Assembly (NCBI GenBank): GCA_937136395.1
Contig: CAKZOI010000022.1
Span: 248,001-312,000, forward strand
Direction of reading: 5' to 3'
Origin: an uncultured Opitutia bacterium
Lineage (GTDB): Bacteria; Verrucomicrobiota; Verrucomicrobiia; Opitutales; Coraliomargaritaceae
DNA length: 64,000 nt
Both the position numbers and the translations under genes were made by a program. The stretch's first letter is position 1, and each line of letters opens with the position of its first letter. Below the pieces are notes generated by a model, which was not told the origin of the DNA, did not search any database, and was given only the letters and a program-made list of their open reading frames with translations. This document shows positions 1 through 64,000 of this stretch, one piece after another.

Positions 1-752
1 AAAACGCAAGCGTGAAGAATACCAAAAAATACCAAGAGGCCATCCCACGGGGCAACTCAAAGCAAATTGGACAAGGTGCTCTCACCACAGACCTAGATGA
101 GGGTATAGGAAAGTTGCTACAGAATCTGAGCAAACTGGAATTAGATAAAAATACCTATATTGTTTACCTCTCTGACAATGGAGGTGGTGGTAGCAAGCGG
201 GGGATCCTGCGTGGCGGCAAGGGCTCACTCTATGAAGGAGGAATTCGAGTCCCTATGATTGTGCGAGGGCCTGGAATTGAACCTGGAAGCTGGTGCCACG
301 AACGCGTAGTCGGCTACGATCTAGTCCCTACTTTTTGCGCTTTGGCAGGGATAGAACTTGGAGGGAAAGGCACAGAAATCGAGGGGGTGGATATTTCGTC
401 GCTTTGGACGGAGACGGGTTCTCGCCTGAAGCCGAGAAAGCATCAAGGTATAGGCTTTCACTTTCCCCATTATCAAGGATCTCCTCCACACTCAGCATGG
501 TTCACGGGCGACTATAAACTAATACGAGACTACGAAACCGGCAGTGAGTCGCTTTACCGCATAACGGAAGATTTAGGAGAAGCGAAAAATCTAGCCTCCC
601 AAGAACCAGAGTTACGTGCTCAGCTCTCCGCTTCTCTCAACGCTTGGTTGTATAATGTTGAAGCCAAGTTACCCACAGAGAACCCGAACGCAGACCCTTC
701 AAAGGAAAACTTTTGGAAAAAGGGAGGAGGCAGCGAAAAACGTAAGAAGTAG
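1..752 (+). CDS. Sulfatase, C-terminal part (runs off the left edge)
   Basis: The reading frame is open to the first base, so this is the 3' part of a longer gene; the formylglycine-forming Cys motif lies outside the window. The visible part has the family's SDNGG metal-binding stretch, followed by the LRGGKGSLYEGGIRVP segment and the typical C-terminal subdomain ending in a lysine-rich tail. S1-type sulfatases remove sulfate esters, often from algal polysaccharides, and further sulfatase and glycosidase genes lie 44-57 kb along the window. No neighbour on the left can be judged. The family is clear but the substrate cannot be told. Confidence 0.9.
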   Translation, partial: NASVKNTKKYQEAIPRGNSKQIGQGALTTDLDEGIGKLLQNLSKLELDKNTYIVYLSDNGGGGSKRGILRGGKGSLYEGGIRVPMIVRGPGIEPGSWCHERVVGYDLVPTFCALAGIELGGKGTEIEGVDISSLWTETGSRLKPRKHQGIGFHFPHYQGSPPHSAWFTGDYKLIRDYETGSESLYRITEDLGEAKNLASQEPELRAQLSASLNAWLYNVEAKLPTENPNADPSKENFWKKGGGSEKRKK

Positions 753-1217
753 CTGACTCGTCAACTTAGCACTTCAGCCCTACATAATATCCTCAAATCA
801 ACAAGACGAACAAGGCGGTGGACTCAACGCGCTACCGCGTGTGAGCCACCTTTGACGTTACTGGAAACGTATGAAAAACGTTAAAATGCTAGTAACCCGT
901 TTTTGTAACCCAATGCAAAAAAGTGGGATTTTTCAGGATAACTCCAGATTAGAAGAAAAGCTTCTAAGTCGTTGAGTGTTTGGTCGACGTTTCCGACTCT
1001 CTGCTGCGCAGAGCTCGGGGTTGTCGGCCTTCGGCCTCGAAACTATCCGGCTGAGCTAAACCCTCATTCGTGTCGTATTGCGAAGCAGTTCGGTAGCAAG
1101 GCGATCGTTTTACATCAATCAATATGTGATTCAATGCGGTGATGGATTTGGTAAGAAAGGTAGGGGAGCCGGTAGTTCAGCGGTCTTGTTGAAAGGAGTC
1201 AGGCAGGAGTGCCTGAC
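753..1217. other. Intergenic region, no gene seen
   Basis: No convincing coding sequence. It contains an imperfect hairpin at 817-850 (arms GGTGGACTCAACGCG and CGCGTGTGAGCCACC) just after the sulfatase gene, which may end its transcript although no T-run follows. Two small stem-loops follow near 990-1040 (CTCTGC/GCAGAG and GGCC-TTC-GGCC). The rest is unassigned. Confidence 0.5.
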
Positions 1218-1544
1218 TTACTTGCTGTTGAGCCAGTCTTCGTTGAGGACTGAGTCGATGAAACCGCTTGAAAGGGCACCCCAAAGCTTGAGGGCTTTCT
1301 TGCGGGTGACGCCTTTCATGTGGCGGGGGGCTTCGTCTTTGTCGTCGAGATTCTCGAGGCTGGCGATGCCGCGTTGGTAGAGTGTGATCATCCAGCCGCT
1401 TGCGTTGTGGATGAGTGCGACGTCGGGGTGGGCGACTTCGCTTGGGTCGAGGTCGTCGAGCTCGTCAATGAGTTCGCACATTCTAGCCTCGCTTGGGCAG
1501 ATCTCGGTGACACCGTGCGGGTCGGTGGTGTGATACAATTGCAT
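1218..1544 (-). CDS. Hypothetical protein, 108 aa
   Basis: A small acidic protein not assigned to any family. It begins MQLYHTTDPHG and has a DELDDLDPSE stretch; the C-terminal half is basic (MKGVTRKKALKLWGAL). No signal peptide or membrane segment. It lies downstream of argA on the same strand, with a repeat-bearing gap of about 130 bp between them. The coding signal is moderate: the ATG has no clear Shine-Dalgarno sequence. Function unknown. Confidence 0.55.
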   Translation of the reverse strand: MQLYHTTDPHGVTEICPSEARMCELIDELDDLDPSEVAHPDVALIHNASGWMITLYQRGIASLENLDDKDEAPRHMKGVTRKKALKLWGALSSGFIDSVLNEDWLNSK

Positions 1545-1579
1545 CGCCGGGGAAGAGTCAGTTCGTATTTCTGATAATC

Positions 1580-1601
1580 GTCTTAATCATAATCCTAATC
1601 T
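1580..1601. repeat. Left arm of GATTAAG-type inverted repeat
   Basis: This arm pairs with 1651-1672 at 20 of 22 positions, forming a long imperfect hairpin between argA and the next gene. On the opposite strand it is made of GATTA-containing units like the tracts at 1639-1675 and 4531-4558. Confidence 0.6.
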
Positions 1602-1638
1602 GATATTCTGAGGACGGGTAGGGTATAAGCAGGGGGGA

Positions 1639-1675
1639 AGATTAAGAGTAAGATTAGGAGTAGGATTAAGACTTA
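1639..1675 (-). repeat. Degenerate GATTAAG/GATTAGG tract at the argA 3' end
   Basis: A purine-rich series of GATTAAG and GATTAGG variants ends in GATTAAGACTT and runs into the argA stop codon. A very similar tract sits at the same place relative to the cardiolipin synthase gene (4531-4558). It could be a mobile palindromic repeat or a transcription end signal; the sequence alone does not decide. Confidence 0.6.
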
Positions 1676-2980
1676 AATGTCCTTGTAGAGGATCTTCGAG
1701 TTGCGTCCGTTGGCGGTGTATTCGTCGCGCCGTTGATTGGGTAAGTCGTCGATACTGCCTTCAGCGAAGTCGCAGACTTTGACGAAGAAGTTGGTCGACT
1801 GGGTCGTGAGCGCGATGACGCGTTTGGCCTTGCGGCGTTTGGCTTCGGCGCAGGCGTATTCGACCATCTTTCTACCAACACCTTTGTTTTGATAGAAGGG
1901 TTGCACATACACACTGCCGACTTCGAGCACTTTGCCGTCGTCATAACCGTGCAAGTTCACACAGGCGACGATGCTGCCGTCGATTTCGTAAACGAGGAAG
2001 TCGTTGATCTCTGCTTCGATGGAAGCTTGCGAGCGATCCCGAAGGGTGGCGGAGCGCACACCGTTGCGGGTAATGTTGTAAATGGCGTAGGCGTCTTCCT
2101 TGATCGCGGGGCGGATGGACTGATAGTCGTTGCTATAGACCATGGTGCCAATGCCGACTTTATCGAAAATTTCGTTGAGTAGGGCACCAAAGAGTCGACC
2201 ATCGAGGATGTGCGCACGCGGTGTGCCGGCATGAATCGCTTTGACCGCGTGTTGCACTTTGCTGAGCAGGCGTTCAGGGATCTTATCGCTCTCTTGTTCG
2301 AGGAAGTCTTCGAGTTCTCCAACAGGGAGGTTGGTGAGTGGCTGTCCATTGATGACCAGTCCATCTTGAGTGGTCATGTAGATTAATTTGGAGGCATTGA
2401 GTTTGGACGCCAGTTCGGCAGCAAGGTGATCGGAGTTTAAACGCAAGGAGGCGCCGTCGCGATTGAAGGCGATGGGGGTGGCTACCGGAATGGTCTGGGA
2501 GTCGAGCAGTTGGCTGAACAGGGTGATGTCGAGCTTGTCGACTTTACCGCTCTTGAGTTGGTCGATGCCTTGAACGATGCCGACTTCCGTGCTGCGCACA
2601 CCGTTGCAGGTCGCGCAACGGAGACCGTTGCGGCTGAGGCCTTGCATAATGGTGAGGGTTACTTTGGCAGACGCTTCGGTTGCGAGCTCGAGGGTTGCAC
2701 TGTCGGTAGCGCCTTCGCCGTGCGGATTCGTGATAGCGACGCCTCGGTTTTCGGCGAGCGTGCGCAGTTGTTGCCCCGCACCGTGCACGAGGACGATCTT
2801 GATGTTGAGCGAACGCAGCACGGCGATATCGAGCAGCACGTTTTCAAAATGTTCATGTGCCACCAGACTGCCGTCGAGTGCGAGCACGAAGACTTGGTCC
2901 CGAAACATGGGCACATATTTCAAGATACCGCGAAGGTCGGTGGGTTTGATGATGCTTTCGCTTGTGGTGTTGTCTGCCAT
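1673..2980 (-). CDS. argA: Amino-acid N-acetyltransferase (N-acetylglutamate synthase)
   Basis: Catalyses acetyl-CoA + L-glutamate to N-acetylglutamate, the first step of arginine synthesis, in the cytoplasm. The 435-aa length and two-domain layout match classical ArgA: an amino-acid-kinase-like domain over about residues 1-290 (VLVHGAGQQ near residue 64, LNSDHLAAELASKL near 180) and a GNAT domain over about 295-435 with the acetyl-CoA loop QNKGVGRKMVEYA and the NFFVKVCDF segment. The kinase-like domain normally binds arginine for feedback inhibition. It stands alone on the minus strand, divergent from the xerC-like gene; no other arg gene is nearby. Start is ATG at 2980. Confidence 0.93.
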   Translation of the reverse strand: MADNTTSESIIKPTDLRGILKYVPMFRDQVFVLALDGSLVAHEHFENVLLDIAVLRSLNIKIVLVHGAGQQLRTLAENRGVAITNPHGEGATDSATLELATEASAKVTLTIMQGLSRNGLRCATCNGVRSTEVGIVQGIDQLKSGKVDKLDITLFSQLLDSQTIPVATPIAFNRDGASLRLNSDHLAAELASKLNASKLIYMTTQDGLVINGQPLTNLPVGELEDFLEQESDKIPERLLSKVQHAVKAIHAGTPRAHILDGRLFGALLNEIFDKVGIGTMVYSNDYQSIRPAIKEDAYAIYNITRNGVRSATLRDRSQASIEAEINDFLVYEIDGSIVACVNLHGYDDGKVLEVGSVYVQPFYQNKGVGRKMVEYACAEAKRRKAKRVIALTTQSTNFFVKVCDFAEGSIDDLPNQRRDEYTANGRNSKILYKDI

Positions 2981-3024
2981 TGGAAAGTGTTAAAGCATTG
3001 GTGGATCAAACGTGACTGGCAAGG

Positions 3025-3052
3025 CAGATAGTGAACGTCAGATAGTGAACGT
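3025..3052 (+). repeat. 14-bp tandem duplication
   Basis: CAGATAGTGAACGT occurs twice back to back (3025-3038 and 3039-3052) at the outer edge of the inverted-repeat element between argA and the recombinase gene. Confidence 0.8.
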
Positions 3053-3212
3053 CGAACATCCAATATCGAACGTCCAATTTTGAATGAGGTGTGGCGTTAC
3101 TCGCTATTTGACGTTCAATTTCAGCGTTCAAAGGCTGAAGAGATATAGATGCATATCAGCGTGCACGCCACATTCTGAAAATTCGATGTTGGACCTTGGG
3201 CGTTCGACGTTC
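3047..3212. repeat. GAACGTCGAAC-type inverted-repeat element
   Basis: The left arm (3047-3086) and right arm (3171-3212) are imperfect reverse complements rich in GAACGTCGAAC/GTTCGACGTTC units, bracketing about 85 bp that also contains single units such as GACGTTC. This has the shape of a non-coding palindromic repeat or MITE-like element. It fills almost the whole gap between argA and the xerC-like gene and ends 13 bp before that gene's ATG, so any promoter for either gene must lie in or beside it. A related unit is seen near 39680. Confidence 0.6.
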
Positions 3213-3225
3213 AAAGTTCAGGCTC

Positions 3226-4161
3226 ATGCCCTCCGATCCGCTCGATAGAATGCCTGAATCCTTCGCCGAACCAGTGGAGAATTTTTTAGCATGGCTTGAG
3301 TTGGAGCGTGGGCTTTCTGAAAATACGATTCAATCGTATGCGAGTGATCTGGTGCAGTGCGCTTTATTTTTGGGTTCTGGCGGTGTGCCAGATTGGCAAG
3401 CAGTGAATGAAGCTGCCGTGAGTGCATGGACGGCCGAGTTGAGCCGTCAGGACTACGCGCGGACGAGTCAGGCACGCAAGCTTTCGGCGCTGCGTATGTT
3501 TGCGAAGCATTTGGTGCGCGAGAACTACCGAAAGGATGATTTTACCGAGTTGTTGGGTGCGCCTAAGCTGGCGCGTAAATTGCCGGAGGTGTTGACGCGT
3601 GAGGAGGTGGAACGCTTGCTTAATTCGCCATCGCTAGCGACACCACATGGTCTGCGTGATCGGGCGATTTTGGAGTTGTTTTACAGTAGCGGCCTGCGTG
3701 TCTCCGAGCTGTGCGGCATTCTATTTCAGAATATCAATTTGGAGGAGGGCTTTGTTCGGGTCTTCGGCAAGGGTTCCAAGGAACGTATTGCGCCGATTGG
3801 GAGTGCTGCGGTGAAAGCGGTTGGTGACTATATCGCATCGGGACGTCCGCATTTTGTGAAAGCTAGAACCGGTAGTGAGTTATTCTTGAGTCAGCAGGGG
3901 CGAGCCATTTCGAGGAAAATGGTTTGGGTGTTGATTAAGGAGCACGCACGTAGAGCCGGTATCAAGAAGCCGATAAAGCCTCATTTGTTGCGGCATTCGT
4001 TTGCGACGCATTTGTTGGAAGGCGGTGCGGACCTGCGTGCGATTCAAGAAATGCTGGGGCATTCCGATATCTCGACGACTCAGATCTATACCTCGGTTCA
4101 GGCTGCGCGATTGGCGGATGAGCATGCATTATATCATCCACGGGCTAAGGATGATTCCTAG
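3226..4161 (+). CDS. Tyrosine recombinase XerC/XerD
   Basis: A site-specific recombinase that resolves chromosome dimers at dif. At 311 aa it has the usual length. The N-terminal SAM-like DNA-binding domain (about 15-100; FLAWLELERGLSENTI) is followed by the catalytic domain with Arg in SSGLRVSEL, Lys in GKGSKER, HLLRHSFATHLL and LGHSDISTTQIY, which supplies the catalytic Tyr. ATG at 3226 is preferred over a TTG 30 bp upstream because the extra residues would be encoded by repeat DNA. XerC and XerD cannot be separated with confidence from sequence alone. It is a single gene beside argA, not inside a mobile element, which supports the housekeeping role. Confidence 0.88.
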   Translation: MPSDPLDRMPESFAEPVENFLAWLELERGLSENTIQSYASDLVQCALFLGSGGVPDWQAVNEAAVSAWTAELSRQDYARTSQARKLSALRMFAKHLVRENYRKDDFTELLGAPKLARKLPEVLTREEVERLLNSPSLATPHGLRDRAILELFYSSGLRVSELCGILFQNINLEEGFVRVFGKGSKERIAPIGSAAVKAVGDYIASGRPHFVKARTGSELFLSQQGRAISRKMVWVLIKEHARRAGIKKPIKPHLLRHSFATHLLEGGADLRAIQEMLGHSDISTTQIYTSVQAARLADEHALYHPRAKDDS

Positions 4162-4560
4162 TGCATTGTGCGATTAAGTTGACGTATCGCAGATGGTTGG
4201 GAGCGTTATCCTTAACGCTCAGTTGGTATGCTGTGGCGGTTCGATAAGGATATCGAACCCTACCTGTTTCCGTTTGTTTTGGTAGGGTGCTCTCGCCGAG
4301 AGCACCGTTCAGCAATTGAGATCGAATATCCGTAATCTATTGGATGGAAAAATGTTAGCCTCAGACAAACGGTCACCTCGGCCCTTCGGCTAGCTCAGGG
4401 CGGTGAGCCTGTCGAACCGCGAGTCGACCCTACTTTTTGAACCGTTTTTCAATTGGGGTCGAGTGTCCTCATGTTGCGGATGGGTATGCGGGACCGCCAG
4501 GGGGAGTAGGACTTGGGGCGGAATTGGGGGATTAAGATTAGGATTGAGATTAAGACTTGG
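4162..4560. other. Repeat-rich intergenic region
   Basis: No gene seen. Three successive hairpins follow the recombinase gene: GAGCGTTATCCTTAACGCTC at 4201-4220, GGTTCGATAAGGATATCGAACC at about 4239-4260, and a stem with arms GTGCTCTCG/CGAGAGCAC at about 4287-4305. A GC-rich stretch at about 4379-4420 resembles dispersed repeats of the CCTTCGGC...AGCCTGTCGAACC kind. The region ends in the GATTAAG tract at 4531-4558. Confidence 0.55.
4531..4558 (-). repeat. Degenerate GATTAAG/GATTAGG tract at the cls 3' end
   Basis: Units GATTAAG, GATTAGG, GATTGAG and GATTAAG run in sequence and end in GATTAAGACTT, 3 bp from the stop codon of the cardiolipin synthase gene. The position and orientation relative to the gene end match the tract after argA. 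Confidence 0.6.
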
Positions 4561-6021
4561 CTATAGCAGTGGTGCGATGAGCTGGATCAGGTCTTGGCTG
4601 AATTTGGATGGAAGGAAGTTCGGGATCTTGAGTGCTTCTTCGTAAGTGATGCAATCCTTCATGACGTTATTGTTCCATTGCTCGAGAAGCTCAATGTCCT
4701 GTCTGGAGTAATGTATCTGAGCGATTTCGTAATTCACGAAGAGGGAGCGCATGTCGATATTAGCCGATCCGGTCATTGCTAGTTGGTCGTCGGCCAAGAT
4801 CATTTTGGCGTGCAACATGCGCGGGGTGTAGAAGAGTATTTCAACGCCAGCATCGCGTAACTCTTCGAGTGAGCGGTGGCGTGCGATGTCTGCCAGTCTT
4901 TGATTTGAGTGTAGCGGCAGGATGAGGCGTATGTGCCTGCCGGTGTGCGCCTTCACGATGAGTGAGCGGAAGATGACTTCGTCCGGTATGAAGTAGGGTG
5001 TGATGATGGTGAGGCGCTGCTTGAATTCTTGGATGACCCGCAGGATTTGCTCCCAGAGCGGATCGTTCGGTGCGTCAGGACCGCTGGCGATGACTTCAAT
5101 CGTGCTGTTGCCCGCTTCTTCAGGGCGGTAGCTGAGCAAGTTCTTGAATAGGGCCGGAGATTGTTTTGCCGCGAAGGCCCAGTCCGCAATGAAGGTTCGG
5201 TTCAGGTCGGCGACCGCGGGGCCTTGGGTGACCACGCTGAAATCGGTAAAGCGTGTGTCGTTGGGGACTGCACCGATGAAACGGGTGTCGATGTTTTGCC
5301 CGCCGGTAATCGCTCGGTAGTTGTCAAAGACGGCTATTTTGCGATGATTACGCAGGTTTGCCGAGGTGTGTGACTGTGTTGGGATCACCGGCATGAACAT
5401 GGCGACTTCGCCCCCTGCCAGACGGATTTTAAGTCGAGCGGTGCGGGTCTGGTTCCATGATCCGAGCGAGTCTAGGAGCAAGCGCACTTTGATCCCTTCG
5501 GATGCGCGCTTGGCTAGTAGGCCCACGATATGTTCACCGGTTTCATCTTTGCTCAATATATAGGTGGCAATGTGGATGGTATGCTCGGCCTGTTCGATTT
5601 CGGCGCAGAGTCGGGAAAATGCGGTCTCGCCGTCGGGGAGCAATTCGACGTGGTTGCCGACCGTGACCATGCCGCGTCCTTCACAGGCGAGTATGTCTTT
5701 AGCGCAGGCACTACCTTCTTTGTCATTGATCAAGGCTTGTGCTTCACGGGCGATCTCAAGTTTGATTCGTGTATTTTTCCTGCTTTTGCGGCCGCCAAAC
5801 ATGAAATACAGAGGCACCCCAATGAGTGGTGAAAAGAGCACCACGAGCAACCATGCAAAGAAGTTGCTAGGGGTGCGTTTTTCGGTGAACGCTCTGCGGA
5901 TAATGATCAAGGCCAGCACGAAACCGATGATGGCGAAGACATTCGTCAGTAAGAACGCAAGTCCGCCCTGGATGAGAGAGGCGAAGGGCTCAAGGAGTTG
6001 CGTTTGTATCCATTCCCACAT
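4561..6021 (-). CDS. cls: Cardiolipin synthase (phospholipase D family)
   Basis: Joins two phosphatidylglycerols, or a related pair, to make cardiolipin at the inner membrane. Two N-terminal membrane segments (PLDc_N region, about residues 15-75) precede two phospholipase D domains with complete HxKxxxxD motifs: HRKIAVFD near residue 225, followed by GGQNI, and HAKMILAD near 403, followed by GSANID. A length of 486 aa from ATG 6021 equals that of typical ClsA. A TTG 39 bp further upstream is also open but looks less likely. Divergent from the gene at 6188. Confidence 0.9.
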   Translation of the reverse strand: MWEWIQTQLLEPFASLIQGGLAFLLTNVFAIIGFVLALIIIRRAFTEKRTPSNFFAWLLVVLFSPLIGVPLYFMFGGRKSRKNTRIKLEIAREAQALINDKEGSACAKDILACEGRGMVTVGNHVELLPDGETAFSRLCAEIEQAEHTIHIATYILSKDETGEHIVGLLAKRASEGIKVRLLLDSLGSWNQTRTARLKIRLAGGEVAMFMPVIPTQSHTSANLRNHRKIAVFDNYRAITGGQNIDTRFIGAVPNDTRFTDFSVVTQGPAVADLNRTFIADWAFAAKQSPALFKNLLSYRPEEAGNSTIEVIASGPDAPNDPLWEQILRVIQEFKQRLTIITPYFIPDEVIFRSLIVKAHTGRHIRLILPLHSNQRLADIARHRSLEELRDAGVEILFYTPRMLHAKMILADDQLAMTGSANIDMRSLFVNYEIAQIHYSRQDIELLEQWNNNVMKDCITYEEALKIPNFLPSKFSQDLIQLIAPLL

Positions 6022-6187
6022 TCGGAGTATCAGCGTAGAGGCGTTTTTCCCGCAGGGCAAGCATACCGGCGCTATCTTGCTTGCGGGAAATGATGATTTT
6101 TACACCGCATCGTGAATCCAAGGTTGTCCGCTGGGTAGAAATGCTTTTCTCTTCATTGTTCTGAATTTTAATCAATCCATTCTATCA

Positions 6188-6961
6188 ATGACAGCGGAAT
6201 CACAAACCAATCAAGGACAACCCCAACAGGTAAATCTTCAGCAGATTGCCCAACAATTTATGGTCGGCCTGCAGCGACATTTTGATATGTTAGCTTTTAA
6301 TTTGGCGGCTCGTGAAGGCGTCCAGGAGGCGACCTACAATGCAAAAGTAAATGCACCAAAGATCATGCCGGCCGCGCCACGGCATCAGAATTTTGAGCAG
6401 ATGCAGGCCTATGCCCGAGATCTCTTGGTGCGTCAGGTAATCGGTGATTGTATGAATCTCGCGGTGACTGGTATGAACAACGCGCACTTTTTCTTGGCAC
6501 TGGTCAAAGCGACTAAGGCGACACCTGAGGTAAATGCCGAAGCTCAAAAAGATGCACAAGCTGCTCAGCAAGCATTCGTTCCCGCACAATTAGATGCGAA
6601 GTTTGATCTCTTAGAGAAGAATTATGGCATCATGTGTGAATTAGAGGATACCATAATATCCCTTGGGTTCGTCATGCAGGCGTTGATGCAACAAGGAGGA
6701 GAGGTGAAAGCCCCGCAATTAGATGATAATGGTGAGCTCGTGATCGAGTTGAAATCGGTTGAAATCTTCAAGACGGGAGATGGGCAATCTCAAGCTCAGG
6801 GCAAACTTGTGGATCAGCGCAAAGTCTATCGAGAGGGTGATATTATCGGCTTCTCTGATGTTGAATTACAATTGGTCCTTGTGACGGTTGCTGCCTTTGC
6901 TGATGCGCTCTTCAAATCGGTTGCTAATTACGTTCAATCGATCAAAGACGGTAACGTTTAA
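6188..6961 (+). CDS. Hypothetical protein, 257 aa
   Basis: Not recognised. A soluble, largely helical protein with a Gln-rich N-terminus (QTNQGQPQQVNLQQIAQQF), no signal peptide, and an Ala/Gln-rich central linker (AEAQKDAQAAQQAF). Codon use looks like that of its neighbours. It is followed 12 bp later by the nuclease-like gene at 6974 and then rlmH, so it is probably first in that operon. Function unknown. Confidence 0.75.
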   Translation: MTAESQTNQGQPQQVNLQQIAQQFMVGLQRHFDMLAFNLAAREGVQEATYNAKVNAPKIMPAAPRHQNFEQMQAYARDLLVRQVIGDCMNLAVTGMNNAHFFLALVKATKATPEVNAEAQKDAQAAQQAFVPAQLDAKFDLLEKNYGIMCELEDTIISLGFVMQALMQQGGEVKAPQLDDNGELVIELKSVEIFKTGDGQSQAQGKLVDQRKVYREGDIIGFSDVELQLVLVTVAAFADALFKSVANYVQSIKDGNV

Positions 6962-6973
6962 CTTGTCCAAGCT

Positions 6974-7771
6974 ATGTCGGTTTCGAGACTTCGCATCCTT
7001 ACGCTGAATATAGCACACGGGCGCGGTCTTTCGACGTATCAAGGCTTTCACAATGCGAAAGGGATTGAGCGCAACCTCAACAAAATAGCGCATTTACTAA
7101 AGCGTGCGGCGCCTGATGTCGCGACTTTGCAGGAAGTTGATGCGGACTCTCACTGGAATAAGCGGATTCACCTCTTGGAGTATCTTCAGACCGCTGCTGG
7201 TTTTGCGCATAGTCAAATGGGGATCAATACACGTCGCGAGGGGCGCTTACCTTTATCGTATGGAAATGGGGTGCTCTCTCGCTTGCCCATTGAGCACTCT
7301 GATAATCAAGCTTTTGGGCGTGCGACCTTAGGAGAAAAAGGCTTTTTATACACCGAACATACGCTACCAAACGGGCACTTGCCAGTGGTGAATTTACACC
7401 TTGATTATAAGTCCCGCATGCGGCGTATCGAGCAGGTCGAGCGCTTGATCCAATACCTCGATGAACGTCATGAAGAGAAGGGGATGGAATCGTATTTTTC
7501 ACCAATCATCTGCGGCGACTTCAATAGTCGTGATCGTAAACCGAGTGATGCCGTGCGGCACCTGTTTCGTTATCTAATGGATCAATGTGAATATCGATTT
7601 TTCCCAGAAGGCGGTCGCACCTTTCCAGCCTTTTTACCCATTCACGGTTTAGACTTCATCTTTGTGCCTCGTCACTTTCGGGTCAGGCGTTCTCTGGTGT
7701 TACGAGCGTATGTGAGTGATCATTGCCCCGTACTTGTCGATTTAGAAATCGATACAACCTCTAAGCCTTAA
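6974..7771 (+). CDS. Endonuclease/exonuclease/phosphatase family protein
   Basis: A 265-aa member of the DNase I-like metal-dependent phosphoesterase superfamily. The motifs appear in order: LRILTLNIAHGRG, TLQEVD (metal-binding Glu), NLHLDYKSRMRR, CGDFNSR, HGLDFIFV and SDHCPVLVDLE (catalytic Asp-His). No signal peptide, so probably cytoplasmic. The family includes nucleases, inositol-phosphatases and sphingomyelinases, so the substrate is not fixed. It lies 12 bp after the gene at 6188 and 10 bp before rlmH. Confidence 0.85.
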   Translation: MSVSRLRILTLNIAHGRGLSTYQGFHNAKGIERNLNKIAHLLKRAAPDVATLQEVDADSHWNKRIHLLEYLQTAAGFAHSQMGINTRREGRLPLSYGNGVLSRLPIEHSDNQAFGRATLGEKGFLYTEHTLPNGHLPVVNLHLDYKSRMRRIEQVERLIQYLDERHEEKGMESYFSPIICGDFNSRDRKPSDAVRHLFRYLMDQCEYRFFPEGGRTFPAFLPIHGLDFIFVPRHFRVRRSLVLRAYVSDHCPVLVDLEIDTTSKP

Positions 7772-7781
7772 GCTAAACAGA

Positions 7782-8225
7782 ATGTATCGTTACACAGTTA
7801 TCGCCATCGGTCGTATGAAGAATCGCTCACTCGCGGATCTGTGTGCGGATTTTTCCAAGCGCCTCAAGCGGTCCGGTAATTTTGAGCTGGTTGAGCTAAA
7901 AGACGGCGATATCGAAAGCGAAGGTCGACGCATACTCGAAGCTTTGGATAAGCGCCGCGACGCACGTGTTTACGTCATGGCGGAAGAGGGGCAAACGCAC
8001 AACTCTGCGAAACTCGCCAAAGAGCTGCTGAGCCTTCAGGGGCAGCCAGCGATCTTTATTATTGGCGGTGCTTATGGGTTGGCCCCAGCTGTAAAGGCTC
8101 GAGCGGATACATTGTTTGCGCTCTCTCCTTTAACGTTTACGCACGAAATCGCTCGAATGCTCGTTTGTGAGCAACTTTACAGGGCAGTCTCAATCAATTC
8201 CGGTTCGAAGTATCACCATGAGTAA
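7782..8225 (+). CDS. rlmH: 23S rRNA (pseudouridine1915-N3)-methyltransferase
   Basis: A SPOUT-class methyltransferase that methylates pseudouridine 1915 in helix 69 of 23S rRNA on assembled 70S ribosomes. At 147 aa the length is usual. It has the SAM-binding knot IFIIGGAYG, then LSPLTFTHEIARMLVCEQLYRA and the C-terminal YHHE that is diagnostic of RlmH. Its start is 10 bp after the upstream gene, and it belongs to the same plus-strand run as lptB and hprK. Confidence 0.92.
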   Translation: MYRYTVIAIGRMKNRSLADLCADFSKRLKRSGNFELVELKDGDIESEGRRILEALDKRRDARVYVMAEEGQTHNSAKLAKELLSLQGQPAIFIIGGAYGLAPAVKARADTLFALSPLTFTHEIARMLVCEQLYRAVSINSGSKYHHE

Positions 8226-8293
8226 ACTTTCCTTATTTCTGTTAAGGATTGGTTTGCGGTGTTGAATGTGAGTGTTTTGTATTGAAACTATAT

Positions 8294-9034
8294 ATGGTAG
8301 ATACCTCAGTTATTCCTAAAATTGAAACCCGAAACTTAGTGCGGGAGTTTGGTAAACGTCGCGTTGTCAATGGCGTCAATATTAACGTCAGTGCTGGTGA
8401 AATCGTCGGTCTGCTCGGCCCGAATGGCGCTGGAAAAACCACTACTTTTTATATGGTTGTCGGCTTGATTGCAGCGACCTCCGGCGAAGTCTATTTGAAC
8501 GACCACGAATTGACACCACTACCCATGTATCGTCGTGCCCGAAGTGGCATTGGCTACTTGCCACAGGAGGCGTCGGTTTTCCGTAAAATGACGGTGGAGC
8601 AAAATATTCGAGCGATTGCTGAAACCTTACCGTTGACGAAGCCAGAGCGTGAAGCCTGCGTGAAAGAGCACTTAGAAGAATTAGGCCTCAGCCATCTCGC
8701 CAAGCAGAAGGCCTATACTTTGAGCGGCGGCGAGCGCCGACGTCTTGAAATTTCGCGTGCCTTGGTGACTCAGCCAAAGTTCCTTTTAATGGATGAGCCG
8801 TTTAGTGGCGTCGATCCGATCAGCGTGAGCGAAGTGCAGAAGATCATCCGCCAATTAAAAGAGCGGGGGATTGGGGTATTGATTACTGACCACAATGTTC
8901 GTGAGACGCTGAGTATTGTCGATCGTGCTTACCTCTTACACGAAGGATCTGTGCTTTGTGAAGGCACTAGCGACCATTTGATCAACGACCCCAAAAGCCG
9001 AGAATTCTATCTTGGTGAAGATTTCAACATGTAA
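8294..9034 (+). CDS. lptB: LPS export ABC transporter ATP-binding protein
   Basis: The cytoplasmic ATPase of the LptB2FGC complex, which extracts lipopolysaccharide from the inner membrane. It shows Walker A GPNGAGKTT, a Q-loop region (YLPQEASVFRKM, typical of LptB), signature LSGGERRR, Walker B FLLMDEPFSGVDP and H-loop ITDHN. ATG at 8294 gives 246 aa, near the usual 240; an ATG 45 bp upstream would add an atypical Cys-rich lead. The neighbour hprK, 15 bp downstream, fits the common lptB-hprK gene neighbourhood, although rpoN and hpf are absent here. Confidence 0.93.
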   Translation: MVDTSVIPKIETRNLVREFGKRRVVNGVNINVSAGEIVGLLGPNGAGKTTTFYMVVGLIAATSGEVYLNDHELTPLPMYRRARSGIGYLPQEASVFRKMTVEQNIRAIAETLPLTKPEREACVKEHLEELGLSHLAKQKAYTLSGGERRRLEISRALVTQPKFLLMDEPFSGVDPISVSEVQKIIRQLKERGIGVLITDHNVRETLSIVDRAYLLHEGSVLCEGTSDHLINDPKSREFYLGEDFNM

Positions 9035-9049
9035 TTCACTGATACCCCG

Positions 9050-10012
9050 ATGGCCAAACAGCAGAAACTAAATACGAAGCAGATTGAAGCTGTTTCCGTT
9101 CGTGAGTTCTTTGATTCATTTAAAGAATCGCTTCAAATGGATTTGGTGGCAGGTGAAAAGGGCTTAGATAAGACGATTCGTGAGCGAAGCCTGAATCGTC
9201 CAGCACTGGCGCTTACAGGCTTTTTTAAATTCTTTGCAGCGAAGCGTATTCAGCTGTTTGGTGCTGGAGAAATGGCCTTCTTGCGCGATCAGAACGAGAA
9301 GGAAGAGACGCGTGTCATGACCGCGATCTTGGAGCGTAATGTCCCTTGTATTATTGTTTCTAGAAATCTAGCGCCCTCTAAAACACTTAAAGCACTTGCG
9401 AATAAATACAAAACACCGCTGATTCGATCCTCTTTGAAGTCGAAGACGTTTACAACCGATGCGACTATTTTACTCGAAGAGAAGTTCGCCCCGAGAACTC
9501 ACATCCATGGCACATTGGTTGATGTAAAAGGTATCGGCACCTTAATTTGTGGTGAAAGTGGTGTTGGTAAAAGTGAATGTGCGCTCGCCTTGATCGAGCG
9601 CGGTCACAGCTTAGTTGCCGATGACCTTACTTACATTAAGCGTCTAAGTGACCGAGGTCTAATGGGGTCTTGCTCTGAACTCAGTCGAGGCTACATGGAG
9701 TGTCGTGGCCTAGGGATCATTAACATCGCAGAACTGTTCGGTGTGCGCTCTGTCCGCTTAGAGAAACGGATCGACCTCGTCATTAATTTTAAAATTTGGT
9801 CATCGGGTATGAATGAAGAGCGCACCGGACTTGAGGAAACGCATATGGAAGTGCTCGGCATTAAAGTGCCTACAGTGGAAATCCCAGTGCGCCCTGGACG
9901 TGATATGGCACGACTGGTTGAGGTAGCCTCTATGGTTCAAGCACTTAAGATTATGGGGCACGATTCAGCCGCAAAATTCAACGAGCGACTGATCGCTCAT
10001 ATGACAAAGTAA
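9050..10012 (+). CDS. hprK: HPr kinase/phosphorylase
   Basis: A bifunctional enzyme that phosphorylates and dephosphorylates a serine in HPr-like proteins. At 320 aa it has the usual length. The N-terminal domain (about 1-130) is followed by the catalytic domain: [10 protein letters not shown]-loop GESGVGKSE near residue 173, the signature [11 protein letters not shown] (Cys where Val or Ile is commoner), and C-terminal [15 protein letters not shown]. No PTS gene is visible in this window; in Gram-negative relatives HprK is often a regulator without sugar PTS transport. It lies just after lptB. Confidence 0.92.
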
Positions 10013-10506
10013 GCATTATTTTTTTTGTCATGCCAAAAAAATCCCAGATTGAACATAGCGTTTTTATGAAGAGCCATAGGTACGGCTGCATAAATTACGG
10101 AAATGCCACTTTCTCAGCGGTTAAGGGAAGTGTCACGTAGGTGTGACAGCGAGGTCAAAAAATCCGTAAAAGTTATTCCAATTAGGATTGTGAATAACTT
10201 GTGTAGAAGTTGACCTTGCAAAGGCTTCCAGGTGTCACTTTTTAGTAATCATATGGTGGAACTTTTCGTTCTGCCAGAGCTACTTTTTTCTCTTCTTTCT
10301 ACTTTTTATAATTTTTTAACCACTTCAAGTAATACGTAAGCTATTGATTTATAATTATTTAATGAAATTTTTAGCGTATTTATTGTATTCGGAAGTATAA
10401 ATTAGCGGATTCACTCTACTTTCTCTCATTTCCCAACTCACAGCCACCCACTTTCGTCATATAAATGACACATTCGGCTGTGATTAATTCTCTACTTTAC
10501 CACAAA
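10013..10506. other. AT-rich region upstream of dnaA; possible origin or dnaA control region
   Basis: About 490 bp without a gene. It holds a perfect DnaA box on the minus strand (TTATTCACA, 10189-10197), a one-mismatch box near 10482-10490, and a strongly AT-rich block at about 10290-10400 that could unwind. This combination directly before dnaA is common both at oriC and at an autoregulated dnaA promoter. Only one perfect box is seen, so an origin is not established. Confidence 0.4.
10189..10197 (-). promoter_or_regulatory. DnaA box TTATTCACA
   Basis: Matches the consensus TTATNCACA exactly on the minus strand, about 310 bp upstream of the dnaA start. Confidence 0.55.
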
Positions 10507-11910
10507 ATGTCAAAACTGTCGTCTACGCTTTCTCTTTGGGAGAACGTCAATCAAGAGCTCCAAAATCTCTTTCCTGCCGATCTCTACGAGATGTGGTTTC
10601 GCGATCTCGTTTGTAAAGAAGAGACGGCTAACAAAATCGTGCTCACAGCAGCCAGTGAGTTCAACGCGATCTGGATAGAGAACAACTACTTGGATATTAT
10701 CATTCAGCAGGCTCGTAGCTTTTCTGGCACATCTGTGCAGGTGAAGATTGTCGTCGCTGAAACGAAATCTGATGAGGAAGTTGAAGCGGTCGAAGTCGCT
10801 GCAAGTAACCGCATGGTGACGACGGATACACGTCAGACACGATCTGATCGCAGTATCGCTGATTCCACACCGACGCACCGCACCTTTTTAAATCCTCGCA
10901 ATACATTTGAGAATTTGGTCGTAGGTTCTGGTAACCAATTGGCACATGCGGCTTCAATTGCAGTCGCAAATGCTCCAGGTCGTGCGTATAATCCACTATT
11001 CGTCTTTGGCGAAACAGGATTGGGAAAGACACACCTAATGCATGCGGTGGCCCACCAGATGTTGGTCAATAATCCAAATGCTAAGATCGCTTACGTTTCG
11101 ACCGAGAAATTCACCAATGAATTCATTCACGCGATTCGTGAGAATAAATTGACCAAATTTCGCAAGTATTATCGCAACTTGGACGCCTTGTTGGTCGACG
11201 ACATTCATTTTCTCTCCGGTAAGGAAAGCACACAGGAAGAGTTCTTCCATACTTTTAATGACCTCTTTGAGTCAGGCCGTCAGATCTTTCTTGCGAGTGA
11301 TCGCCCTGCAAATGAGATCGAACGTCTTGAGAATCGACTCATCTCTCGCTTTCAGTGGGGCTTGGTGACTGATATTCAAGCGCCTGATTTTGAAACACGA
11401 GTGGCCATTCTTCGCAAGAAGGCAGCCGCGATGAATCTATCGCTGGATAAAGATATCATGGATTTTCTAGCGGAACGTGTTTCTCGTAATGTGCGCCGTA
11501 TGGAAGGTGCTTTGACACGTATTGCTGGCTATGATGCGCTGATTGATCGTAAACTAGACCTTGAAGCGGTCGAGCGTTTGCTAGCTGATTTACTACACGA
11601 AGAGGCCAGCAGTAAAGTGACAGTTGATCAGATTCAGAAAAAAGTGTCTGATTACTATCAAATGCGTTTCAGTGAGTTGATTGGTCGTCGTCGCACGAGT
11701 AACATTGTTTTCCCACGCCAAGTAGCGATGTATATTAGTCGCACACTCACAAGCGATCCATTGAAATCGATTGGCGATGCCTTTGGCGGCCGAGATCATG
11801 GCACTGTAATTCATGCCTGCAAGCAGGTTGAAAACATGATAGAGCAAGATGGTAGTGTGAAGCGTGCGGTGGATTATTTGATCAAGCAGTTGTCACAAAG
11901 CTCGAGTTAA
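10507..11910 (+). CDS. dnaA: Chromosomal replication initiator DnaA
   Basis: An AAA+ ATPase that binds DnaA boxes and opens oriC. Domain I is at the N-terminus ([11 protein letters not shown]), followed by a variable linker, then the AAA+ core with Walker [10 protein letters not shown], Walker [10 protein letters not shown], sensor segment [10 protein letters not shown], and domain IV with [13 protein letters not shown], the box-binding signature. ATG 10507 gives 467 aa. An in-frame ATG at 10465 is possible, but the 42 bp between them contain near-DnaA-box sequence, more like regulatory DNA. It is the first gene after the AT-rich region. Confidence 0.95.
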
Positions 11911-12118
11911 GCTGCGCTTGATCAACTTGGTGCTGGCGAGTCAATGAACGCTCAACAACCGTTCAAATCATGGAGGGACGCGTGAATATACCCAGTTAGA
12001 CTTCTCGAAGGCGCTGGATCTGTGTTCTCGGCTTGGTTCAGAATGCTTGGCCTTCAGCATCTCGAAAAAATCTGCATCTAGCGTTGCTTCTTACCTAGAA
12101 AGCTTAACTAATTTCACT

Positions 12119-12580
12119 ATGGAACTATCTGATTCTCAAAAATCTACTGTAAGCTCATGGATTGCTGATGGAAAGTCGCTTGCTGATGTGCAAGGTCTTC
12201 TACGTGAAGAGTTTTCAATTTCAATGACCTATATGGATGTGCGCTTTTTGGTGGATGATTTAGGCATTACCTTTCAGGAGCCCGATTCAGAAACACCAGA
12301 AGGCGAGACGGCTGACGCTACCGCGACTGAAACGGTTGATGCCGAAGTTGTGAACGAGGGAGGTGCAGTCACTGTCGAGGTCGACGCCTTGATGATCCCA
12401 GGTTCCTTGGTCAGTGGTAAGGTGACTTTCAGCGATGGTAAGTGCCTAAACTGGCAACTATCCAGCACTGGGCAACTTGGCTTGATCCCAGGAGATGATC
12501 CAGAATACCGGCCTTCGCCAGAGGATGTGCAGGAGTTTCAAACGCAGCTACAAGAGGTCTTGCAGCAGAAAGGATACTAA
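12119..12580 (+). CDS. Hypothetical protein, 153 aa
   Basis: Not assigned to a known family. The N-terminal helical part (MELSDSQKSTVSSWIADGKS... to about residue 55) looks like a small helix-turn-helix-like or coiled unit. An acidic Thr/Glu-rich linker (about 58-80) follows, then a beta-rich C-terminal part with SGKVTFSDGKCLNWQLS. ATG 12119 is chosen; a TTG 72 bp upstream is open but less likely. It ends 12 bp before hrpB, so the two are probably co-transcribed. Function unknown. Confidence 0.7.
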   Translation: MELSDSQKSTVSSWIADGKSLADVQGLLREEFSISMTYMDVRFLVDDLGITFQEPDSETPEGETADATATETVDAEVVNEGGAVTVEVDALMIPGSLVSGKVTFSDGKCLNWQLSSTGQLGLIPGDDPEYRPSPEDVQEFQTQLQEVLQQKGY

Positions 12581-12592
12581 GCGATAACGCAC

Positions 12593-15154
12593 ATGGCGTC
12601 TTCCTCCGTGTTGCCCATCTATGCAGTCGCCGACCAGATAGTCGATGGGCTACAAACCCATGGCCGTGTCGTTCTGAGCGCGCCGACAGGCTCGGGAAAG
12701 TCGACCCAGGTGCCGCAAATTTTGGTCGATCGCACCGACATTACCGGTGAAATTGTAGTGCTTCAACCTAGACGTTTAGCCGCGCGCTTGCTCGCCAAAC
12801 GTGTCGCCGCTGAACGAGGCGGAAAGCTTGGCGATGAGGTCGGGTATCAAATTCGTTTTGAGAACGTCGTCAGTTCAAAGACGCGCATTCGTTTTGTCAC
12901 CGAGGCGATCCTTCTGCGACAGATTTTAAACGACCCTAGCTTGAAGGGAATCGGTGCAATTGTTTTCGATGAATTTCATGAGCGTCACTTGACCAGTGAC
13001 CTTAGTATCGCTTGCGCTTTGCAAGCAGTTCGGTCGGAACGTCCTGATCTCAAATTGATTGTGATGTCGGCGACATTGGACATCGATTTACTCGAAGGCT
13101 ATTTAAAGCCATGCACGCGGGTGGAGGCATCTGGGCGATTGTATCCAGTCGAAAATCGATTCATGGGTGCCGCATTAAATCGAGATGCCGCTCCAGTCTG
13201 GGAACGGGCGGCGAGCGCGCTTAAGGCACATTTTAAGGCGACGAATGAGACGGGAGACGTGTTGGTATTTATGCCAGGCGCCTTTGAAATTCGTAAGACG
13301 ATTGAAGCCATCCAATCCTTGCCAGAGTCGAGAGGCTATGAGGTTTTGCCTTTGCATGGAGAACTGTCGCCCGATGCGCAAGATCGTGCGGTTTCGTCTG
13401 GGCAGACGCCGAAGGTGATTGTTTCGACTAATGTAGCTGAGACATCGATTACGATTGAAGGTGTGCGCACAGTGATTGATGGCGGACTTGCTCGGGTGGC
13501 GCGTTATGATGCCCGACGTGGGATTAATTCGATTTTGGTGGAGCCGATCAGTCGAGCGTCGGCCGAGCAACGTGCTGGTCGAGCCGGGCGCACGGGGCCT
13601 GGCGTTTGCCTACGCCTTTGGAGCGAGGCGGAGCATGCTTCGAGGGCAGAGCGTGATAGTGCAGAGGTCGCACGTGTGGACTTGTCAGAAACACTCTTGC
13701 TATTGGCAGCGTCTGGGGTCGATCAACCAGAGTGCTTTACTTGGTTTGAAGCACCTGAAGCGCAGTCGCTTGACCGCGCCAGCACGTTATTGCGCGATCT
13801 AGGTGCATTGGATGTGACTGGTGCGATCACTGAGGTCGGTCAGTTGATGGCGCGCTTTCCACTGCACCCACGCTATGCGCGCATGTTGATTGAGGCAGAT
13901 CGGTTGGGGGTGCTGGATGTCGTGGCGCTGATCGCGAGTTTAAGCCAAGGGCGCTCGATTTATCGTGTTTCTCGTGATAAGCGAGTGCGCCAAGCTCAGT
14001 TGCAACAGATTGAAGACCATGCAGACGAACGTTCCGATTTTTTTGTGCATCTGCGCGCGTGGGAGATCGCGCGAGCAGCAAAATTTAACGCTCAAGCATG
14101 TGCGCAACTAGGGGTGCACGGTGCGGCGTCACGACAAGCGGGTGAGATCGCTCGTCAATTGCTGTCGGTAGCGCAACGCCAGGGCTTGGACGTGCGAACG
14201 GATCCAGATATGAAGGATCTAGAAGTGCGTATCTCCAAGTGCTTGCTGGCCGGTTTTTCGGACCATCTTGCAAAGCGTAATGACCGCGGCACCAACCGTT
14301 GCCGTATGGTGCATGGACGCTCTGGAGAATTGCGAAGAGAGAGCGTGGTGGAGGCGGAGCTCTTTGTCGCTGCGGAGATCGAGGAGCGTGATGTGCGTGG
14401 GGAGGTCACTGTGCTTCTAGGTCTGGCAACGGCTGTAGAATTTGAGTGGCTTGAAGAGTTGTTTAGTGGTGATTTCACTGATGAAACGGTAACCACCTAT
14501 GATTCGAGTATACGCCGAGTGGTTTGCCGTCGCTCGCGACGATTTCGCGATTTAGTGCTCACATCTACTGATCGAGGAGAGCCCGACTACGATCAAGCAG
14601 CCGCGCTCTTAGCCGCGGAAGTCCTTGCAGGAAACTTAAATTTGAAGGCTTGGGATGCGACAGTAGAGCAATGGATCGCCCGCGTGAATTTTGTCGCTAA
14701 GCACTGTCCGGAAACAGAGGTCGCAGCGATTGATCCAGAGGCTCGTCAGCTACTGCTTGAGCAAATATGTCACGGTGCGTTGAGCTATAAGGAGATCAAG
14801 GATCGACCTGTGATGGCTGTAGTCAAGGAGTGGATCAGCCCAGAGCAGCACTACTATATCGATACATACGCTCCAGCGACGATGGATTTACCGCGGCGGC
14901 GGCGTAATCCCGCGAAGATTCGCTACGAAGCCGATGGTAGGGCGTTTATCGCATCCAAACTTCAAGATTTTTATGATGTGCCTGGAGTCAGCTTGAGAGT
15001 CGCAAATGGGCAAGTCGCTTTGCTTGTAGAGCTACTCGCGCCCAATCAACGGCCAGCGCATTTAACCGATGACCTCGACGGCTTCTGGGGCGGTGCTTAT
15101 CAACATGTCCGGAAAGACCTTGCAGGGCGCTATCCGAAGCACGAGTGGCGTTAA
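12593..15154 (+). CDS. hrpB: ATP-dependent helicase HrpB
   Basis: A DEAH-box helicase of 853 aa, a little longer than the usual 810-830. Motifs: I APTGSGKSTQVPQ, II DEFHERH (DEFH variant as in HrpB), III SATLD, IV/V STNVAETSITIEGV and VI QRAGRAGRTGPG, followed by the HA2 domain and the HrpB-specific C-terminal region, including a PRRRRNPAKIRYE segment. The physiological substrate is not well defined; a role in RNA metabolism is inferred from the family. Its stop overlaps the end of rph by 4 bp, tail to tail. Confidence 0.92.
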   Translation: MASSSVLPIYAVADQIVDGLQTHGRVVLSAPTGSGKSTQVPQILVDRTDITGEIVVLQPRRLAARLLAKRVAAERGGKLGDEVGYQIRFENVVSSKTRIRFVTEAILLRQILNDPSLKGIGAIVFDEFHERHLTSDLSIACALQAVRSERPDLKLIVMSATLDIDLLEGYLKPCTRVEASGRLYPVENRFMGAALNRDAAPVWERAASALKAHFKATNETGDVLVFMPGAFEIRKTIEAIQSLPESRGYEVLPLHGELSPDAQDRAVSSGQTPKVIVSTNVAETSITIEGVRTVIDGGLARVARYDARRGINSILVEPISRASAEQRAGRAGRTGPGVCLRLWSEAEHASRAERDSAEVARVDLSETLLLLAASGVDQPECFTWFEAPEAQSLDRASTLLRDLGALDVTGAITEVGQLMARFPLHPRYARMLIEADRLGVLDVVALIASLSQGRSIYRVSRDKRVRQAQLQQIEDHADERSDFFVHLRAWEIARAAKFNAQACAQLGVHGAASRQAGEIARQLLSVAQRQGLDVRTDPDMKDLEVRISKCLLAGFSDHLAKRNDRGTNRCRMVHGRSGELRRESVVEAELFVAAEIEERDVRGEVTVLLGLATAVEFEWLEELFSGDFTDETVTTYDSSIRRVVCRRSRRFRDLVLTSTDRGEPDYDQAAALLAAEVLAGNLNLKAWDATVEQWIARVNFVAKHCPETEVAAIDPEARQLLLEQICHGALSYKEIKDRPVMAVVKEWISPEQHYYIDTYAPATMDLPRRRRNPAKIRYEADGRAFIASKLQDFYDVPGVSLRVANGQVALLVELLAPNQRPAHLTDDLDGFWGGAYQHVRKDLAGRYPKHEWR

Positions 15155-15912
15155 GGCTTCAAGCCTTCAGCGATCGCAGCTTCCTGAAGCAGGTTGATTT
15201 CGCGTATACCTTTTTCACCAAGCTCCAATAAAGTGTCGAGTTCTTGGCGGCTGAAAGTGGCTTCCTCGCCAGAGCTTTGCACCTCGACGAATTTCCCAGA
15301 GCCAGTCATCACGATATTGGCATCCACTGTGGCGTCTTTATCTTCAGGATAGTTGAGGTCGAGCACGGGCACTCCTTGAAACACTCCCACTGATACGGCG
15401 GCGACAGATTCAGTGAATGGATTTTCCTCCAATTTCTCATCAGCGAGGAGTTTCTGCACCGCGATTTGAGCGGCAACATATGCGCCAGTGATGGATGCGG
15501 TGCGTGTGCCTCCATCGGCTTGTAAGACATCGCAATCGACCCAAATGGTTTTTCCTGTCAACTTCTTGAGGTCAAATACTGCGCGGAGTGAACGGCCGAT
15601 CAAGCGTTGAATCTCGATGGTGCGCCCATCGGCTTTGCCACGACTGATGTCGCGTTGTTTACGATCCAGGGTGCTATAGGGAAGCATGGAGTATTCGGCA
15701 GTCATCCAGCCACCTTCAACTTTTTGCGCACGCATCCAGCCAGGGACACGTTCATCGATGGATGCTGCGCAAATGACACGTGTCTTACCGAAGCTGACGA
15801 GGACCGAGCCGAGCGCGTGTGGAGCGATGCCTGTTTCAAAGCGGATGTCTCGGAGTTGGTCGACAGCGCGTGCGTCTGGTCGTGCGAAAGATGTGTCGGT
15901 TGTATCGGTCAT
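15151..15912 (-). CDS. rph: Ribonuclease PH
   Basis: A phosphorolytic 3'-to-5' exoribonuclease that trims tRNA 3' ends. At 253 aa it has the usual length. Conserved stretches: GKTRVICAASIDERVPGW, MTAEYSMLPYST followed by RKQRD, EIQRLIGRSLRAV, and DCDVLQADGGTRTASITGA (the active-site Asp and phosphate-binding region). It is divergent by orientation from hrpB and shares 4 bp with its 3' end. An AI-2E type permease lies upstream on the same strand, 14 bp away, so the two may form one transcript. Confidence 0.94.
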   Translation of the reverse strand: MTDTTDTSFARPDARAVDQLRDIRFETGIAPHALGSVLVSFGKTRVICAASIDERVPGWMRAQKVEGGWMTAEYSMLPYSTLDRKQRDISRGKADGRTIEIQRLIGRSLRAVFDLKKLTGKTIWVDCDVLQADGGTRTASITGAYVAAQIAVQKLLADEKLEENPFTESVAAVSVGVFQGVPVLDLNYPEDKDATVDANIVMTGSGKFVEVQSSGEEATFSRQELDTLLELGEKGIREINLLQEAAIAEGLKP

Positions 15913-15926
15913 AGTGTGAAAATGGA

Positions 15927-17120
15927 TTATATATTCTTTGTGGCTGTAGCGGTTTCAATTTCCTTCTTAGCGGTGAGGGCTGGCAGATACTTGTCGCGAG
16001 CCAAACGCCAGAAGACGAGAAAGAAAGCAGTGAGTGGGATGGCTAGGATCATGCCTAGTAGGCCACCGAGCGCGGTGCCCCAAAAGAACACCGAAAAGAT
16101 AATGAGCATGGGGCCCATGCCTGTCTTGTCGCCCATGACACGCGGTGTGAACACGTAGTCGGTCAGCACTTGACCAATTGCAAAAACGATTGCGCAGGCG
16201 ATGATGAGGGTGGAGCCACCACCATCCTGAAAATAGGCGAGCGGCAACACAATCACGATACCGAGCATTGTGCCGAGGTAGGGAATGATGTTTAAAAGTC
16301 CGAGGAAAAAACCAATGACGATCCCCAATTTGAGCCCGACTATGCCAAACCCGATCGAGAGCACTACGCCGAGTAGGACACCGATTATGATTTGTCCGCG
16401 GAAGAACGCGACAAGGATGTCGCTAAACTGACGCCCGAGGAAGATGAGGTCGTCGCGTCGATCATCGGGTAAGAACGTCAGCTGCTTTTGGATATCCTTC
16501 CAGATGTCACGGTCTCCATTTAGGATGAAAAATAGATAGACGGGGATGATCGAGTAGGCTGCGATTTTGCCAAAGAGACTTCCCGTGAAGCTCATCATCG
16601 ATCCTGCTGAAGATTGCAGGCGTGTCAGCGCGTTTTTGAGCACGTCCGAGTTTTCGGACATCCACTTTTCGAAATAGGCATCAGGGGACTCGCCAAGTTT
16701 TGAATGTAGCCATTCCCATATGCCCGGGGCCACGCCCTTTAAATATTCAAGGAGCTTCGAGCCCAGATCTGGAAGCGCTTGCAGGAAATCGCCGGCTTGA
16801 GCCAGTGCACTTGGCAAGAAGAACACGGCTGTCGCTGCGAGGACCAGTAGCACGAGTCCATAGAGTAGGACAATGCCACCTATACGGTTTAAACGTGTTT
16901 TTGCCTCACAAAAAGTGATGATTGGACGTAGTAGCGTCGCTAGGATGGCAGCGATGGCTAAGGGGAGTAACACATCGGTAAACACGCCGACAAAGTGACG
17001 GAGCAGAATGAACAGGCAAAAGCAAGTTGCTATTAAAAAGACTGCAGCGAGTGCAGTGCCTCCAGCTGCAATGATTCGCTTTTGTGCGGGGGAGAGAAGT
17101 GGTTTTTCGTTCGAGGACAT
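15927..17120 (-). CDS. AI-2E family transporter (PerM-like permease)
   Basis: An inner-membrane protein of 397 aa with the family layout: an N-terminal hydrophobic pair (about 13-90), a central soluble loop (about 120-180), then several C-terminal membrane segments with [20 protein letters not shown] and the conserved [17 protein letters not shown]. Family members export autoinducer-2 in some species, but most are uncharacterised, so the substrate is not inferred. Located 14 bp upstream of rph on the same strand. Confidence 0.87.
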
Positions 17121-17214
17121 CGCTTGTATGCTTTAGGTTTTAGCATTTAGGAATGTGCCATAATGATTGCTTTGCAACGGCATTGTGAAAAGCAATTTTT
17201 AGGACGGCTTAAAT

Positions 17215-17248
17215 AACAAAGCCCTGACAGAATGATCAGGGCTTTGTT
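17215..17248 (-). terminator. Rho-independent terminator, probable
   Basis: A perfect 12-bp inverted repeat, ACAAAGCCCTGA and TCAGGGCTTTGT, around an 8-nt loop. It lies 25 bp after the stop of the acidic protein gene on the minus strand. The T-run is weak in either direction. Confidence 0.65.
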
Positions 17249-17272
17249 TGTTAAATGATGTTTGCTCAGAAA

Positions 17273-18022
17273 CTACTTTTTTTCCTCCTTTTCGACAGTT
17301 TCGTCAGGAGGAGCCGTTGTTTCTTCGTAAGTTTCTTCCTCTTCCTCTTCCTCTTCGTCCCATTTCATGGTTTCGTCGGCTTCGATCTTTTCGTCGGTGT
17401 CCACATCGGCATCCACGTTAGCGAGATCTTTTTCAAGCTCATCGTCCTCAGACTTCGGGCCGCTGTTTTCATCTTCTTCGTCGAGCTCGAAGCCTTCAGG
17501 GACGTATTCCAAAATGGCGGTGATCTCAGAGAAGAAGTGCGAGGCACGACCTTCGATGTAGTCGGCGTTTTGAGCTTCGCGGATTTCTTCTTCGAGTTCC
17601 TCGATCGTGAGGTTCTTTGAGAAATCGATAAGATCGTTGAGCAACTTGATGCGCAACTTAGTGATATGGTCGAGGAAGTCGGCGTAAGGACCCTTTTCTT
17701 CGTCGAGGACGTCAGGAAGTGCGAAAATTTGTTCGTCGCTATCCAGAATGCTGTCCTGAATACGTTTCAGTAGGATTGTCTTGTCCTCTTCAATTTCGTC
17801 GATACCGAAAGAATAGAAGGCTTCTTCTACGATGTCTGTTTGCAGACCGTAATCCGTTAGTGGTTCGATCAATTCCATGATATGTTGGAATTGACGTGGG
17901 TCAATAATGCCGAGGCCATCGACATCCCAGTGGACAGGGTCGCTGATCTCGTTGATCCACCAGTTCATGTCCTCGCCGAGGCGAGCTTTACACCATGTTA
18001 ATTTAGTCGTTGGTTTTGGCAT
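17273..18022 (-). CDS. Hypothetical protein with acidic C-terminal tail, 249 aa
   Basis: Not recognised by family. The N-terminal half (MPKPTTKLTWCKARLGED...) is globular and rich in Trp and Asp, with IIDPRQFQHIMELIEPL. The last quarter is an extreme Glu/Asp-rich low-complexity tail (residues about 175-249) ending PDETVEKEEKK. No signal peptide or membrane segment. ATG 18022 is taken; an open extension of 99 bp upstream is less convincing. Divergent from pyrD. Function unknown; the tail may be a docking or solubility region. Confidence 0.75.
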   Translation of the reverse strand: MPKPTTKLTWCKARLGEDMNWWINEISDPVHWDVDGLGIIDPRQFQHIMELIEPLTDYGLQTDIVEEAFYSFGIDEIEEDKTILLKRIQDSILDSDEQIFALPDVLDEEKGPYADFLDHITKLRIKLLNDLIDFSKNLTIEELEEEIREAQNADYIEGRASHFFSEITAILEYVPEGFELDEEDENSGPKSEDDELEKDLANVDADVDTDEKIEADETMKWDEEEEEEEETYEETTAPPDETVEKEEKK

Positions 18023-18200
18023 ATGATAAGGGCATGCTAAGTGCAATTTTTTGCGTTTCGATACATTGGGTAAATGCCTCAAAATCGGACTTGTAAAGTG
18101 CTTTGTCAGAATTTTGTTCAATTTTATTTTTCATTGTTTTACTCTGTATCACTGTTAGGTTTTGCCTTTTCCCGATATAAGGGACTTAAAGACATTATTT

Positions 18201-19265
18201 ATGGGATTTATCTACGAGAAATTAGTCCGTCCGGCTTTATTCCGAATGGAACCAGAACAAGCACATGATCGGGGTCGTAATGCCTTGATGACACTAGGCT
18301 CGATACCTGCGTTGTGCTCTGTGATACGCCGCTTTAATCAAGTGAAAGAAGATAAGCCAGTGAAGCTATTCGGCTTAGAGTTTCCTAATCGAGTCGGCTT
18401 AGCCGCTGGTATGGATAAAGACGGTGAGTTCCCTAAAGCGATTGAGGCTTTAGGTTTTGGACATGCGGAAGTCGGCACCGTGACGCCGCAAGGGCAGCCT
18501 GGCAATCCACGCCCGCGCTTATTTCGCTTGCCAGAAAATGGAGCCTTGGTGAACCGAATGGGATTTAATAATAAAGGCTCTGAGGCGATGTTAGATGCGC
18601 TTTCTAAGCATTATCCAAAAGGGAAGCGTGGCATGCCAGTCGGTGTTAATATCGGCAAAGCAAAAACCACCCCCTTAGAAAATGCGGTGGATGATTATGT
18701 GGCATCCTTTCGCACATTAGCGGATCAAGCTGATTATTTCACTATCAATATTAGTAGTCCAAATACACCAGGACTACGCGAGTTGCAGTCCGAGGCCTAT
18801 CTTCGCGAGTTGCTGACGACGATTCGTGAAGAGAATCTAAGCTATGCGAAAAAGCTAGGTCATGAGCCGCATCCATTGTTGCTCAAAATTGCTCCAGATC
18901 TTAGCTACAAGGAGATCGATCAAATCGTAAGCGTTTTATTGGATTTAGGTTACAACGGTATCATTGCAACGAATACAACGATTGCACGTCCTGCCGGCTA
19001 TAACACGACTGAGACCGGTGGCTTGAGTGGGGGTGAATACATCCGCAAGCGTTCCAACGATGTGATCAACTACATCTATCGCTCAACAGAAGGAAAGCTT
19101 CCCATCATAGGAGTCGGCGGTATTGATTCTGTGGAAGCAGCTGGAGAAAAGATCGATGCGGGCGCGTCGATGATTCAGGTCTATACAGGTTGGGTGTATC
19201 GTGGTCCGTTCTTCGCCAGTGAACTCGCGAAGGCATTGAAGTCACAAGGCGAAGACTGGATCTAG
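18201..19265 (+). CDS. pyrD: Dihydroorotate dehydrogenase (quinone)
   Basis: Oxidises dihydroorotate to orotate in pyrimidine synthesis, passing electrons to quinones. It is class 2: the N-terminal membrane-associating helix (IYEKLVRPALFRMEPEQAHD) is present. FMN-binding and catalytic regions include FPNRVGLAAGMDKDGE, VGTVTPQGQPGNPRPR, NRMGFNNKG, TINISSPNTPGLR (catalytic Ser of class 2), IATNTTIARP and IGVGGIDS. ATG 18201 gives 354 aa, close to the usual 336-350. It has a short gap to the divergent gene at 18022 and stands alone. Confidence 0.95.
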   Translation: MGFIYEKLVRPALFRMEPEQAHDRGRNALMTLGSIPALCSVIRRFNQVKEDKPVKLFGLEFPNRVGLAAGMDKDGEFPKAIEALGFGHAEVGTVTPQGQPGNPRPRLFRLPENGALVNRMGFNNKGSEAMLDALSKHYPKGKRGMPVGVNIGKAKTTPLENAVDDYVASFRTLADQADYFTINISSPNTPGLRELQSEAYLRELLTTIREENLSYAKKLGHEPHPLLLKIAPDLSYKEIDQIVSVLLDLGYNGIIATNTTIARPAGYNTTETGGLSGGEYIRKRSNDVINYIYRSTEGKLPIIGVGGIDSVEAAGEKIDAGASMIQVYTGWVYRGPFFASELAKALKSQGEDWI

Positions 19266-19357
19266 TCTAATATCACCAGCTTGGTGCTGGGTCGACTCGG
19301 GTCGAAATGTGCTTATAGATTCAGCTGTGGTGTAGATCACCATTCGCAAGGTCGCGC

Positions 19358-20275
19358 TTACGCGTTCGCCATTTGCTCTTTTGCAGCTGCTTGCTCTGCA
19401 AGCATTGCGCGGCGGCGTGCACGCACGTCGAACATATCTGATTGCTCATCGGCATGGTAGGATGAGCGAATCATTGGCCCAGACTCACAGGCACCAAAGC
19501 CTATTTCGAGTGCATATTCTTTCCAGCGTTTGAATTCATCTGGAGTGACCCAGCGGTCAATATTCGCGTGTTGCTTGGATGGTTGTAAGTATTGTCCGAT
19601 AGTCAGGATGTCGACGCCGACTTTTTGCATGTCTTGGAGGACTTCCTTGATTTCGTCTTCTTTTTCACCGATGCCTAGCATGATGCCAGATTTGGTAATG
19701 AAGCCACGTGATTTTGCATGTTCAAGCACCCAAAGCGAGCGATCATAGCGAGCGGTCTTGCGGATCGGACGCTGTAGACGCTTCACCGTCTCCATATTGT
19801 GGTTGAAAATGTCGGGGCATGCATCGAGCACAACATCAAGATATTCCTGCTGGCCGCGGAAGTCGGCGGTGAGGACTTCGACGGCGCATTCTGGCTGGCG
19901 ATTGTGGACGGCGCGAATCGTAGCGGCCCATACGGAGGCCCCGCCGTCCTTTAAGTCATCACGTGCGACAGAGGTGATCACGGCATGACGAAGGTTCATC
20001 TTCGCAATGGATTCGGCGACGCGTGCGGGCTCACCGAGGTCGAGTTCGGTCGGTCTGCCAGTCTGAATGGCACAAAAACGACAGGAGCGTGTGCAGATGT
20101 TACCGAGAATCATCACCGTTGCGGTGCCTCTGGACCAACATTCACCCATATTCGGGCATTGGGCACTTTTGCATACCGTGTGTAATCCGTTTGTGTCGAC
20201 GATTTCACGGACCTCTTTGTATTCTTTACTCGTCGGGAGTTTTGCCCGGAGCCAGTCTGGTTTGCGATTATCCAT
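19358..20275 (-). CDS. lipA: Lipoyl synthase
   Basis: A radical SAM enzyme that inserts two sulfurs into protein-bound octanoyl groups. Both iron-sulfur cluster motifs are visible: the auxiliary cluster CKSAQCPNMGEC near residue 36, and the SAM cluster CTRSCRFCAI near residue 61. The C-terminal region includes GPMIRSSYHA, with the conserved RSSYHA. ATG 20275 gives 305 aa; it overlaps the end of lipB by 8 bp, so translation is probably coupled. Substrate proteins are E2 subunits and GcvH. Confidence 0.95.
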   Translation of the reverse strand: MDNRKPDWLRAKLPTSKEYKEVREIVDTNGLHTVCKSAQCPNMGECWSRGTATVMILGNICTRSCRFCAIQTGRPTELDLGEPARVAESIAKMNLRHAVITSVARDDLKDGGASVWAATIRAVHNRQPECAVEVLTADFRGQQEYLDVVLDACPDIFNHNMETVKRLQRPIRKTARYDRSLWVLEHAKSRGFITKSGIMLGIGEKEDEIKEVLQDMQKVGVDILTIGQYLQPSKQHANIDRWVTPDEFKRWKEYALEIGFGACESGPMIRSSYHADEQSDMFDVRARRRAMLAEQAAAKEQMANA

Positions 20276-20942
20276 TTTGAGCGGCAGTGTTTTGAAAAAC
20301 CTTTTGAAATTCAACTGCTAAAGCAGTCTTAACTTCGGCGAAGTCAACTTTTCGATCTAATTCGAGCTCCATTGAGGTGACGGTGCCGTCGGTAATGCCG
20401 CAGGGGACAATGCCCGTGAAGTGGCGCATGTCGGGGCTGACATTGAGCGCAAACCCGTGGTAGGTCACCCAAGAGCGGACTGCGACGCCAATTGCGCAAA
20501 TCTTGCGTTGGCCTAGCCAGATGCCTGTTTTTCCTTCCCGGCGATCACTTTCCAAGCCGAAATGCGTGAGTGTATTTATAACGACAGCTTCTAGATCTCT
20601 TAAGTATGCATGTAGATCGCGACGTTTCTGTAGCGAGATGATTGGATAGCCGACTATTTGCCCAGGACCATGGTAGGTGATATCGCCCCCACGATTACTG
20701 CGATAGATGGTAATGCCTTGTTGGGCGCAGGTCGATTTGTCCCAAATCAGGTGCTGATCAGCGCCTTTGCGTAGACCTAGAGTGTAGACGGGGTCGTGTT
20801 CAGTAAATACGAGGGTATCGTTCGTGGCTTGGTTACGACGTTTATTGACAAGCTCTTTTTGACGCTCAAAAGCATCTGCATACGCAGTGCGGCCCCAATC
20901 AACTAAAGAGAGCGGGGATGAAGTGTGTTGCTGTGTGTCCAC
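20268..20942 (-). CDS. lipB: Octanoyltransferase
   Basis: Transfers octanoate from octanoyl-ACP to apo-lipoyl domains, supplying LipA. At 224 aa the length is normal. It has RGGDITYHGPGQIVGYPI, the LipB signature, then GKTGIWLGQRKICAIGVAVR, with the conserved Lys, and TYHGFALNV. The start is GTG at 20942. Only 23 bp would separate this start from the glmS-end duplicate at 20966, so lipB-lipA probably once followed glmS directly; the element at 20966-22439 now lies between. Confidence 0.94.
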   Translation of the reverse strand: MDTQQHTSSPLSLVDWGRTAYADAFERQKELVNKRRNQATNDTLVFTEHDPVYTLGLRKGADQHLIWDKSTCAQQGITIYRSNRGGDITYHGPGQIVGYPIISLQKRRDLHAYLRDLEAVVINTLTHFGLESDRREGKTGIWLGQRKICAIGVAVRSWVTYHGFALNVSPDMRHFTGIVPCGITDGTVTSMELELDRKVDFAEVKTALAVEFQKVFQNTAAQNG

Positions 20943-20965
20943 GTGGTGTGGTTGAGGAGCGCCGT

Positions 20966-21003
20966 TTACTCCACCGTAACGGTTTGTTTCTCGTGTAATA
21001 CTT
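20966..21003. other. Element boundary (att site) on the lipB side
   Basis: Contains the 12-bp core TTACTCCACCGT at 20966-20977, a 10-bp spacer and the inverted arm TTCTCGTGTAATACTT at 20988-21003. The core duplicates the glmS end. A crossover at the GT at 20976-20977 would account for both junctions. Confidence 0.7.
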
Positions 21004-21008
21004 CCATC

Positions 21009-21593
21009 TTAAACCGTTGGTAATATTAGGGTTTGTGTCCGTTTTCCGACCGTTATTCGGTTTTTTTTTGTCGAACCGTATTTGTCACCCACAATGGGTA
21101 ATTTATAATGGATATCCAATTGGTGTTCTTTCTTATTAATTATCGTAATCATTATCCTATCAATCACTCCCATAAGGAATTCTCTTTGTTCCTTTTTATC
21201 CTTCTCACCTTCCTTTGATAATCGTTTTTGATACTTTGATATCCAATCAATCCATTCACCTTGTTTGTTAAAATTGTCTATTTCTAGTTTCAATAAATCC
21301 TTCTCTTTATTCAACTTTAATATCTCTTGTTCCGAATTCTTTAGGATATCCTTTTTAACTCCTTTATCCAAAATCATTTTTGGTAATTCGACTAAGGTAT
21401 TTTCTATATCCTGAATCTCTAACTCTATACTTCTAATTTTCCGTCTATTAGAAGTCTTTTGTTTTATACGAAGTTTTTTATCTCCAAGGATTCCATCCTT
21501 TTCTATTTCTTTCCAATGGTGTGATGCAGTTAAAGTTTCACAAAACCCTACGGAACATAAACAGAGTAGGAGTAGAGAAAAACTAAACCTCAT
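21009..21593 (-). CDS. Serine-recombinase C-terminus-like coiled-coil protein with secretion-signal-like start
   Basis: 194 aa, AT-rich coding. Residues about 40-190 resemble the coiled-coil C-terminal region of large serine recombinases: long Lys/Glu/Ile-rich helices, then REFLMGVIDRIMITIINKK and HQLDIHYKLPIVGDKYG, a pattern common at the end of these enzymes. The catalytic resolvase domain is absent. The first 19 residues (MRFSFSLLLLCLCSVGFCE) look like a secretion signal and are nearly the same in DNA as the start of the upstream gene, suggesting a fusion by recombination. It overlaps that gene by 11 bp. The recombinase origin is a judgement from motif memory; an unrelated secreted coiled-coil protein is the alternative. 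Confidence 0.5.
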   Translation of the reverse strand: MRFSFSLLLLCLCSVGFCETLTASHHWKEIEKDGILGDKKLRIKQKTSNRRKIRSIELEIQDIENTLVELPKMILDKGVKKDILKNSEQEILKLNKEKDLLKLEIDNFNKQGEWIDWISKYQKRLSKEGEKDKKEQREFLMGVIDRIMITIINKKEHQLDIHYKLPIVGDKYGSTKKNRITVGKRTQTLILPTV

Positions 21594-21978
21594 CGTTATT
21601 AGACTCTTTGATTACAGTAAAGGTTCCATGACTCTTGAAGTCTAAATCCTTTAATTCTTCTTTCAGTTCAACGTGAGGACTTATTGAATTACTTACCCAA
21701 ATTTTGTCTTGTTTATCTAGTACAGTAACCCTGTATGAACTCCTCCATGCAGGTGTTAAAAGTAATAAAGTATCTTCATCATCTATGAGGACAAAACATG
21801 GAGTATTGTTAGAATCTTCAGGGTCATATTCATCTTTGAGTTTATCTGTGTTGATATATAACCCCTCGTGTTTTACTAAGTAGAAATTTTCTTCGTTTTC
21901 ACTTTTACAGAAATAACTCTCAGAAAAAACCGAAGAACAGAAACAGAGTAGGAGTAGGGTGAGTTTAATTTTAATCAT
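21583..21978 (-). CDS. Small secreted hypothetical protein
   Basis: 131 aa, beginning with a clear secretion signal (MIKIKLTLLLLCFCSSVFSES, cleavage near residue 19). The mature part is acidic with two Cys (YFCKSENEENF and NNTPCFVLIDDED). No family is recognised. The stop overlaps the start of the next gene, so the two are translationally linked. It lies inside the glmS-associated element and shares its low GC. Confidence 0.55.
   Translation of the reverse strand: MIKIKLTLLLLCFCSSVFSESYFCKSENEENFYLVKHEGLYINTDKLKDEYDPEDSNNTPCFVLIDDEDTLLLLTPAWRSSYRVTVLDKQDKIWVSNSISPHVELKEELKDLDFKSHGTFTVIKESNNDEV
21946..21961 (-). repeat. Signal-peptide-coding repeat, copy 1 (copy 2 at about 21560-21575)
   Basis: AACAGAGTAGGAGTAG (plus strand) is found in the signal-peptide region of both small genes of the element, showing that the two N-termini share an origin. 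Confidence 0.6.
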
Positions 21979-22090
21979 ACATTTCTATAATCCTTAGGTA
22001 TATCACTTACAAGAAATTACTCATAATGAACTTCTCAGGAAGGGTAGTCTTCTTTCCTCATAATTAGGTTTCTAGGAGCCTCATTCATTT

Positions 22091-22427
22091 CTATGAGTTT
22101 TCTATCCTCAGGAATTCTACTTTCTCGTAAGATACCTTAATATCATTTAATCGAGATTCTCTTTTCTTCCTCTTATCAATCGTCACCCAAATCAATGATT
22201 TGTAATATGGTTTATTCGTGAAAAGGGTGGTTCCATATTTCTCATTCATCCAATCCGTTATTTCGGTGGTTGATTTCCCCTGATTATAAAGACTCCAAAT
22301 GTCCTCTAATCTTTCTATCCTTTCCTCTCTGTAAATTGAGGGTAGGGATAAGAATCCTGTCCTGATTCTTTTGTGTATATGTAAAATGTAAGGATTCGAA
22401 ATATCCTTTAAAAGTATTACACGAGAA
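22091..22427 (-). pseudogene. Gene fragment, possible recombinase helix-turn-helix region
   Basis: A reading frame within the element with no internal start before a Met halfway along; it remains open into the glmS end only as a shadow of that gene. The translated part has EERIERLEDIWSLYNQGKS followed by TTEITDWMNEKYGTTLF, which resembles the DNA-binding segment between the catalytic and C-terminal regions of serine recombinases. It stops at 22091. It is more likely a truncated remnant than a functional gene; the assignment is tentative. Confidence 0.4.
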
Positions 22428-22439
22428 TTACTCCACCGT
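22412..22439. other. Element boundary (att site) on the glmS side
   Basis: Inverted arm AAGTATTACACGAGAA (22412-22427) directly abuts the 12-bp core TTACTCCACCGT (22428-22439), which on the minus strand encodes the last codons and the TAA stop of glmS. glmS is therefore left intact by the integration. Confidence 0.72.
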
Positions 22440-24278
22440 GACTGACTTTGCAAGGTTGCGTGGCTTATCGACATCGCACTCGCGCTCTAAAGCGACATAG
22501 TAACTCAGCAATTGAACTGGAATACTCATGAGAATCGGTTTCACGATTTCGTGGCATTCTGGAACGAGTATAATATCGTCGACCAAGCCATCTGGGATTT
22601 CGCATTCGTCGGTCGCGATACAAATGACTTTGCCTTTGCGTGCTTTGACTTCTTGCACGTTCGCTAAACTCTTATGAAAAATCTCTCCAGATGTCGCGAG
22701 AAAGACGCTTGGGCACTCTTCGCTGATCAATGCGATCGGGCCGTGCTTCATTTCTGCTGCTGGATAGCCTTCTGCGTGGATATATGAAATCTCTTTCAGT
22801 TTCAGTGCGCCCTCCAGAGCGATGGGGAACATGAGCTGGCGTCCAAGGAAGAGACAGTCTTCGTATTTGGCGTATTTCTTGGCAATGGTTTCGATGTGGC
22901 TGGTTTGTTTCAGCACTTCGCTGACTTGTTCCGGAAGCTTCTTGAGTGCTTTGACAATATCGACACCATCACCATAGCTTAAGTCACGCAAACGGCCCAG
23001 ATAGAGTGCTAGCATGGCGCAGATCATGATTTGTGAGGTGAAAGCCTTGGTTGATGCGACACCGATTTCTGGCCCTGCGTGCTGATAAATACCGCCATCG
23101 CACTCACGAGCGATGGTAGAGCCGACACTGTTGTTGATTGATAAGGTGCGATAGCCTTTGCGCTTTGCTTCACGTAGAGCGCCTAATGTGTCAATGGTTT
23201 CACCCGATTGGCTGATTGCGATTACGAGAGTGTTTTTATCGAGAGGCGCGTTGCGGTAGCGGAACTCGGAGGCGTATTCGACTTCTACGGGAATACGAGC
23301 AAAGCGTTCGATCAAATATTCGGCAACGAGACAGGCGTGCCAAGCGGTGCCACAGGCGATGAAAAGAATGCGGTCGATCTGGCGTAATTCTTGTGGATTG
23401 AGGTTGAGACCACCAAAGACAGCGGTGCTCGCATCATCAGAGAAACGACCGCGCATTCCATTTTTTAGAGAAGTCGGCTGCTCGAAAATCTCTTTTTGCA
23501 TGAAATGGTCGTAGTCACCAAGTTCCGCCTCGCTGGTGTCCCAATCAACCTGATGGATGATGGCTTCGACGCTCTTACTGCTGACGGTTGAGATCGAGAA
23601 GTCGTCGTTTCGTAAATGCACGACCTCATTATCGTTTAGGTAAACGACGTTTTGTGTGCAATGGGTAATCGCGTTCACATCAGAGGCGAGTATGTTCTCA
23701 CCTTTACCAATACCGATGATCAGAGGAGAGCCTTTGCGTGCACCGATTAATTCGTTTGGATAATCTTCACAAATGACGGCAATACCATAGGTGCCATCAA
23801 CATGGCGCAGGCTTTTACGCACCGCTTCTAGAAAACGGTTTTTACCTGAAGCCTCGGGCTCTTTGTTGTAGTGGTAGGCAATTAAATTACACAACGCCTC
23901 TGAGTCGGTTTCAGATGAGAAACTATATCCTTTCTCGACGAGAAACGTTTTCATGGCGACGTAGTTTTCGATGACGCCATTATGAACCAAGGAGATTTTT
24001 CCGTCGCTAGATTGGTGTGGGTGCGCATTGGCCTCGGTCACATCACCGTGTGTTGCCCAGCGAGTATGGCTAATGCCTAAACTGCCTCCAAGCTGAAGTT
24101 CGTCGAGGGCGTCTTCGAGCTCTTTAACCCGGCCAGTGCGCTTGATCAGTTCAAATCCTTTATCGGTGCTGACGACCATGCCTGATGAGTCGTAGCCCCT
24201 GTATTCAAGGCGTTTGAGACCATCTAGCATAATACTACCCGCTCGTTCGCGGCCGACATATCCAACAATTCCACACAT
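22428..24278 (-). CDS. glmS: Glutamine--fructose-6-phosphate aminotransferase (isomerizing)
   Basis: Makes glucosamine-6-phosphate from fructose-6-phosphate and glutamine, the entry step to peptidoglycan and LPS amino sugars. 616 aa. The N-terminal glutaminase begins MCGIVGYVG, with Cys2 as nucleophile, and has RLEYRGYDSSGM and SHTRWATHG. Two SIS domains follow (AISQSGETIDTLGALREAKR near residue 350 and CLFLGRQLMFPIALEGALKLKE near 480). The C-terminus is the family's LAKSVTVE. The element at 20966-22439 has integrated precisely at this end without changing the protein. Divergent from glgC. Confidence 0.96.
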   Translation of the reverse strand: MCGIVGYVGRERAGSIMLDGLKRLEYRGYDSSGMVVSTDKGFELIKRTGRVKELEDALDELQLGGSLGISHTRWATHGDVTEANAHPHQSSDGKISLVHNGVIENYVAMKTFLVEKGYSFSSETDSEALCNLIAYHYNKEPEASGKNRFLEAVRKSLRHVDGTYGIAVICEDYPNELIGARKGSPLIIGIGKGENILASDVNAITHCTQNVVYLNDNEVVHLRNDDFSISTVSSKSVEAIIHQVDWDTSEAELGDYDHFMQKEIFEQPTSLKNGMRGRFSDDASTAVFGGLNLNPQELRQIDRILFIACGTAWHACLVAEYLIERFARIPVEVEYASEFRYRNAPLDKNTLVIAISQSGETIDTLGALREAKRKGYRTLSINNSVGSTIARECDGGIYQHAGPEIGVASTKAFTSQIMICAMLALYLGRLRDLSYGDGVDIVKALKKLPEQVSEVLKQTSHIETIAKKYAKYEDCLFLGRQLMFPIALEGALKLKEISYIHAEGYPAAEMKHGPIALISEECPSVFLATSGEIFHKSLANVQEVKARKGKVICIATDECEIPDGLVDDIILVPECHEIVKPILMSIPVQLLSYYVALERECDVDKPRNLAKSVTVE

Positions 24279-24351
24279 AAGTCTTCATTTCAGTGCAAAT
24301 ATTGTCTAATAATCAAGACAATTGAACTGTATCCCAACCTGAACCGAATAT

Positions 24352-25647
24352 ATGAAAAAACGAAAAATCATCTGCATTATTATGGGAGGCGGTCGTGGCT
24401 CTCGTCTGAGTCCTCTGACTAAGGAGCGTTGTAAGCCTGCAGTGCCGCTCGCTGGCAAATATCGACTGGTCGATATTCCGATCAGTAATTGCCTCAACTC
24501 TGGCATGAATCAGATCTACGTATTGACGCAGTTCAACACAGCTTCGTTACACCGCCATATCCAAGAGTCCTATAAGTTTGATTACTTTGGTGGTGGTTGT
24601 GTGGATATTCTCTCTGCCGAGCAGACCGATTCCAGTGATGGTTGGTATCAAGGCACTGCGGATGCGGTGCGTCAAAATATGAATCACTTCGGTGGCACGA
24701 GTGATGACGATTTATACGTCATCCTTTCTGGTGACCAGTTGTTTCGTATGGATATCGAGGATGTCGTCCGTGAGCACGACGAGTCGGGTGCAGACGTTAC
24801 GATTACCGCAAAACCTTTGGGACTGGATGAGGCTGAAGGTCTTGGCTTGATGCGAATTGATGACAATTTGAACATTACAGAGTTTGTTGAAAAACCAACC
24901 GACCCTGAAGTGATCAAGGGCTTGGCCGTAGGTGATGCCGTATTGCAGAAAATGAGTGACCCTGGTGAGAAGTCCTACTGCCTCGCATCGATGGGTATCT
25001 ATGTATTCAACTCAAAGACATTGATCGAGGCACTCAAAACGGACACCACCGACTTCGGTAAGGAAATTATACCCGGCCTGCTTGGTAATGTGAAAATGTG
25101 TAGCTATGTTTTTGATGAGTATTGGGAAGATATCGGAACCGTTAAGGCGTTTTTCGATACAAACCTCAGCCTCACCGACGACATTCCGCCGTTTAACTTC
25201 TTTGATGAAGACGCAAAGATTTACACCCGTGCCCGTTTGTTGCCGGCATCCAAGTTGAATTCATGCACTGTGGATCGTGCGGTTATTGCAGATGGTTGTA
25301 TTGTGACCAGTGGTAAGCTCACGCGCAGTTCACTCGGTGTTCGTTCAGTCGTGCATAAAGGGGCTGAGCTTAACGAAGTGGTTATGATGGGAGCAGATCG
25401 TTACGAAACGACTGAAGAGATTGCTGCAAACCGCGAAATGGGTCGTCCTGATCTAGGAGTTGGCGAGGGGAGTGTCGTGCGTAATGCGATCTTAGATAAG
25501 AACGTGCGTATTGGTAAGAATGTCGTTCTCGATCCAACCGGCTTACCCGACAACTTCGGCGAAGGTGTCGACATTGCGATTCGCGATGGGGTGCTTGTTG
25601 TTTGCAAAGGAGTTATCGTTCCAGACGGCTTCGTTCTCAAAGCATAG
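24352..25647 (+). CDS. glgC: Glucose-1-phosphate adenylyltransferase
   Basis: Makes ADP-glucose for glycogen synthesis. 431 aa; N-terminal nucleotidyltransferase domain with IIMGGGRGSRLSPLTKERCKPAVPLAGKYR (positions 24376-24465, shown here only in pieces: GGGRGSRLSPLTKERCKP, then AVPLAGKYRLVDIPISNC), GTADAVRQN, SGDQLFRMD and FVEKPTDPEV. The C-terminal part is a left-handed beta-helix that carries the allosteric site in relatives. A strong terminator follows at 25674-25706. No other glg gene lies in the window. Confidence 0.94.
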   Translation: MKKRKIICIIMGGGRGSRLSPLTKERCKPAVPLAGKYRLVDIPISNCLNSGMNQIYVLTQFNTASLHRHIQESYKFDYFGGGCVDILSAEQTDSSDGWYQGTADAVRQNMNHFGGTSDDDLYVILSGDQLFRMDIEDVVREHDESGADVTITAKPLGLDEAEGLGLMRIDDNLNITEFVEKPTDPEVIKGLAVGDAVLQKMSDPGEKSYCLASMGIYVFNSKTLIEALKTDTTDFGKEIIPGLLGNVKMCSYVFDEYWEDIGTVKAFFDTNLSLTDDIPPFNFFDEDAKIYTRARLLPASKLNSCTVDRAVIADGCIVTSGKLTRSSLGVRSVVHKGAELNEVVMMGADRYETTEEIAANREMGRPDLGVGEGSVVRNAILDKNVRIGKNVVLDPTGLPDNFGEGVDIAIRDGVLVVCKGVIVPDGFVLKA

Positions 25648-25673
25648 TTTTAGAGGAGCTAATCCGTTCTATT

Positions 25674-25706
25674 TAAAAACCGCGATTCATTCGAATTGCG
25701 GTTTTT
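25674..25706 (+). terminator. Rho-independent terminator after glgC
   Basis: Arms AAAACCGCGATTC and GAATTGCGGTTTT (one mismatch) around a 4-nt loop, followed by T-rich sequence, 27 bp after the glgC stop. Confidence 0.8.
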
Positions 25707-25793
25707 CTATTGATCGGTGCCTAAATCAATTTCATAATCACATATAGAAATTAACCGTTTGGCCTCGCAATTACCCCCTAACCCAAATTCGCT

Positions 25794-26642
25794 ATGAATA
25801 AGCTACTTATCTGCACCGATGGTTCCCAATACTCCGAGCAAGCATGTCGTTACACCGCTTGGCTTGCAAAAAGCTCAGATGTAGAGTTACACGCACTGTA
25901 TGTGACGGACCTTCGGCAATACCAAGGTTCATTTATAGCAGACTTAAGTGGTAGCCTAGGAATACAGCCCTACGATGGAATGGTCGCCCAGATGCAAGAG
26001 ATTGAATTGCAAAAAGCTAAATTTGTCGAAGAGCAAGCGATTAAGGTATTTGAGTTAGAGGGACTCGCCGATCGTTTACACTTTCATCATGAGACGGGTT
26101 TGCTGGTCGATATCATCGATGACTATTCAGACGATGAGACGGATATGATTATTCTTGGCAAGCGCGGCGAGAATGCAGACTACGCATCCGAGCACCTCGG
26201 TTCCATGCTTGAACGAGTGGTGCGTGCTACTGACCGGCCCTGCCTCGTCACATCCAGAGTATTTAAGCCCATTGATCGAATTGCCATCGCCTTTGACGGT
26301 GGCGCAAGTAGCCGAAGAGCCCTTCAGTATTTGGCCACGCATACTCAGTTTCGTGAGTTAGATATTCATGTCGTCACAGCGGTTGAAGGGCACCACGAAG
26401 ATGAAGCTGCGGATCATATTGCTGAAGCTGAGGCGATTTTTGAAAGCGCAGGCTTATCTGCAATTTATCAAGTGCTGAACGGAGAAGTCGAAAGCGTGAT
26501 TGCCGATTATGTAGACAGTTCGAAAATTGATTTACTCGTGACAGGCGCCTATGGTCATAGTCGTATTCGCGATCTTTTAATTGGTAGCACCACAACTGAA
26601 TTATTGCGTCGATGCCATGTGCCTGTGCTTTGCTTTCGCTAG
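25794..26642 (+). CDS. Universal stress protein, tandem UspA domains
   Basis: 282 aa with two UspA folds in tandem (about 1-150 and 155-282). The second has the full ATP-binding pattern G-2x-G-9x-G-S in GAYGHSRIRDLLIGST; the first keeps a looser form (GKRGENADYASEHLGSM). Cytoplasmic. UspA proteins bind ATP and support survival under stress; a specific role cannot be read here. The ATG lies shortly after the glgC terminator, so it has its own transcript, and it converges with the ammonium transporter gene. Confidence 0.9.
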   Translation: MNKLLICTDGSQYSEQACRYTAWLAKSSDVELHALYVTDLRQYQGSFIADLSGSLGIQPYDGMVAQMQEIELQKAKFVEEQAIKVFELEGLADRLHFHHETGLLVDIIDDYSDDETDMIILGKRGENADYASEHLGSMLERVVRATDRPCLVTSRVFKPIDRIAIAFDGGASSRRALQYLATHTQFRELDIHVVTAVEGHHEDEAADHIAEAEAIFESAGLSAIYQVLNGEVESVIADYVDSSKIDLLVTGAYGHSRIRDLLIGSTTTELLRRCHVPVLCFR

Positions 26643-27915
26643 TTTGAGTGACTGAAAAGCCGTGGTCCATTATCTGGAACCACGGCTTGTTATCGTGTGC
26701 TGAAGGTTTGTGTGACGCGAGGTCCTCTTCAGGCAAGTCTGCATATACTTGGAAGTCTGCATAGGCTTCGTTTCCATGCTCTGAAATGTCCAAGCCTTCA
26801 AGTTCTTCCTCTTCGCTGACACGGAGTCCTACGGTCACCTTGATCAGTTTAAATAGGATATAGCATGTAGGAAACACAAAGGCGAATACGGCAAATACGC
26901 CGATGGCTTGTATCCCGAACTGTGCGGTTCCGCCATAGAATAGTCCATCCGAAGCTAAACCAGCATCGATTGCTGTGCTGCCGAAGAGTCCCACCGCTAA
27001 CGTTCCCCAGACACCACAGATTCCATGCACGCTGACTGCACCGACGGGGTCATCTACTCGAAGTTTTTGTTCGAAGAAGAGCACCGCAAAGACGGCGATG
27101 ATTCCACCAATTAGGCCAATCGCCATGGCACCCACAATCGAGACGCTGCCACAGCAAGCTGTGATGCTGACAAGGCCTGCAAGTGCACCATTTAAAGTCA
27201 TAGAGAGGTCGGGCTTACCAAACTTAGCCCATGTGGACACACTGGCCCCAATGCATCCAGTTGACGCAGCGATCAAAGTTACCATGGCAATGTATGCCAT
27301 GTCGTCAACGGCGGCCAGTGTTGATCCGGCATTGAAGCCGAACCAGCCGACAATCAAGATGAAGCAGCCGAGTGTCGCCATCGGCATATTGTGCCCAGGG
27401 ATTGGCAATGGCTTGCCTTCTTTGTCATATTTACCCTTACGAGCCCCAAGGATGATGGCTCCAGCTAAGCCTGCCCACGCACCCACTGAGTGGACGACTG
27501 TAGAGCCAGCGTAATCACGCATCCCTAGTTCTGCGAGCCAACCATCAGCCCAGATCCAGTGACCTACGATAGGATAGATCAGGCAGGTGATCGCGATCGA
27601 ATAAATGATGTATGCAATAAACTTTGTGCGCTCAGCCATAATTCCCGATGCGATCGTTGCAGCGGTAGCTGCGAATACGACCTGGAAGATCCATTCGGCG
27701 GCGACTAGATTAGTCGCTGCAAGGTCATCGCCGACCATGAGCGCATCGCCCATCATAAAGTAGCCACTGCTCCAACCAAAGATCCCGCCTATGGTATCTC
27801 CATACATTATTGAATAGCCGATGATCGCAAAGGCGATCACACCGAAACTAAAGTCGAGCATGTTCTTCATCATGATGTTACATGCGTTTTTCGCGCGCGT
27901 CAGTCCACTCTCCAC
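26374..27915 (-). CDS. amt: Ammonium transporter, main part (N-terminus frameshifted off)
   Basis: An inner-membrane ammonium channel of the Amt/MEP/Rh family. It starts at VESGLTRAKNACNIMMKNM, which is the first conserved segment after transmembrane helix 1, and carries AEWIFQVVF, STVVHSVGAWAGLAGA, and DDPVGAVSVHGICGVWG with the twin-His region. The missing signal peptide and helix 1 lie in another frame at 27932-28117. At the 3' end the frame continues past the natural C-terminal motif (HGNEAYADFQ) through the terminator hairpin and antisense to usp to 26374; the true end was probably near 26690. Two defects suggest a decayed gene, or sequence errors. Confidence 0.8.
   Translation of the reverse strand: MESGLTRAKNACNIMMKNMLDFSFGVIAFAIIGYSIMYGDTIGGIFGWSSGYFMMGDALMVGDDLAATNLVAAEWIFQVVFAATAATIASGIMAERTKFIAYIIYSIAITCLIYPIVGHWIWADGWLAELGMRDYAGSTVVHSVGAWAGLAGAIILGARKGKYDKEGKPLPIPGHNMPMATLGCFILIVGWFGFNAGSTLAAVDDMAYIAMVTLIAASTGCIGASVSTWAKFGKPDLSMTLNGALAGLVSITACCGSVSIVGAMAIGLIGGIIAVFAVLFFEQKLRVDDPVGAVSVHGICGVWGTLAVGLFGSTAIDAGLASDGLFYGGTAQFGIQAIGVFAVFAFVFPTCYILFKLIKVTVGLRVSEEEELEGLDISEHGNEAYADFQVYADLPEEDLASHKPSAHDNKPWFQIMDHGFSVTQTSESKAQAHGIDAIIQLWCYQLKDREYDYDHRRLSRVNQFSNCLHNRQSRFRLLRSALDKLQISLRFQKSPQLQQYDPQLHLRGALQPL
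26656..26688. terminator. Bidirectional terminator between usp and amt
   Basis: Arms AAGCCGTGGT and ACCACGGCTT form a perfect 10-bp stem, extended by TCCA/TGGA with one bulge, in the convergent gap. The amt reading frame passes through it without a stop, which is unexpected for an intact gene. Confidence 0.72.
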
Positions 27916-27931
27916 AAGCGCAAATCCTGCT

Positions 27932-28117
27932 TCATGAAAAATACCAATATAGCGCGATCAAATACCAGATGATGCCTCCGGTGTTCTGGCTTAGATAGCT
28001 TACGCTCTCGGCGGCTGCTTCTTGAGCGGTCGCAATATATGGTAATAGAATACCTAAATCACGCAGCAGCATGGAGAGTTGATTCTTCGTCAACTTATCT
28101 GATGTGAGTATGTGCAT
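27932..28117 (-). pseudogene. amt: N-terminal fragment of the ammonium transporter
   Basis: Encodes a secretion-signal-like stretch (MLLRDLGILLPYIATAQ) then ESVSYLSQNTGGIIWYLIA, the normal Amt N-terminus and start of helix 1. It ends at a TGA after LYWYFS. Removing one T from the TTTTT run at about 27935-27939 restores the frame into HEAGFALVESGL of the main part, so a +1 insertion splits the gene. It lies 14 bp after the Roadblock-like gene. Confidence 0.7.
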
Positions 28118-28131
28118 AAATATTCTAAGCC

Positions 28132-28605
28132 CTAATATCGAGTGCCACGAAACGATCGAGTTGGTCGCGGTCGCGCGACTTTGTTGCCTCGAGTCGCCGT
28201 CGGCTCAGTAGGTGTGGATACTGTGGGTTCTTCGGTCGGTGCTGGAGCTGCAGGCGTTGGTGTATTTGGGGGCTGTTCACATGCTGCTATTTGACTCCGC
28301 ATGACACTCAATACTTTTGGGGTGATATGCTTGAGCACGAGATTGGTGACCATACGTAGCGACACCAAGTTGACCGAAGGATCGACTGCGACTAAAAGAT
28401 AGATATGACGACTGCGGCGTATTCGAATATATTTTTGCGGAAACTTTAGCAAGTAGTCGTCACAGGGCATGTAGTTTTCATCAACAGCTTCATAGAGAGC
28501 CTTCACGCGCCGTGCTAGATCATCTAGGAAGTCATCCAAGAAGAAATCGGGTAGTGCATTATGAAGTAAGTTGCCTTTTTTATCTAAAATACAGGCACCG
28601 TCCAC
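28132..28605 (-). CDS. Roadblock/LC7-like protein with Pro/Thr-rich tail
   Basis: 157 aa from a GTG at 28605. Residues 1-100 resemble a Roadblock/LC7 domain (VDGACILDKKGNLLHNALP at the start, LLVAVDPSVNLVSLRMVTN later); the tail is Pro/Thr-rich and ends with basic residues. Upstream the same frame continues as MIEKIV, a TAG at 28627-28629, then NVLELPG, which completes the usual domain start, so the original start was probably ATG 28647 and a nonsense codon now interrupts it. Roadblock proteins often act with small GTPases; no GTPase gene is seen here. It lies between another Roadblock gene and amt. Confidence 0.65.
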   Translation of the reverse strand: MDGACILDKKGNLLHNALPDFFLDDFLDDLARRVKALYEAVDENYMPCDDYLLKFPQKYIRIRRSRHIYLLVAVDPSVNLVSLRMVTNLVLKHITPKVLSVMRSQIAACEQPPNTPTPAAPAPTEEPTVSTPTEPTATRGNKVARPRPTRSFRGTRY

Positions 28606-28655
28606 TCCCGGGAGTTCTAATACGTTCTAAACTATTTTTTCGATCATAGAGAGGG

Positions 28656-28964
28656 TTAGTTAATCAGTTCACTTAAGATTTGGTCCACATTTGCGCGGCT
28701 ATTGCACAGTATGCCGATGGCTTCATCCTCTTGTGGCAGGCATGCCGCCTTAACATTAGCACTTTCGAAATGCACTTCTTCGATTGAGTCCATTCCGAAG
28801 GGTTCGCCGATCATATCGGCAACCTGTGTTATGTAACCTAAGATACTTCCAAAGACTTCGAGTTTGTCACTGGTTGCATCGATAATTGAGCCATTGGTAT
28901 TGCATGCGATCGCACCAATGAAACCTTCCTCTTCAAGGGCGACTAAGTCGATATTTTCAAACAT
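28656..28964 (-). CDS. Roadblock/LC7 domain protein, 102 aa
   Basis: The whole protein is one Roadblock-like fold: LVALEEEGFIGAIACNTNGS, then a helix IGEPFGMDSIEEVHFE and a C-terminal strand-helix AIGILCNSRANVDQILSEL. No membrane segment. It is the first gene of a minus-strand run with the second Roadblock-like gene and the amt fragments, so the three may be co-transcribed. Family members often regulate GTPase-linked polarity or motility systems; a link to ammonium uptake is not established. Confidence 0.7.
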   Translation of the reverse strand: MFENIDLVALEEEGFIGAIACNTNGSIIDATSDKLEVFGSILGYITQVADMIGEPFGMDSIEEVHFESANVKAACLPQEDEAIGILCNSRANVDQILSELIN

Positions 28965-29146
28965 GCAGAAGACATAGCATCAGGAATGCCAATTTGCTTC
29001 CATGCCCCTCAGTTCACATATTTGTTTTAATAATTAACAAAAATGCTTAAGATTGTGTAGCCGAAATGTGAATACAGTAGATATTTGTCAGGATATGACC
29101 ACATATTTTAAGATTGGTATCACTACTTATACAGAATTATGTCTAC

Positions 29147-32100
29147 TTAATCCATTACGCTAATCAGCAGTTCCTTCATCGATCGATAGTCTAGTTTGCC
29201 TGTGCCAAGCATCGGTAGTTCATCAATAAATGCCCATGATTTTGGGTTCGGTTTCCATAGATTGGGAAGGTCCACTGACTGCATTTTTTCGCGTATATTG
29301 TCTTCAGTGAGGTGACTTAAAGTATGTAGGACGCATAGTTTTTCACCTTTTCGTTCATCAGCTATAGCGAGCACGCTGAGTTGAGAAGGTTCGCATTTGA
29401 AAGCTGCCTGTAGTGCATCTTCAATCGCACCGTGTGGAATCATTTCACCACCGATTTTACTGAAGCGAGAAAGGCGGCCCGTGATCGCGAAGAAGCCGTC
29501 GGCATCCATGAGGCCGATATCTCCTGTATTATACCAGCCATCTTGTATCGCAGCTTCTGTGAGATCCTCGCGCCCTAAATAACCAAGCATTACATTGGGG
29601 CCTTTTACGCAGATCAAGCCCTCTTCGCCAGGTGTTACGGTCTGCATCGTTTCTGGGTGCACTATTTTCATGGCGATTCCAGGCAGTGTGCGGCCCAGTC
29701 GATCTGGTCGATTACCTGTTTCTTCTAAATTATCGACACTCACATTCGGCAAACTGAGTGCGCAGACTGGAGCCAGTTCGGTGGCTCCATAACCTTCCAG
29801 TGGACGTGTGCCGAAACGCTTCTCGAAAAGATCGGCAACACGCGCTTGTAGTTTCTCTGCGCCGGTAAAGACGTAGCGCAAATGACTGAATTGCTCCGGC
29901 TTTACTTTACGGGCGTAAGCCATCAAAAAGCTTGGTGTGGTGAGGAGCAGGCTTGCATTGTATTTTTCTGCGAGCTTTCCAATCGCTTCACCTTCAAGCG
30001 GGTTGGTATGACATGTCGTTGTGATCCCAGAAAGTAGCGGAAACCAAAACGTGGCGGTGTATCCGAACGAATGGAAGAAGGGCAGCGCGGTGAGCATAAC
30101 ATCACTGCGTGTAGGGGTGAGCACACTACGAAATGCATCGATATTCGAGAGTAAGTTATGGTGGCTTAAGAGGATACCTTTGGGCTCAGATGTTGATCCG
30201 CTGGAAAAGAGAATCGTTGCCACGGAATCGGCATTTATTGTGCGAGGAATAATAGATCGAATGGGCGCAATGCGTGCTTGGATGGCTGCTCGGGCTTTCG
30301 CCGATTTCTTAAAGTCGGCTACAAGTTCCTCAATATAGAGAACGTTTTCCGGCAAGGGTATATCCGGGAACCGTTCGAGGAATGCTTTCGAACTTAGGGT
30401 CGTGCGAATGGAGCATTGTTGCATAATCGATTCAATGCTGCTTGGCGACGCGGTATAGTTGAGATTCACGCCGATTTTTTGCTTCAGCGTTAATGCGAGA
30501 TTGCAGAGAGCTGAACCAGTGCTTGGAGGGAGCAGTATGGCGATATTTGTTTCTTCATTCTCAGTTTGATTGAGTATACGTTCGCCGACCAGTAGGCTGG
30601 CTATCAGCAGTTCGCCGTATTTGAGCTCCGTGCCATGGCTATCGGCAATGGCCAGTTTCTGCCAGTTCTGGCGTGCGGAGTGAATAAATTGCACGCCGAG
30701 GTGACGCTGCTTGTCCTTTTGAAGATCAAAAGAATCGGTAGAGAGCACATTGACCGCCTGCTGCACATCAAAAGCCGATGATGTTGAAGGTAGCGGACTG
30801 CCGAAGTGAATACTGACAGGGTAGCGCGGTTCACTTAAAATACTGAGCTTAGGCTTGCCCTTATAGTAACTCGTTAAGCTGCCCCAAACACCGCCGATAT
30901 ATCCAGGGATGATCGGGTAGTCGGTGCCTTTGACGATTCGCTCAAAGCCTGGCTTGAATGGACGCATCATGCCTGTGCGAGTGAGCGCTCCTTCGGCAAA
31001 AATACAGACGAGATAGCCTTCATCAAGTGCTTCACGTGCGCTTCTTAGTGACTGGATCAACTTCTTGGGATTGTCCGCGCTGTGGATGAGAATCACATTT
31101 GCAAGGTCTGCGATTTTTTGCACCAACCAACTCGCTTCATCGTAGTAGGCCCGCGACATGAGCATGCGCACACGGCGTTGCTGACTTGAAGTGACCATAA
31201 TTGCGTCGAGCATGCTCACATGATTGCAGACAATGAGTGCACCCCCTTGAGCGGGCACATTGTCTAGGCCGCGCACTGTATATTTATAGCAGATACGAGT
31301 GACGATCATGCCGAGGAACCGAGCGAAGAAATCTGGCAGGATATACACACTGATGACGGCAAGTAAAAGGAGGGCAACACCGAGCAATAGAAAGCCATGC
31401 TGTGCGCTCCAATTGAATACACTTGAATTTAAGTAGATCAATCCGCTGGCGAGGAGGATACCAATCCAACTTAGAAATGAGTTTGCGGCTTGGATGGCAC
31501 CGAGTTGATCCTTCGGGCTACGGTATTGTATGAACGATGTGAGTGGGACGATGAACAGCCCAGCACCGAGGCCGATAAACAGCATGTTCAGCGCGGACAT
31601 GGTTACCGAGCCATGGCTGGAAGTGCCTAGTAGTATGAGATTGAGGCTCATGAGCCCCGCACCAATTGGGACAATTCCAAATTCAATCGAACGACCACTC
31701 AACCAACCCGCGAGGCTAGATCCGATACCGATACCGATGGCGGTGAGTAGAAAGAGACGTGTGGCTTCCTCCGCACGTAAATCTAAGTGTTCAAAACCGT
31801 AGTCCAAAACATTCAATTGGATGAATGCAGCGGCGAGATTGAAAGCCATTAGCGCTAGGAAAGCTAAGCTCATGTAGCTATCCTTGCGGACATTGCTCAG
31901 CGTTTTGAAAACGGAGCCAAATCCATTCAAGCTGAGTTTTCGCTCTGGGTGGGCGACCGTAGGTTCGATCTGAGTTGCTGTTAGAAAGCCGATCCCTGCA
32001 ATCAGAATACAAATACTGCCGGCCAATCCAAATTGATCTTTCAGCATGAGGCTTAGTTCGGGAGCAACTACGGTCCCCGATATGATGGCGAGAAAAGTGA

Positions 32101-32545
32101 AGAGTTGAATCGAGCCGTTGGCTCGGGAAAGTCGCTCATTGCCGACTATTTCTGGGAGAATGCCGTATTTACAAGGGCCGAAGAAAGCACTTTGTGCCGA
32201 CATGAGGAACATTGTCACATACAGCAGGAAGGGGATTTCTAAAGAGAGCGCCAACACGCCAAAGCACATGATGGTGAGCTCTGTGACTTTTAACTTAACA
32301 ATCAATGAACGCTTGCTGAATTTGTCGGCAAAATTTCCAGCAATCGGAACGATTAGCAAGAAGGGCAGGGCAAAGACCAAGCCCACTTTAGCAAGTATGC
32401 CTGCAGATGCCTCTGGTCCGCTCCATGCGATGAGTGCATACACCATTAGTAGCTTGAAGATGTTATCATTCATCGCGCCACCGAATTGTGTGAGATTATG
32501 CCACCAAAATGTTTTTGGTAAGGATTGTGTGGTTTCTGTGCTCAT
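29147..32545 (-). CDS. LplT-PlsC-acyl-ACP synthetase fusion (Aas-type lysophospholipid repair)
   Basis: 1132 aa in three parts. Residues about 1-410 are an MFS lysophospholipid flippase like LplT; about 425-620 are a PlsC acyltransferase with NHVSMLD (HX4D) and FAEGALTRTG; about 640-1130 are an AMP-forming acyl-ACP synthetase with SSGSTSEPKG, GYGATELAPV and YNTGDIGL. Together these import lysophospholipids across the inner membrane and re-acylate them, tasks done by separate lplT and aas genes in E. coli. It is divergent from a MarR regulator with two palindromes between them, which suggests repression by that regulator. Confidence 0.92.
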   Translation of the reverse strand: MSTETTQSLPKTFWWHNLTQFGGAMNDNIFKLLMVYALIAWSGPEASAGILAKVGLVFALPFLLIVPIAGNFADKFSKRSLIVKLKVTELTIMCFGVLALSLEIPFLLYVTMFLMSAQSAFFGPCKYGILPEIVGNERLSRANGSIQLFTFLAIISGTVVAPELSLMLKDQFGLAGSICILIAGIGFLTATQIEPTVAHPERKLSLNGFGSVFKTLSNVRKDSYMSLAFLALMAFNLAAAFIQLNVLDYGFEHLDLRAEEATRLFLLTAIGIGIGSSLAGWLSGRSIEFGIVPIGAGLMSLNLILLGTSSHGSVTMSALNMLFIGLGAGLFIVPLTSFIQYRSPKDQLGAIQAANSFLSWIGILLASGLIYLNSSVFNWSAQHGFLLLGVALLLLAVISVYILPDFFARFLGMIVTRICYKYTVRGLDNVPAQGGALIVCNHVSMLDAIMVTSSQQRRVRMLMSRAYYDEASWLVQKIADLANVILIHSADNPKKLIQSLRSAREALDEGYLVCIFAEGALTRTGMMRPFKPGFERIVKGTDYPIIPGYIGGVWGSLTSYYKGKPKLSILSEPRYPVSIHFGSPLPSTSSAFDVQQAVNVLSTDSFDLQKDKQRHLGVQFIHSARQNWQKLAIADSHGTELKYGELLIASLLVGERILNQTENEETNIAILLPPSTGSALCNLALTLKQKIGVNLNYTASPSSIESIMQQCSIRTTLSSKAFLERFPDIPLPENVLYIEELVADFKKSAKARAAIQARIAPIRSIIPRTINADSVATILFSSGSTSEPKGILLSHHNLLSNIDAFRSVLTPTRSDVMLTALPFFHSFGYTATFWFPLLSGITTTCHTNPLEGEAIGKLAEKYNASLLLTTPSFLMAYARKVKPEQFSHLRYVFTGAEKLQARVADLFEKRFGTRPLEGYGATELAPVCALSLPNVSVDNLEETGNRPDRLGRTLPGIAMKIVHPETMQTVTPGEEGLICVKGPNVMLGYLGREDLTEAAIQDGWYNTGDIGLMDADGFFAITGRLSRFSKIGGEMIPHGAIEDALQAAFKCEPSQLSVLAIADERKGEKLCVLHTLSHLTEDNIREKMQSVDLPNLWKPNPKSWAFIDELPMLGTGKLDYRSMKELLISVMD

Positions 32546-32577
32546 TGGTTTTTTGTTGGTAGCGCTATTTTTGCGAT

Positions 32578-32592
32578 GACAATTAAATTGTC
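32578..32592. promoter_or_regulatory. Palindromic operator 1 (likely MarR-type site)
   Basis: GACAATTAAATTGTC is a perfect palindrome between the divergent fusion and MarR genes. A near copy is centred 26 bp away. Confidence 0.65.
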
Positions 32593-32603
32593 AAATAATA
32601 AAC

Positions 32604-32618
32604 GACAATTTTATTGTC
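32604..32618. promoter_or_regulatory. Palindromic operator 2 (likely MarR-type site)
   Basis: GACAATTTTATTGTC has arms GACAAT/ATTGTC with a 3-nt centre. Together with operator 1 it covers the divergent promoter region. Confidence 0.65.
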
Positions 32619-32636
32619 ATTTATACGCTTCCCTGT

Positions 32637-33086
32637 ATGCATCGTTGTATGAGTGATAGAAACAGTCTTCAAGAAATGCACGTTTTGGCGAACTCCATTC
32701 GTCGCACCTATAATCGTTTGCGTCACACGACTGATCAGATACATGAGCAGACCGAGTTGAGTGCACCTAAACGGACTCTGCTTTTGGATATTGACCGTGA
32801 AGGCCCTCAGACGGTGCCAGCTTTGGCGGCGGTTCGTTATGTCAGTCGACAGATCGTGCAGACGCAGGTCAACGAGTTGACTCAAGCGGGTTACCTTATC
32901 GCAAAAGTAAATCCCGAGCACAAGCGTTCATCGTTGATTGCGCTCTCTGCAAAAGGAAAGCGTCTCGTGAAGCAAATGATTGAGCGCGAAAATGCATTCA
33001 TTCAAGAATTGGGTTGGTTACCCAAGGGCAAAGATCTCAAAGCCTGTCGTGAAGTGCTAGATGCCATTTACGAGAAACTAGCGTAG
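32637..33086 (+). CDS. MarR family transcriptional regulator
   Basis: 149 aa with a winged helix-turn-helix: KRTLLLDIDREGPQTVPALA, recognition region VSRQIVQTQVNELTQAGYL and wing NPEHKRSSLIALSAKGKRL. It is divergent from the phospholipid-repair fusion, with two GACAAT-ATTGTC palindromes in the 91-bp gap that would suit a MarR dimer, so autoregulation and control of the fusion gene are likely. The ligand could be a lipid or acyl compound, but this is inference. A second ATG at 32649 is an alternative start. Confidence 0.88.
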   Translation: MHRCMSDRNSLQEMHVLANSIRRTYNRLRHTTDQIHEQTELSAPKRTLLLDIDREGPQTVPALAAVRYVSRQIVQTQVNELTQAGYLIAKVNPEHKRSSLIALSAKGKRLVKQMIERENAFIQELGWLPKGKDLKACREVLDAIYEKLA

Positions 33087-33111
33087 AAAATTAGATTCTC
33101 AGCGAGTGAGA

Positions 33112-34992
33112 CTAGGGGACTTGCTGAACGATAATTGCATTGATCAGCGGGTTGTTGATCGAAGCCGAAACATCAATGTCTAGAATAGAGTCACTCACGC
33201 TGGTAGTGAAAGACCTCTCAAACGCGATCCATATACCAGAGGCTGTTTGATGGAGATCAATATCATCGAGTTTTAACTGACCTTCAACTGATAGATCAAA
33301 CACGCGCTTGTTGTCCTGAGTAAAGTAAGTTTCAGCGAATTGGAGCGTGACTTTGTAATTGCCGTTGGCCACTGGTATCGAATAGCCAGTGAATGTCGAA
33401 TTAACTGAGCGCGCGTAGTTAAAGACTAAGTCATCATCCGTGCCGCTTACCTCTGTTTCAAAAAAGTTGTCGATTCCGCCACCATTGAAATGGATGTCGG
33501 CGACGTAATTGAACCCATTTTGCCCAGAATAGGCAGGCCCACCACAGTTAATCGCAATACTTACATCTGCTGGATTGATGACCGAGACAGTCACCGTGTC
33601 ACTTGCGGTAGCGTTGGAACTATTGGCTTCGATTTCCAGCACATAGGTGCCTGCCAGAGAAAAGGTAGCCGTGGTTTGCGCCGCATTTTTGTTGGTAAAG
33701 CTGACTGTTCCTGGGCCTGTGACTTTTGACCAAGTTACGGTGTTGGCATTTGTCGTCGTGGCTGCAAGCCAGACCTCACCCGAGGTCGCCACTGATCGAT
33801 CAAAGCCTGCGTCGACAGTGGGCACAACGACTGGTGTCGCAGGTTCTACCACGATGCGAGCAAACCAATTATCTGCGGCTACGTCTGGATTTAGACGCAC
33901 CGTAACTTGTTCACTTTCACCGTCTCCAAAAGGGCTACTGGCTAAGTGAGTCACCAAAGCGCTTTCGGTGCGCCAATCATCCTCAGCTAAACCGTCTTGC
34001 TGTTCTAACTTGAAAGCTGTGTTGCGTGCGACGTAGCTGAATCCCACAGCTCCGGTTCCACCAGTCCACTGTCTATAGGTGACCTGAAGGTCAGATGGGT
34101 CGCTGGTTGCCATTTGCAGATCAATCCACTCTGCTGAGTTGCCATAGTCCTTGGCTAGATAGCGAACAATGCGGCGAAGCACCTCTTTATTGTCCTCTTT
34201 TGTAATATTTGAGCCGGGGCCATTGTTCCACATCGGCTGTCGGTCGAAAATAGCAATGACATGACCCAAGCCAACAGGCGCATGTGCGATTACAGCCCAA
34301 TCTGGATTAGCAATAGAAACGCCCACTGTATTGAGCGAAAGGTTACCGCCCGATTCGCGATTTTCAGGCGCCAACGGAATCAATACCTCGGCTATGCCGT
34401 TTGGGTCGACTGCAATTGGAGAAACGCCTTCACCTTCAAAAATAGGTTGATCAAAAACGATTGGGTTACTCACGTCGCTTGATGCACGATAGCTACGAGT
34501 GCCACCAGCTTGGTCGACCGTAACTTGCATCCCATAATTACTAAGTATTGAATTGACCGCAGTTTGGCCTGTTTGGTTGCTGATACCTACCGAGGGGGAT
34601 GAGAAGAGACCACCAGCCGCGGAGTCGCTATACATTAGAATCCCGCCGCCTGTTTGAATCCATGCATCTAAGGCCTCTTGCTCAGCTTGTGACCATACCT
34701 TTTGATGGAGTCCAAAAATAATAACATCGAATTGGCCGAGGAAACCGCTGTCGAGTGTCACTGATTGATCGTAGTGCTGTGTGATGGTGTATCCCTGAGC
34801 ATCGACCATAGCTTTAAATACGGACATACCTCTGTTGCCAGTATCACTTAGCAGCATTGGTTCGAAAGCTGCCGCGCTTCCTGATGGGATTACACCGTCT
34901 GCGGAAATATCGCCTCGAATGTAGGCCACTTGCTTCGCCGCATCTAAGGATAAGCTCAGGAGCAAAAAGGTGATGACCAAGAGCGGGCGCAT
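33112..34992 (-). CDS. Secreted protein with ThuA/GATase-like, PKD-like and malectin domains
   Basis: 626 aa from ATG 34992, which gives a clean signal peptide (MRPLLVITFLLLSLSLDAAKQ); an ATG 57 bp upstream is possible. Residues about 20-290 look like the ThuA/glutamine-amidotransferase-like fold (FDVIIFGLHQ, AWIQTGGGILMYSDSAAGG). A PKD/Ig-like segment (about 395-475; WSKVTGPGTVSFTN) and a malectin-like carbohydrate-binding domain (about 480-626; INCGGPAYSGQNGFNYVAD) follow. It is likely envelope-attached or periplasmic and binds carbohydrate; an enzymatic role is not shown. It converges with the MarR gene. Confidence 0.8.
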   Translation of the reverse strand: MRPLLVITFLLLSLSLDAAKQVAYIRGDISADGVIPSGSAAAFEPMLLSDTGNRGMSVFKAMVDAQGYTITQHYDQSVTLDSGFLGQFDVIIFGLHQKVWSQAEQEALDAWIQTGGGILMYSDSAAGGLFSSPSVGISNQTGQTAVNSILSNYGMQVTVDQAGGTRSYRASSDVSNPIVFDQPIFEGEGVSPIAVDPNGIAEVLIPLAPENRESGGNLSLNTVGVSIANPDWAVIAHAPVGLGHVIAIFDRQPMWNNGPGSNITKEDNKEVLRRIVRYLAKDYGNSAEWIDLQMATSDPSDLQVTYRQWTGGTGAVGFSYVARNTAFKLEQQDGLAEDDWRTESALVTHLASSPFGDGESEQVTVRLNPDVAADNWFARIVVEPATPVVVPTVDAGFDRSVATSGEVWLAATTTNANTVTWSKVTGPGTVSFTNKNAAQTTATFSLAGTYVLEIEANSSNATASDTVTVSVINPADVSIAINCGGPAYSGQNGFNYVADIHFNGGGIDNFFETEVSGTDDDLVFNYARSVNSTFTGYSIPVANGNYKVTLQFAETYFTQDNKRVFDLSVEGQLKLDDIDLHQTASGIWIAFERSFTTSVSDSILDIDVSASINNPLINAIIVQQVP

Positions 34993-35150
34993 GCTTATTT
35001 GAAGACTGTGAGCAGGGTGGGCTGGCATGTTTTTCGAGCGTTGGATCATGAGTAGTGACCGTAGCTATTTAGGTGAAAAGGTCAAATGGGAGTTCATTTG
35101 AATTCACAGAGTCCACCGTTGAACTTCGCTTCACTTATGCCGTCAGAGTT

Positions 35151-35879
35151 CTACTCTTGTTTCTCTGCCTCAGCAAGAATGGCATCGATCCATTCAGCCT
35201 TTGTGCTGATTCGCGCGTCGGCATAGAAGCCTTTTCGAGGTCCTTTCGTCACGCCGACAACCATCCATTTACCTTCGATTTCTGCGTAAAGTGGTCCGCC
35301 TGAGTCACCCGGTGCGGTGCCGCCTTCATACTTCGTATGTCCAGGCCCTTTGGGTTCATAACGATAGTGCAGGTCATGTTCGGTCGCGTTAAAAATATTA
35401 TTGGTAATTGCTCGAGGAACACGAGCTCGCTTGAGCATGTCTCGATGTCCCTTGACTAGAGGTGCCCATCGGCCAAAAGCGACCTTCCATACCGTCATAC
35501 CGACCTCGTCGTTACCCCGATAAATCGGTGTGGGTTGAATATCTGTAACTGGTTCTTTGAGTAGAATAATTCCGAAGTCCGTATCGGGATGTCCTGTGAC
35601 GCTTTCTATCACCAGTGAGCGTTCGTTGATTTTTGCCCAATTCTTTTCGAGATCATCGCGTAGCACATGTCTTGCGGTCAGGATGGCGTTTGGCGTGATC
35701 AACACACCGCTGGCACCATTCACTCTGCAAACAGAAGCAAACTCAGGGCGCTTTGCCAGTTCTGCCAATGTATCTGGGTCCAACTCAGCATGATACGTTA
35801 CCGCCTGAGAAATGGGGCTTAGTAGTGAAGAAAGGGTGAATAAAAGGAGGGCTTGGAAATGCTTAGAGTGTATCGACAT
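35151..35879 (-). CDS. Secreted trypsin-like serine protease
   Basis: 242 aa with a signal peptide (MSIHSKHFQALLLFTLSSLL, cleavage near SQA). The catalytic triad of the S1 family is visible: His in LTARHVL, Asp in HPDTDFGIILL, and Ser in APGDSGGPLY. Only the protease domain is present; there is no PDZ or membrane segment, so the mature form is free in the periplasm or outside. The substrate is unknown. It lies upstream of the malectin-type protein on the same strand, with a gap of about 160 bp. Confidence 0.9.
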   Translation of the reverse strand: MSIHSKHFQALLLFTLSSLLSPISQAVTYHAELDPDTLAELAKRPEFASVCRVNGASGVLITPNAILTARHVLRDDLEKNWAKINERSLVIESVTGHPDTDFGIILLKEPVTDIQPTPIYRGNDEVGMTVWKVAFGRWAPLVKGHRDMLKRARVPRAITNNIFNATEHDLHYRYEPKGPGHTKYEGGTAPGDSGGPLYAEIEGKWMVVGVTKGPRKGFYADARISTKAEWIDAILAEAEKQE

Positions 35880-36047
35880 AGATGTATACGAACTTCGATT
35901 TATTTACTTCGGTATGCAACCAGAATGCAGTCTTATAGTGGTTTCCTTCTTTATAGCTTCGAGGAGTTGAGTTTCTTTTAAGTTACACTAGTCTCCAATA
36001 ATGATCTCAGAGGAACTGGAGAACCGAATAGTTGAACCGATGGAGCA

Positions 36048-37481
36048 TTGTTTACTTTGAATGATAAACGACAAGATAAGCCCTTGGTTGCAGTTGCAGG
36101 TGCAAGTGGGTTTGTAGGATCCCACCTACGGCAGTATTTGTCTAAAAATTTTCGTTTTAGAGCCCTGACACGAAGCCCGAATATCGTTGAGCAAAGTGTC
36201 TCTAACAATGAGACCGAGTGGAGGCATTGTGATTTGTATTCATTGCCCAAGGTCTCCGAAGCACTTGAGGGATGTGAATATGGCTTGTATTTGGTGCATT
36301 CGATGGCGCCCTCATCACGCTTAATGCAAGGGTCCTTTGAGGATACGGACTTATTGCTAGCGGACAACTTTATTCGCGCGGCTGAGAGCGCGGGTTTGAA
36401 GCATATTATTTATTTAAGTGGGTTGATGCCAGAAGGGGATGAGCACCTGTCCCCTCATTTGCGTAGCCGTTTGGAAGTCGAGCGTGTTTTAAACAGTCGA
36501 TCGATTAAAGTTACGGTATTAAGGGCAGGACTTATTTTCGGGCCCGGAGGTTCTTCCTTTTCGATGCTGATAAACCTCGTCAGCGGACTTCCAGTGATGC
36601 TCCTTCCCGCATGGGTGCGCTCCACGACGCAGTCGATTGACATCCAAAATGTGTGTGAGGCGTTCGAACTCTGTCTGACTGAAGAGGCCTTTTCGACGGG
36701 TGCAGTGTATGACCTTGGTGGACATGAGCCGATGACCTATCGAGACCTTATTCTGCGAACGGCATCGTTTTTGGGTAAGCGAATAAAGACCTACAATATT
36801 CCATGGAATTTATTTGCCTTGTCGCGACATTGGGTCGCTCATTTTGGTGAAGTTCCCGTTGCGCTAGTCGGCCCTTTGCAAGAAAGCTTACAGCATGATT
36901 TACGTGCGCGGAAGAGTCCTTTGTTAGATCGAATTTCCATTCATATACTAAGCCTAGAAGACTCCCTCTCGAGAGCTGTGGGCTCTGATGGAAAGCCGAT
37001 GTCGAATCCTCGGATGAAGACTCAAGCAGTTGACTCAAAACAGATCAAAAAAGACAAACGCGTGCGTTCTGTGCAGCGGATGCCTTTACCTCCGGGATTG
37101 GATGCGCAGCAGATTTCACGTGAGTATGGCCAGTGGCTGAGTCGCACATTTGCAAACCTCATCAATGCCGAGACCGATGATCAGGGAGTGGTGCGCTTTT
37201 ATCTTATCTCGAAGCGGCTGAAGCTATTGGAACTGACCCCTACGCCCTGGACGCTTCAAAACAAGCGTCGCTGTGCATACTACATATCCGGTGGGTATTT
37301 ATCTAAAAATGTGGACCCACTAGGTCGTTTTGAGTTTCGCCTTTTTCCTTCAAATAACTGTATCATTGCCTCGATACATGGTTTTGCGCCGAAGTTACCT
37401 TGGTTTTTGTATACGGTCACACAAGCACCACTACATGCATTCGTTATGCGGGCATTTAGCCGGTATCTCGCAAGATTATAG
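36048..37481 (+). CDS. SDR family NAD(P)-binding protein with DUF2867-like C-terminus
   Basis: 477 aa. N-terminal Rossmann fold with VAVAGASGFVGSHLRQYL and the conserved YLSGLMPEGD segment (extended SDR, atypical NmrA/YbjT class). The C-terminal region (about 340-477) has RRCAYYISGGYL and the LPWFLYTVTQAP motif of DUF2867-type proteins. A TTG is the first usable start, because an in-frame TGA lies 15 bp upstream and no in-frame ATG follows near the Rossmann motif. Members are poorly characterised oxidoreductases or epimerases. It is divergent from the serine protease gene. Confidence 0.75.
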   Translation: MFTLNDKRQDKPLVAVAGASGFVGSHLRQYLSKNFRFRALTRSPNIVEQSVSNNETEWRHCDLYSLPKVSEALEGCEYGLYLVHSMAPSSRLMQGSFEDTDLLLADNFIRAAESAGLKHIIYLSGLMPEGDEHLSPHLRSRLEVERVLNSRSIKVTVLRAGLIFGPGGSSFSMLINLVSGLPVMLLPAWVRSTTQSIDIQNVCEAFELCLTEEAFSTGAVYDLGGHEPMTYRDLILRTASFLGKRIKTYNIPWNLFALSRHWVAHFGEVPVALVGPLQESLQHDLRARKSPLLDRISIHILSLEDSLSRAVGSDGKPMSNPRMKTQAVDSKQIKKDKRVRSVQRMPLPPGLDAQQISREYGQWLSRTFANLINAETDDQGVVRFYLISKRLKLLELTPTPWTLQNKRRCAYYISGGYLSKNVDPLGRFEFRLFPSNNCIIASIHGFAPKLPWFLYTVTQAPLHAFVMRAFSRYLARL

Positions 37482-37628
37482 TAGATAGCTCGCCGCAGAG
37501 GGACAATCGAGACCTCAGTGGCAATCGACGAACGAGACGATGTTGTAAAGGTCGAAACTTTTGCTTCTCAAGGGATGAGTCTGTGCTAAGTTTTGCGCAT
37601 GTCTGATCAGCGCCCAAAGCAAACTCCT

Positions 37629-37688
37629 TAGGTTCACTCCGATAATATGGTGTGGACGCGTATCTTTTACGGTCGAGAGGTCATGTAG
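37629..37688 (+). other. Two in-frame TAG codons upstream of the FNT gene
   Basis: The reading frame of the downstream channel gene extends back to ATG 37599, but is interrupted by TAG at 37629-37631 and 37686-37688. Between them it reads VHSDNMVWTRIFYGREVM and after the second RIIETISRKDELQQRYVWRY, which looks like a normal FNT N-terminus. Confidence 0.6.
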
Positions 37689-37748
37689 CGTATTATCGAG
37701 ACGATTTCGCGTAAGGATGAGCTGCAGCAGCGCTACGTTTGGCGCTAC

Positions 37749-38465
37749 GTGTTACGTGCCGCGATGGCGGGCCTGATTGTTACACTCATGTATGTGTTTA
37801 CCTATCAAGTGAAGGCAGACCTAGGCGAGCTGCTGAATGAGGGGATTTCGAAATACATTACCGCACTCACATTCAGTGTGGCCTTGGTTTTTATTTATTT
37901 CACTAACTCTGAACTGCTGACCAGCAACTTTATGTATTTCACGGTCGGGATTTACTATCGAAAGATTAAATACTCGCATGCGCTACGGGTTCTGGGGCTC
38001 TGTTTATTTGGTAATATCTTAGGCATTATCTTTATCGCAGGTCTGGTGGCCTCCTGTAGTATTATTTCTCCTGAGATGCAGCAGCTCTTGTTGCACACGG
38101 TTGAGGTAAAAACAGTCGGTAGCGACGCATGGACGATCTTTGTTAAAGCGATCTTTGCTAATTTCTTTATTAACGTCGTCATCATTATTGCGATGCAACT
38201 CGGCGAAGATTATAGCGCCAAAATATTTGCCCTGCTTGCGGGCGTCACAGTCTTTGCGTATATGGGCTTTGAGCACGTTGTTGCAAATTCAGCTCTGTTT
38301 GCACTCGCACTTTTCATAGAGCCTGCAGCGGTGGATCTCGCGCATACTGGAAAGAACTTTGTCTTTTCTTTTTTGGGTAATTACGTCGGTGGCGGGCTTA
38401 TTATTGGTCTCTTTTACGCATTCCTAAATGATGATCGGAAAGTCAAGGCTAAGCCAGACGCCTGA
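37749..38465 (+). CDS. Formate/nitrite transporter (FNT) family protein
   Basis: An inner-membrane pentameric channel-type transporter for small anions such as formate or nitrite. 238 aa from GTG 37749 with about six hydrophobic segments; NFFINVVIIIAMQLGEDY and FAYMGFEHVVANSALF match the family's pore-forming repeats. The start is uncertain: coding-like sequence continues upstream through two TAG codons to ATG 37599. If the original start was there, the gene is nonsense-mutated and this GTG product would lack its cytoplasmic N-terminal helix. Substrate cannot be deduced. Confidence 0.72.
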   Translation: MLRAAMAGLIVTLMYVFTYQVKADLGELLNEGISKYITALTFSVALVFIYFTNSELLTSNFMYFTVGIYYRKIKYSHALRVLGLCLFGNILGIIFIAGLVASCSIISPEMQQLLLHTVEVKTVGSDAWTIFVKAIFANFFINVVIIIAMQLGEDYSAKIFALLAGVTVFAYMGFEHVVANSALFALALFIEPAAVDLAHTGKNFVFSFLGNYVGGGLIIGLFYAFLNDDRKVKAKPDA

Positions 38466-38685
38466 ACGAGCCGAAGCTTTGATTGGTTAGTGACAATCGT
38501 AGGCTCAAATATTTTAATTAAGGGGGTGAGCGTCAGGCTTGTAAGTCAGCGGGATCTCTCTGATTCCTCTCTGAATATAGGATGTTACAATTCAATATTC
38601 AACTGTCTACTTGTGGGCAGGTTTGCAAAACATCAGTGGGGTGTAGTCTAGTGGTATTCAAATGCACAGAGTGACCCCTATCCCT

Positions 38686-39429
38686 ATGAAAAAGTTATTT
38701 TTAATTGCGACGAGTTGTGCGCTAGCCACTAGTGTCTTTGCGCTGACAGCCTCGGACAATGCTGACAATTACGGCAGCGGTTGGACGAGTGGAACGAATG
38801 GCGGTTCTGGCTTCAACCCGTGGGGCTTTACGACTACGGCTGACAACACTGTGGATATTAATAATTCCGCGCCAGGCGGATCTAGTATCAACACGACAGC
38901 AGGATCCTTTGAAATGGCTGCAAACAACGGCGGCAGTTTTGATGTTTTTCGCTCGTTTGGCGGTGGGGCCTCCTTGGCCGCTGGCGATATCTTTAGTGTA
39001 GATATCAGTGTTAATTTTCGTAATGGGAATAAAGGGTTTGACCTTCGTAATGACGGCACCGGTCTGTTTAACTTTAATGTTGGCGGCGATAACTACTTTT
39101 TTGGTGGCACCGACTTGGGTGCTGAGCGCTGGGGGTATGTAACTGATGGCGTATACAGTTTAGAATTTGAGTTTCTTACTGAGACGATCATGAACGCTAA
39201 AATTACTCGCACGTCATTGACGGATATAACGCGTGAATTTGAACTCACCAATGTGAATTTGAGTAGTGCGGTGAACAACTTTAAGTTTTATGTCTCTGGG
39301 ACTGATAATGCCGATGCTGCCAATCGCCTGTATGCGAATAATTTAGAAGTCGTTCCCGAACCGAGCACCTATGCGCTGTTCGCAGGCGCATTTGTTTTGA
39401 TGTTTGCGATGCAACGCCGCCGTCGCTAA
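38686..39429 (+). CDS. PEP-CTERM sorting domain-containing protein
   Basis: 247 aa. Signal peptide (MKKLFLIATSCALATSVFAL), a Gly/Asn/Thr-rich mature region, and a C-terminal PEP-CTERM tag: VPEPSTYALF, a hydrophobic helix and the basic end AMQRRRR. Exosortase is expected to cleave at the tag and anchor the protein on the outer surface; no exosortase gene is in the window. ATG 38686 is chosen to begin at the signal peptide. Ligand and role unknown. Confidence 0.88.
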   Translation: MKKLFLIATSCALATSVFALTASDNADNYGSGWTSGTNGGSGFNPWGFTTTADNTVDINNSAPGGSSINTTAGSFEMAANNGGSFDVFRSFGGGASLAAGDIFSVDISVNFRNGNKGFDLRNDGTGLFNFNVGGDNYFFGGTDLGAERWGYVTDGVYSLEFEFLTETIMNAKITRTSLTDITREFELTNVNLSSAVNNFKFYVSGTDNADAANRLYANNLEVVPEPSTYALFAGAFVLMFAMQRRRR

Positions 39430-39445
39430 TCGTCAGTAATGTTTA

Positions 39446-39477
39446 AAAGGTCGCTATGGTTACGTAGCGGCTTTTTT
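39446..39477 (+). terminator. Probable terminator after the PEP-CTERM gene
   Basis: Stem GTCGCTA/TAGCGGC (one G-T pair) followed by TTTTTT, 20 bp after the stop. Confidence 0.6.
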
Positions 39478-39726
39478 GCTGAAGGTGAGGCGGGGTAAGT
39501 GCGGGGAGAATAAAGAAGGATGGTAGCCGTTCCGAGGCCAAAGGCCGACAAGACCGGTCGAAACGAACCGAAACAACTGTAAAGTTTTGGTCGATTTACA
39601 CCGCAAGGCCGCATGGTCCAAAGCGTCACCGCTTCGGCTACGACTCCGCACTTATAATTGCACTCGAAGGTGGGCAATCGGCGTTCAACGTTTGCATTTT
39701 ATCGCGAGTCAGATCTTTTTGTAGCG

Positions 39727-40728
39727 ATGTATCCTTCGCTTGAGCCTGTTATTGCTGATTTCATCCACCGTTTACCGAAGACAGAGACGCACCTACACAT
39801 CGAGGGCGCATTGCCGTATTCGCTGTTGCAGAAGCTGGATCCAGTGAAGTTTGCCGAGCCACAGGCCTGTTGGGCAGACGATTTTAAGTGGCAATGCTTT
39901 GAAGATTTTGAAGCACACTTGATTGAGCACGCAATGCAGTGGTTCACCACGCCAGAGCGCTACTACGAGGCGGCAAAGGTCATTTTTGAAGGGCATTTAC
40001 AACAAAATGTCCGCTATGTAGAGACTTCATTTCATGCAGGAATTATTGAGTTTTTAGGGATTCCTGGACCAGAGATCTTATCCGCAATTCGTAGTGCCGT
40101 TCCGAAAGGTCTAGAGCTACGTGTGTTTATGGGGATGTCCCGTAATAGCTATAACGAGACCTTGGCACCTGTCTTAGATGAATGCATTGAGTGGGAGGGG
40201 CTTGCAGGTATTGATTTGCATGGTGTGGAGTCGCTTCCTCTAGAGGCATGGACACCGAAGCTTTGGGCAAAAGCACGCGACGCTGGGCTCGAAATAAAAG
40301 CGCATGCAGGCGAGTTTGGTCCGGCTGCGCATGTGCGTGAAGCTATTGAGATTCTTGGCGTGAAACGTGTGCAACACGGGGTGCGTGCATGTGAGGATCC
40401 CCGTGTGGTTCAGCTTGCGATTGAGAAGGGGGTGACTTTTGACGTCTGTCCGATCAGTAACGTGAAACTCGACGTCGTCGATACGATGGCAGAGCACCCG
40501 ATTCGCCAGTATGTCGAGCAGGGCTTGCGCTGCACCATCAGCACCGACGATCCCTTTTCCTTTGGCAATACGATTGAAGAGGAGTATCGGGCGCTACATA
40601 CGGAGCTCCGCTTCAAGCCAGTCGAATTGGCTCGTTTGGCAAAAAATGGCTTCGAGGTAGCTTTAGTTGACGATGGGCTCCGCTCTAAGTGGCTCGCTGA
40701 GGTCGACGAGACCCTTCACCGCGTATAA
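39727..40728 (+). CDS. add: Adenosine deaminase family protein
   Basis: Deaminates adenosine to inosine or a related purine. 333 aa in the amidohydrolase TIM-barrel family: metal-binding [12 protein letters not shown] (HxH), the HAGE motif in KAHAGEFGP (catalytic Glu region), HGVRACEDP and the C-terminal [12 protein letters not shown], whose Asp is a metal ligand. ATG 39727 is preferred over the longer upstream frame, because the extra 23 residues fall in repeat-like DNA. Adenine and aminofutalosine deaminases share this fold, so the exact substrate is not certain. It stands alone. Confidence 0.85.
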
Positions 40729-40821
40729 AAATCGTGGGTCGTGGGGCTACAGCTTCGCCCCATATTATTTCTAGTATGGTTTGATCCGGTAGCGCAGGCG
40801 TGTCTCGAAGAGTACTAGCTT

Positions 40822-40904
40822 TAGGATGTTTTCAGCCATTACAAGAGGTGGGGTCGCCTCGGCGAGGCGACCCCACCAAAAAATTCTCTTAAAGTAGTGC
40901 CATT
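40822..40904 (+). repeat. 80-bp dispersed repeat, copy 1
   Basis: From TTTAGGATGTTTTCAGCC to GTGCCATTCG; about 90% the same as 43932-44017. It contains a perfect 15-bp-arm hairpin at 40847-40877 (GGTGGGGTCGCCTCG and its complement around a single G). Confidence 0.8.
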
Positions 40905-41034
40905 CGGCCTGTCTCACGCCACACGAAAGTCTGTGGTGCCTCGCAAGTGTCTATGCGCACCGAGGACGGTGCCGAGCTACCCTGTAATCTCTTATAGTAG
41001 CTAGATATGGCAGTAGGCTTAGGTGCAATTTTAG

Positions 41035-41187
41035 AAACCACGAATATACACGAAATTACACGAATCTGATAAGTCGCCACTATGGAGAAGTGTAAAGTTA
41101 ATGAAGCTCTGAGAGATTCGAGGGAGATGCTTTGAATATGAATGTTTATATATTTTTATTCGTGTTGATTTGTGTCCATTCGTGGTT
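41035..41187. repeat. ACCACGAAT-type inverted repeat
   Basis: Arms at 41035-41065 (AAACCACGAATATACACGAA...) and 41157-41187 (...TGTCCATTCGTGGTT) are imperfect reverse complements, 91 bp apart. This resembles a widespread intergenic repeat family of unknown function. Confidence 0.6.
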
Positions 41188-41554
41188 CAAGTCATTTATT
41201 TAAGGTCATTGATCCGATCCACCCTTTCGAAACGGTATAATACCGAATCGAGAAAACTTTGGCCTTCCTGATTGTGAACGTGGTCGCGCTGGCGCGTCTC
41301 GCGCCGCAAGGTCGTATAAGCCGGTCAAAACAATCGGTGCGGTGCGAGACGCACCTGCGCTACCCATTTCCATCGGATAGATTAAGCATGTCTTGCTCGG
41401 ACAATGGCGGTAACTGAAGCGATTCGGACCTAAGCTTGTAGGGCCTTTGCTTGCAAAGTGCCGCAGTTTACAGCTCGAGCCCTACAAATAAACCGATGTT
41501 CAATCCATGTGCAGTGTTGTTTTTGGCGCTTAAGCTAGCGTCATGCACGATGAG

Positions 41555-41587
41555 CCAAAAAAAGCCGCTGGATTGCTCCAGCGGCTT
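41555..41587 (-). terminator. Rho-independent terminator of the PEP-CTERM gene
   Basis: Perfect 11-bp stem AAGCCGCTGGA/TCCAGCGGCTT with a 4-nt loop, followed on the minus strand by seven T. It lies about 50 bp after the stop of the gene at 41641. Confidence 0.88.
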
Positions 41588-41640
41588 GAAATTTTAAGAA
41601 TTCGTCAGAAGCGAGGCTCTAGAGGAATGCCTTGAACCGT

Positions 41641-42384
41641 TTACTTGCGGCGACGCATTGCCACGAAGGACAAAGCGAAGAGACCGCCAAGAAGCGCATA
41701 TGTGCTTGGCTCAGGAACGACTGCGGCTGTTGACAGTGCAACATTGTCAACCCACAAGTGGTGACCAGCTGAACCATCTAGTCCTCCTGTGAAGGACAGT
41801 TCAAAAGTGACTGTTCCAGCAGCTTCTAGCGTGTTGTCAGCAAGGCTTGTCAAATCAAGGTCATACTCGTCGTGCTGATCTTGCGCTGCATTCGGAGCTG
41901 TGCCGAGTGATGTAATCGCATCGGTTGCTGATGTGAAAACATTACCAGCAGTAATGGCACCACCCGCTTGAACATTTAGTGAGAAATCACGTGCTGTGTT
42001 AGGGCGGAAAGCAAGCGCGTCGAAGTGGAATGCGCCTAAGTCAATGTCGCTACCACTGCCGTTAGTGAGAGTGATAGTGAAGGATCCATCAGAGCCATTG
42101 AAAGACACTAAATTCATGCCTGTGCCCACGATCGCGCTGCTTGCTGCAGTGCCGTTACCGTCGAAGCTTCCCCAAGTGGTGTCGGAGCTAGCGCCACGAT
42201 CTTCAGTTGCAACGTTGCTCATGCTAGTCTGTGCCATCGTAGCTGTGATGCCTGTTGCAGTGAAGGTAGACGTTGACGCTGCAGTGCTGTCAAACGTATC
42301 CCATGCTGCGACAAGATCTTGAGCAGATGCAGACAGAGTACCCATGGTTGCAGCGATTGCTGCGATTGTTAATGTTTTTTTCAT
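41641..42384 (-). CDS. PEP-CTERM sorting domain-containing protein
   Basis: 247 aa. Signal peptide (MKKTLTIAAIAATMGTLSASAQ), a Thr/Ser/Gly-rich mature part low in charge, and the sorting tag VPEPSTYALLGGLFALSFV followed by AMRRRK. It is unrelated in its mature part to the PEP-CTERM protein at 38686 but shares the tag. Likely exported and anchored by exosortase. It lies back to back with the LacI regulator, whose candidate operator (42560) lies between them, so it could be sugar-regulated. Confidence 0.9.
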   Translation of the reverse strand: MKKTLTIAAIAATMGTLSASAQDLVAAWDTFDSTAASTSTFTATGITATMAQTSMSNVATEDRGASSDTTWGSFDGNGTAASSAIVGTGMNLVSFNGSDGSFTITLTNGSGSDIDLGAFHFDALAFRPNTARDFSLNVQAGGAITAGNVFTSATDAITSLGTAPNAAQDQHDEYDLDLTSLADNTLEAAGTVTFELSFTGGLDGSAGHHLWVDNVALSTAAVVPEPSTYALLGGLFALSFVAMRRRK

Positions 42385-42559
42385 ATATATGTGTATTGAG
42401 GTTTAATTTGAATCTCGAGGTTCAGATTGTTTACACCGCACTAATTAATGGTTTCCCATAAAATACCGCCGTGTTTTTAAGGTTTATGGCTAAATAACTA
42501 TACTTTTACAGGGAAAATGATTTAACATCGTTGAAATTCGCTTGATTGTTTGCTCAAAG

Positions 42560-42573
42560 GGTAAACGGTTGCA
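42560..42573. promoter_or_regulatory. Candidate LacI-family operator
   Basis: GGTAAACGGTTGCA matches TGNAANCGNTTNCA at all fixed positions but the first. It lies 67 bp before the LacI start and may serve autoregulation. Confidence 0.5.
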
Positions 42574-42640
42574 GCAGAATCATTGTAGTCGTTACGATTA
42601 ATCAAATTTGGCTTCTCTAAAATATCCATTAGTATTTATC

Positions 42641-43669
42641 ATGAAAGTTACCCTAAAAGACATCGCTGCGGAGCTTGGCGTGAGCCATGCGACGATTTCG
42701 TTGGCACTGAATAATTCTCCTAAAGTCGCTAAGGCAACTCGCGAAAAGGTGTTGGCTAAGGCAAAGGAGATGGGGTATCAGGTGAGCCCTTACGTATCGG
42801 CCTTGATGGCGGCTCGGCGGCGTGGTCGCGATCTAGATCAAGCGCCAGTGATTGCTTTGGTCACCCCGAACCGTAGTGCGGACTACTGGAAGGAGCGACA
42901 CCATATACGGCGCTTTATTGAAAGTTGCACGGAGACGGCTGGGGGGCTGGGTATCCAAACGAAGCTTTTCTGGATCGGCGAAGAGGGCATGACGGCGAGG
43001 CGTATGAACGAGGTCTTCTTTCACCGAGGGATTCGTGGTGCCGTTCTGATGACGCATGGTAGGTGGGGTGAGCGAATGGACCATGCATGGTCGGATCTTG
43101 CCACAGTGACTTATGGGGCGCGTGAATTAAGACCCAACACGGATTGGGTGGGGGCAGACTTTTATGGAAACATGGAGCTCGTTTTAAATGAACTGGTCGC
43201 CCATAAGTATACGAAGGTCGGTTTCACCATGGATAAACCTTTCCATTATCAACATCACAATCGCTGGCTGTCGGCATATTTGAAAGAACGCTACTACGGA
43301 GGGATCGCCTCGATGGAACCTTGGTTGGACGCCCAGCCTGATTTCGAAGGGTTTAAAAAGTGGTTTCAAAAGTGGACCCCAGAGGTCATTGTCTGCGTGC
43401 AGCCGGCGACGATCATCGAATGGCTACAACAGCTAGGTCTCCGTGTGCCGCAAGATGTGAGTGTGGTAACGATAGGCACTGCGGAGCGGGGTGGTAAGCT
43501 GTCAGGTATCGTTGAGAATACATATACCTGCGGGAAACTTGCTTTGCAATTATTGGTCGACCGTATCCATCGTGGTGATTTTGGCACGTATGCAGATCCA
43601 TACCATATCACGGTGAAAGGTGAATGGAATCCTGGTGAGACCCTGAAGCGTTCTCATGTGGCGGAGTGA
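42641..43669 (+). CDS. LacI family transcriptional regulator
   Basis: 342 aa. N-terminal helix-turn-helix MKVTLKDIAAELGVSHATIS with the hinge PKVAKATREKVLAKAKEMGY, then a periplasmic-binding-like sugar sensor domain, and the typical end (TIGTAERGGKLSGIVEN). The effector is unknown, but the position before the GH3-to-GH78 run makes it the probable regulator of that cluster. ATG 42641 gives the canonical start; a TTG upstream is not used. A candidate operator lies 67 bp before the gene and another before the GH3 gene. Confidence 0.92.
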   Translation: MKVTLKDIAAELGVSHATISLALNNSPKVAKATREKVLAKAKEMGYQVSPYVSALMAARRRGRDLDQAPVIALVTPNRSADYWKERHHIRRFIESCTETAGGLGIQTKLFWIGEEGMTARRMNEVFFHRGIRGAVLMTHGRWGERMDHAWSDLATVTYGARELRPNTDWVGADFYGNMELVLNELVAHKYTKVGFTMDKPFHYQHHNRWLSAYLKERYYGGIASMEPWLDAQPDFEGFKKWFQKWTPEVIVCVQPATIIEWLQQLGLRVPQDVSVVTIGTAERGGKLSGIVENTYTCGKLALQLLVDRIHRGDFGTYADPYHITVKGEWNPGETLKRSHVAE

Positions 43670-43844
43670 AGTGGGTGTATACATTTAGTGAGAATAAGTA
43701 GTCTCCACGTTATGGACTTGGTATTCACTAGTTTTCACGCGCCGCAGTAATAATACCATCCTGTGACTTTTTCTGGCTGTGGGGTGCTTCTTTCAGGAAA
43801 GCTATTAATACCGTTATGAAAAATGATTGATCGGTTCACTCACA

Positions 43845-43925
43845 AGGTAGCGCAGCACCGTCCTCGGTGCGCACAGACGCTTGCGAGGCACCACAAACTT
43901 TCGTGCGGCGTGAGACACGCCTGCG
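43845..43925 (-). repeat. GCACCG-rich repeat, inverted relative to 40906-40982
   Basis: Reverse complement of 40906-40982 with scattered differences (GCACCGTCCTCGGTGCGCA versus TGCGCACCGAGGACGGTGC). Together with the adjacent 80-bp repeat it makes a mosaic cassette. Confidence 0.7.
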
Positions 43926-43931
43926 CTACCT

Positions 43932-44017
43932 TTAGGATGTTTTCAGCCTTTATAAGAGGTAGGGGCGCCTCGGCGAGGCGACCCTACCAAAAAAATTCCC
44001 TTAAAATAGTGCCATTC
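43932..44017 (+). repeat. 80-bp dispersed repeat, copy 2
   Basis: Matches 40822-40904. Its hairpin (43958-43988) keeps the pairing although both arms differ from copy 1 at the fourth base: G-C in copy 1, A-T in copy 2. Confidence 0.8.
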
Positions 44018-44173
44018 GAGGCGAGCCAGCTCTCATCTTATCACATACTTTAGGTTTAAGGTGGAGTGCATTTCTTGGAATGTAGACATTTTAACAATGT
44101 AAAATATGGGGTGTTTGTCAGCCCGATCGATCCATGGAGTGTATGAAGTCGGTCATCAGCAGATTTCCCCTGG

Positions 44174-44187
44174 CTTAAGCGTTTGCT
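44174..44187. promoter_or_regulatory. Candidate LacI-family operator before GH3
   Basis: CTTAAGCGTTTGCT shares the core AANCGNTT and the C of the right half with the LacI-family consensus; outer bases differ. It lies 60 bp before the GH3 start. Confidence 0.4.
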
Positions 44188-44246
44188 TTAGCGTCTATTG
44201 GTGGCTCTTCATTTTTTTAGTCAGTAAATCGTCAGTAAGTATAAAT

Positions 44247-46580
44247 ATGTCAGAATCAGACAACGTTGTCATTTCGGGGAAATCGTCAGTAGAATCGATT
44301 GACCAGAGCTATCTAGATCCACAATTGCCTCTTGAGCAGCGTGTGGAGCGGTTGTTGAGCGTAATGACGCTTGAGGAGAAGGCGCATCAGTTGGGCTCGG
44401 ATTACGCGCGCACTGCCTGTGAGGGCAATAAGCCGGGGGATTTGTCGGACGAATTCAAAGCGCGCCTACAATCAGGCCTGGGCTCGATTCAATTTGTGAA
44501 TTTGCCACACGATGCCGCGGAAGAGGCTGAGTTTGCCAATGCGATTCAAACGTATGCGCAGGAAAATTCTCGCCTCGGTATCCCGGTGTTGTTCGCCGGT
44601 GAGGCTTGTCATGGTTTGATTGCCAATCGAGCGACTTCATTTCCCCAAGCGATTGCACTGGCTTCGACATGGAAACCCGAATTGGTGAATCGTGTCTATT
44701 CAACTGCAGCGGCTCAAGCACGCTCGCGCGGCAATCACTTGATGAATACTCCCGTGCTAGACTTGGCGCGGGACCCTCGTTGGGGGCGAATGGAAGAAAC
44801 CTATGGTGAGGACGTGCATCTGGTGACACAAATGGGCATCGCGGCGACGGCTGGTTTGCAAGGCGGTGGAGCGGTCGTTGGCGAAGAGAATGTTGTCTCT
44901 GCGCTGAAGCACTTTGCAGCCTATGGACAATGTGATGGTGGGCGTAATTTTGCGCCGACAAATGTGCCGCCTCGTGTATTTAAAGAAGAAATTCTAGAGC
45001 CGTTTCGCCAAGTATTGGAGAAGTCTCACGTCTGGGGGGTGATGCCTTCGCACAGTGAGGTGGATGGCGTGCCGGCACATGGGGATGAGGCACTGCTGAC
45101 TGATTTGTTGCGGAAAGAGTGGGGCTTTAAGGGAGTAGTGGTTTCGGATTACCATGACATCCATCGTCTAGATATTTTGCATCATGTGTGTAGCTCGCAG
45201 GAGGAAGCTGCCTTGCAGGGTCTACGAGCGGGTGTGAGTTTAGATTTTCCGATCGGTGCCAGCTACCTAACTTTGATTGATACCCTAGAGGCGAATCCTG
45301 AATATATGAAGGATCTGGATTTGCGCGTTGCTGAAGTGCTTCGGGTGAAATTCATGATGGGGCTGTTTGAGAATCGCTTAGTGGATCCCAAGAAGGCGTA
45401 TCAACTGCAGGAAGCACCGAGCAACAAGTCATTGGCCCTAGAAGCCGCCGAAGATGCCGTCATCCTGCTTAAGAATACAGACAATCTCCTGCCTTTAGAT
45501 AAAGCGAAGCTTTCAAAAGTGGCCGTGCTGGGTCCGAATGCGGGTGAGACGATTCTGGGTGGGTATTCGCATTGGATGACTTCTGCGCAATCGATCAAAG
45601 ATGGGTTGAGTGAGTATCTGCAAGGCAGTGACATTGAACTTGAGTATGCTAAGGGCTGTGGAATTACAGCTGGAGGTTTAACTTTTGCACAGTTGGAAAC
45701 GGGCACGGAAGATAACCGCGGAATTAGCACGGTGCCTTACGAAGAGGAAAAAGAGTCCATCCTGGAGGCTGCGGCGATCGCTAAGAAATCCGATGTCGCC
45801 ATCGTCTGCGTCGGAGATGACTATTTTAGTGCTCGCGAGGCATTTTACTTCCGCAGTGCGCTCGGTGATCGTGGCAATATCGATTTAGCAGGCAATCAGG
45901 AAGCATTGATTCAAGCGGTTGTTGAAACGGGCACGCCTACGATTGTCGTGCTCATGCATGGTCGCTCGCTGTCAATTAATTATACCAATGAACATGCCGC
46001 GGCTATTTTGGATGGCTGGTATTTGGGGGAGGAAAGCGCTCCAGCGATCTGCAAAACTTTGTTTGGTGAAAACAATCCAGGTGGTAAACTGGCTGTGACC
46101 GTCCCAAGGAGTTCGGCGCATTTTCCCGCTCACTATAGTCAGCGTCATTCGGGCACATGGAAGGACTATCTATTCGAAGAGGGGCCACCTCTCTATTCTT
46201 TTGGCTATGGTCTTAGCTATACGGATTTTAAACTCGATAAGATCGCGCTGTCCTCATCGACTATTCAGGCGGGCGAATCGTGCACGGTTTCTCTTGAATT
46301 AACCAATGTGGGTGAGCGTCTTGGAGACGAAGTGGTGCAGGTCTATCTCCGCGATGTTGTCGGCTCCACAACACGGCCAAAGATTGCGTTGAAGGCTTTC
46401 GAGCGGGTTCGCTTGGCACCTCAGGAAACAAAAACAGTGGAGTTAACTTTAGGGGCGGAGGCTTTTGAAATGATCAATCGCGACATGGACCGAGTCATTG
46501 AGCCTGGAGAATTTAAGGTTTTTGTTGGCACCTCTTCCCGCGAACAAGATCTAACCGAATTGTCATTGAACGTCGAATAG
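44247..46580 (+). CDS. Glycoside hydrolase family 3 enzyme
   Basis: 777 aa. GH3 catalytic domain with RDPRWGRMEETYGED, KHFAAYGQ, and the nucleophile region GVVVSDYHDIHRL (SDY in place of the commoner SDW). The C-terminal sandwich (LGPNAGETILGGYSHWM) and a fibronectin-type-III-like domain at the end (about 700-777) follow. Members are beta-glucosidases, xylosidases or related exo-enzymes, so the bond cut is not decided. ATG 44247 gives no signal peptide, implying cytoplasmic action on imported oligosaccharides. It begins the putative sulfated-polysaccharide operon. Confidence 0.9.
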   Translation: MSESDNVVISGKSSVESIDQSYLDPQLPLEQRVERLLSVMTLEEKAHQLGSDYARTACEGNKPGDLSDEFKARLQSGLGSIQFVNLPHDAAEEAEFANAIQTYAQENSRLGIPVLFAGEACHGLIANRATSFPQAIALASTWKPELVNRVYSTAAAQARSRGNHLMNTPVLDLARDPRWGRMEETYGEDVHLVTQMGIAATAGLQGGGAVVGEENVVSALKHFAAYGQCDGGRNFAPTNVPPRVFKEEILEPFRQVLEKSHVWGVMPSHSEVDGVPAHGDEALLTDLLRKEWGFKGVVVSDYHDIHRLDILHHVCSSQEEAALQGLRAGVSLDFPIGASYLTLIDTLEANPEYMKDLDLRVAEVLRVKFMMGLFENRLVDPKKAYQLQEAPSNKSLALEAAEDAVILLKNTDNLLPLDKAKLSKVAVLGPNAGETILGGYSHWMTSAQSIKDGLSEYLQGSDIELEYAKGCGITAGGLTFAQLETGTEDNRGISTVPYEEEKESILEAAAIAKKSDVAIVCVGDDYFSAREAFYFRSALGDRGNIDLAGNQEALIQAVVETGTPTIVVLMHGRSLSINYTNEHAAAILDGWYLGEESAPAICKTLFGENNPGGKLAVTVPRSSAHFPAHYSQRHSGTWKDYLFEEGPPLYSFGYGLSYTDFKLDKIALSSSTIQAGESCTVSLELTNVGERLGDEVVQVYLRDVVGSTTRPKIALKAFERVRLAPQETKTVELTLGAEAFEMINRDMDRVIEPGEFKVFVGTSSREQDLTELSLNVE

Positions 46581-46638
46581 CTGGCGTCCCCGCCAAGTTC
46601 TCATTTCCCTTAACTCTCATTTTACGAATAATAAGCTC

Positions 46639-48360
46639 ATGTATAAATTAAAAGTTGCTATCACTTTACCGCTATTTCTCATAGCGGCTCTATCGCCGAG
46701 TTTGGCTGAGGATACGATCATTCGGGAGCAAAACGCAGTCACCGTGCATACGGATGAAGTCGTCGGTAAGCTCTATAACCTATGGGATGTCCGAGTGATC
46801 AATGTGCCCGAGTTGTGGGCGGAACCGGGCTTTGCCGAGATGATGGCCGCGACTTCCGTTTATGCCAACAACATGGTCAGTGTGCGCATACTGGGTGGCA
46901 ATCACAACAATTCCTGTGAGTGGTTTAAGGGAGTCGATGAAAATGGTAAGGTGATCGTCGATACCGAAGGCTTTTTAGACATCTTGCGCGCCCAACATCG
47001 CGTCGGCTTCAATCCTTGGATCATTTTAGATAATGTGCCTTGGGCGATGTCACCAAATGGAGAACGCCAGTTTTACGGGCAGTGCTATCCACCTAAAGAC
47101 ATGGATGTATGGTTTGAATACGTGCGCACGCTGGCTCAGGCAATGGTCGATGAGTTTGGCATGGAGGAGGTCAAGAACTGGCGCTTTCGTGTCGGCACCG
47201 AGCCGGATTCATATCCACGCCATTGGACGGGCACGATGGAAGAGTATTTCAAGCACTACGACTATACGGTCGCCGCTCTGGAGAGTGTGATTGAAAACCC
47301 AAGAGTTGGCCCAGGAAATATCCTGAATCCGGTCACCATCCAGAATGCTCACAAGAAAAAAGGCCGCTGGGGCTTAAAGATACTGGAGCATTGCGCGCGG
47401 GGCACCAATTATTACACAGGGGAGGTCGGCACCCGCATTGAGTTCTTTTCGACCTCGGCCTATGCCAATACGCAAAAGATCTTTCAGTTTGATGAAGGTA
47501 TGCGGCTGTTACGGGCTGAGATGGATAAATATCCGGAACTCAAGGACACAACGCTGGAAATTCACGAATTTGGTGAGGTGAGGGAATGCCTAAGCAAGGA
47601 TGATGCTCTCAGCAATACCGAGTTTTTTGTTGGGCTGTATGCGTATTCGGTGGATACCGCCTATAAATACAATGTGCGCAGGATCTACAACTGGGATCAT
47701 CACCTCGGTATGGTTTACACCTGGTATCAGACCACACCCGGACTCTTCCAGCCTTGGACTAAAGTGATGGGATGCCTCGAAGAGATGGTTGATGGTGAGC
47801 GCGTTAAAGTCGAAAGAAGTTCCGATAAAAAAGTGAGGCACGGTGCGGTATCGGCATGGAAAGATGGCAAGCTACATATTTTGGCGTATTCACACCATGA
47901 TGATCCAAATGTTGAATTTGAAAATGACATTGATCTAATGATCGCTGGTGATCGCTTTAATCAGCATCAAAACTGGACCCTCGAGGAAAAGCTGCTGGAT
48001 AAGGATAACGGTGTCTATATTCATCAATTGTATGCCGATATTGAAGCCGAAGGCATTATGCCTGGGGAAATTAGCTTTCCGATTCAGCGCAACTTGGAGC
48101 GACGCTATGGTAAGGTGAGACCGATGGATAAGAAGGCCTTTTCACATGGCACAAAAGAAGGCCTGCCAGAGGGTGAAGCGAATCGTAAAGCAGCATCGGC
48201 TGTCGCCAAGAAGAATCTAGAGAAGTATCAGCAGATGGGCGAAATGAAAGTCGTGCGCGCGGGAGATGTGTTGGCTTTACAGGACGGTAAGCTGAATCTG
48301 AATCTCAATTTTAAAAGTAGCGGTATACGCTTCATTACGCTCACTCCTAAAGGGCTTTAA
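46639..48360 (+). CDS. GH39-like glycosidase (clan GH-A), secreted
   Basis: 573 aa with a signal peptide (MYKLKVAITLPLFLIAALSP, cleavage before EDT). A TIM-barrel clan-A fold is suggested by NWRFRVGTEPD (likely acid/base Glu) and LEIHEFGEV (likely nucleophile Glu), the positions and spacing found in GH39 enzymes. The sequence otherwise departs from characterised beta-xylosidases and iduronidases, so the substrate is uncertain; in ulvan-type clusters GH39 enzymes act on xylose- or rhamnose-linked oligosaccharides. It follows GH3 by 58 bp and precedes the symporter. Confidence 0.75.
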   Translation: MYKLKVAITLPLFLIAALSPSLAEDTIIREQNAVTVHTDEVVGKLYNLWDVRVINVPELWAEPGFAEMMAATSVYANNMVSVRILGGNHNNSCEWFKGVDENGKVIVDTEGFLDILRAQHRVGFNPWIILDNVPWAMSPNGERQFYGQCYPPKDMDVWFEYVRTLAQAMVDEFGMEEVKNWRFRVGTEPDSYPRHWTGTMEEYFKHYDYTVAALESVIENPRVGPGNILNPVTIQNAHKKKGRWGLKILEHCARGTNYYTGEVGTRIEFFSTSAYANTQKIFQFDEGMRLLRAEMDKYPELKDTTLEIHEFGEVRECLSKDDALSNTEFFVGLYAYSVDTAYKYNVRRIYNWDHHLGMVYTWYQTTPGLFQPWTKVMGCLEEMVDGERVKVERSSDKKVRHGAVSAWKDGKLHILAYSHHDDPNVEFENDIDLMIAGDRFNQHQNWTLEEKLLDKDNGVYIHQLYADIEAEGIMPGEISFPIQRNLERRYGKVRPMDKKAFSHGTKEGLPEGEANRKAASAVAKKNLEKYQQMGEMKVVRAGDVLALQDGKLNLNLNFKSSGIRFITLTPKGL

Positions 48361-48365
48361 TTACC

Positions 48366-49784
48366 ATGGAAGAACATTATAAAACAGCGCCCAAAGATCG
48401 AGTCAGTACGGGCAAGAAAGTCGCCTATGGTATTGGAGCAGTCGCGGAGAATTCTATGCAGAATTCTGTGACCAATATGGCCAATCCATTTTTCAATGTG
48501 GCCTTGGGCGTTTCTCCTGCATTACTTGGTATCGCCGCGATGCTTTTTCGAATTTGGGATGCGATTACAGATCCCATCATGGGTTGGCTGAGCGATCGCA
48601 CGCAATTTCGATACGGTCGCCGTAAACCCTATATTGTGGGGGGAGCCATTGTTGGTGGTTGTCTTTTTGCCTTGATGTGGTGGTGCCCGCTGGGGATGTC
48701 GCCGACCTTCTATTTTGTTTGGTATATTTGTATCTCCTTACTCTTTTATACGGCGTTTACCGTATTTGGAGTGCCGTATCTGGCGCTGGGGTATGAGCTG
48801 AGTCCGGACTACCACGAGCGCACGCGGGTGATGTCGTTTCGCACCGGATTTCAATCGGTTGCGGGCTTTGGTATTCAGTGGCTATTCTGGTTTACGCAAC
48901 GCGATATCTTCGACGGCACTGTTGATGGTATGCGTTGGGTGGGGATTGCATTTGGTATCATGATCATTGTGACAGGCATCGTGCCCGGGCTAGTGCTGAA
49001 GGAGCGTGAGTTGACTGTCTCAGAGAAGACGGCCAATCGCGAAAAGCTAGGCATCAAGGGTGTGCTCTCTGTATTTCAGGTGAAACCATTTGTGTATGTG
49101 CTTGGGGCACTCGTCACAGCGGTGTTCGGAATGTTCCTGGTGATTATTTTTGGTTTTTACATCAACGTGTATTATCTGTTCGGTGGCGATTTGAAGGCGG
49201 CTTCTACAGTCCTCGGAGTCGCTGGTTCGGCCTATCATCTGTGCTGTATTTGCTCTGTCCCATTGATTGCTTGGGTTTCTACCAAACTGGGTAAGAAAAA
49301 TGCCCTATTGATTTTTATCGTCATTGCGATCTTAGGCAGCGCTTGCAAGCCTTGGGTGTTTAATCCGAGTTATCCCTATTTACAGTTGATTTCTTCGGTG
49401 TTAATTGCCCCAGGGCTATCTGCGATTTGGACCTTGCTGGCATCGATGACTGCAGACGTCACTGATTGGGATGAACTGGAGACTGGCAAGCGTCGCGAAG
49501 GTGCTTTCGGAGCTTTCTATGGATGGACAATGAAGCTCGGTTTCGCCATTTGTTTCTTTATCGCAGGAATGATTCTCGAATGGACCGGCTTTGATGCAGG
49601 GCTGGGGGGTGCGCAGTCTCGGGAGACCTTGGATTCCATGATGCGACTCTATGCGATTATTCCGGTGCTCGGAATGCTGTGCACAATGTTTTTTGTATGG
49701 CGTTTCCCGATTACGGAAACGGTTGCCCGTGAAGTGCGCCAGAAGTTGGATGCACGTAAAGCAACTGAACTCGAGGATGCGTAA
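48366..49784 (+). CDS. GPH-type sugar:cation symporter (MFS superfamily)
   Basis: 472 aa, about twelve membrane segments. The GPH signature DAITDPIMGWLSDRTQFRYG (loop 2-3) and RRKPYIVGG are clear. Family members take up glycosides, pentosides, hexuronides or sulfoquinovose. It is placed between GH39 and the sulfatase, with 5 bp before it and a 1-bp stop-start overlap after it, so it is clearly in the operon. Probably imports the oligosaccharide released outside. Confidence 0.92.
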   Translation: MEEHYKTAPKDRVSTGKKVAYGIGAVAENSMQNSVTNMANPFFNVALGVSPALLGIAAMLFRIWDAITDPIMGWLSDRTQFRYGRRKPYIVGGAIVGGCLFALMWWCPLGMSPTFYFVWYICISLLFYTAFTVFGVPYLALGYELSPDYHERTRVMSFRTGFQSVAGFGIQWLFWFTQRDIFDGTVDGMRWVGIAFGIMIIVTGIVPGLVLKERELTVSEKTANREKLGIKGVLSVFQVKPFVYVLGALVTAVFGMFLVIIFGFYINVYYLFGGDLKAASTVLGVAGSAYHLCCICSVPLIAWVSTKLGKKNALLIFIVIAILGSACKPWVFNPSYPYLQLISSVLIAPGLSAIWTLLASMTADVTDWDELETGKRREGAFGAFYGWTMKLGFAICFFIAGMILEWTGFDAGLGGAQSRETLDSMMRLYAIIPVLGMLCTMFFVWRFPITETVAREVRQKLDARKATELEDA

Positions 49785-51313
49785 TGAGTAGCAAACCGAA
49801 CGTCTTATTAATTATTACTGATCAGCAGCGTTTTGATACGATTTCTGCTGCTGGGAATCCGCAGATTAAAACGCCGAACCTGGATCGATTAACTCGGGAA
49901 GGCACTCGTTTCTCATCTGCTTATACGCCCGCACCAGTGTGTGTGCCAGCACGCTGTGCGATGCACTATGGTCAGTATCCGCTGACGAACGGGTGCTTTG
50001 AAAATAACTATGACATGCCGACAGATCGCCCAAGTGTGGCCGATGCGATGACCCGTGCCGGTTACCGGACGCATGCGATTGGTAAGCGGCATTTCACTCC
50101 CAATCCACAAGACCCGCGAGGCTTTCAGACGCTCGAAAAACAAGAGGAAATCGTCGATGACCTGAGTCAAGATGACTACTTGCAGTATCTCGAAGCGAAT
50201 GATTGCGGTTATGCAATTGAGCCGCATGGTGTACGTGGCGAAGCATACTATGTGCCTCAGTTGTCGCCGCTTCCACCGAAGCATCATCCTACACAGTGGG
50301 TGGGCGATCGCACTGTTGATTGGTTGAATGACGCGGGGAAGGGTGATGAGCCGTTTTTCTTATACAGCAGCATCATTCATCCGCATCCACCGTTTTCACC
50401 GCCAACACCGTGGCATAAGCTGTATCGTGCGCCGGATATGCCGCTGCCGAAAATGACTCAAAACCCTGAGAGTCTGTATCTGCATACGAACTACAGGCAG
50501 AATCGCTATAAAGGTAGAGATGCAGGCACAGACTTGCGCTTGCAGCAGTTGATTAAATCTTACTATTGGGCTTCGATCTCGTTCATTGATCATCAAGTTG
50601 GCCGTATGCTGGACACGCTCGAAGCGAATGGGCAGTTGGAGAATACCTTAATCATCTTTGGCTCCGATCATGGTGAATTTTTAGGTGATTATGGCTGTTA
50701 TGGTAAGCGCTCTTTTCTCGATTCCGCAGCTCGGGTGCCGCTGATCTGTCGTTTGCCAGGGAGGTTTGAAGCGGGGGCGGTCTGTGAGACTCCAGTTAGT
50801 TTGATCGATATTATGCCAACGGCATTATCGGTTGCGGAAACCTCAGTCGACAATTTGGATGGGCAAGACCTTGCGCAAGTCGCAACGGAGAGTTCAGAAC
50901 GTGAGATTGTGTTTGGACATTATCAAGGGGCGGAAGCTGGCATTTACATGGCCGTTTCGAAGGAGTGGAAATATATCTGGTCGGCTGCCGACAATAAGGA
51001 ATTACTGTTTGACCGTATCGCCGATCCATTGGAATTACGCAACCGAGCCTACAACGTAGCGAGCGCTTCGGCGGCTCGCAAGATGCGTGATTTATTGCAA
51101 GCAGATATACGCACACGCCCAGGGCATGAAGCGATTGTGGATGACTCTGGTTGGATCGTAAAAGCACCGATCAACTTGCCAAATGACCCAGATGCGGGCT
51201 TGATTGTTCAAGATCCACCGTGTTTTCTTGATCGTTTATCCATTCCAGGATATACGGAACATAGTATCGCGGCAGAGGACGAAACAGGAGCCGACTTCGA
51301 CCCTTTGAAGTGA
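49784..51313 (+). CDS. Sulfatase (type I, formylglycine)
   Basis: 509 aa. N-terminal NVLLIITDQQRFDT (metal-binding Asp pair), then CVPARCAMHYGQ with CxPxR, whose Cys is converted to formylglycine, and SDHGEFLGDYGCYGK, with the Asp-His metal pair. No signal peptide is visible, so it may act in the cytoplasm on imported oligosaccharides. Stop and start of the preceding gene overlap by one base. It removes sulfate from an unknown sugar; the cluster makes a uronate- or rhamnose-containing substrate likely. An anaerobic sulfatase-maturase or FGE is not seen here. Confidence 0.92.
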   Translation: MSSKPNVLLIITDQQRFDTISAAGNPQIKTPNLDRLTREGTRFSSAYTPAPVCVPARCAMHYGQYPLTNGCFENNYDMPTDRPSVADAMTRAGYRTHAIGKRHFTPNPQDPRGFQTLEKQEEIVDDLSQDDYLQYLEANDCGYAIEPHGVRGEAYYVPQLSPLPPKHHPTQWVGDRTVDWLNDAGKGDEPFFLYSSIIHPHPPFSPPTPWHKLYRAPDMPLPKMTQNPESLYLHTNYRQNRYKGRDAGTDLRLQQLIKSYYWASISFIDHQVGRMLDTLEANGQLENTLIIFGSDHGEFLGDYGCYGKRSFLDSAARVPLICRLPGRFEAGAVCETPVSLIDIMPTALSVAETSVDNLDGQDLAQVATESSEREIVFGHYQGAEAGIYMAVSKEWKYIWSAADNKELLFDRIADPLELRNRAYNVASASAARKMRDLLQADIRTRPGHEAIVDDSGWIVKAPINLPNDPDAGLIVQDPPCFLDRLSIPGYTEHSIAAEDETGADFDPLK

Positions 51314-51357
51314 TACGACCTTCAGTCATTCTATTAAATACCCCAAACAAGAACTCT

Positions 51358-52533
51358 ATGAAAGCAGCTGTTTTATTTTTAGCATCAACATTTATTGTGG
51401 GCGCACAGGTGGCCACATCAGCGCCGACGCCTAGTGAAGTCAAAGCGATTACCAAGCGAGTCGCTGATTGGCAGATCGAAACGTTTGAAGAATCCCACAA
51501 GTATCGTGGACTTTCTCAGCGAGCTAAGCAGAGAATGGCAAAAAATGGGACTGTGCCTGAAAAATACCACGACCTGCGCTGGCATATGGGGGCGCTCTAT
51601 GCTGGGATGTATGAGTGGAGCACGATTTCGGGCGATACGAAGTATGCAGATTGGTTGGTCTCCATCGGTGAGCGAAATGATTGGAAGTTGTATGAACGCC
51701 CTTATCACGCCGACGACCATACCGTTGGACAGTTTTACCTCAATCTCTATGAAGATCGGGGCGATCCTGCGATGCTTGAGCCGACTAAAACACAATTCGA
51801 TTGGATTTTAGAGAATCCAAAGACTGGCACCCTCGAATGGAAGGCTCGGCCGACGGATGCCCATCATCGTTGGGGGTGGTGCGATGCATTATTTATGGCA
51901 CCGCCAGTCTGGGCGCGTTTAGCTAAGATTACACGTGACTACAAGTATCTCCAGTTCATGGATCAGGAATACCATGAGACATACGATTTACTCTGGGATA
52001 AAGAGGAGCACCTCTTTTGGCGTGACTCGAGTTTCTTTAAGAAACGTGAAGAGAATGGTGAGAAAGTTTTCTGGGCGCGTGGCAATGGTTGGGTCTTCGG
52101 TGGCTTGGCACTTATGATTCCAGATTTGCCTGAGAACTGGGAGGGGCGAGCATTCTATATTGAACTCTTTCAGCAGATGGCAGAGTCACTGCGTGCTGTG
52201 CAGCGTAACGATGGCACGTGGTCGATGGGATTGCTTGGAGGCACCGAGGGGTATCCAATCAAAGAAACCAGTGGCACTTCCTTTTTCACTTTCGGTTTGG
52301 CATGGGGCGTCAACAACGGCCACTTGGATCGTGACGTTTACGAGCCAATCATTCTAGAGGCTTGGGAAGCATTGACTGAATGTGTCACCGATGAGGGATT
52401 GCTTGGATATGTGCAGCCCGTCGGAGCGGCTCCAGGTGACTCGTTTGCAGACAAAAGTGAGGTCTATGGCGTCGGCGCGTTCCTTGCCGCTGGCACTGAA
52501 GTTTACAAGATGCTAGGTGGTTCAACGAACTAG
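51358..52533 (+). CDS. Unsaturated glucuronyl/rhamnogalacturonyl hydrolase (GH105/GH88-like)
   Basis: 391 aa; signal peptide MKAAVLFLASTFIVGAQVAT. An (alpha/alpha)6 barrel with YHADDHTVGQFYLNLYE (catalytic Asp region), TDAHHRWGWCDALFMAP, ARGNGWVFGGLALMI and TSGTSFFTFGLAWGVNNG, typical of GH105/88 enzymes that open unsaturated uronic residues left by polysaccharide lyases. No lyase gene is seen in the window. Start taken at ATG 51358 because it gives the signal peptide; it is 44 bp after the sulfatase. Confidence 0.9.
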   Translation: MKAAVLFLASTFIVGAQVATSAPTPSEVKAITKRVADWQIETFEESHKYRGLSQRAKQRMAKNGTVPEKYHDLRWHMGALYAGMYEWSTISGDTKYADWLVSIGERNDWKLYERPYHADDHTVGQFYLNLYEDRGDPAMLEPTKTQFDWILENPKTGTLEWKARPTDAHHRWGWCDALFMAPPVWARLAKITRDYKYLQFMDQEYHETYDLLWDKEEHLFWRDSSFFKKREENGEKVFWARGNGWVFGGLALMIPDLPENWEGRAFYIELFQQMAESLRAVQRNDGTWSMGLLGGTEGYPIKETSGTSFFTFGLAWGVNNGHLDRDVYEPIILEAWEALTECVTDEGLLGYVQPVGAAPGDSFADKSEVYGVGAFLAAGTEVYKMLGGSTN

Positions 52534-52579
52534 CGTAGCTCGTTTACGATCGCCTCAGTGCTAAAAACGCTAACCTTAC

Positions 52580-52622
52580 CAATTGGGCAGTCTCTCTTCT
52601 GATGAAAGGCTGCCCAATTTTA
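52580..52622 (+). terminator. Terminator after the GH105 gene
   Basis: Stem AATTGGGCAG/CTGCCCAATT with a 19-nt loop, followed by TTTATTT. Confidence 0.75.
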
Positions 52623-52761
52623 TTTACATTTGAATCGATTCTCCTTTCAAATCGCGCACCTGAACGACTGCTCGTCCTGCTATAAGTGATGCGACGAAGT
52701 AGTTGCAAATGTGCCGTTTTTATGCAAATTTCAACTAATTCTGTTCCACAAATTTAACTTT

Positions 52762-53499
52762 ATGAACAAACGATCCCCCATATCTCGCTTCCAGTCTCGA
52801 CAAGGATTTACTTTAATTGAGTTGCTCACGGTCATCGCCATTATCGCCATTCTAGCGGCCATATTGATTCCTGCTGTGAGTAAAGTTCGTGCGCAGTCGT
52901 ATAAGGCGAAGTCTTTATCTAATTTGAGACTGCTTCAAGTCGCGAACAGTCTCTATGCCACAGAAAATGATGGGCGCTTCGTCGCACCTTCGGTTCGGAC
53001 CAAAAAGCCAAATGGCAGACTATCAACACAGCAATGGTTTGCGACACCTGAATATCTGGACCTTTTAAGAGGTGCTTCTCCAGACGGTGCATCTAGAGCC
53101 GTAGAGCGAGACTTTCCGCTGGAGATGTTCGACCCTCTCGCCTTGAATAGTGACAGTGCTGTTAGAGTGCACGTCCGTAGTTATGGTGCCTTTGGAAATG
53201 ACCCGAGTAACAGTCAGTGGGGCCAAGAGCATAACTCTGGGAATCATAGCGCGAGAATGGTCGCCCCATCCAAAACAGCGGCATTTGCGACCGCAGGCGA
53301 CTGGCGTATTGTATACGGAGGCCGTTTTAATTGGGCTGGAGTTGAAACCAAGGTCAATGGTTCTATGGCATATCGTCATCTAGATACAGCATTGGTTGTC
53401 TACTTTGATGGGCATGTCGGAGAGGTGACTAAAGATGATATGCGTAAAATTGATAAAGATGGAGGCATACAAAATCGTTTTTGGAACGCTCAAGACTAA
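52762..53499 (+). CDS. Type II secretion pseudopilin-like protein
   Basis: 245 aa. A class III pre-pilin signal (QSRQGFTLIELLTVIAIIAI; cleavage after the Gly) followed by the hydrophobic helix and a soluble domain ending in VVYFDGHVGEV, the H-X9-DG type C-terminus seen in many verrucomicrobial and planctomycetal proteins. Role unknown; such proteins accompany glycan-degrading clusters in these phyla. ATG 52762 is chosen. Confidence 0.85.
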   Translation: MNKRSPISRFQSRQGFTLIELLTVIAIIAILAAILIPAVSKVRAQSYKAKSLSNLRLLQVANSLYATENDGRFVAPSVRTKKPNGRLSTQQWFATPEYLDLLRGASPDGASRAVERDFPLEMFDPLALNSDSAVRVHVRSYGAFGNDPSNSQWGQEHNSGNHSARMVAPSKTAAFATAGDWRIVYGGRFNWAGVETKVNGSMAYRHLDTALVVYFDGHVGEVTKDDMRKIDKDGGIQNRFWNAQD

Positions 53500-53644
53500 C
53501 CTTTAGGTCTTTGCTTTTTCAGTAATCAAGGAATTGACAGTAGCGGGTTAGAAGTGTTTTTTCACTTTTTAACTCAGTTATTACCTCGCGTGTGAAGTGC
53601 TTTTTACGAGTAACTGCAACGCATTCTCCCCCTGTCATCCTATT

Positions 53645-55039
53645 ATGAAAGAAAGCCCTCAAGAAGTCTCCGAATCTCACGTTGTCGAAGAGTTCGAAAC
53701 AACTCCCGTCCCAGAACGTGCCCATAAAGGCGCAAAAGCGTTCTGGGGTATGTATTCAGGCGAGCATGCTGCTGGCACCGAGTTTATGATCGGACCCTTA
53801 TTCCTCCTTGCAGGAGTGAGTCTGCAAAATATTTTTTGGGGCTTACTGCTAGGGAACCTCTTAGCCGTCTTGAGTTGGCGCTACATTTGTGCGCCGATTG
53901 CAACCAAGGCGCGTTTCACGCTGTATTTCCATTTGGAAAAGATTGCAGGTAAGAAACTGGTAAAAATCTACAATTTAGCCAATGGTGTGCTCTTTTGTTT
54001 CTTAGCAGGGGCAATGATTACTGTGTCCGCCACGGCGGTGGGTATTCCGTTTAACTTGGAAATGCCTGCGTTTGATGCGATTTATCCAAACAGTGCCTCA
54101 TTCGTGATTATCGTTTTGGCTGTGGGTGCGGTGATCTCTGCAGTTGCTGGTTTCGGTTACAATGCGGTGAGTCGTTTTGCAAATATTGCTTCGCCCTGGA
54201 TGGTCTTGATTTTCCTAGGTTGCGGTATCGTGGCGCTGAAGCAGTTGGGCGTTGATTCATGGGCAGGACTTGAAGCTGTTTGGACGGAGTCGATCAGCTT
54301 TGCGCAAGGTGGCGAATTGAAAACATCGATGGGCTTCCTTGAAGTTGTTTTGTTCGCATGGTTTTGTAATGCTGCGATGCACGTCGGCATGTCGGATCTC
54401 TCAGTCTTTCGATATGCAAAAAAATCTTCGAGCGGTTGGGCCACCGCAGGTGGCATGTATGTGGGTCACTATATGGCTTGGTTGGCTGCAGCACTTATGT
54501 TGGCCGCGCAAATTAAGTTGACGCAAAGTTCAGACCCAGTCCCTGGTCCTATGGCATTCAATGTCGTGGGTATTGCAGGTATCATTTGTGTGGTCGTTGC
54601 TGGTTGGACAACCGCCAATCCGACGATTTATCGTGCCGGTCTCGCGTTTCAGGCAATGCTACCTGGAACAAGTCGTTTAAGTATGACACTTCTTGCAGGC
54701 TCTGTCGCGACAATCGCAGCGATCTTTCCAGCCTTTGCATTTAAGCTACTTGGATTTGTCGGTTTGTATGGCACGATTCTCGCACCTATGGGCGCGGTGA
54801 TTTTCGCCGATTGGTATTTAAGTAAACGGATCGGCATCACACCTTTCCATGCAGAAGTCAGTGGCTGTGGTGTCAACAAGTCGGTATTATTCGCATGGCT
54901 CATTCCAGTTGCTGTGTCACTTTACTTCATTTTCGTGCAAGGCATAACCACTTGGTATTTCGTGCTTCCAGCATGGATCGCATGTGGCGTCTTATTCCTC
55001 GTTTTCAGTCGTATGAGAGGCACATCATCAGCTAACTAA
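53645..55039 (+). CDS. NCS1-like (purine/cytosine permease type) transporter
   Basis: 464 aa with about twelve membrane segments. Distinct features: GEHAAGTEFMIGPLFLLAGV at the start, SWRYICAPIATKARFTLYFH, and GYNAVSRFANIASPWMVLIF. It resembles the NCS1 nucleobase symporters, but the substrate is not fixed and the sugar-cluster setting makes an uncharacterised substrate possible. It is followed 13 bp later by a small membrane protein. Confidence 0.75.
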   Translation: MKESPQEVSESHVVEEFETTPVPERAHKGAKAFWGMYSGEHAAGTEFMIGPLFLLAGVSLQNIFWGLLLGNLLAVLSWRYICAPIATKARFTLYFHLEKIAGKKLVKIYNLANGVLFCFLAGAMITVSATAVGIPFNLEMPAFDAIYPNSASFVIIVLAVGAVISAVAGFGYNAVSRFANIASPWMVLIFLGCGIVALKQLGVDSWAGLEAVWTESISFAQGGELKTSMGFLEVVLFAWFCNAAMHVGMSDLSVFRYAKKSSSGWATAGGMYVGHYMAWLAAALMLAAQIKLTQSSDPVPGPMAFNVVGIAGIICVVVAGWTTANPTIYRAGLAFQAMLPGTSRLSMTLLAGSVATIAAIFPAFAFKLLGFVGLYGTILAPMGAVIFADWYLSKRIGITPFHAEVSGCGVNKSVLFAWLIPVAVSLYFIFVQGITTWYFVLPAWIACGVLFLVFSRMRGTSSAN

Positions 55040-55052
55040 GGAGAAATATACT

Positions 55053-55256
55053 ATGAAAAATATATGTAAATGGATTGGACTGTTGTCGATTGTGGTGACT
55101 TTTATTCTACCGTTCTTGTTTCTTTTAGGACAAGTTGAGCTGGAGGCGATGAAGCAAGGACTATTGATTGCAACGGTCGTTTGGTTTGGAACCGCATTTT
55201 TCTGGATTGGTAGCAAAGAATCTAAGCCGACACCGGATGGTGATTCCATTCTCTAG
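55053..55256 (+). CDS. Small membrane protein, 67 aa
   Basis: A good ribosome-binding site (AAGGAGA) precedes the ATG, and the stop of the transporter lies 13 bp upstream. Two hydrophobic segments (LLSIVVTFILPFLFLL and LLIATVVWFGTAFFWIG) and a short polar tail. It is likely co-expressed with the transporter and may be an accessory subunit; no family is recognised. Confidence 0.75.
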   Translation: MKNICKWIGLLSIVVTFILPFLFLLGQVELEAMKQGLLIATVVWFGTAFFWIGSKESKPTPDGDSIL

Positions 55257-55302
55257 CACACGCTGAGTCTGTCAATTAGCAGACTGCATCGGTCTTTATG
55301 AC

Positions 55303-55336
55303 AAGGTCGATCCTTTCGCGAGGATCGACCTTTTTG
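55303..55336 (+). terminator. Rho-independent terminator
   Basis: A perfect 12-bp stem AAGGTCGATCCT/AGGATCGACCTT with a 6-nt loop, then TTTT, 46 bp after the small membrane protein gene. Confidence 0.9.
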
Positions 55337-55492
55337 TTGATCTCATTATACCGATAAAAAATGCTCTAAATGCTCGCTTGATCAGTGACCTCGAAACTCT
55401 GTTTCGAGTTGTTGGAGCGCAGACCCAGGTCTCGAGAATCGTGGTTACCAGAGAATGATCGCTAAGAATCAAACATTCTATAAAATGGCATT

Positions 55493-57241
55493 TCAATTAA
55501 CTCGTATTTCAGCAGTGCCGGTGATCGGCTCTGCTAGCAACCAACGCTCGCCTGATCGATTAGCTGCGACTCGCTCACCATTTACATAAACTTGAGTGGA
55601 TCCTTTTGCTGCGGGAATTTCTACCATTGCGGCTATATATTCAGGGAGCGTGAGTGACAGTGTAAATGTATTTGTGTTGTCCCAGCTAATGAAGATCGGG
55701 CCTTTTGGGGTAGGTATTTTCCCCTTAGCATAGCTCAACCCACTTGTGTGTGGACGGATGCGTGTGGTTTTCCATCCGGCTTGAAGTGCTTGCGCGCCGA
55801 GCACATAGCGTGGCAAAAGATTAGCTGGCGCAGCACCCCAAGCGTGGTTCCAGTCTTGGTTGGGTTTGTATTTCTGGTCCCATGCTTCCCATGTGATCGT
55901 GGTGCCACTTTCGAACATGTGCTTCCAGCTACGGTCATTGTCTGCTGTCATCAGCTCGATGGCTTTAGTGCCTGCTTCATTCTCGAACAATCCTTCAAGC
56001 AGGTATTGAGCTGCATATACTGAGCATGCCATACCTCGATTTCCGAGCCATTGAGTGATGTGCTGTCTTTGCGCTGCTGGCACGAGGCCAAAAGCAAGAG
56101 GGAACAAATTGGCATGTAAAGAGGAGTGCTTTGTATCTATGCCGTCACGATAGAGCCCAGATTGTTTATCAAAAAGAGTGTCTTGGAAAACAGCATGTGT
56201 TTTGCGGGCACGGTCAAGGTAATCGGCTGCTTCGGACGGTTTGCCGACCGCACGTGCGAGTTCCGCCATTTGCACCAATACGCGTAGATGGAACGCGTTG
56301 ACTACCGTGTTCACAGGGGTAAACACATAGCCGTCGCGCTCACCCTTAGGCCAGTCGACGATATCGTCGCGCTTGATTTGCTTTTGATTACTGCCAATCA
56401 GTCCGTCTGGCCGCTTTCTATTTAGTAGCATTTTAGTTTTTAATGATTCATAGCGGGGGGTCAGCCATCTGGCGTCCCCAGTATGCATCCAGTCGGCGTA
56501 GGCCATGAAGACCATGTGAGGTGCCCACTCAGTTGGCCATGTCGGCTTTTCCATGAGTTGATCGAAGGTGTCGCGGGCCATCTGCACGTCACTGTCGGTT
56601 GTGTAATGACTGAGCTGGTTGAGGTAGGCGTCGGCTTCGTAGGGGATGCGCTCACGGTCACCATCGACGTAGACCCCAGCAAAGGTGGTCGCCTTTATTG
56701 AATAGCGGCATAATTCCCAAATGTCATTGAGTAACTCGTCGGAGCACTCAAATGCGGCGGCACTGTCATCCCAAGTGCTGGCAAACGCTGATTGGCGCAC
56801 GATCTGATCAGGGGATAATTCACCCGGCCATCCTTCGATCTCTACCCAACGAAAGGGGAGCACGACTCCCCACTCAGCGGGTGTCAGAATGGCCTTGGGA
56901 TGAGAGGTGTTGCGCTTGTCGGCAGCTGGGGCGACGACGAGTGTTCGTGTGCTTTTGAGCGTGGCTTCCGCTTTTGCGTAGCGCACCGTGCCCGGAGGTT
57001 TGCGGTTGATTCGTCCTTTCTCAAAGGCTTCACCGTAGTGCACTGTAATGGATTGATTGGCCCCTATGGGGGGTGTCAGGCGGAGATTGCCATATGCCAC
57101 ACGCCCGAAATCCACCAGTATTACATCGGGAGTGACTTGAGTGATTTGTATGGGGGATTCATCGACTAGATGCACGAGGGCGGCGTCGCTTGTCTGGAGG
57201 AGTATGCTGAGGGCGATGAGGAGCGTTTTTAGGTATTGCAT
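55493..57241 (-). CDS. Alpha-L-rhamnosidase-like glycosidase (GH78)
   Basis: 582 aa from ATG 57241, with a signal peptide (MQYLKTLLIALSILLQTSDAA). An N-terminal beta domain is followed by the (alpha/alpha)6 barrel typical of GH78, with DGDRERIPYEADAYLNQLSHY (the D-x-x-R-E-R signature with its general acid), WAPHMVFMAYADW, and SGTTITWEAWD, which carries the second catalytic acid. The C-terminal beta domain ends the protein. It releases rhamnose from polysaccharides or glycosides. It reads opposite to the plus-strand sugar run, with convergent ends. Confidence 0.88.
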   Translation of the reverse strand: MQYLKTLLIALSILLQTSDAALVHLVDESPIQITQVTPDVILVDFGRVAYGNLRLTPPIGANQSITVHYGEAFEKGRINRKPPGTVRYAKAEATLKSTRTLVVAPAADKRNTSHPKAILTPAEWGVVLPFRWVEIEGWPGELSPDQIVRQSAFASTWDDSAAAFECSDELLNDIWELCRYSIKATTFAGVYVDGDRERIPYEADAYLNQLSHYTTDSDVQMARDTFDQLMEKPTWPTEWAPHMVFMAYADWMHTGDARWLTPRYESLKTKMLLNRKRPDGLIGSNQKQIKRDDIVDWPKGERDGYVFTPVNTVVNAFHLRVLVQMAELARAVGKPSEAADYLDRARKTHAVFQDTLFDKQSGLYRDGIDTKHSSLHANLFPLAFGLVPAAQRQHITQWLGNRGMACSVYAAQYLLEGLFENEAGTKAIELMTADNDRSWKHMFESGTTITWEAWDQKYKPNQDWNHAWGAAPANLLPRYVLGAQALQAGWKTTRIRPHTSGLSYAKGKIPTPKGPIFISWDNTNTFTLSLTLPEYIAAMVEIPAAKGSTQVYVNGERVAANRSGERWLLAEPITGTAEIRVN

Positions 57242-57393
57242 GGTGTCGTTTATTAGGGGCGTGTGTCGGTTGAAAGTCACTTAGAATGGTTTCATTCTAG
57301 TGAATGGTGAGTGGTAGTTGAAGTCTTGATTGTCATCGTTTGAGAGTCTGGTTCTGATGAGCGTTCAGCTCTTTGGCTTATTGGGTGCTTGAC

Positions 57394-57425
57394 CAAAAAA
57401 AGCGCGCCCTAAGTGGGGCGCGCTT
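57394..57425 (-). terminator. Rho-independent terminator of the AsmA-like gene
   Basis: Stem AAGCGCGCCC/GGGCGCGCTT with a 6-nt loop and seven T on the minus strand, 26 bp after the stop. Confidence 0.9.
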
Positions 57426-57450
57426 GGATCGAAATTTAAGTCAATTAAGT

Positions 57451-58242
57451 TTACTTATTGAATAGGCCTTTAATGCCTTCGCTGGCTTTGTTCAGAGCAT
57501 CGCCAGTGGCTTCTTCGACTTTATTTAAACCGGACTCTTGAACCGCTTTCAAAGCATCATCACCAGCCCCTTTGAGGAGTTGCCCCGCGTCAGTAATCGC
57601 AGGTCCAATGGATGACAGCACTTTCGATAAGACGACATCCAGCACATCAGCGATATTCGTATTACCCTCTTCCCCGATGTTGGTCATTTCAATACGAGGT
57701 AGTGGCACTTCTTGTCCGACTCCAAGTGCACCAATATAAATAAGGCCGTCCTCGATGATCAGCTGCTTGATGACGAGTTGTTTCTTTGCACCGCTTTCTT
57801 CGGCGGGTGCGTCTTCGGCAGGTTGATCACTTTTAGGACCAGTGAAATCTTCAATGTTATCGAGAAGCTTTTTCACATTGGAACTGGTGAATGTTTTTTC
57901 GTAGCTCATTTCAGGCCGACGAATATGGATTTTATTGATAATGATCTTATCGCTAAAAACACTGCTGGTATCGACTTCGATGTCGATTTGACCTAGGGCA
58001 AAAATGTTTTCGCTCTTGTAGCCTTCAGGGTTGCCGACATTCAAGCTCTTCAAGGTGCCTTTTCCGGACAGCAAGGAGATGTTGACGTCAGCAAGTGTGA
58101 CCGGTGTTTGCGTGACTTGTGGGCCAACGGTTTCGACACCATGTTTGATACCCTTGTTGAGGCCTACGGATAGTAAGAAATAAAATGCAGCAGCGGCGAT
58201 CACTGCGAGTAGGACGAGGACGAGTAGTATTTTTTTAATCAT
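57451..58242 (-). CDS. AsmA-like envelope protein
   Basis: 263 aa. N-terminal membrane anchor (IKKILLVLVLLAVIAAAAFYFL), then a beta-rich periplasmic domain with DVNISLLSGKGTLKSLNVGN and GQIDIEVDTSSVFSDKIII, typical of AsmA-like proteins that shape the outer membrane or carry lipids. A Glu/Ala-rich linker (about residues 140-150) and an amphipathic C-terminal tail follow. Detailed role unknown. Divergent from the rhomboid gene. Confidence 0.75.
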   Translation of the reverse strand: MIKKILLVLVLLAVIAAAAFYFLLSVGLNKGIKHGVETVGPQVTQTPVTLADVNISLLSGKGTLKSLNVGNPEGYKSENIFALGQIDIEVDTSSVFSDKIIINKIHIRRPEMSYEKTFTSSNVKKLLDNIEDFTGPKSDQPAEDAPAEESGAKKQLVIKQLIIEDGLIYIGALGVGQEVPLPRIEMTNIGEEGNTNIADVLDVVLSKVLSSIGPAITDAGQLLKGAGDDALKAVQESGLNKVEEATGDALNKASEGIKGLFNK

Positions 58243-58298
58243 ATACGTTTAGGTTAAGAGATTGATAACATCTGAAAAGCTAGGAAAATGTCCGCCGA

Positions 58299-59246
58299 AT
58301 GGCGAGTTTGAAAGCAGATGAGAATGCGCTTCGTTTAGTGGAGGAAGGGTTTGAGTGCCCTTTAGGCTTAGCTGTAGTTGGTGTTTATCGAGATTTTGCT
58401 CGTTCGGGTGAGGCTGGTCTAGTCATTTTGGCGATGGGGGACGCGTATTGGACGTTCATTCATGAAGAGGTCTATGTGCTATGCGTAAATGAGTCGCGTG
58501 CTGAAGCGGTCTCAGCAGAGCTAGAGGCGTATGCATTGCTAGACTCTAAGAAGGTGCAGTCTGGAGCGTATCGGTATTTTGATTTTAAATTTAGTTGGTT
58601 ATCATTTGCCCTGTATTTGCTGCTATTGGTTGGGGTTTTCAGCCTACAGACCCCTTTTGATTTAATTGCACTTGGGCGTGTGGATTCATTGGCGATCATT
58701 GATTTGAACCAATGGTGGCGTGCTTTGACGGCTTTATGTCTGCATACGGATGCGGTGCATTTGGTATCGAATCTCGTTGCTGGAATGGGTTTTGCGTTTT
58801 TTGTGTCGCGCTTTTTTGGAGCTGCTGCTGGCTGGATGTTAATCCTATTGAGTGGTGTCGCGGGTAACTTGCTAAATGCGTGGGTATATTACCCAGAAGC
58901 GCATTATTCGATCGGCGCCTCCACTGCGGTCTTTGGGGCATTAGGTATTTTGACTGGTATTGGTGTTTGTTCAGCTTTGACTGAACCGCAGCAGCGTTGG
59001 GCGCTGCCGCGTTGGTTGGTGCCTGTCTTTGGTGGTTTAACTTTGCTAGGCTTAATTGGAGTGGGGGATGGACCAGTTGATGTTGCGGCTCATATTAGCG
59101 GTTTTGCCTGTGGGCTTGTAATGGGGCTTATTGGTGCATTCTATCAGTCAGTCTTTGAGCGTTTGCATCGTTTGAGCTGGTGGGTGGTGACTGCGTTGTT
59201 TGGGCTCATCGGTATTGCCTGGTTGCTTGCATTTTCGGCTGCCTAA
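58299..59246 (+). CDS. Rhomboid family intramembrane serine protease
   Basis: 315 aa with a cytoplasmic N-terminal part (about 1-95), then six to seven membrane helices. Catalytic Ser in HYSIGASTAVFGALG (GxSx) and His in DVAAHISGFACGLVMG; the conserved HLVSNLVAG segment lies in the second helix. Rhomboids cut transmembrane proteins within the membrane; the target is unknown. It lies 39 bp upstream of kdsD. Confidence 0.9.
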   Translation: MASLKADENALRLVEEGFECPLGLAVVGVYRDFARSGEAGLVILAMGDAYWTFIHEEVYVLCVNESRAEAVSAELEAYALLDSKKVQSGAYRYFDFKFSWLSFALYLLLLVGVFSLQTPFDLIALGRVDSLAIIDLNQWWRALTALCLHTDAVHLVSNLVAGMGFAFFVSRFFGAAAGWMLILLSGVAGNLLNAWVYYPEAHYSIGASTAVFGALGILTGIGVCSALTEPQQRWALPRWLVPVFGGLTLLGLIGVGDGPVDVAAHISGFACGLVMGLIGAFYQSVFERLHRLSWWVVTALFGLIGIAWLLAFSAA

Positions 59247-59285
59247 TTGCTTTACCTATATAGCTTCTCAAGTTAGCTATTTGTT

Positions 59286-60272
59286 ATGACAGATAATGCT
59301 TCTTCAAGACTTGAGATAGGTCGTCAAGCCATGCAAGCCGAGGCGGCAGCGATTGAGATCGCTGCTGGGCGCTTGGGAGACGGCTTTGAACAGGCGGTCG
59401 AAATCATCTTGGCGGCTCAGAGTAAGCTAGTCATATGCGGCATCGGTAAGTCGGGGCATATCGGAGGTAAATTGGCGGCGACCTTTTCTAGCTCGGGGAT
59501 TCCTTCTGTGTTTCTACATGCGGCAGAGGCGATTCATGGAGACTTGGGTGTCTATCAGCCAGGAGATCCGACGATTGTGCTTTCCAAGAGTGGCAGCACT
59601 GCCGAGGTCTTGCGTTTGATGCCGCTGTTTAAAAAATTTGACTCCGCGATTATTGCGATTGTTGGGAACGTCGATTCACCAATCGCACAGGCGGCAGACG
59701 TTGTGCTGGATGCCAGTGTAGAAAAGGAGGCAGATCCTTTGAATTTGATGCCGACATCAAGTTCGACTGTCAGCCTTGCGATGGGTGATGCTTTGGCTGC
59801 TGCGTTGGTGAAGGCGCGAGACTTTACCGCTGAGGATTTTGCTATGTATCATCCTGGTGGGCAACTTGGGCGTAATTTGACCATGCAGGTCGGTGAAGTG
59901 ATGCATTCCAGCGAGTGCGTTGCTTGTGTGGGAGCGGATGAAACTTTACGCGAAGTGGTCATACGGATGACCCGTTTCCCTCTCGGTGCTGCATGTATCG
60001 TCAGTGAGGCGAATCAATTATTGGGGATTATTACGGATGGAGATATTCGCCGTCTACTCTCTGGCGATGGCGATATTTTGAGCAAAGTGGTTAAAGATTG
60101 CATGACGCAAAATCCGATAGCGGCTCATTCCAATATGGGGCTCGGACAAGCGCTACGCATTATGGAGGATCGTCCATCGCAAATATCCGTGCTTCCGGTT
60201 GTGCAGGAAGGCACGATGGAGTTTCTCGGCTTGCTTCGCTTGCACGACGCCTATCAGCCGAGTTTCTCCTAA
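59286..60272 (+). CDS. kdsD: Arabinose-5-phosphate isomerase
   Basis: Makes D-arabinose-5-phosphate from D-ribulose-5-phosphate, the first step of Kdo synthesis for LPS. 328 aa: SIS domain (about 20-180) with CGIGKSGHIGGKLAATFSSSG and LSKSGSTAEVLRL, MPTSSSTVSLAMGDALA, and two CBS domains (about 205-328). It lies next to an LPS-related context elsewhere in the window (lptB). Its stop overlaps a hairpin shared with the convergent LOG gene. Confidence 0.93.
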   Translation: MTDNASSRLEIGRQAMQAEAAAIEIAAGRLGDGFEQAVEIILAAQSKLVICGIGKSGHIGGKLAATFSSSGIPSVFLHAAEAIHGDLGVYQPGDPTIVLSKSGSTAEVLRLMPLFKKFDSAIIAIVGNVDSPIAQAADVVLDASVEKEADPLNLMPTSSSTVSLAMGDALAAALVKARDFTAEDFAMYHPGGQLGRNLTMQVGEVMHSSECVACVGADETLREVVIRMTRFPLGAACIVSEANQLLGIITDGDIRRLLSGDGDILSKVVKDCMTQNPIAAHSNMGLGQALRIMEDRPSQISVLPVVQEGTMEFLGLLRLHDAYQPSFS

Positions 60273-60288
60273 AGCGCTTTACGCTTTA
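60270..60288. terminator. Short bidirectional terminator
   Basis: TAAAGCG/CGCTTTA with a 5-nt loop, overlapping the kdsD stop and lying 2 bp before the LOG gene stop. Confidence 0.5.
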
Positions 60289-60289
60289 T

Positions 60290-61138
60290 TTATCTGAGGT
60301 AGCGCTCGGTTAATTGTTCGATGATGTAGTCGCGGGCTTCGTCGACGCTATCGATAATTTTGAATAGATTCACATCTTCAGGAGAAATTGTGCCCCATTC
60401 AACGAGCGCATCGAAGTTGATCACGCTATTCCAGAATTCACTCCCAAACAGGACGATTGGAGGCAATTTTTGCACCTTGTCGGTTTGCACGAGTGTGAGT
60501 GTTTCAAAGAGTTCGTCCATGGTGCCAAACCCACCAGGGAATGCGACGAGCGCCTTCGCCAGTAGCACGAACCAGTATTTGCGCACAAAGAAATAGTGAA
60601 ATTCGAATTGTAGCTCCTCAGGGATGTATTTGTTGACGCCTTGCTCAAAGGGCAGGCTGATCCCGAGACCCACAGACTTGCCACCAACGTTGTGTGCACC
60701 TCGATTGGCTGCTTCCATGATGCCGGGGCCACCACCTGAGCAGATGATAAAACGTCGTTGCTCTGCTTCTGGTAAACTCATCGACCATTTGGTCAATTCT
60801 TCAGCTAGCTCAACGGCGGCGTCATAGTAAGGTGCCGCCCTTAAGTCTTTCTTTGCCTTTAAGAGTGCAGCGCCTTCTTCCAGAGTGGGATTTTGCGGAT
60901 CTTTGATGGAAGATTCAACCGCATCGAAGGCTTTTTGGGCGTCCTCAAGTGGGAGGAGCCGAGCCGAACCGAACAGCACGATGGTGTCTTGAACTTTTTC
61001 CTCGGTAAAGCGGAGACCGGGTTCCGTCATTTCGCAAAGCACTCGTAAATTACGGGCGTCATCGCTATTGAGGAAATCGAGGTTTTTATAGGCTTTTAGG
61101 GGCCATTCGTCGCGGGAGCAATCTCTAGGTAGGGACAT
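60290..61138 (-). CDS. LOG family protein (cytokinin riboside 5'-monophosphate phosphoribohydrolase-like)
   Basis: 282 aa from ATG 61138. Rossmann-like fold with VLFGSARLLP, CSGGGPGIMEAANRGAHNVGG and the LOG signature AFPGGFGTMDELFETLT (PGGxGTxxE). Family members remove the base from nucleotide monophosphates. The N-terminal extension of about 50 residues is longer than in small LOG proteins but common in this subfamily. It converges with kdsD and is divergent from smc. Confidence 0.88.
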   Translation of the reverse strand: MSLPRDCSRDEWPLKAYKNLDFLNSDDARNLRVLCEMTEPGLRFTEEKVQDTIVLFGSARLLPLEDAQKAFDAVESSIKDPQNPTLEEGAALLKAKKDLRAAPYYDAAVELAEELTKWSMSLPEAEQRRFIICSGGGPGIMEAANRGAHNVGGKSVGLGISLPFEQGVNKYIPEELQFEFHYFFVRKYWFVLLAKALVAFPGGFGTMDELFETLTLVQTDKVQKLPPIVLFGSEFWNSVINFDALVEWGTISPEDVNLFKIIDSVDEARDYIIEQLTERYLR

Positions 61139-61291
61139 ATTTTGTAGATGTGTATGGTTTTTCCTATAGTTAAAGCGTCGATTCCCACGAGGCAACTGTT
61201 TCTAGCCGATCTTTTATGGTTGCGAGGCTCTCAATCGCCCCTTGTTCTAGCCTCCTTCTACCCATAAGCAGCACTCATTTTTCTAGTATTC

Positions 61292-64000
61292 ATGTATCTC
61301 AAAGAGATAGTTATCAGTGGTTTTAAAAGTTTTGCCGATCGCACGCGCCTAGATCTTCGTCGTGGAGTGACGGCAGTGGTCGGGCCTAATGGTTGCGGTA
61401 AAAGTAATATCGTTGATGCGATCCGTTGGGTGCTTGGCGAGCAGAGTGCGAAAGCCCTGCGAGGGGCCTCGATGCAGGATGTGATTTTCGAAGGCACTGA
61501 TAAGCGTAAACAGTTGCCGACCTGTGAGGTTTCATTGACCTTTACCGACTGTGAAGCGGAGCTGGGCACCGCATTTAATGAAGTGGAAATTTCCCGCCGT
61601 GTGACTCGTGATGGCGGCAGTGATTATTTTATTAATGGCAAAGTCTCTCGCTTGAAGGATATTCAGCGTTTATTTGCCAACACCGGCGTCGGGCGTGTTT
61701 CTTATTCGTTCATGTTGCAAGGCCAGATCGACCAAATTCTGTCGACCAATGCTTCAGAGCGGCGCACGATTTTCGAGGAAGCTGCAGGAATCACGCTCTA
61801 CAAGGCGCAGCGTAAAGAAGCGCTGAATAAGCTTTCCTTGGTGGATGCGAATTTGGCTCGTGTCACCGATGTGATTGAGGAGGTGAGCCGTCAAATTGGA
61901 TCGCTCAAGCGCCAAGCGAGTAAGGCACTTCGTTATCAACGAATTAAGCACCGCTTGACCCACCTCGACCTCGCTTTTAGTGCATATCGCTATGCGGACT
62001 TGAAGTCATCGATTGATGCCGTTTCCGCGCGAGCTACGGAATTGCGGAAGCGACTCGAAGTGCATACAGAATCTTTAGATGCCGATGAAACTGCATTAGC
62101 TGAGAAAAAAGCGAAGCGCGTCGAACTGTATGATAAAATGCAGGAGTTTCAGCAGTTGGTCTATAATTTACGTTCTGAGAAGGAGAATGCGGATAATCAG
62201 GCAGAATTTTCAGGTATTCGAACTAAGGATCTAAACGCTCGGATCGAGGAATATAAAAAGGAAATTGCGGATTTAGAAAGTCAGCAACGTCAACTCGCTG
62301 AGCGCGCGGAGAGTGAATCCGAGAACAAGCAAATGCAACTCGACGTAGTGGATGACTCGGATCGAATCTTTCGGGACCGCAGTGCAGAACTTGTCGCCTC
62401 GCAGGAGCAACTTGGCGAAATGGAGGCCCAGCTTCAACAACGCCGGCAACATGTCTTAGAGGCTGAAAATCGTATTAACCGCGCTCGCTCACGTTGCACC
62501 ACATTAGAGGTGGATCTCAAAACCTATCAGGTAAAGCACGCGTCGCTGACGGAGACCCTGGTCACATTAAAAGAAGAACTGCTTGTTCTAGAGAAAGGCG
62601 CATCAGACATTCAGCGTTTGCTCGAAAAAAGTCGTGAAGAGCAAAGCATGAGCGAAGCCGCGGTCGAAAAGGCCCGCAATGATTCTCGCGAAATTTTAGG
62701 TCAATTTCGTGCCATGCAGGAGCGCATTCAAGAGCAGGACAGAGGAATTGCTCGTAAGACAGCCCAGTTGAACATTCTTGAAGGGCTGCAGGCTAAATTT
62801 GAAGGCTTCGGTGAGGGCGCGAAAGCCATACTTGGTGATAAGCTAAGTGAAGTTGTCTCGAACAATGGTGTATCCATAGTTTCCAAAGAGTTAAAGGTGC
62901 AGCCCGCATATGTGAATGCTATTGAGACTTTATTAGGGTCAGCTGCGGAGGCGCTCTATCTCGGGAAAGCCGACACCGCGTTGTCGGTTATCGGCAAGCT
63001 CGACGAGTCACGTCTAGGGCGTGCCTGTCTACAAATCGATATAGAAACCACGGCAAAGCTACCAAAGGTTGATTTGCCCGACCATATTGTTGCCGCTAAA
63101 ACCGTAGTTGTGCTGCGTGACCCTGCGCTGCAAGGCGCCGTGGATCGATTGCTTAGTGGCTGTTATTTGGTCGATACACTGGAGAACTTCGTTTCATTTT
63201 GGAAGGCCCATCCAGGTTTCAACTTCCTGTTGGCGGCCACTCAAAACGGCGAAATTATTGATTGCCGTGGTTTGATCCATGGGGGGCGCACATCAGGTAA
63301 AAAATCCTCCAGCGTTATGGAGCGTGAATCAGAGATTCGTCGCCTGCGTAGTGAGATCGAAGAAGAGCGCAAAGCTTTAAATAGTCTGCGTGAGGAATCC
63401 GCAGAGTTGGATGACCGGCGCAATACTGCAGAGGCGACTGTTGAAGAGCAACGACAACGCCAAAGCGAACTCGCGAGTGAAGTCTCTGGACTGGTCGCTG
63501 AGGAGCGAAACCAAAAGCAAAAAACGGAGCAAAATGCACGTTTACATTACAAAAGCCAAGAAGAGCTTGAAAAGCTAGATGCCAAGCATGGCGATTCAGT
63601 TCAAGAACTTGAAGCGGCAAAGCAGGAATTAGCCGCAGCTGAACAGGGCTTGAATGAGGCGCGTCAGAGTGGCACCGACCTTGAAGACGAAATTGCACGT
63701 GCCCGTGAAATTCGTGATGCCAAGCGTGAGGCACTTTCAGATGTTCGCCTCGAGCTCGCTGAAAAGAAACAGCGTTTAGAATCTGTGGACAGAGTGCTTG
63801 GTGAAGTGCAGCGTGAAACCGCTAATTTGCAAAACCGTATTTCACGTCGTAATCAAGAGATTGATACGATCAATGAGCAGATTGCTCAATTATCACGCAG
63901 TGGTTCTGCTGAACGTGAAAAAAGTGCTGAGCTGGAAAAGACACTACAGGTATCGACTGAACAATTAGAGCAAGATCGTATCGCCTTAAAGGCACTCGAT
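61292..64000 (+). CDS. smc: Chromosome segregation protein SMC, N-terminal 903 codons (runs off the right edge)
   Basis: Starts MYLKEIVISGFKSFADRT. Walker A is GPNGCGKSNIVDAIRWVLGEQS (positions 61381-61446), and QGQIDQILS follows. A long coiled coil (about residues 165-480) leads to the hinge (about 500-650; ETLLGSAAEALYLGKADTA), then the return coil begins. The ABC signature and Walker B are beyond the window. SMC with ScpAB condenses and separates chromosomes. Complete proteins have about 1180-1280 aa. Confidence 0.93.
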   Translation, partial: MYLKEIVISGFKSFADRTRLDLRRGVTAVVGPNGCGKSNIVDAIRWVLGEQSAKALRGASMQDVIFEGTDKRKQLPTCEVSLTFTDCEAELGTAFNEVEISRRVTRDGGSDYFINGKVSRLKDIQRLFANTGVGRVSYSFMLQGQIDQILSTNASERRTIFEEAAGITLYKAQRKEALNKLSLVDANLARVTDVIEEVSRQIGSLKRQASKALRYQRIKHRLTHLDLAFSAYRYADLKSSIDAVSARATELRKRLEVHTESLDADETALAEKKAKRVELYDKMQEFQQLVYNLRSEKENADNQAEFSGIRTKDLNARIEEYKKEIADLESQQRQLAERAESESENKQMQLDVVDDSDRIFRDRSAELVASQEQLGEMEAQLQQRRQHVLEAENRINRARSRCTTLEVDLKTYQVKHASLTETLVTLKEELLVLEKGASDIQRLLEKSREEQSMSEAAVEKARNDSREILGQFRAMQERIQEQDRGIARKTAQLNILEGLQAKFEGFGEGAKAILGDKLSEVVSNNGVSIVSKELKVQPAYVNAIETLLGSAAEALYLGKADTALSVIGKLDESRLGRACLQIDIETTAKLPKVDLPDHIVAAKTVVVLRDPALQGAVDRLLSGCYLVDTLENFVSFWKAHPGFNFLLAATQNGEIIDCRGLIHGGRTSGKKSSSVMERESEIRRLRSEIEEERKALNSLREESAELDDRRNTAEATVEEQRQRQSELASEVSGLVAEERNQKQKTEQNARLHYKSQEELEKLDAKHGDSVQELEAAKQELAAAEQGLNEARQSGTDLEDEIARAREIRDAKREALSDVRLELAEKKQRLESVDRVLGEVQRETANLQNRISRRNQEIDTINEQIAQLSRSGSAEREKSAELEKTLQVSTEQLEQDRIALKALD

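Follow-up and report, generated by a model that had tools for sequence, protein, structure and literature searches.

A probable relic of a large serine recombinase element at the end of glmS in an uncultured Opitutia bacterium, with intact relatives at the same site

The end of glmS, an essential gene, is familiar chiefly as the safe site used by Tn7. Tn7 is a transposase system that recognises the glmS 3' region and inserts downstream of the gene (PMC4046053). At another conserved housekeeping gene, SCCmec and ECC elements use large serine recombinases (LSRs) to occupy the 3' region of rlmH, are bounded by direct repeats with dyad symmetry and carry variable cargo (PMC6222049), and at this site (orfX/rlmH) both composite elements and stacked, mostly recombinase-less SCC remnants are found (PMC3637587). 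The dusA-specific integrases form a family that, in many bacteria, is bound to a single conserved gene and inserts at its 5' end (PMC4482086).

We analysed 64,000 nucleotides of DNA from an uncultured Opitutia bacterium (the window), in which glmS and lipB are separated by an island with a G+C content of 33%, compared with 49% for the window. The features of the locus are as follows.

20268..20942, minus strand: lipB, the next host gene downstream of glmS, contiguous with glmS in genomes G001 and G002.
20966..20977, minus strand: displaced glmS-end copy at the lipB-side junction (attL-like), an exact ACGGTGGAGTAA read on the minus strand.
20978..22439, no strand: integrated element of 1462 bp, if the crossover was at the GT of the shared 12-mer, as judged from copy spacing and the empty sites of G001 and G002.
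20988..21003, plus strand: lipB-side 16-bp attP arm, sequence TTCTCGTGTAATACTT.
21009..21593, minus strand: 194-aa ORF, a signal-peptide-like start joined to the C-terminal part of an LSR (about 21009-21539).
21533..21575, no strand: 43-bp imperfect direct repeat, partner at 21915-21957 (77% identity).
21583..21978, minus strand: 131-aa protein with a signal-peptide-like N terminus (cargo), with a homolog in the glmS element of G017 (L037).
22091..22426, minus strand: small HTH gene for about 106-111 aa, with an uncertain start codon, the first gene of the element after glmS; its homologs lie directly behind glmS in other elements.
22412..22427, minus strand: glmS-side 16-bp attP arm, the reverse complement of TTCTCGTGTAATACTT, directly behind the glmS stop.
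22428..22439, minus strand: element-supplied glmS end at the glmS-side junction (attR-like), codons T-V-E-stop; the glmS ORF is intact.
22428..24278, minus strand: glmS, the target gene, with attB spanning its last codons.
22438..22439, no strand: putative crossover dinucleotide GT, which reads AC on the glmS strand and has its partner at 20976-20977, placed by a symmetry centre at offset 10 and an invariant AC.

The 12-bp sequence TTACTCCACCGT had two exact copies in the window, at 20966-20977 and 22428-22439, the right-hand one being the stop and last codons of glmS, whose ORF was uninterrupted up to that stop; since the copies lie 1462 bp apart (start to start), the element length was set at 1462 bp. 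The inverted match between the arms was perfect over 16 bp, compared with a longest inverted pair of 11 (mean, 5.9) between the two 60-bp ends in 2000 first-order Markov simulations, and TTCTCGTGTAATACTT had exactly 2 exact matches in the 3.18-Mb genome. Joining the two ends gave a 54-bp site centred at GT, which has the layout of an LSR-type attP (about 50 bp, inverted arms and a central dinucleotide shared with attB). The island is an insertion, because glmS and lipB are contiguous, leaving an empty attB, in two genomes of the same genus (G001 and G002); joining the window flanks left 23 bp from the glmS stop to the lipB start, a spacing similar to that of the empty sites, which had about 18 and 35 bp (by reading). 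The initial annotation had placed the 12-bp copies, the perfect arms and the 54-bp joined site, and had stated that the attP carries the glmS ending so that the host gene stays intact; its coordinates proved exact and all of these features were reproduced. It had named two observations that would count against it: island-free relatives in which glmS and lipB are not contiguous, and arms that are a common repeat. G001 and G002 contradict the first, and the two matches in the genome contradict the second.

At the lipB-side edge, the island retains the C-terminal ~150 residues of an LSR, without the Resolvase domain and without most of the DNA-binding part. The 194-aa ORF matched residues 346-505 of the LSR of locus L054 by BLASTP (E=1e-14), and in the alignment it was LSR-like from about residue 19, with motifs shared to the end. 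Its signal-peptide-like start lies within the 43-bp repeat, the partner copy of which lies at the start of the 131-aa ORF, so that the 194-aa ORF was probably fused by a rearrangement, and the repeat is likely a scar of the event that joined the start of a secreted protein to the LSR remnant. The 131-aa secreted-type protein (21583-21978), for which a family search gave no match, is the only cargo left in the window copy. A complete LSR was not detected in the genome of the window by a PF07508 search, whose single, short match lay on a different contig, within a frame of 214 aa. We therefore filed the window copy as a relic of an LSR element and not as a working element. Elsewhere in the window, an ammonium transporter gene (27780-28120, minus strand) showed an apparent N-terminal frameshift, reading ...NTGGIIWYLIALYWYFS and a stop in one frame and FHEAGFALVESGLTRAKNA in another, which may reflect either a genuine mutation or an error of assembly.

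A search with the L054 LSR retrieved intact relatives in G055, G112 (of the order of the window), G217 and G274 and a remnant in G415. The intact LSRs, of ~545 aa, contained Resolvase, Recombinase and zinc ribbon domains, a complement found in G055, G112, G217, G274, L068 and L071 and absent from the window copy, and in these six the second glmS end followed the LSR stop at a distance of about 25 to 50 bp. The G055 element spans 7.2 kb between glmS and the second ACGGTGGAGTAA and encodes, in order, the small HTH protein, a HUH-type Rep (PF23343), an Xre-like regulator, variable cargo, a 199-aa tyrosine recombinase (PF00589) and a 544-aa LSR (PF00239, PF07508 and PF13408), the stop of which lies 25 bp before the second glmS end. 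In G436, a genome of the same genus, the gene downstream of the G055 element adjoins glmS, which gives the empty counterpart of this element too. In a scan of named genomes, LSRs of this group, with 34 to 56% identity over the best segment, lay immediately after glmS in Micavibrio (L068), in a further alphaproteobacterium (L070, with a broken LSR frame), in SAR86 (L071) and in Opitutae (L067, which is the G112 contig); they also occurred on contigs ending short of glmS in Limnohabitans (L069) and in a bin called Chthonomonas (L066, possibly misbinned). The scan, which relied on short peptide patterns, gave at least 29 loci. Several loci, that of the window among them, lie in genomes that are fragmented or were assembled from metagenomes. 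Viral contigs contained distant LSRs only, with no glmS end nearby.

In G274, an IS30-like transposase lies just behind the Rep gene of the glmS element and splits the assembly into two contigs (L055, 996-1953 after the glmS end; L064, 15096-16053). In G415 (L063, 12190-13244), a 97-aa piece from the N terminus of glmS is fused to the C-terminal half of an LSR of the glmS elements, beside trpE; the joint resembles the product of a deletion that ran through both glmS and the element, or else a misassembly. L118 (G211) has ATTTCCTATGACA after glmS, an arm resembling that of the G055 element, and the G211 genome yielded no close LSR; this is possibly another recombinase-less element. An Omnitrophota genome (L092, 10001-15951) is arranged differently, with a distant LSR (24% identity) about 4.7 kb upstream of the glmS end.

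The geometry of the arms was compared across elements by matching the sequence after the glmS stop to the reverse-complemented sequence preceding the second copy, at 41 offsets per element. The best offset was exactly 10 in all nine elements with paired arms (the window, L036, L054, L061, L062, L068, L070, L071 and G274), which are not fully independent cases because some are close relatives (G055, G274). At offset 10, the symmetry centre is flanked by the A and the C of the Thr codon (ACN in S-V-T-V-E-stop); this AC was invariant in all listed copies, and the neighbouring bases varied. The arms themselves were group specific, with TTCTCGTGTAATACTT in the window, TTTCC(C)TRTAACA in other Opitutae and others in Proteobacteria. 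A constant centre with differing arms is as expected of LSR attP sites that have a fixed crossover dinucleotide and clade-specific arms. The exceptions, all of them bounded segments from the family of the window, were L040, with its best offset at 7, and L041, L043 and L047, with no matching pair; since these four lack matching arms at offset 10, they were considered decayed or chimeric.

Set beside the described systems, the best analogue of these elements is SCC at rlmH. The glmS elements seem to work like SCC/ECC, with which they share an LSR, the 3' region of a conserved housekeeping gene as the target, end repeats with dyad symmetry, variable cargo, recombinase-less remnants and composite elements, but they are not members of that group, because the target and the recombinase group differ: the target is glmS instead of rlmH, and in place of the CcrA/CcrB pair there is a single LSR of another sequence group. 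They further differ in having a HUH Rep, a tyrosine recombinase and the small HTH behind the target gene, in their att core and in their occurrence in Verrucomicrobiota and Proteobacteria. Domain architecture and inverted att arms around a dinucleotide are shared with the large serine integrases of phages and ICEs (A118, SPbeta YokA, TP901-1 and Bxb1), and the LSR profile matched the solved A118, YokA and TP901-1 chains; target and cargo differ, however, the best phage and plasmid records covering most of the query had only about 24% identity to the LSR, and no phage structural genes were seen in the glmS elements read. The dusA-specific integrases are alike in their tie to one conserved gene and differ in target.

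Both junctions, the arms, the empty sites, the homology to LSR C termini and the intact relatives at glmS make it very probable that the island is a copy of a glmS-specific integrative element that has undergone internal deletion and is no longer autonomous, and whose ancestor moved by its own LSR. This ancestor would have circularised and integrated through its LSR. After binding both inverted attP arms and attB, at the end of glmS, the enzyme would have cut within the Thr codon of the C-terminal S-V-T-V-E-stop, at the AC/GT dinucleotide, and exchanged the halves; the element would thereby have supplied a new T-V-E-stop, and the host's own copy would have been pushed to the far side. The N terminus of the LSR would then have been lost by deletion, and the window copy could still move if a matching LSR were supplied in trans.

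In the family of the window, a further element often began after the second glmS end (L036, L040, L043, L047). The second element of L036 began with the arm of the window, followed by the same HTH reading frame until its truncation, and in L040 and L047 degenerate LSR C termini, seen by eye, preceded the glmS-end copy; a search of 44 family genomes found no other LSR C-terminal match. An integron-like cassette array, which these tandem copies raised as a candidate, is less likely: the junctions look like LSR-type hybrids, and together with the LSR C-terminal traces and the non-matching ends they favour stacked, decaying LSR elements. The family of the window thus shows stacked, mostly recombinase-less elements, like the SCC remnants. 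Such stacking, the perfect state of both att arms and the existence of an LSR-less relative with matching ends (L036) would also suit a functional minimal cassette (MITE-like or a satellite), moved in trans and kept by selection instead of being a dead relic. We consider this possible but rather doubtful, given that the genome yielded only the short PF07508 match and no complete LSR, that the 44 family genomes gave no LSR C-terminal match beyond the degenerate traces in L040 and L047, and that the L036 element starting with the same arm is truncated.

A second alternative assigns the integration to the 199-aa tyrosine recombinase of the relatives, with the 12-bp core and inverted arms as a tyrosine-type attP. 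A PF00589 recombinase adjoins the LSR in L054, L062, L064, L066 and L069 and lies near it in L061, and an identical 12-bp core with inverted arms fits a tyrosine enzyme too. However, the remnant at the lipB-side edge of the window island is that of an LSR, and no intact tyrosine integrase was found in this island or, between glmS and the second copy, in L068 (a short tail-like piece only) and L071. As L068 and L071 nevertheless have an intact LSR and correct junctions, the LSR is the common factor; moreover, junction copies match imperfectly outside AC, for example in L071 (ACAGTGGAGTAA versus ACTGTTGAATAG), which suits an LSR that needs only the dinucleotide. Integration by the tyrosine recombinase, and with it a plain tyrosine-integrase island, is accordingly improbable, and we infer that the LSR is the integrating enzyme, a role that rests on homology because the window remnant lacks the catalytic domain.

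A Tn7-like insertion, or its remnant at attTn7, would share the target gene end, but it is very improbable: insertion outside the coding sequence by a Tns transposase is contradicted by a junction within the last codons, which the element rebuilds by site-specific recombination, by the glmS-end copy shared by both ends, by the LSR nature of the remnant and by the LSRs of the relatives. Chance repeats around an ordinary AT-rich intergenic stretch, which low G+C by itself can yield, are refuted by 16-bp arms against a simulated maximum of 11, by the empty sites and by the geometry common to nine elements, and their probability is practically negligible. An LSR element relic thus bears out the initial annotation in its view of a glmS-specific system independent of Tn7, and its attP of a serine or tyrosine integrase can be narrowed in favour of the serine type by relatives with a full-length LSR in the same place and geometry. 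The full-length recombinase for which it had proposed a search was found at glmS in other genomes and not in that of the window. New relative to that annotation are the serine recombinase, the state of the island as a relic without a catalytic domain and a site common to a family of elements that includes the tandem series.

PADLOC models matched cargo of the intact elements: a PDC-S06 candidate in G055, a Druantia-type DNA methylase in G112, PD-Lambda-5 with both its parts in G274 and a type III methyltransferase in L068. The intact elements thus appear to carry phage defence. In three genomes of the family of the window, sulfatase-like genes (KKPNIVFIISDDVGFEEIGCYGV...) were seen right behind glmS or in segments bounded by glmS ends (L047, L040, L039) and are possible metabolic cargo.

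By alignment, every element whose start is intact had the small HTH gene as its first gene after glmS, and in L068 the HTH frame overlaps the glmS stop. Its product weakly resembled part of the LSR Recombinase domain (PF07508, E=0.0016, in L053; phrog_95 integrase, E=1.3e-4, in L068). The predicted structure had three confident helices at low overall confidence (pLDDT 69), and Foldseek with this model gave generic HTH matches only, none at E <= 0.001. The conserved protein may be a regulator or directionality factor. That it is a directionality factor whose expression integration itself would switch, by glmS read-through or translational coupling, which would make glmS ends a control point for defence-stacking LSR islands, is an unlikely extension of this idea.

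We found no report of an LSR element at glmS in the open-access literature; large LSR surveys elsewhere may list glmS, and the novelty of these elements is provisional. The interest of the window relic lies in the element family that it revealed. A recombination system unrelated to Tn7 appears to have converged on the same glmS codons in several phyla, with the geometry of its elements fixed to one dinucleotide of the near-invariant glmS C terminus (SVTVE). The intact LSRs are candidate serine-integrase tools for a conserved, benign site in many bacteria that would require no engineered landing pad. The glmS elements may also be a new place to seek anti-phage defence genes, and they offer a natural series from the full element to stacked remnants.
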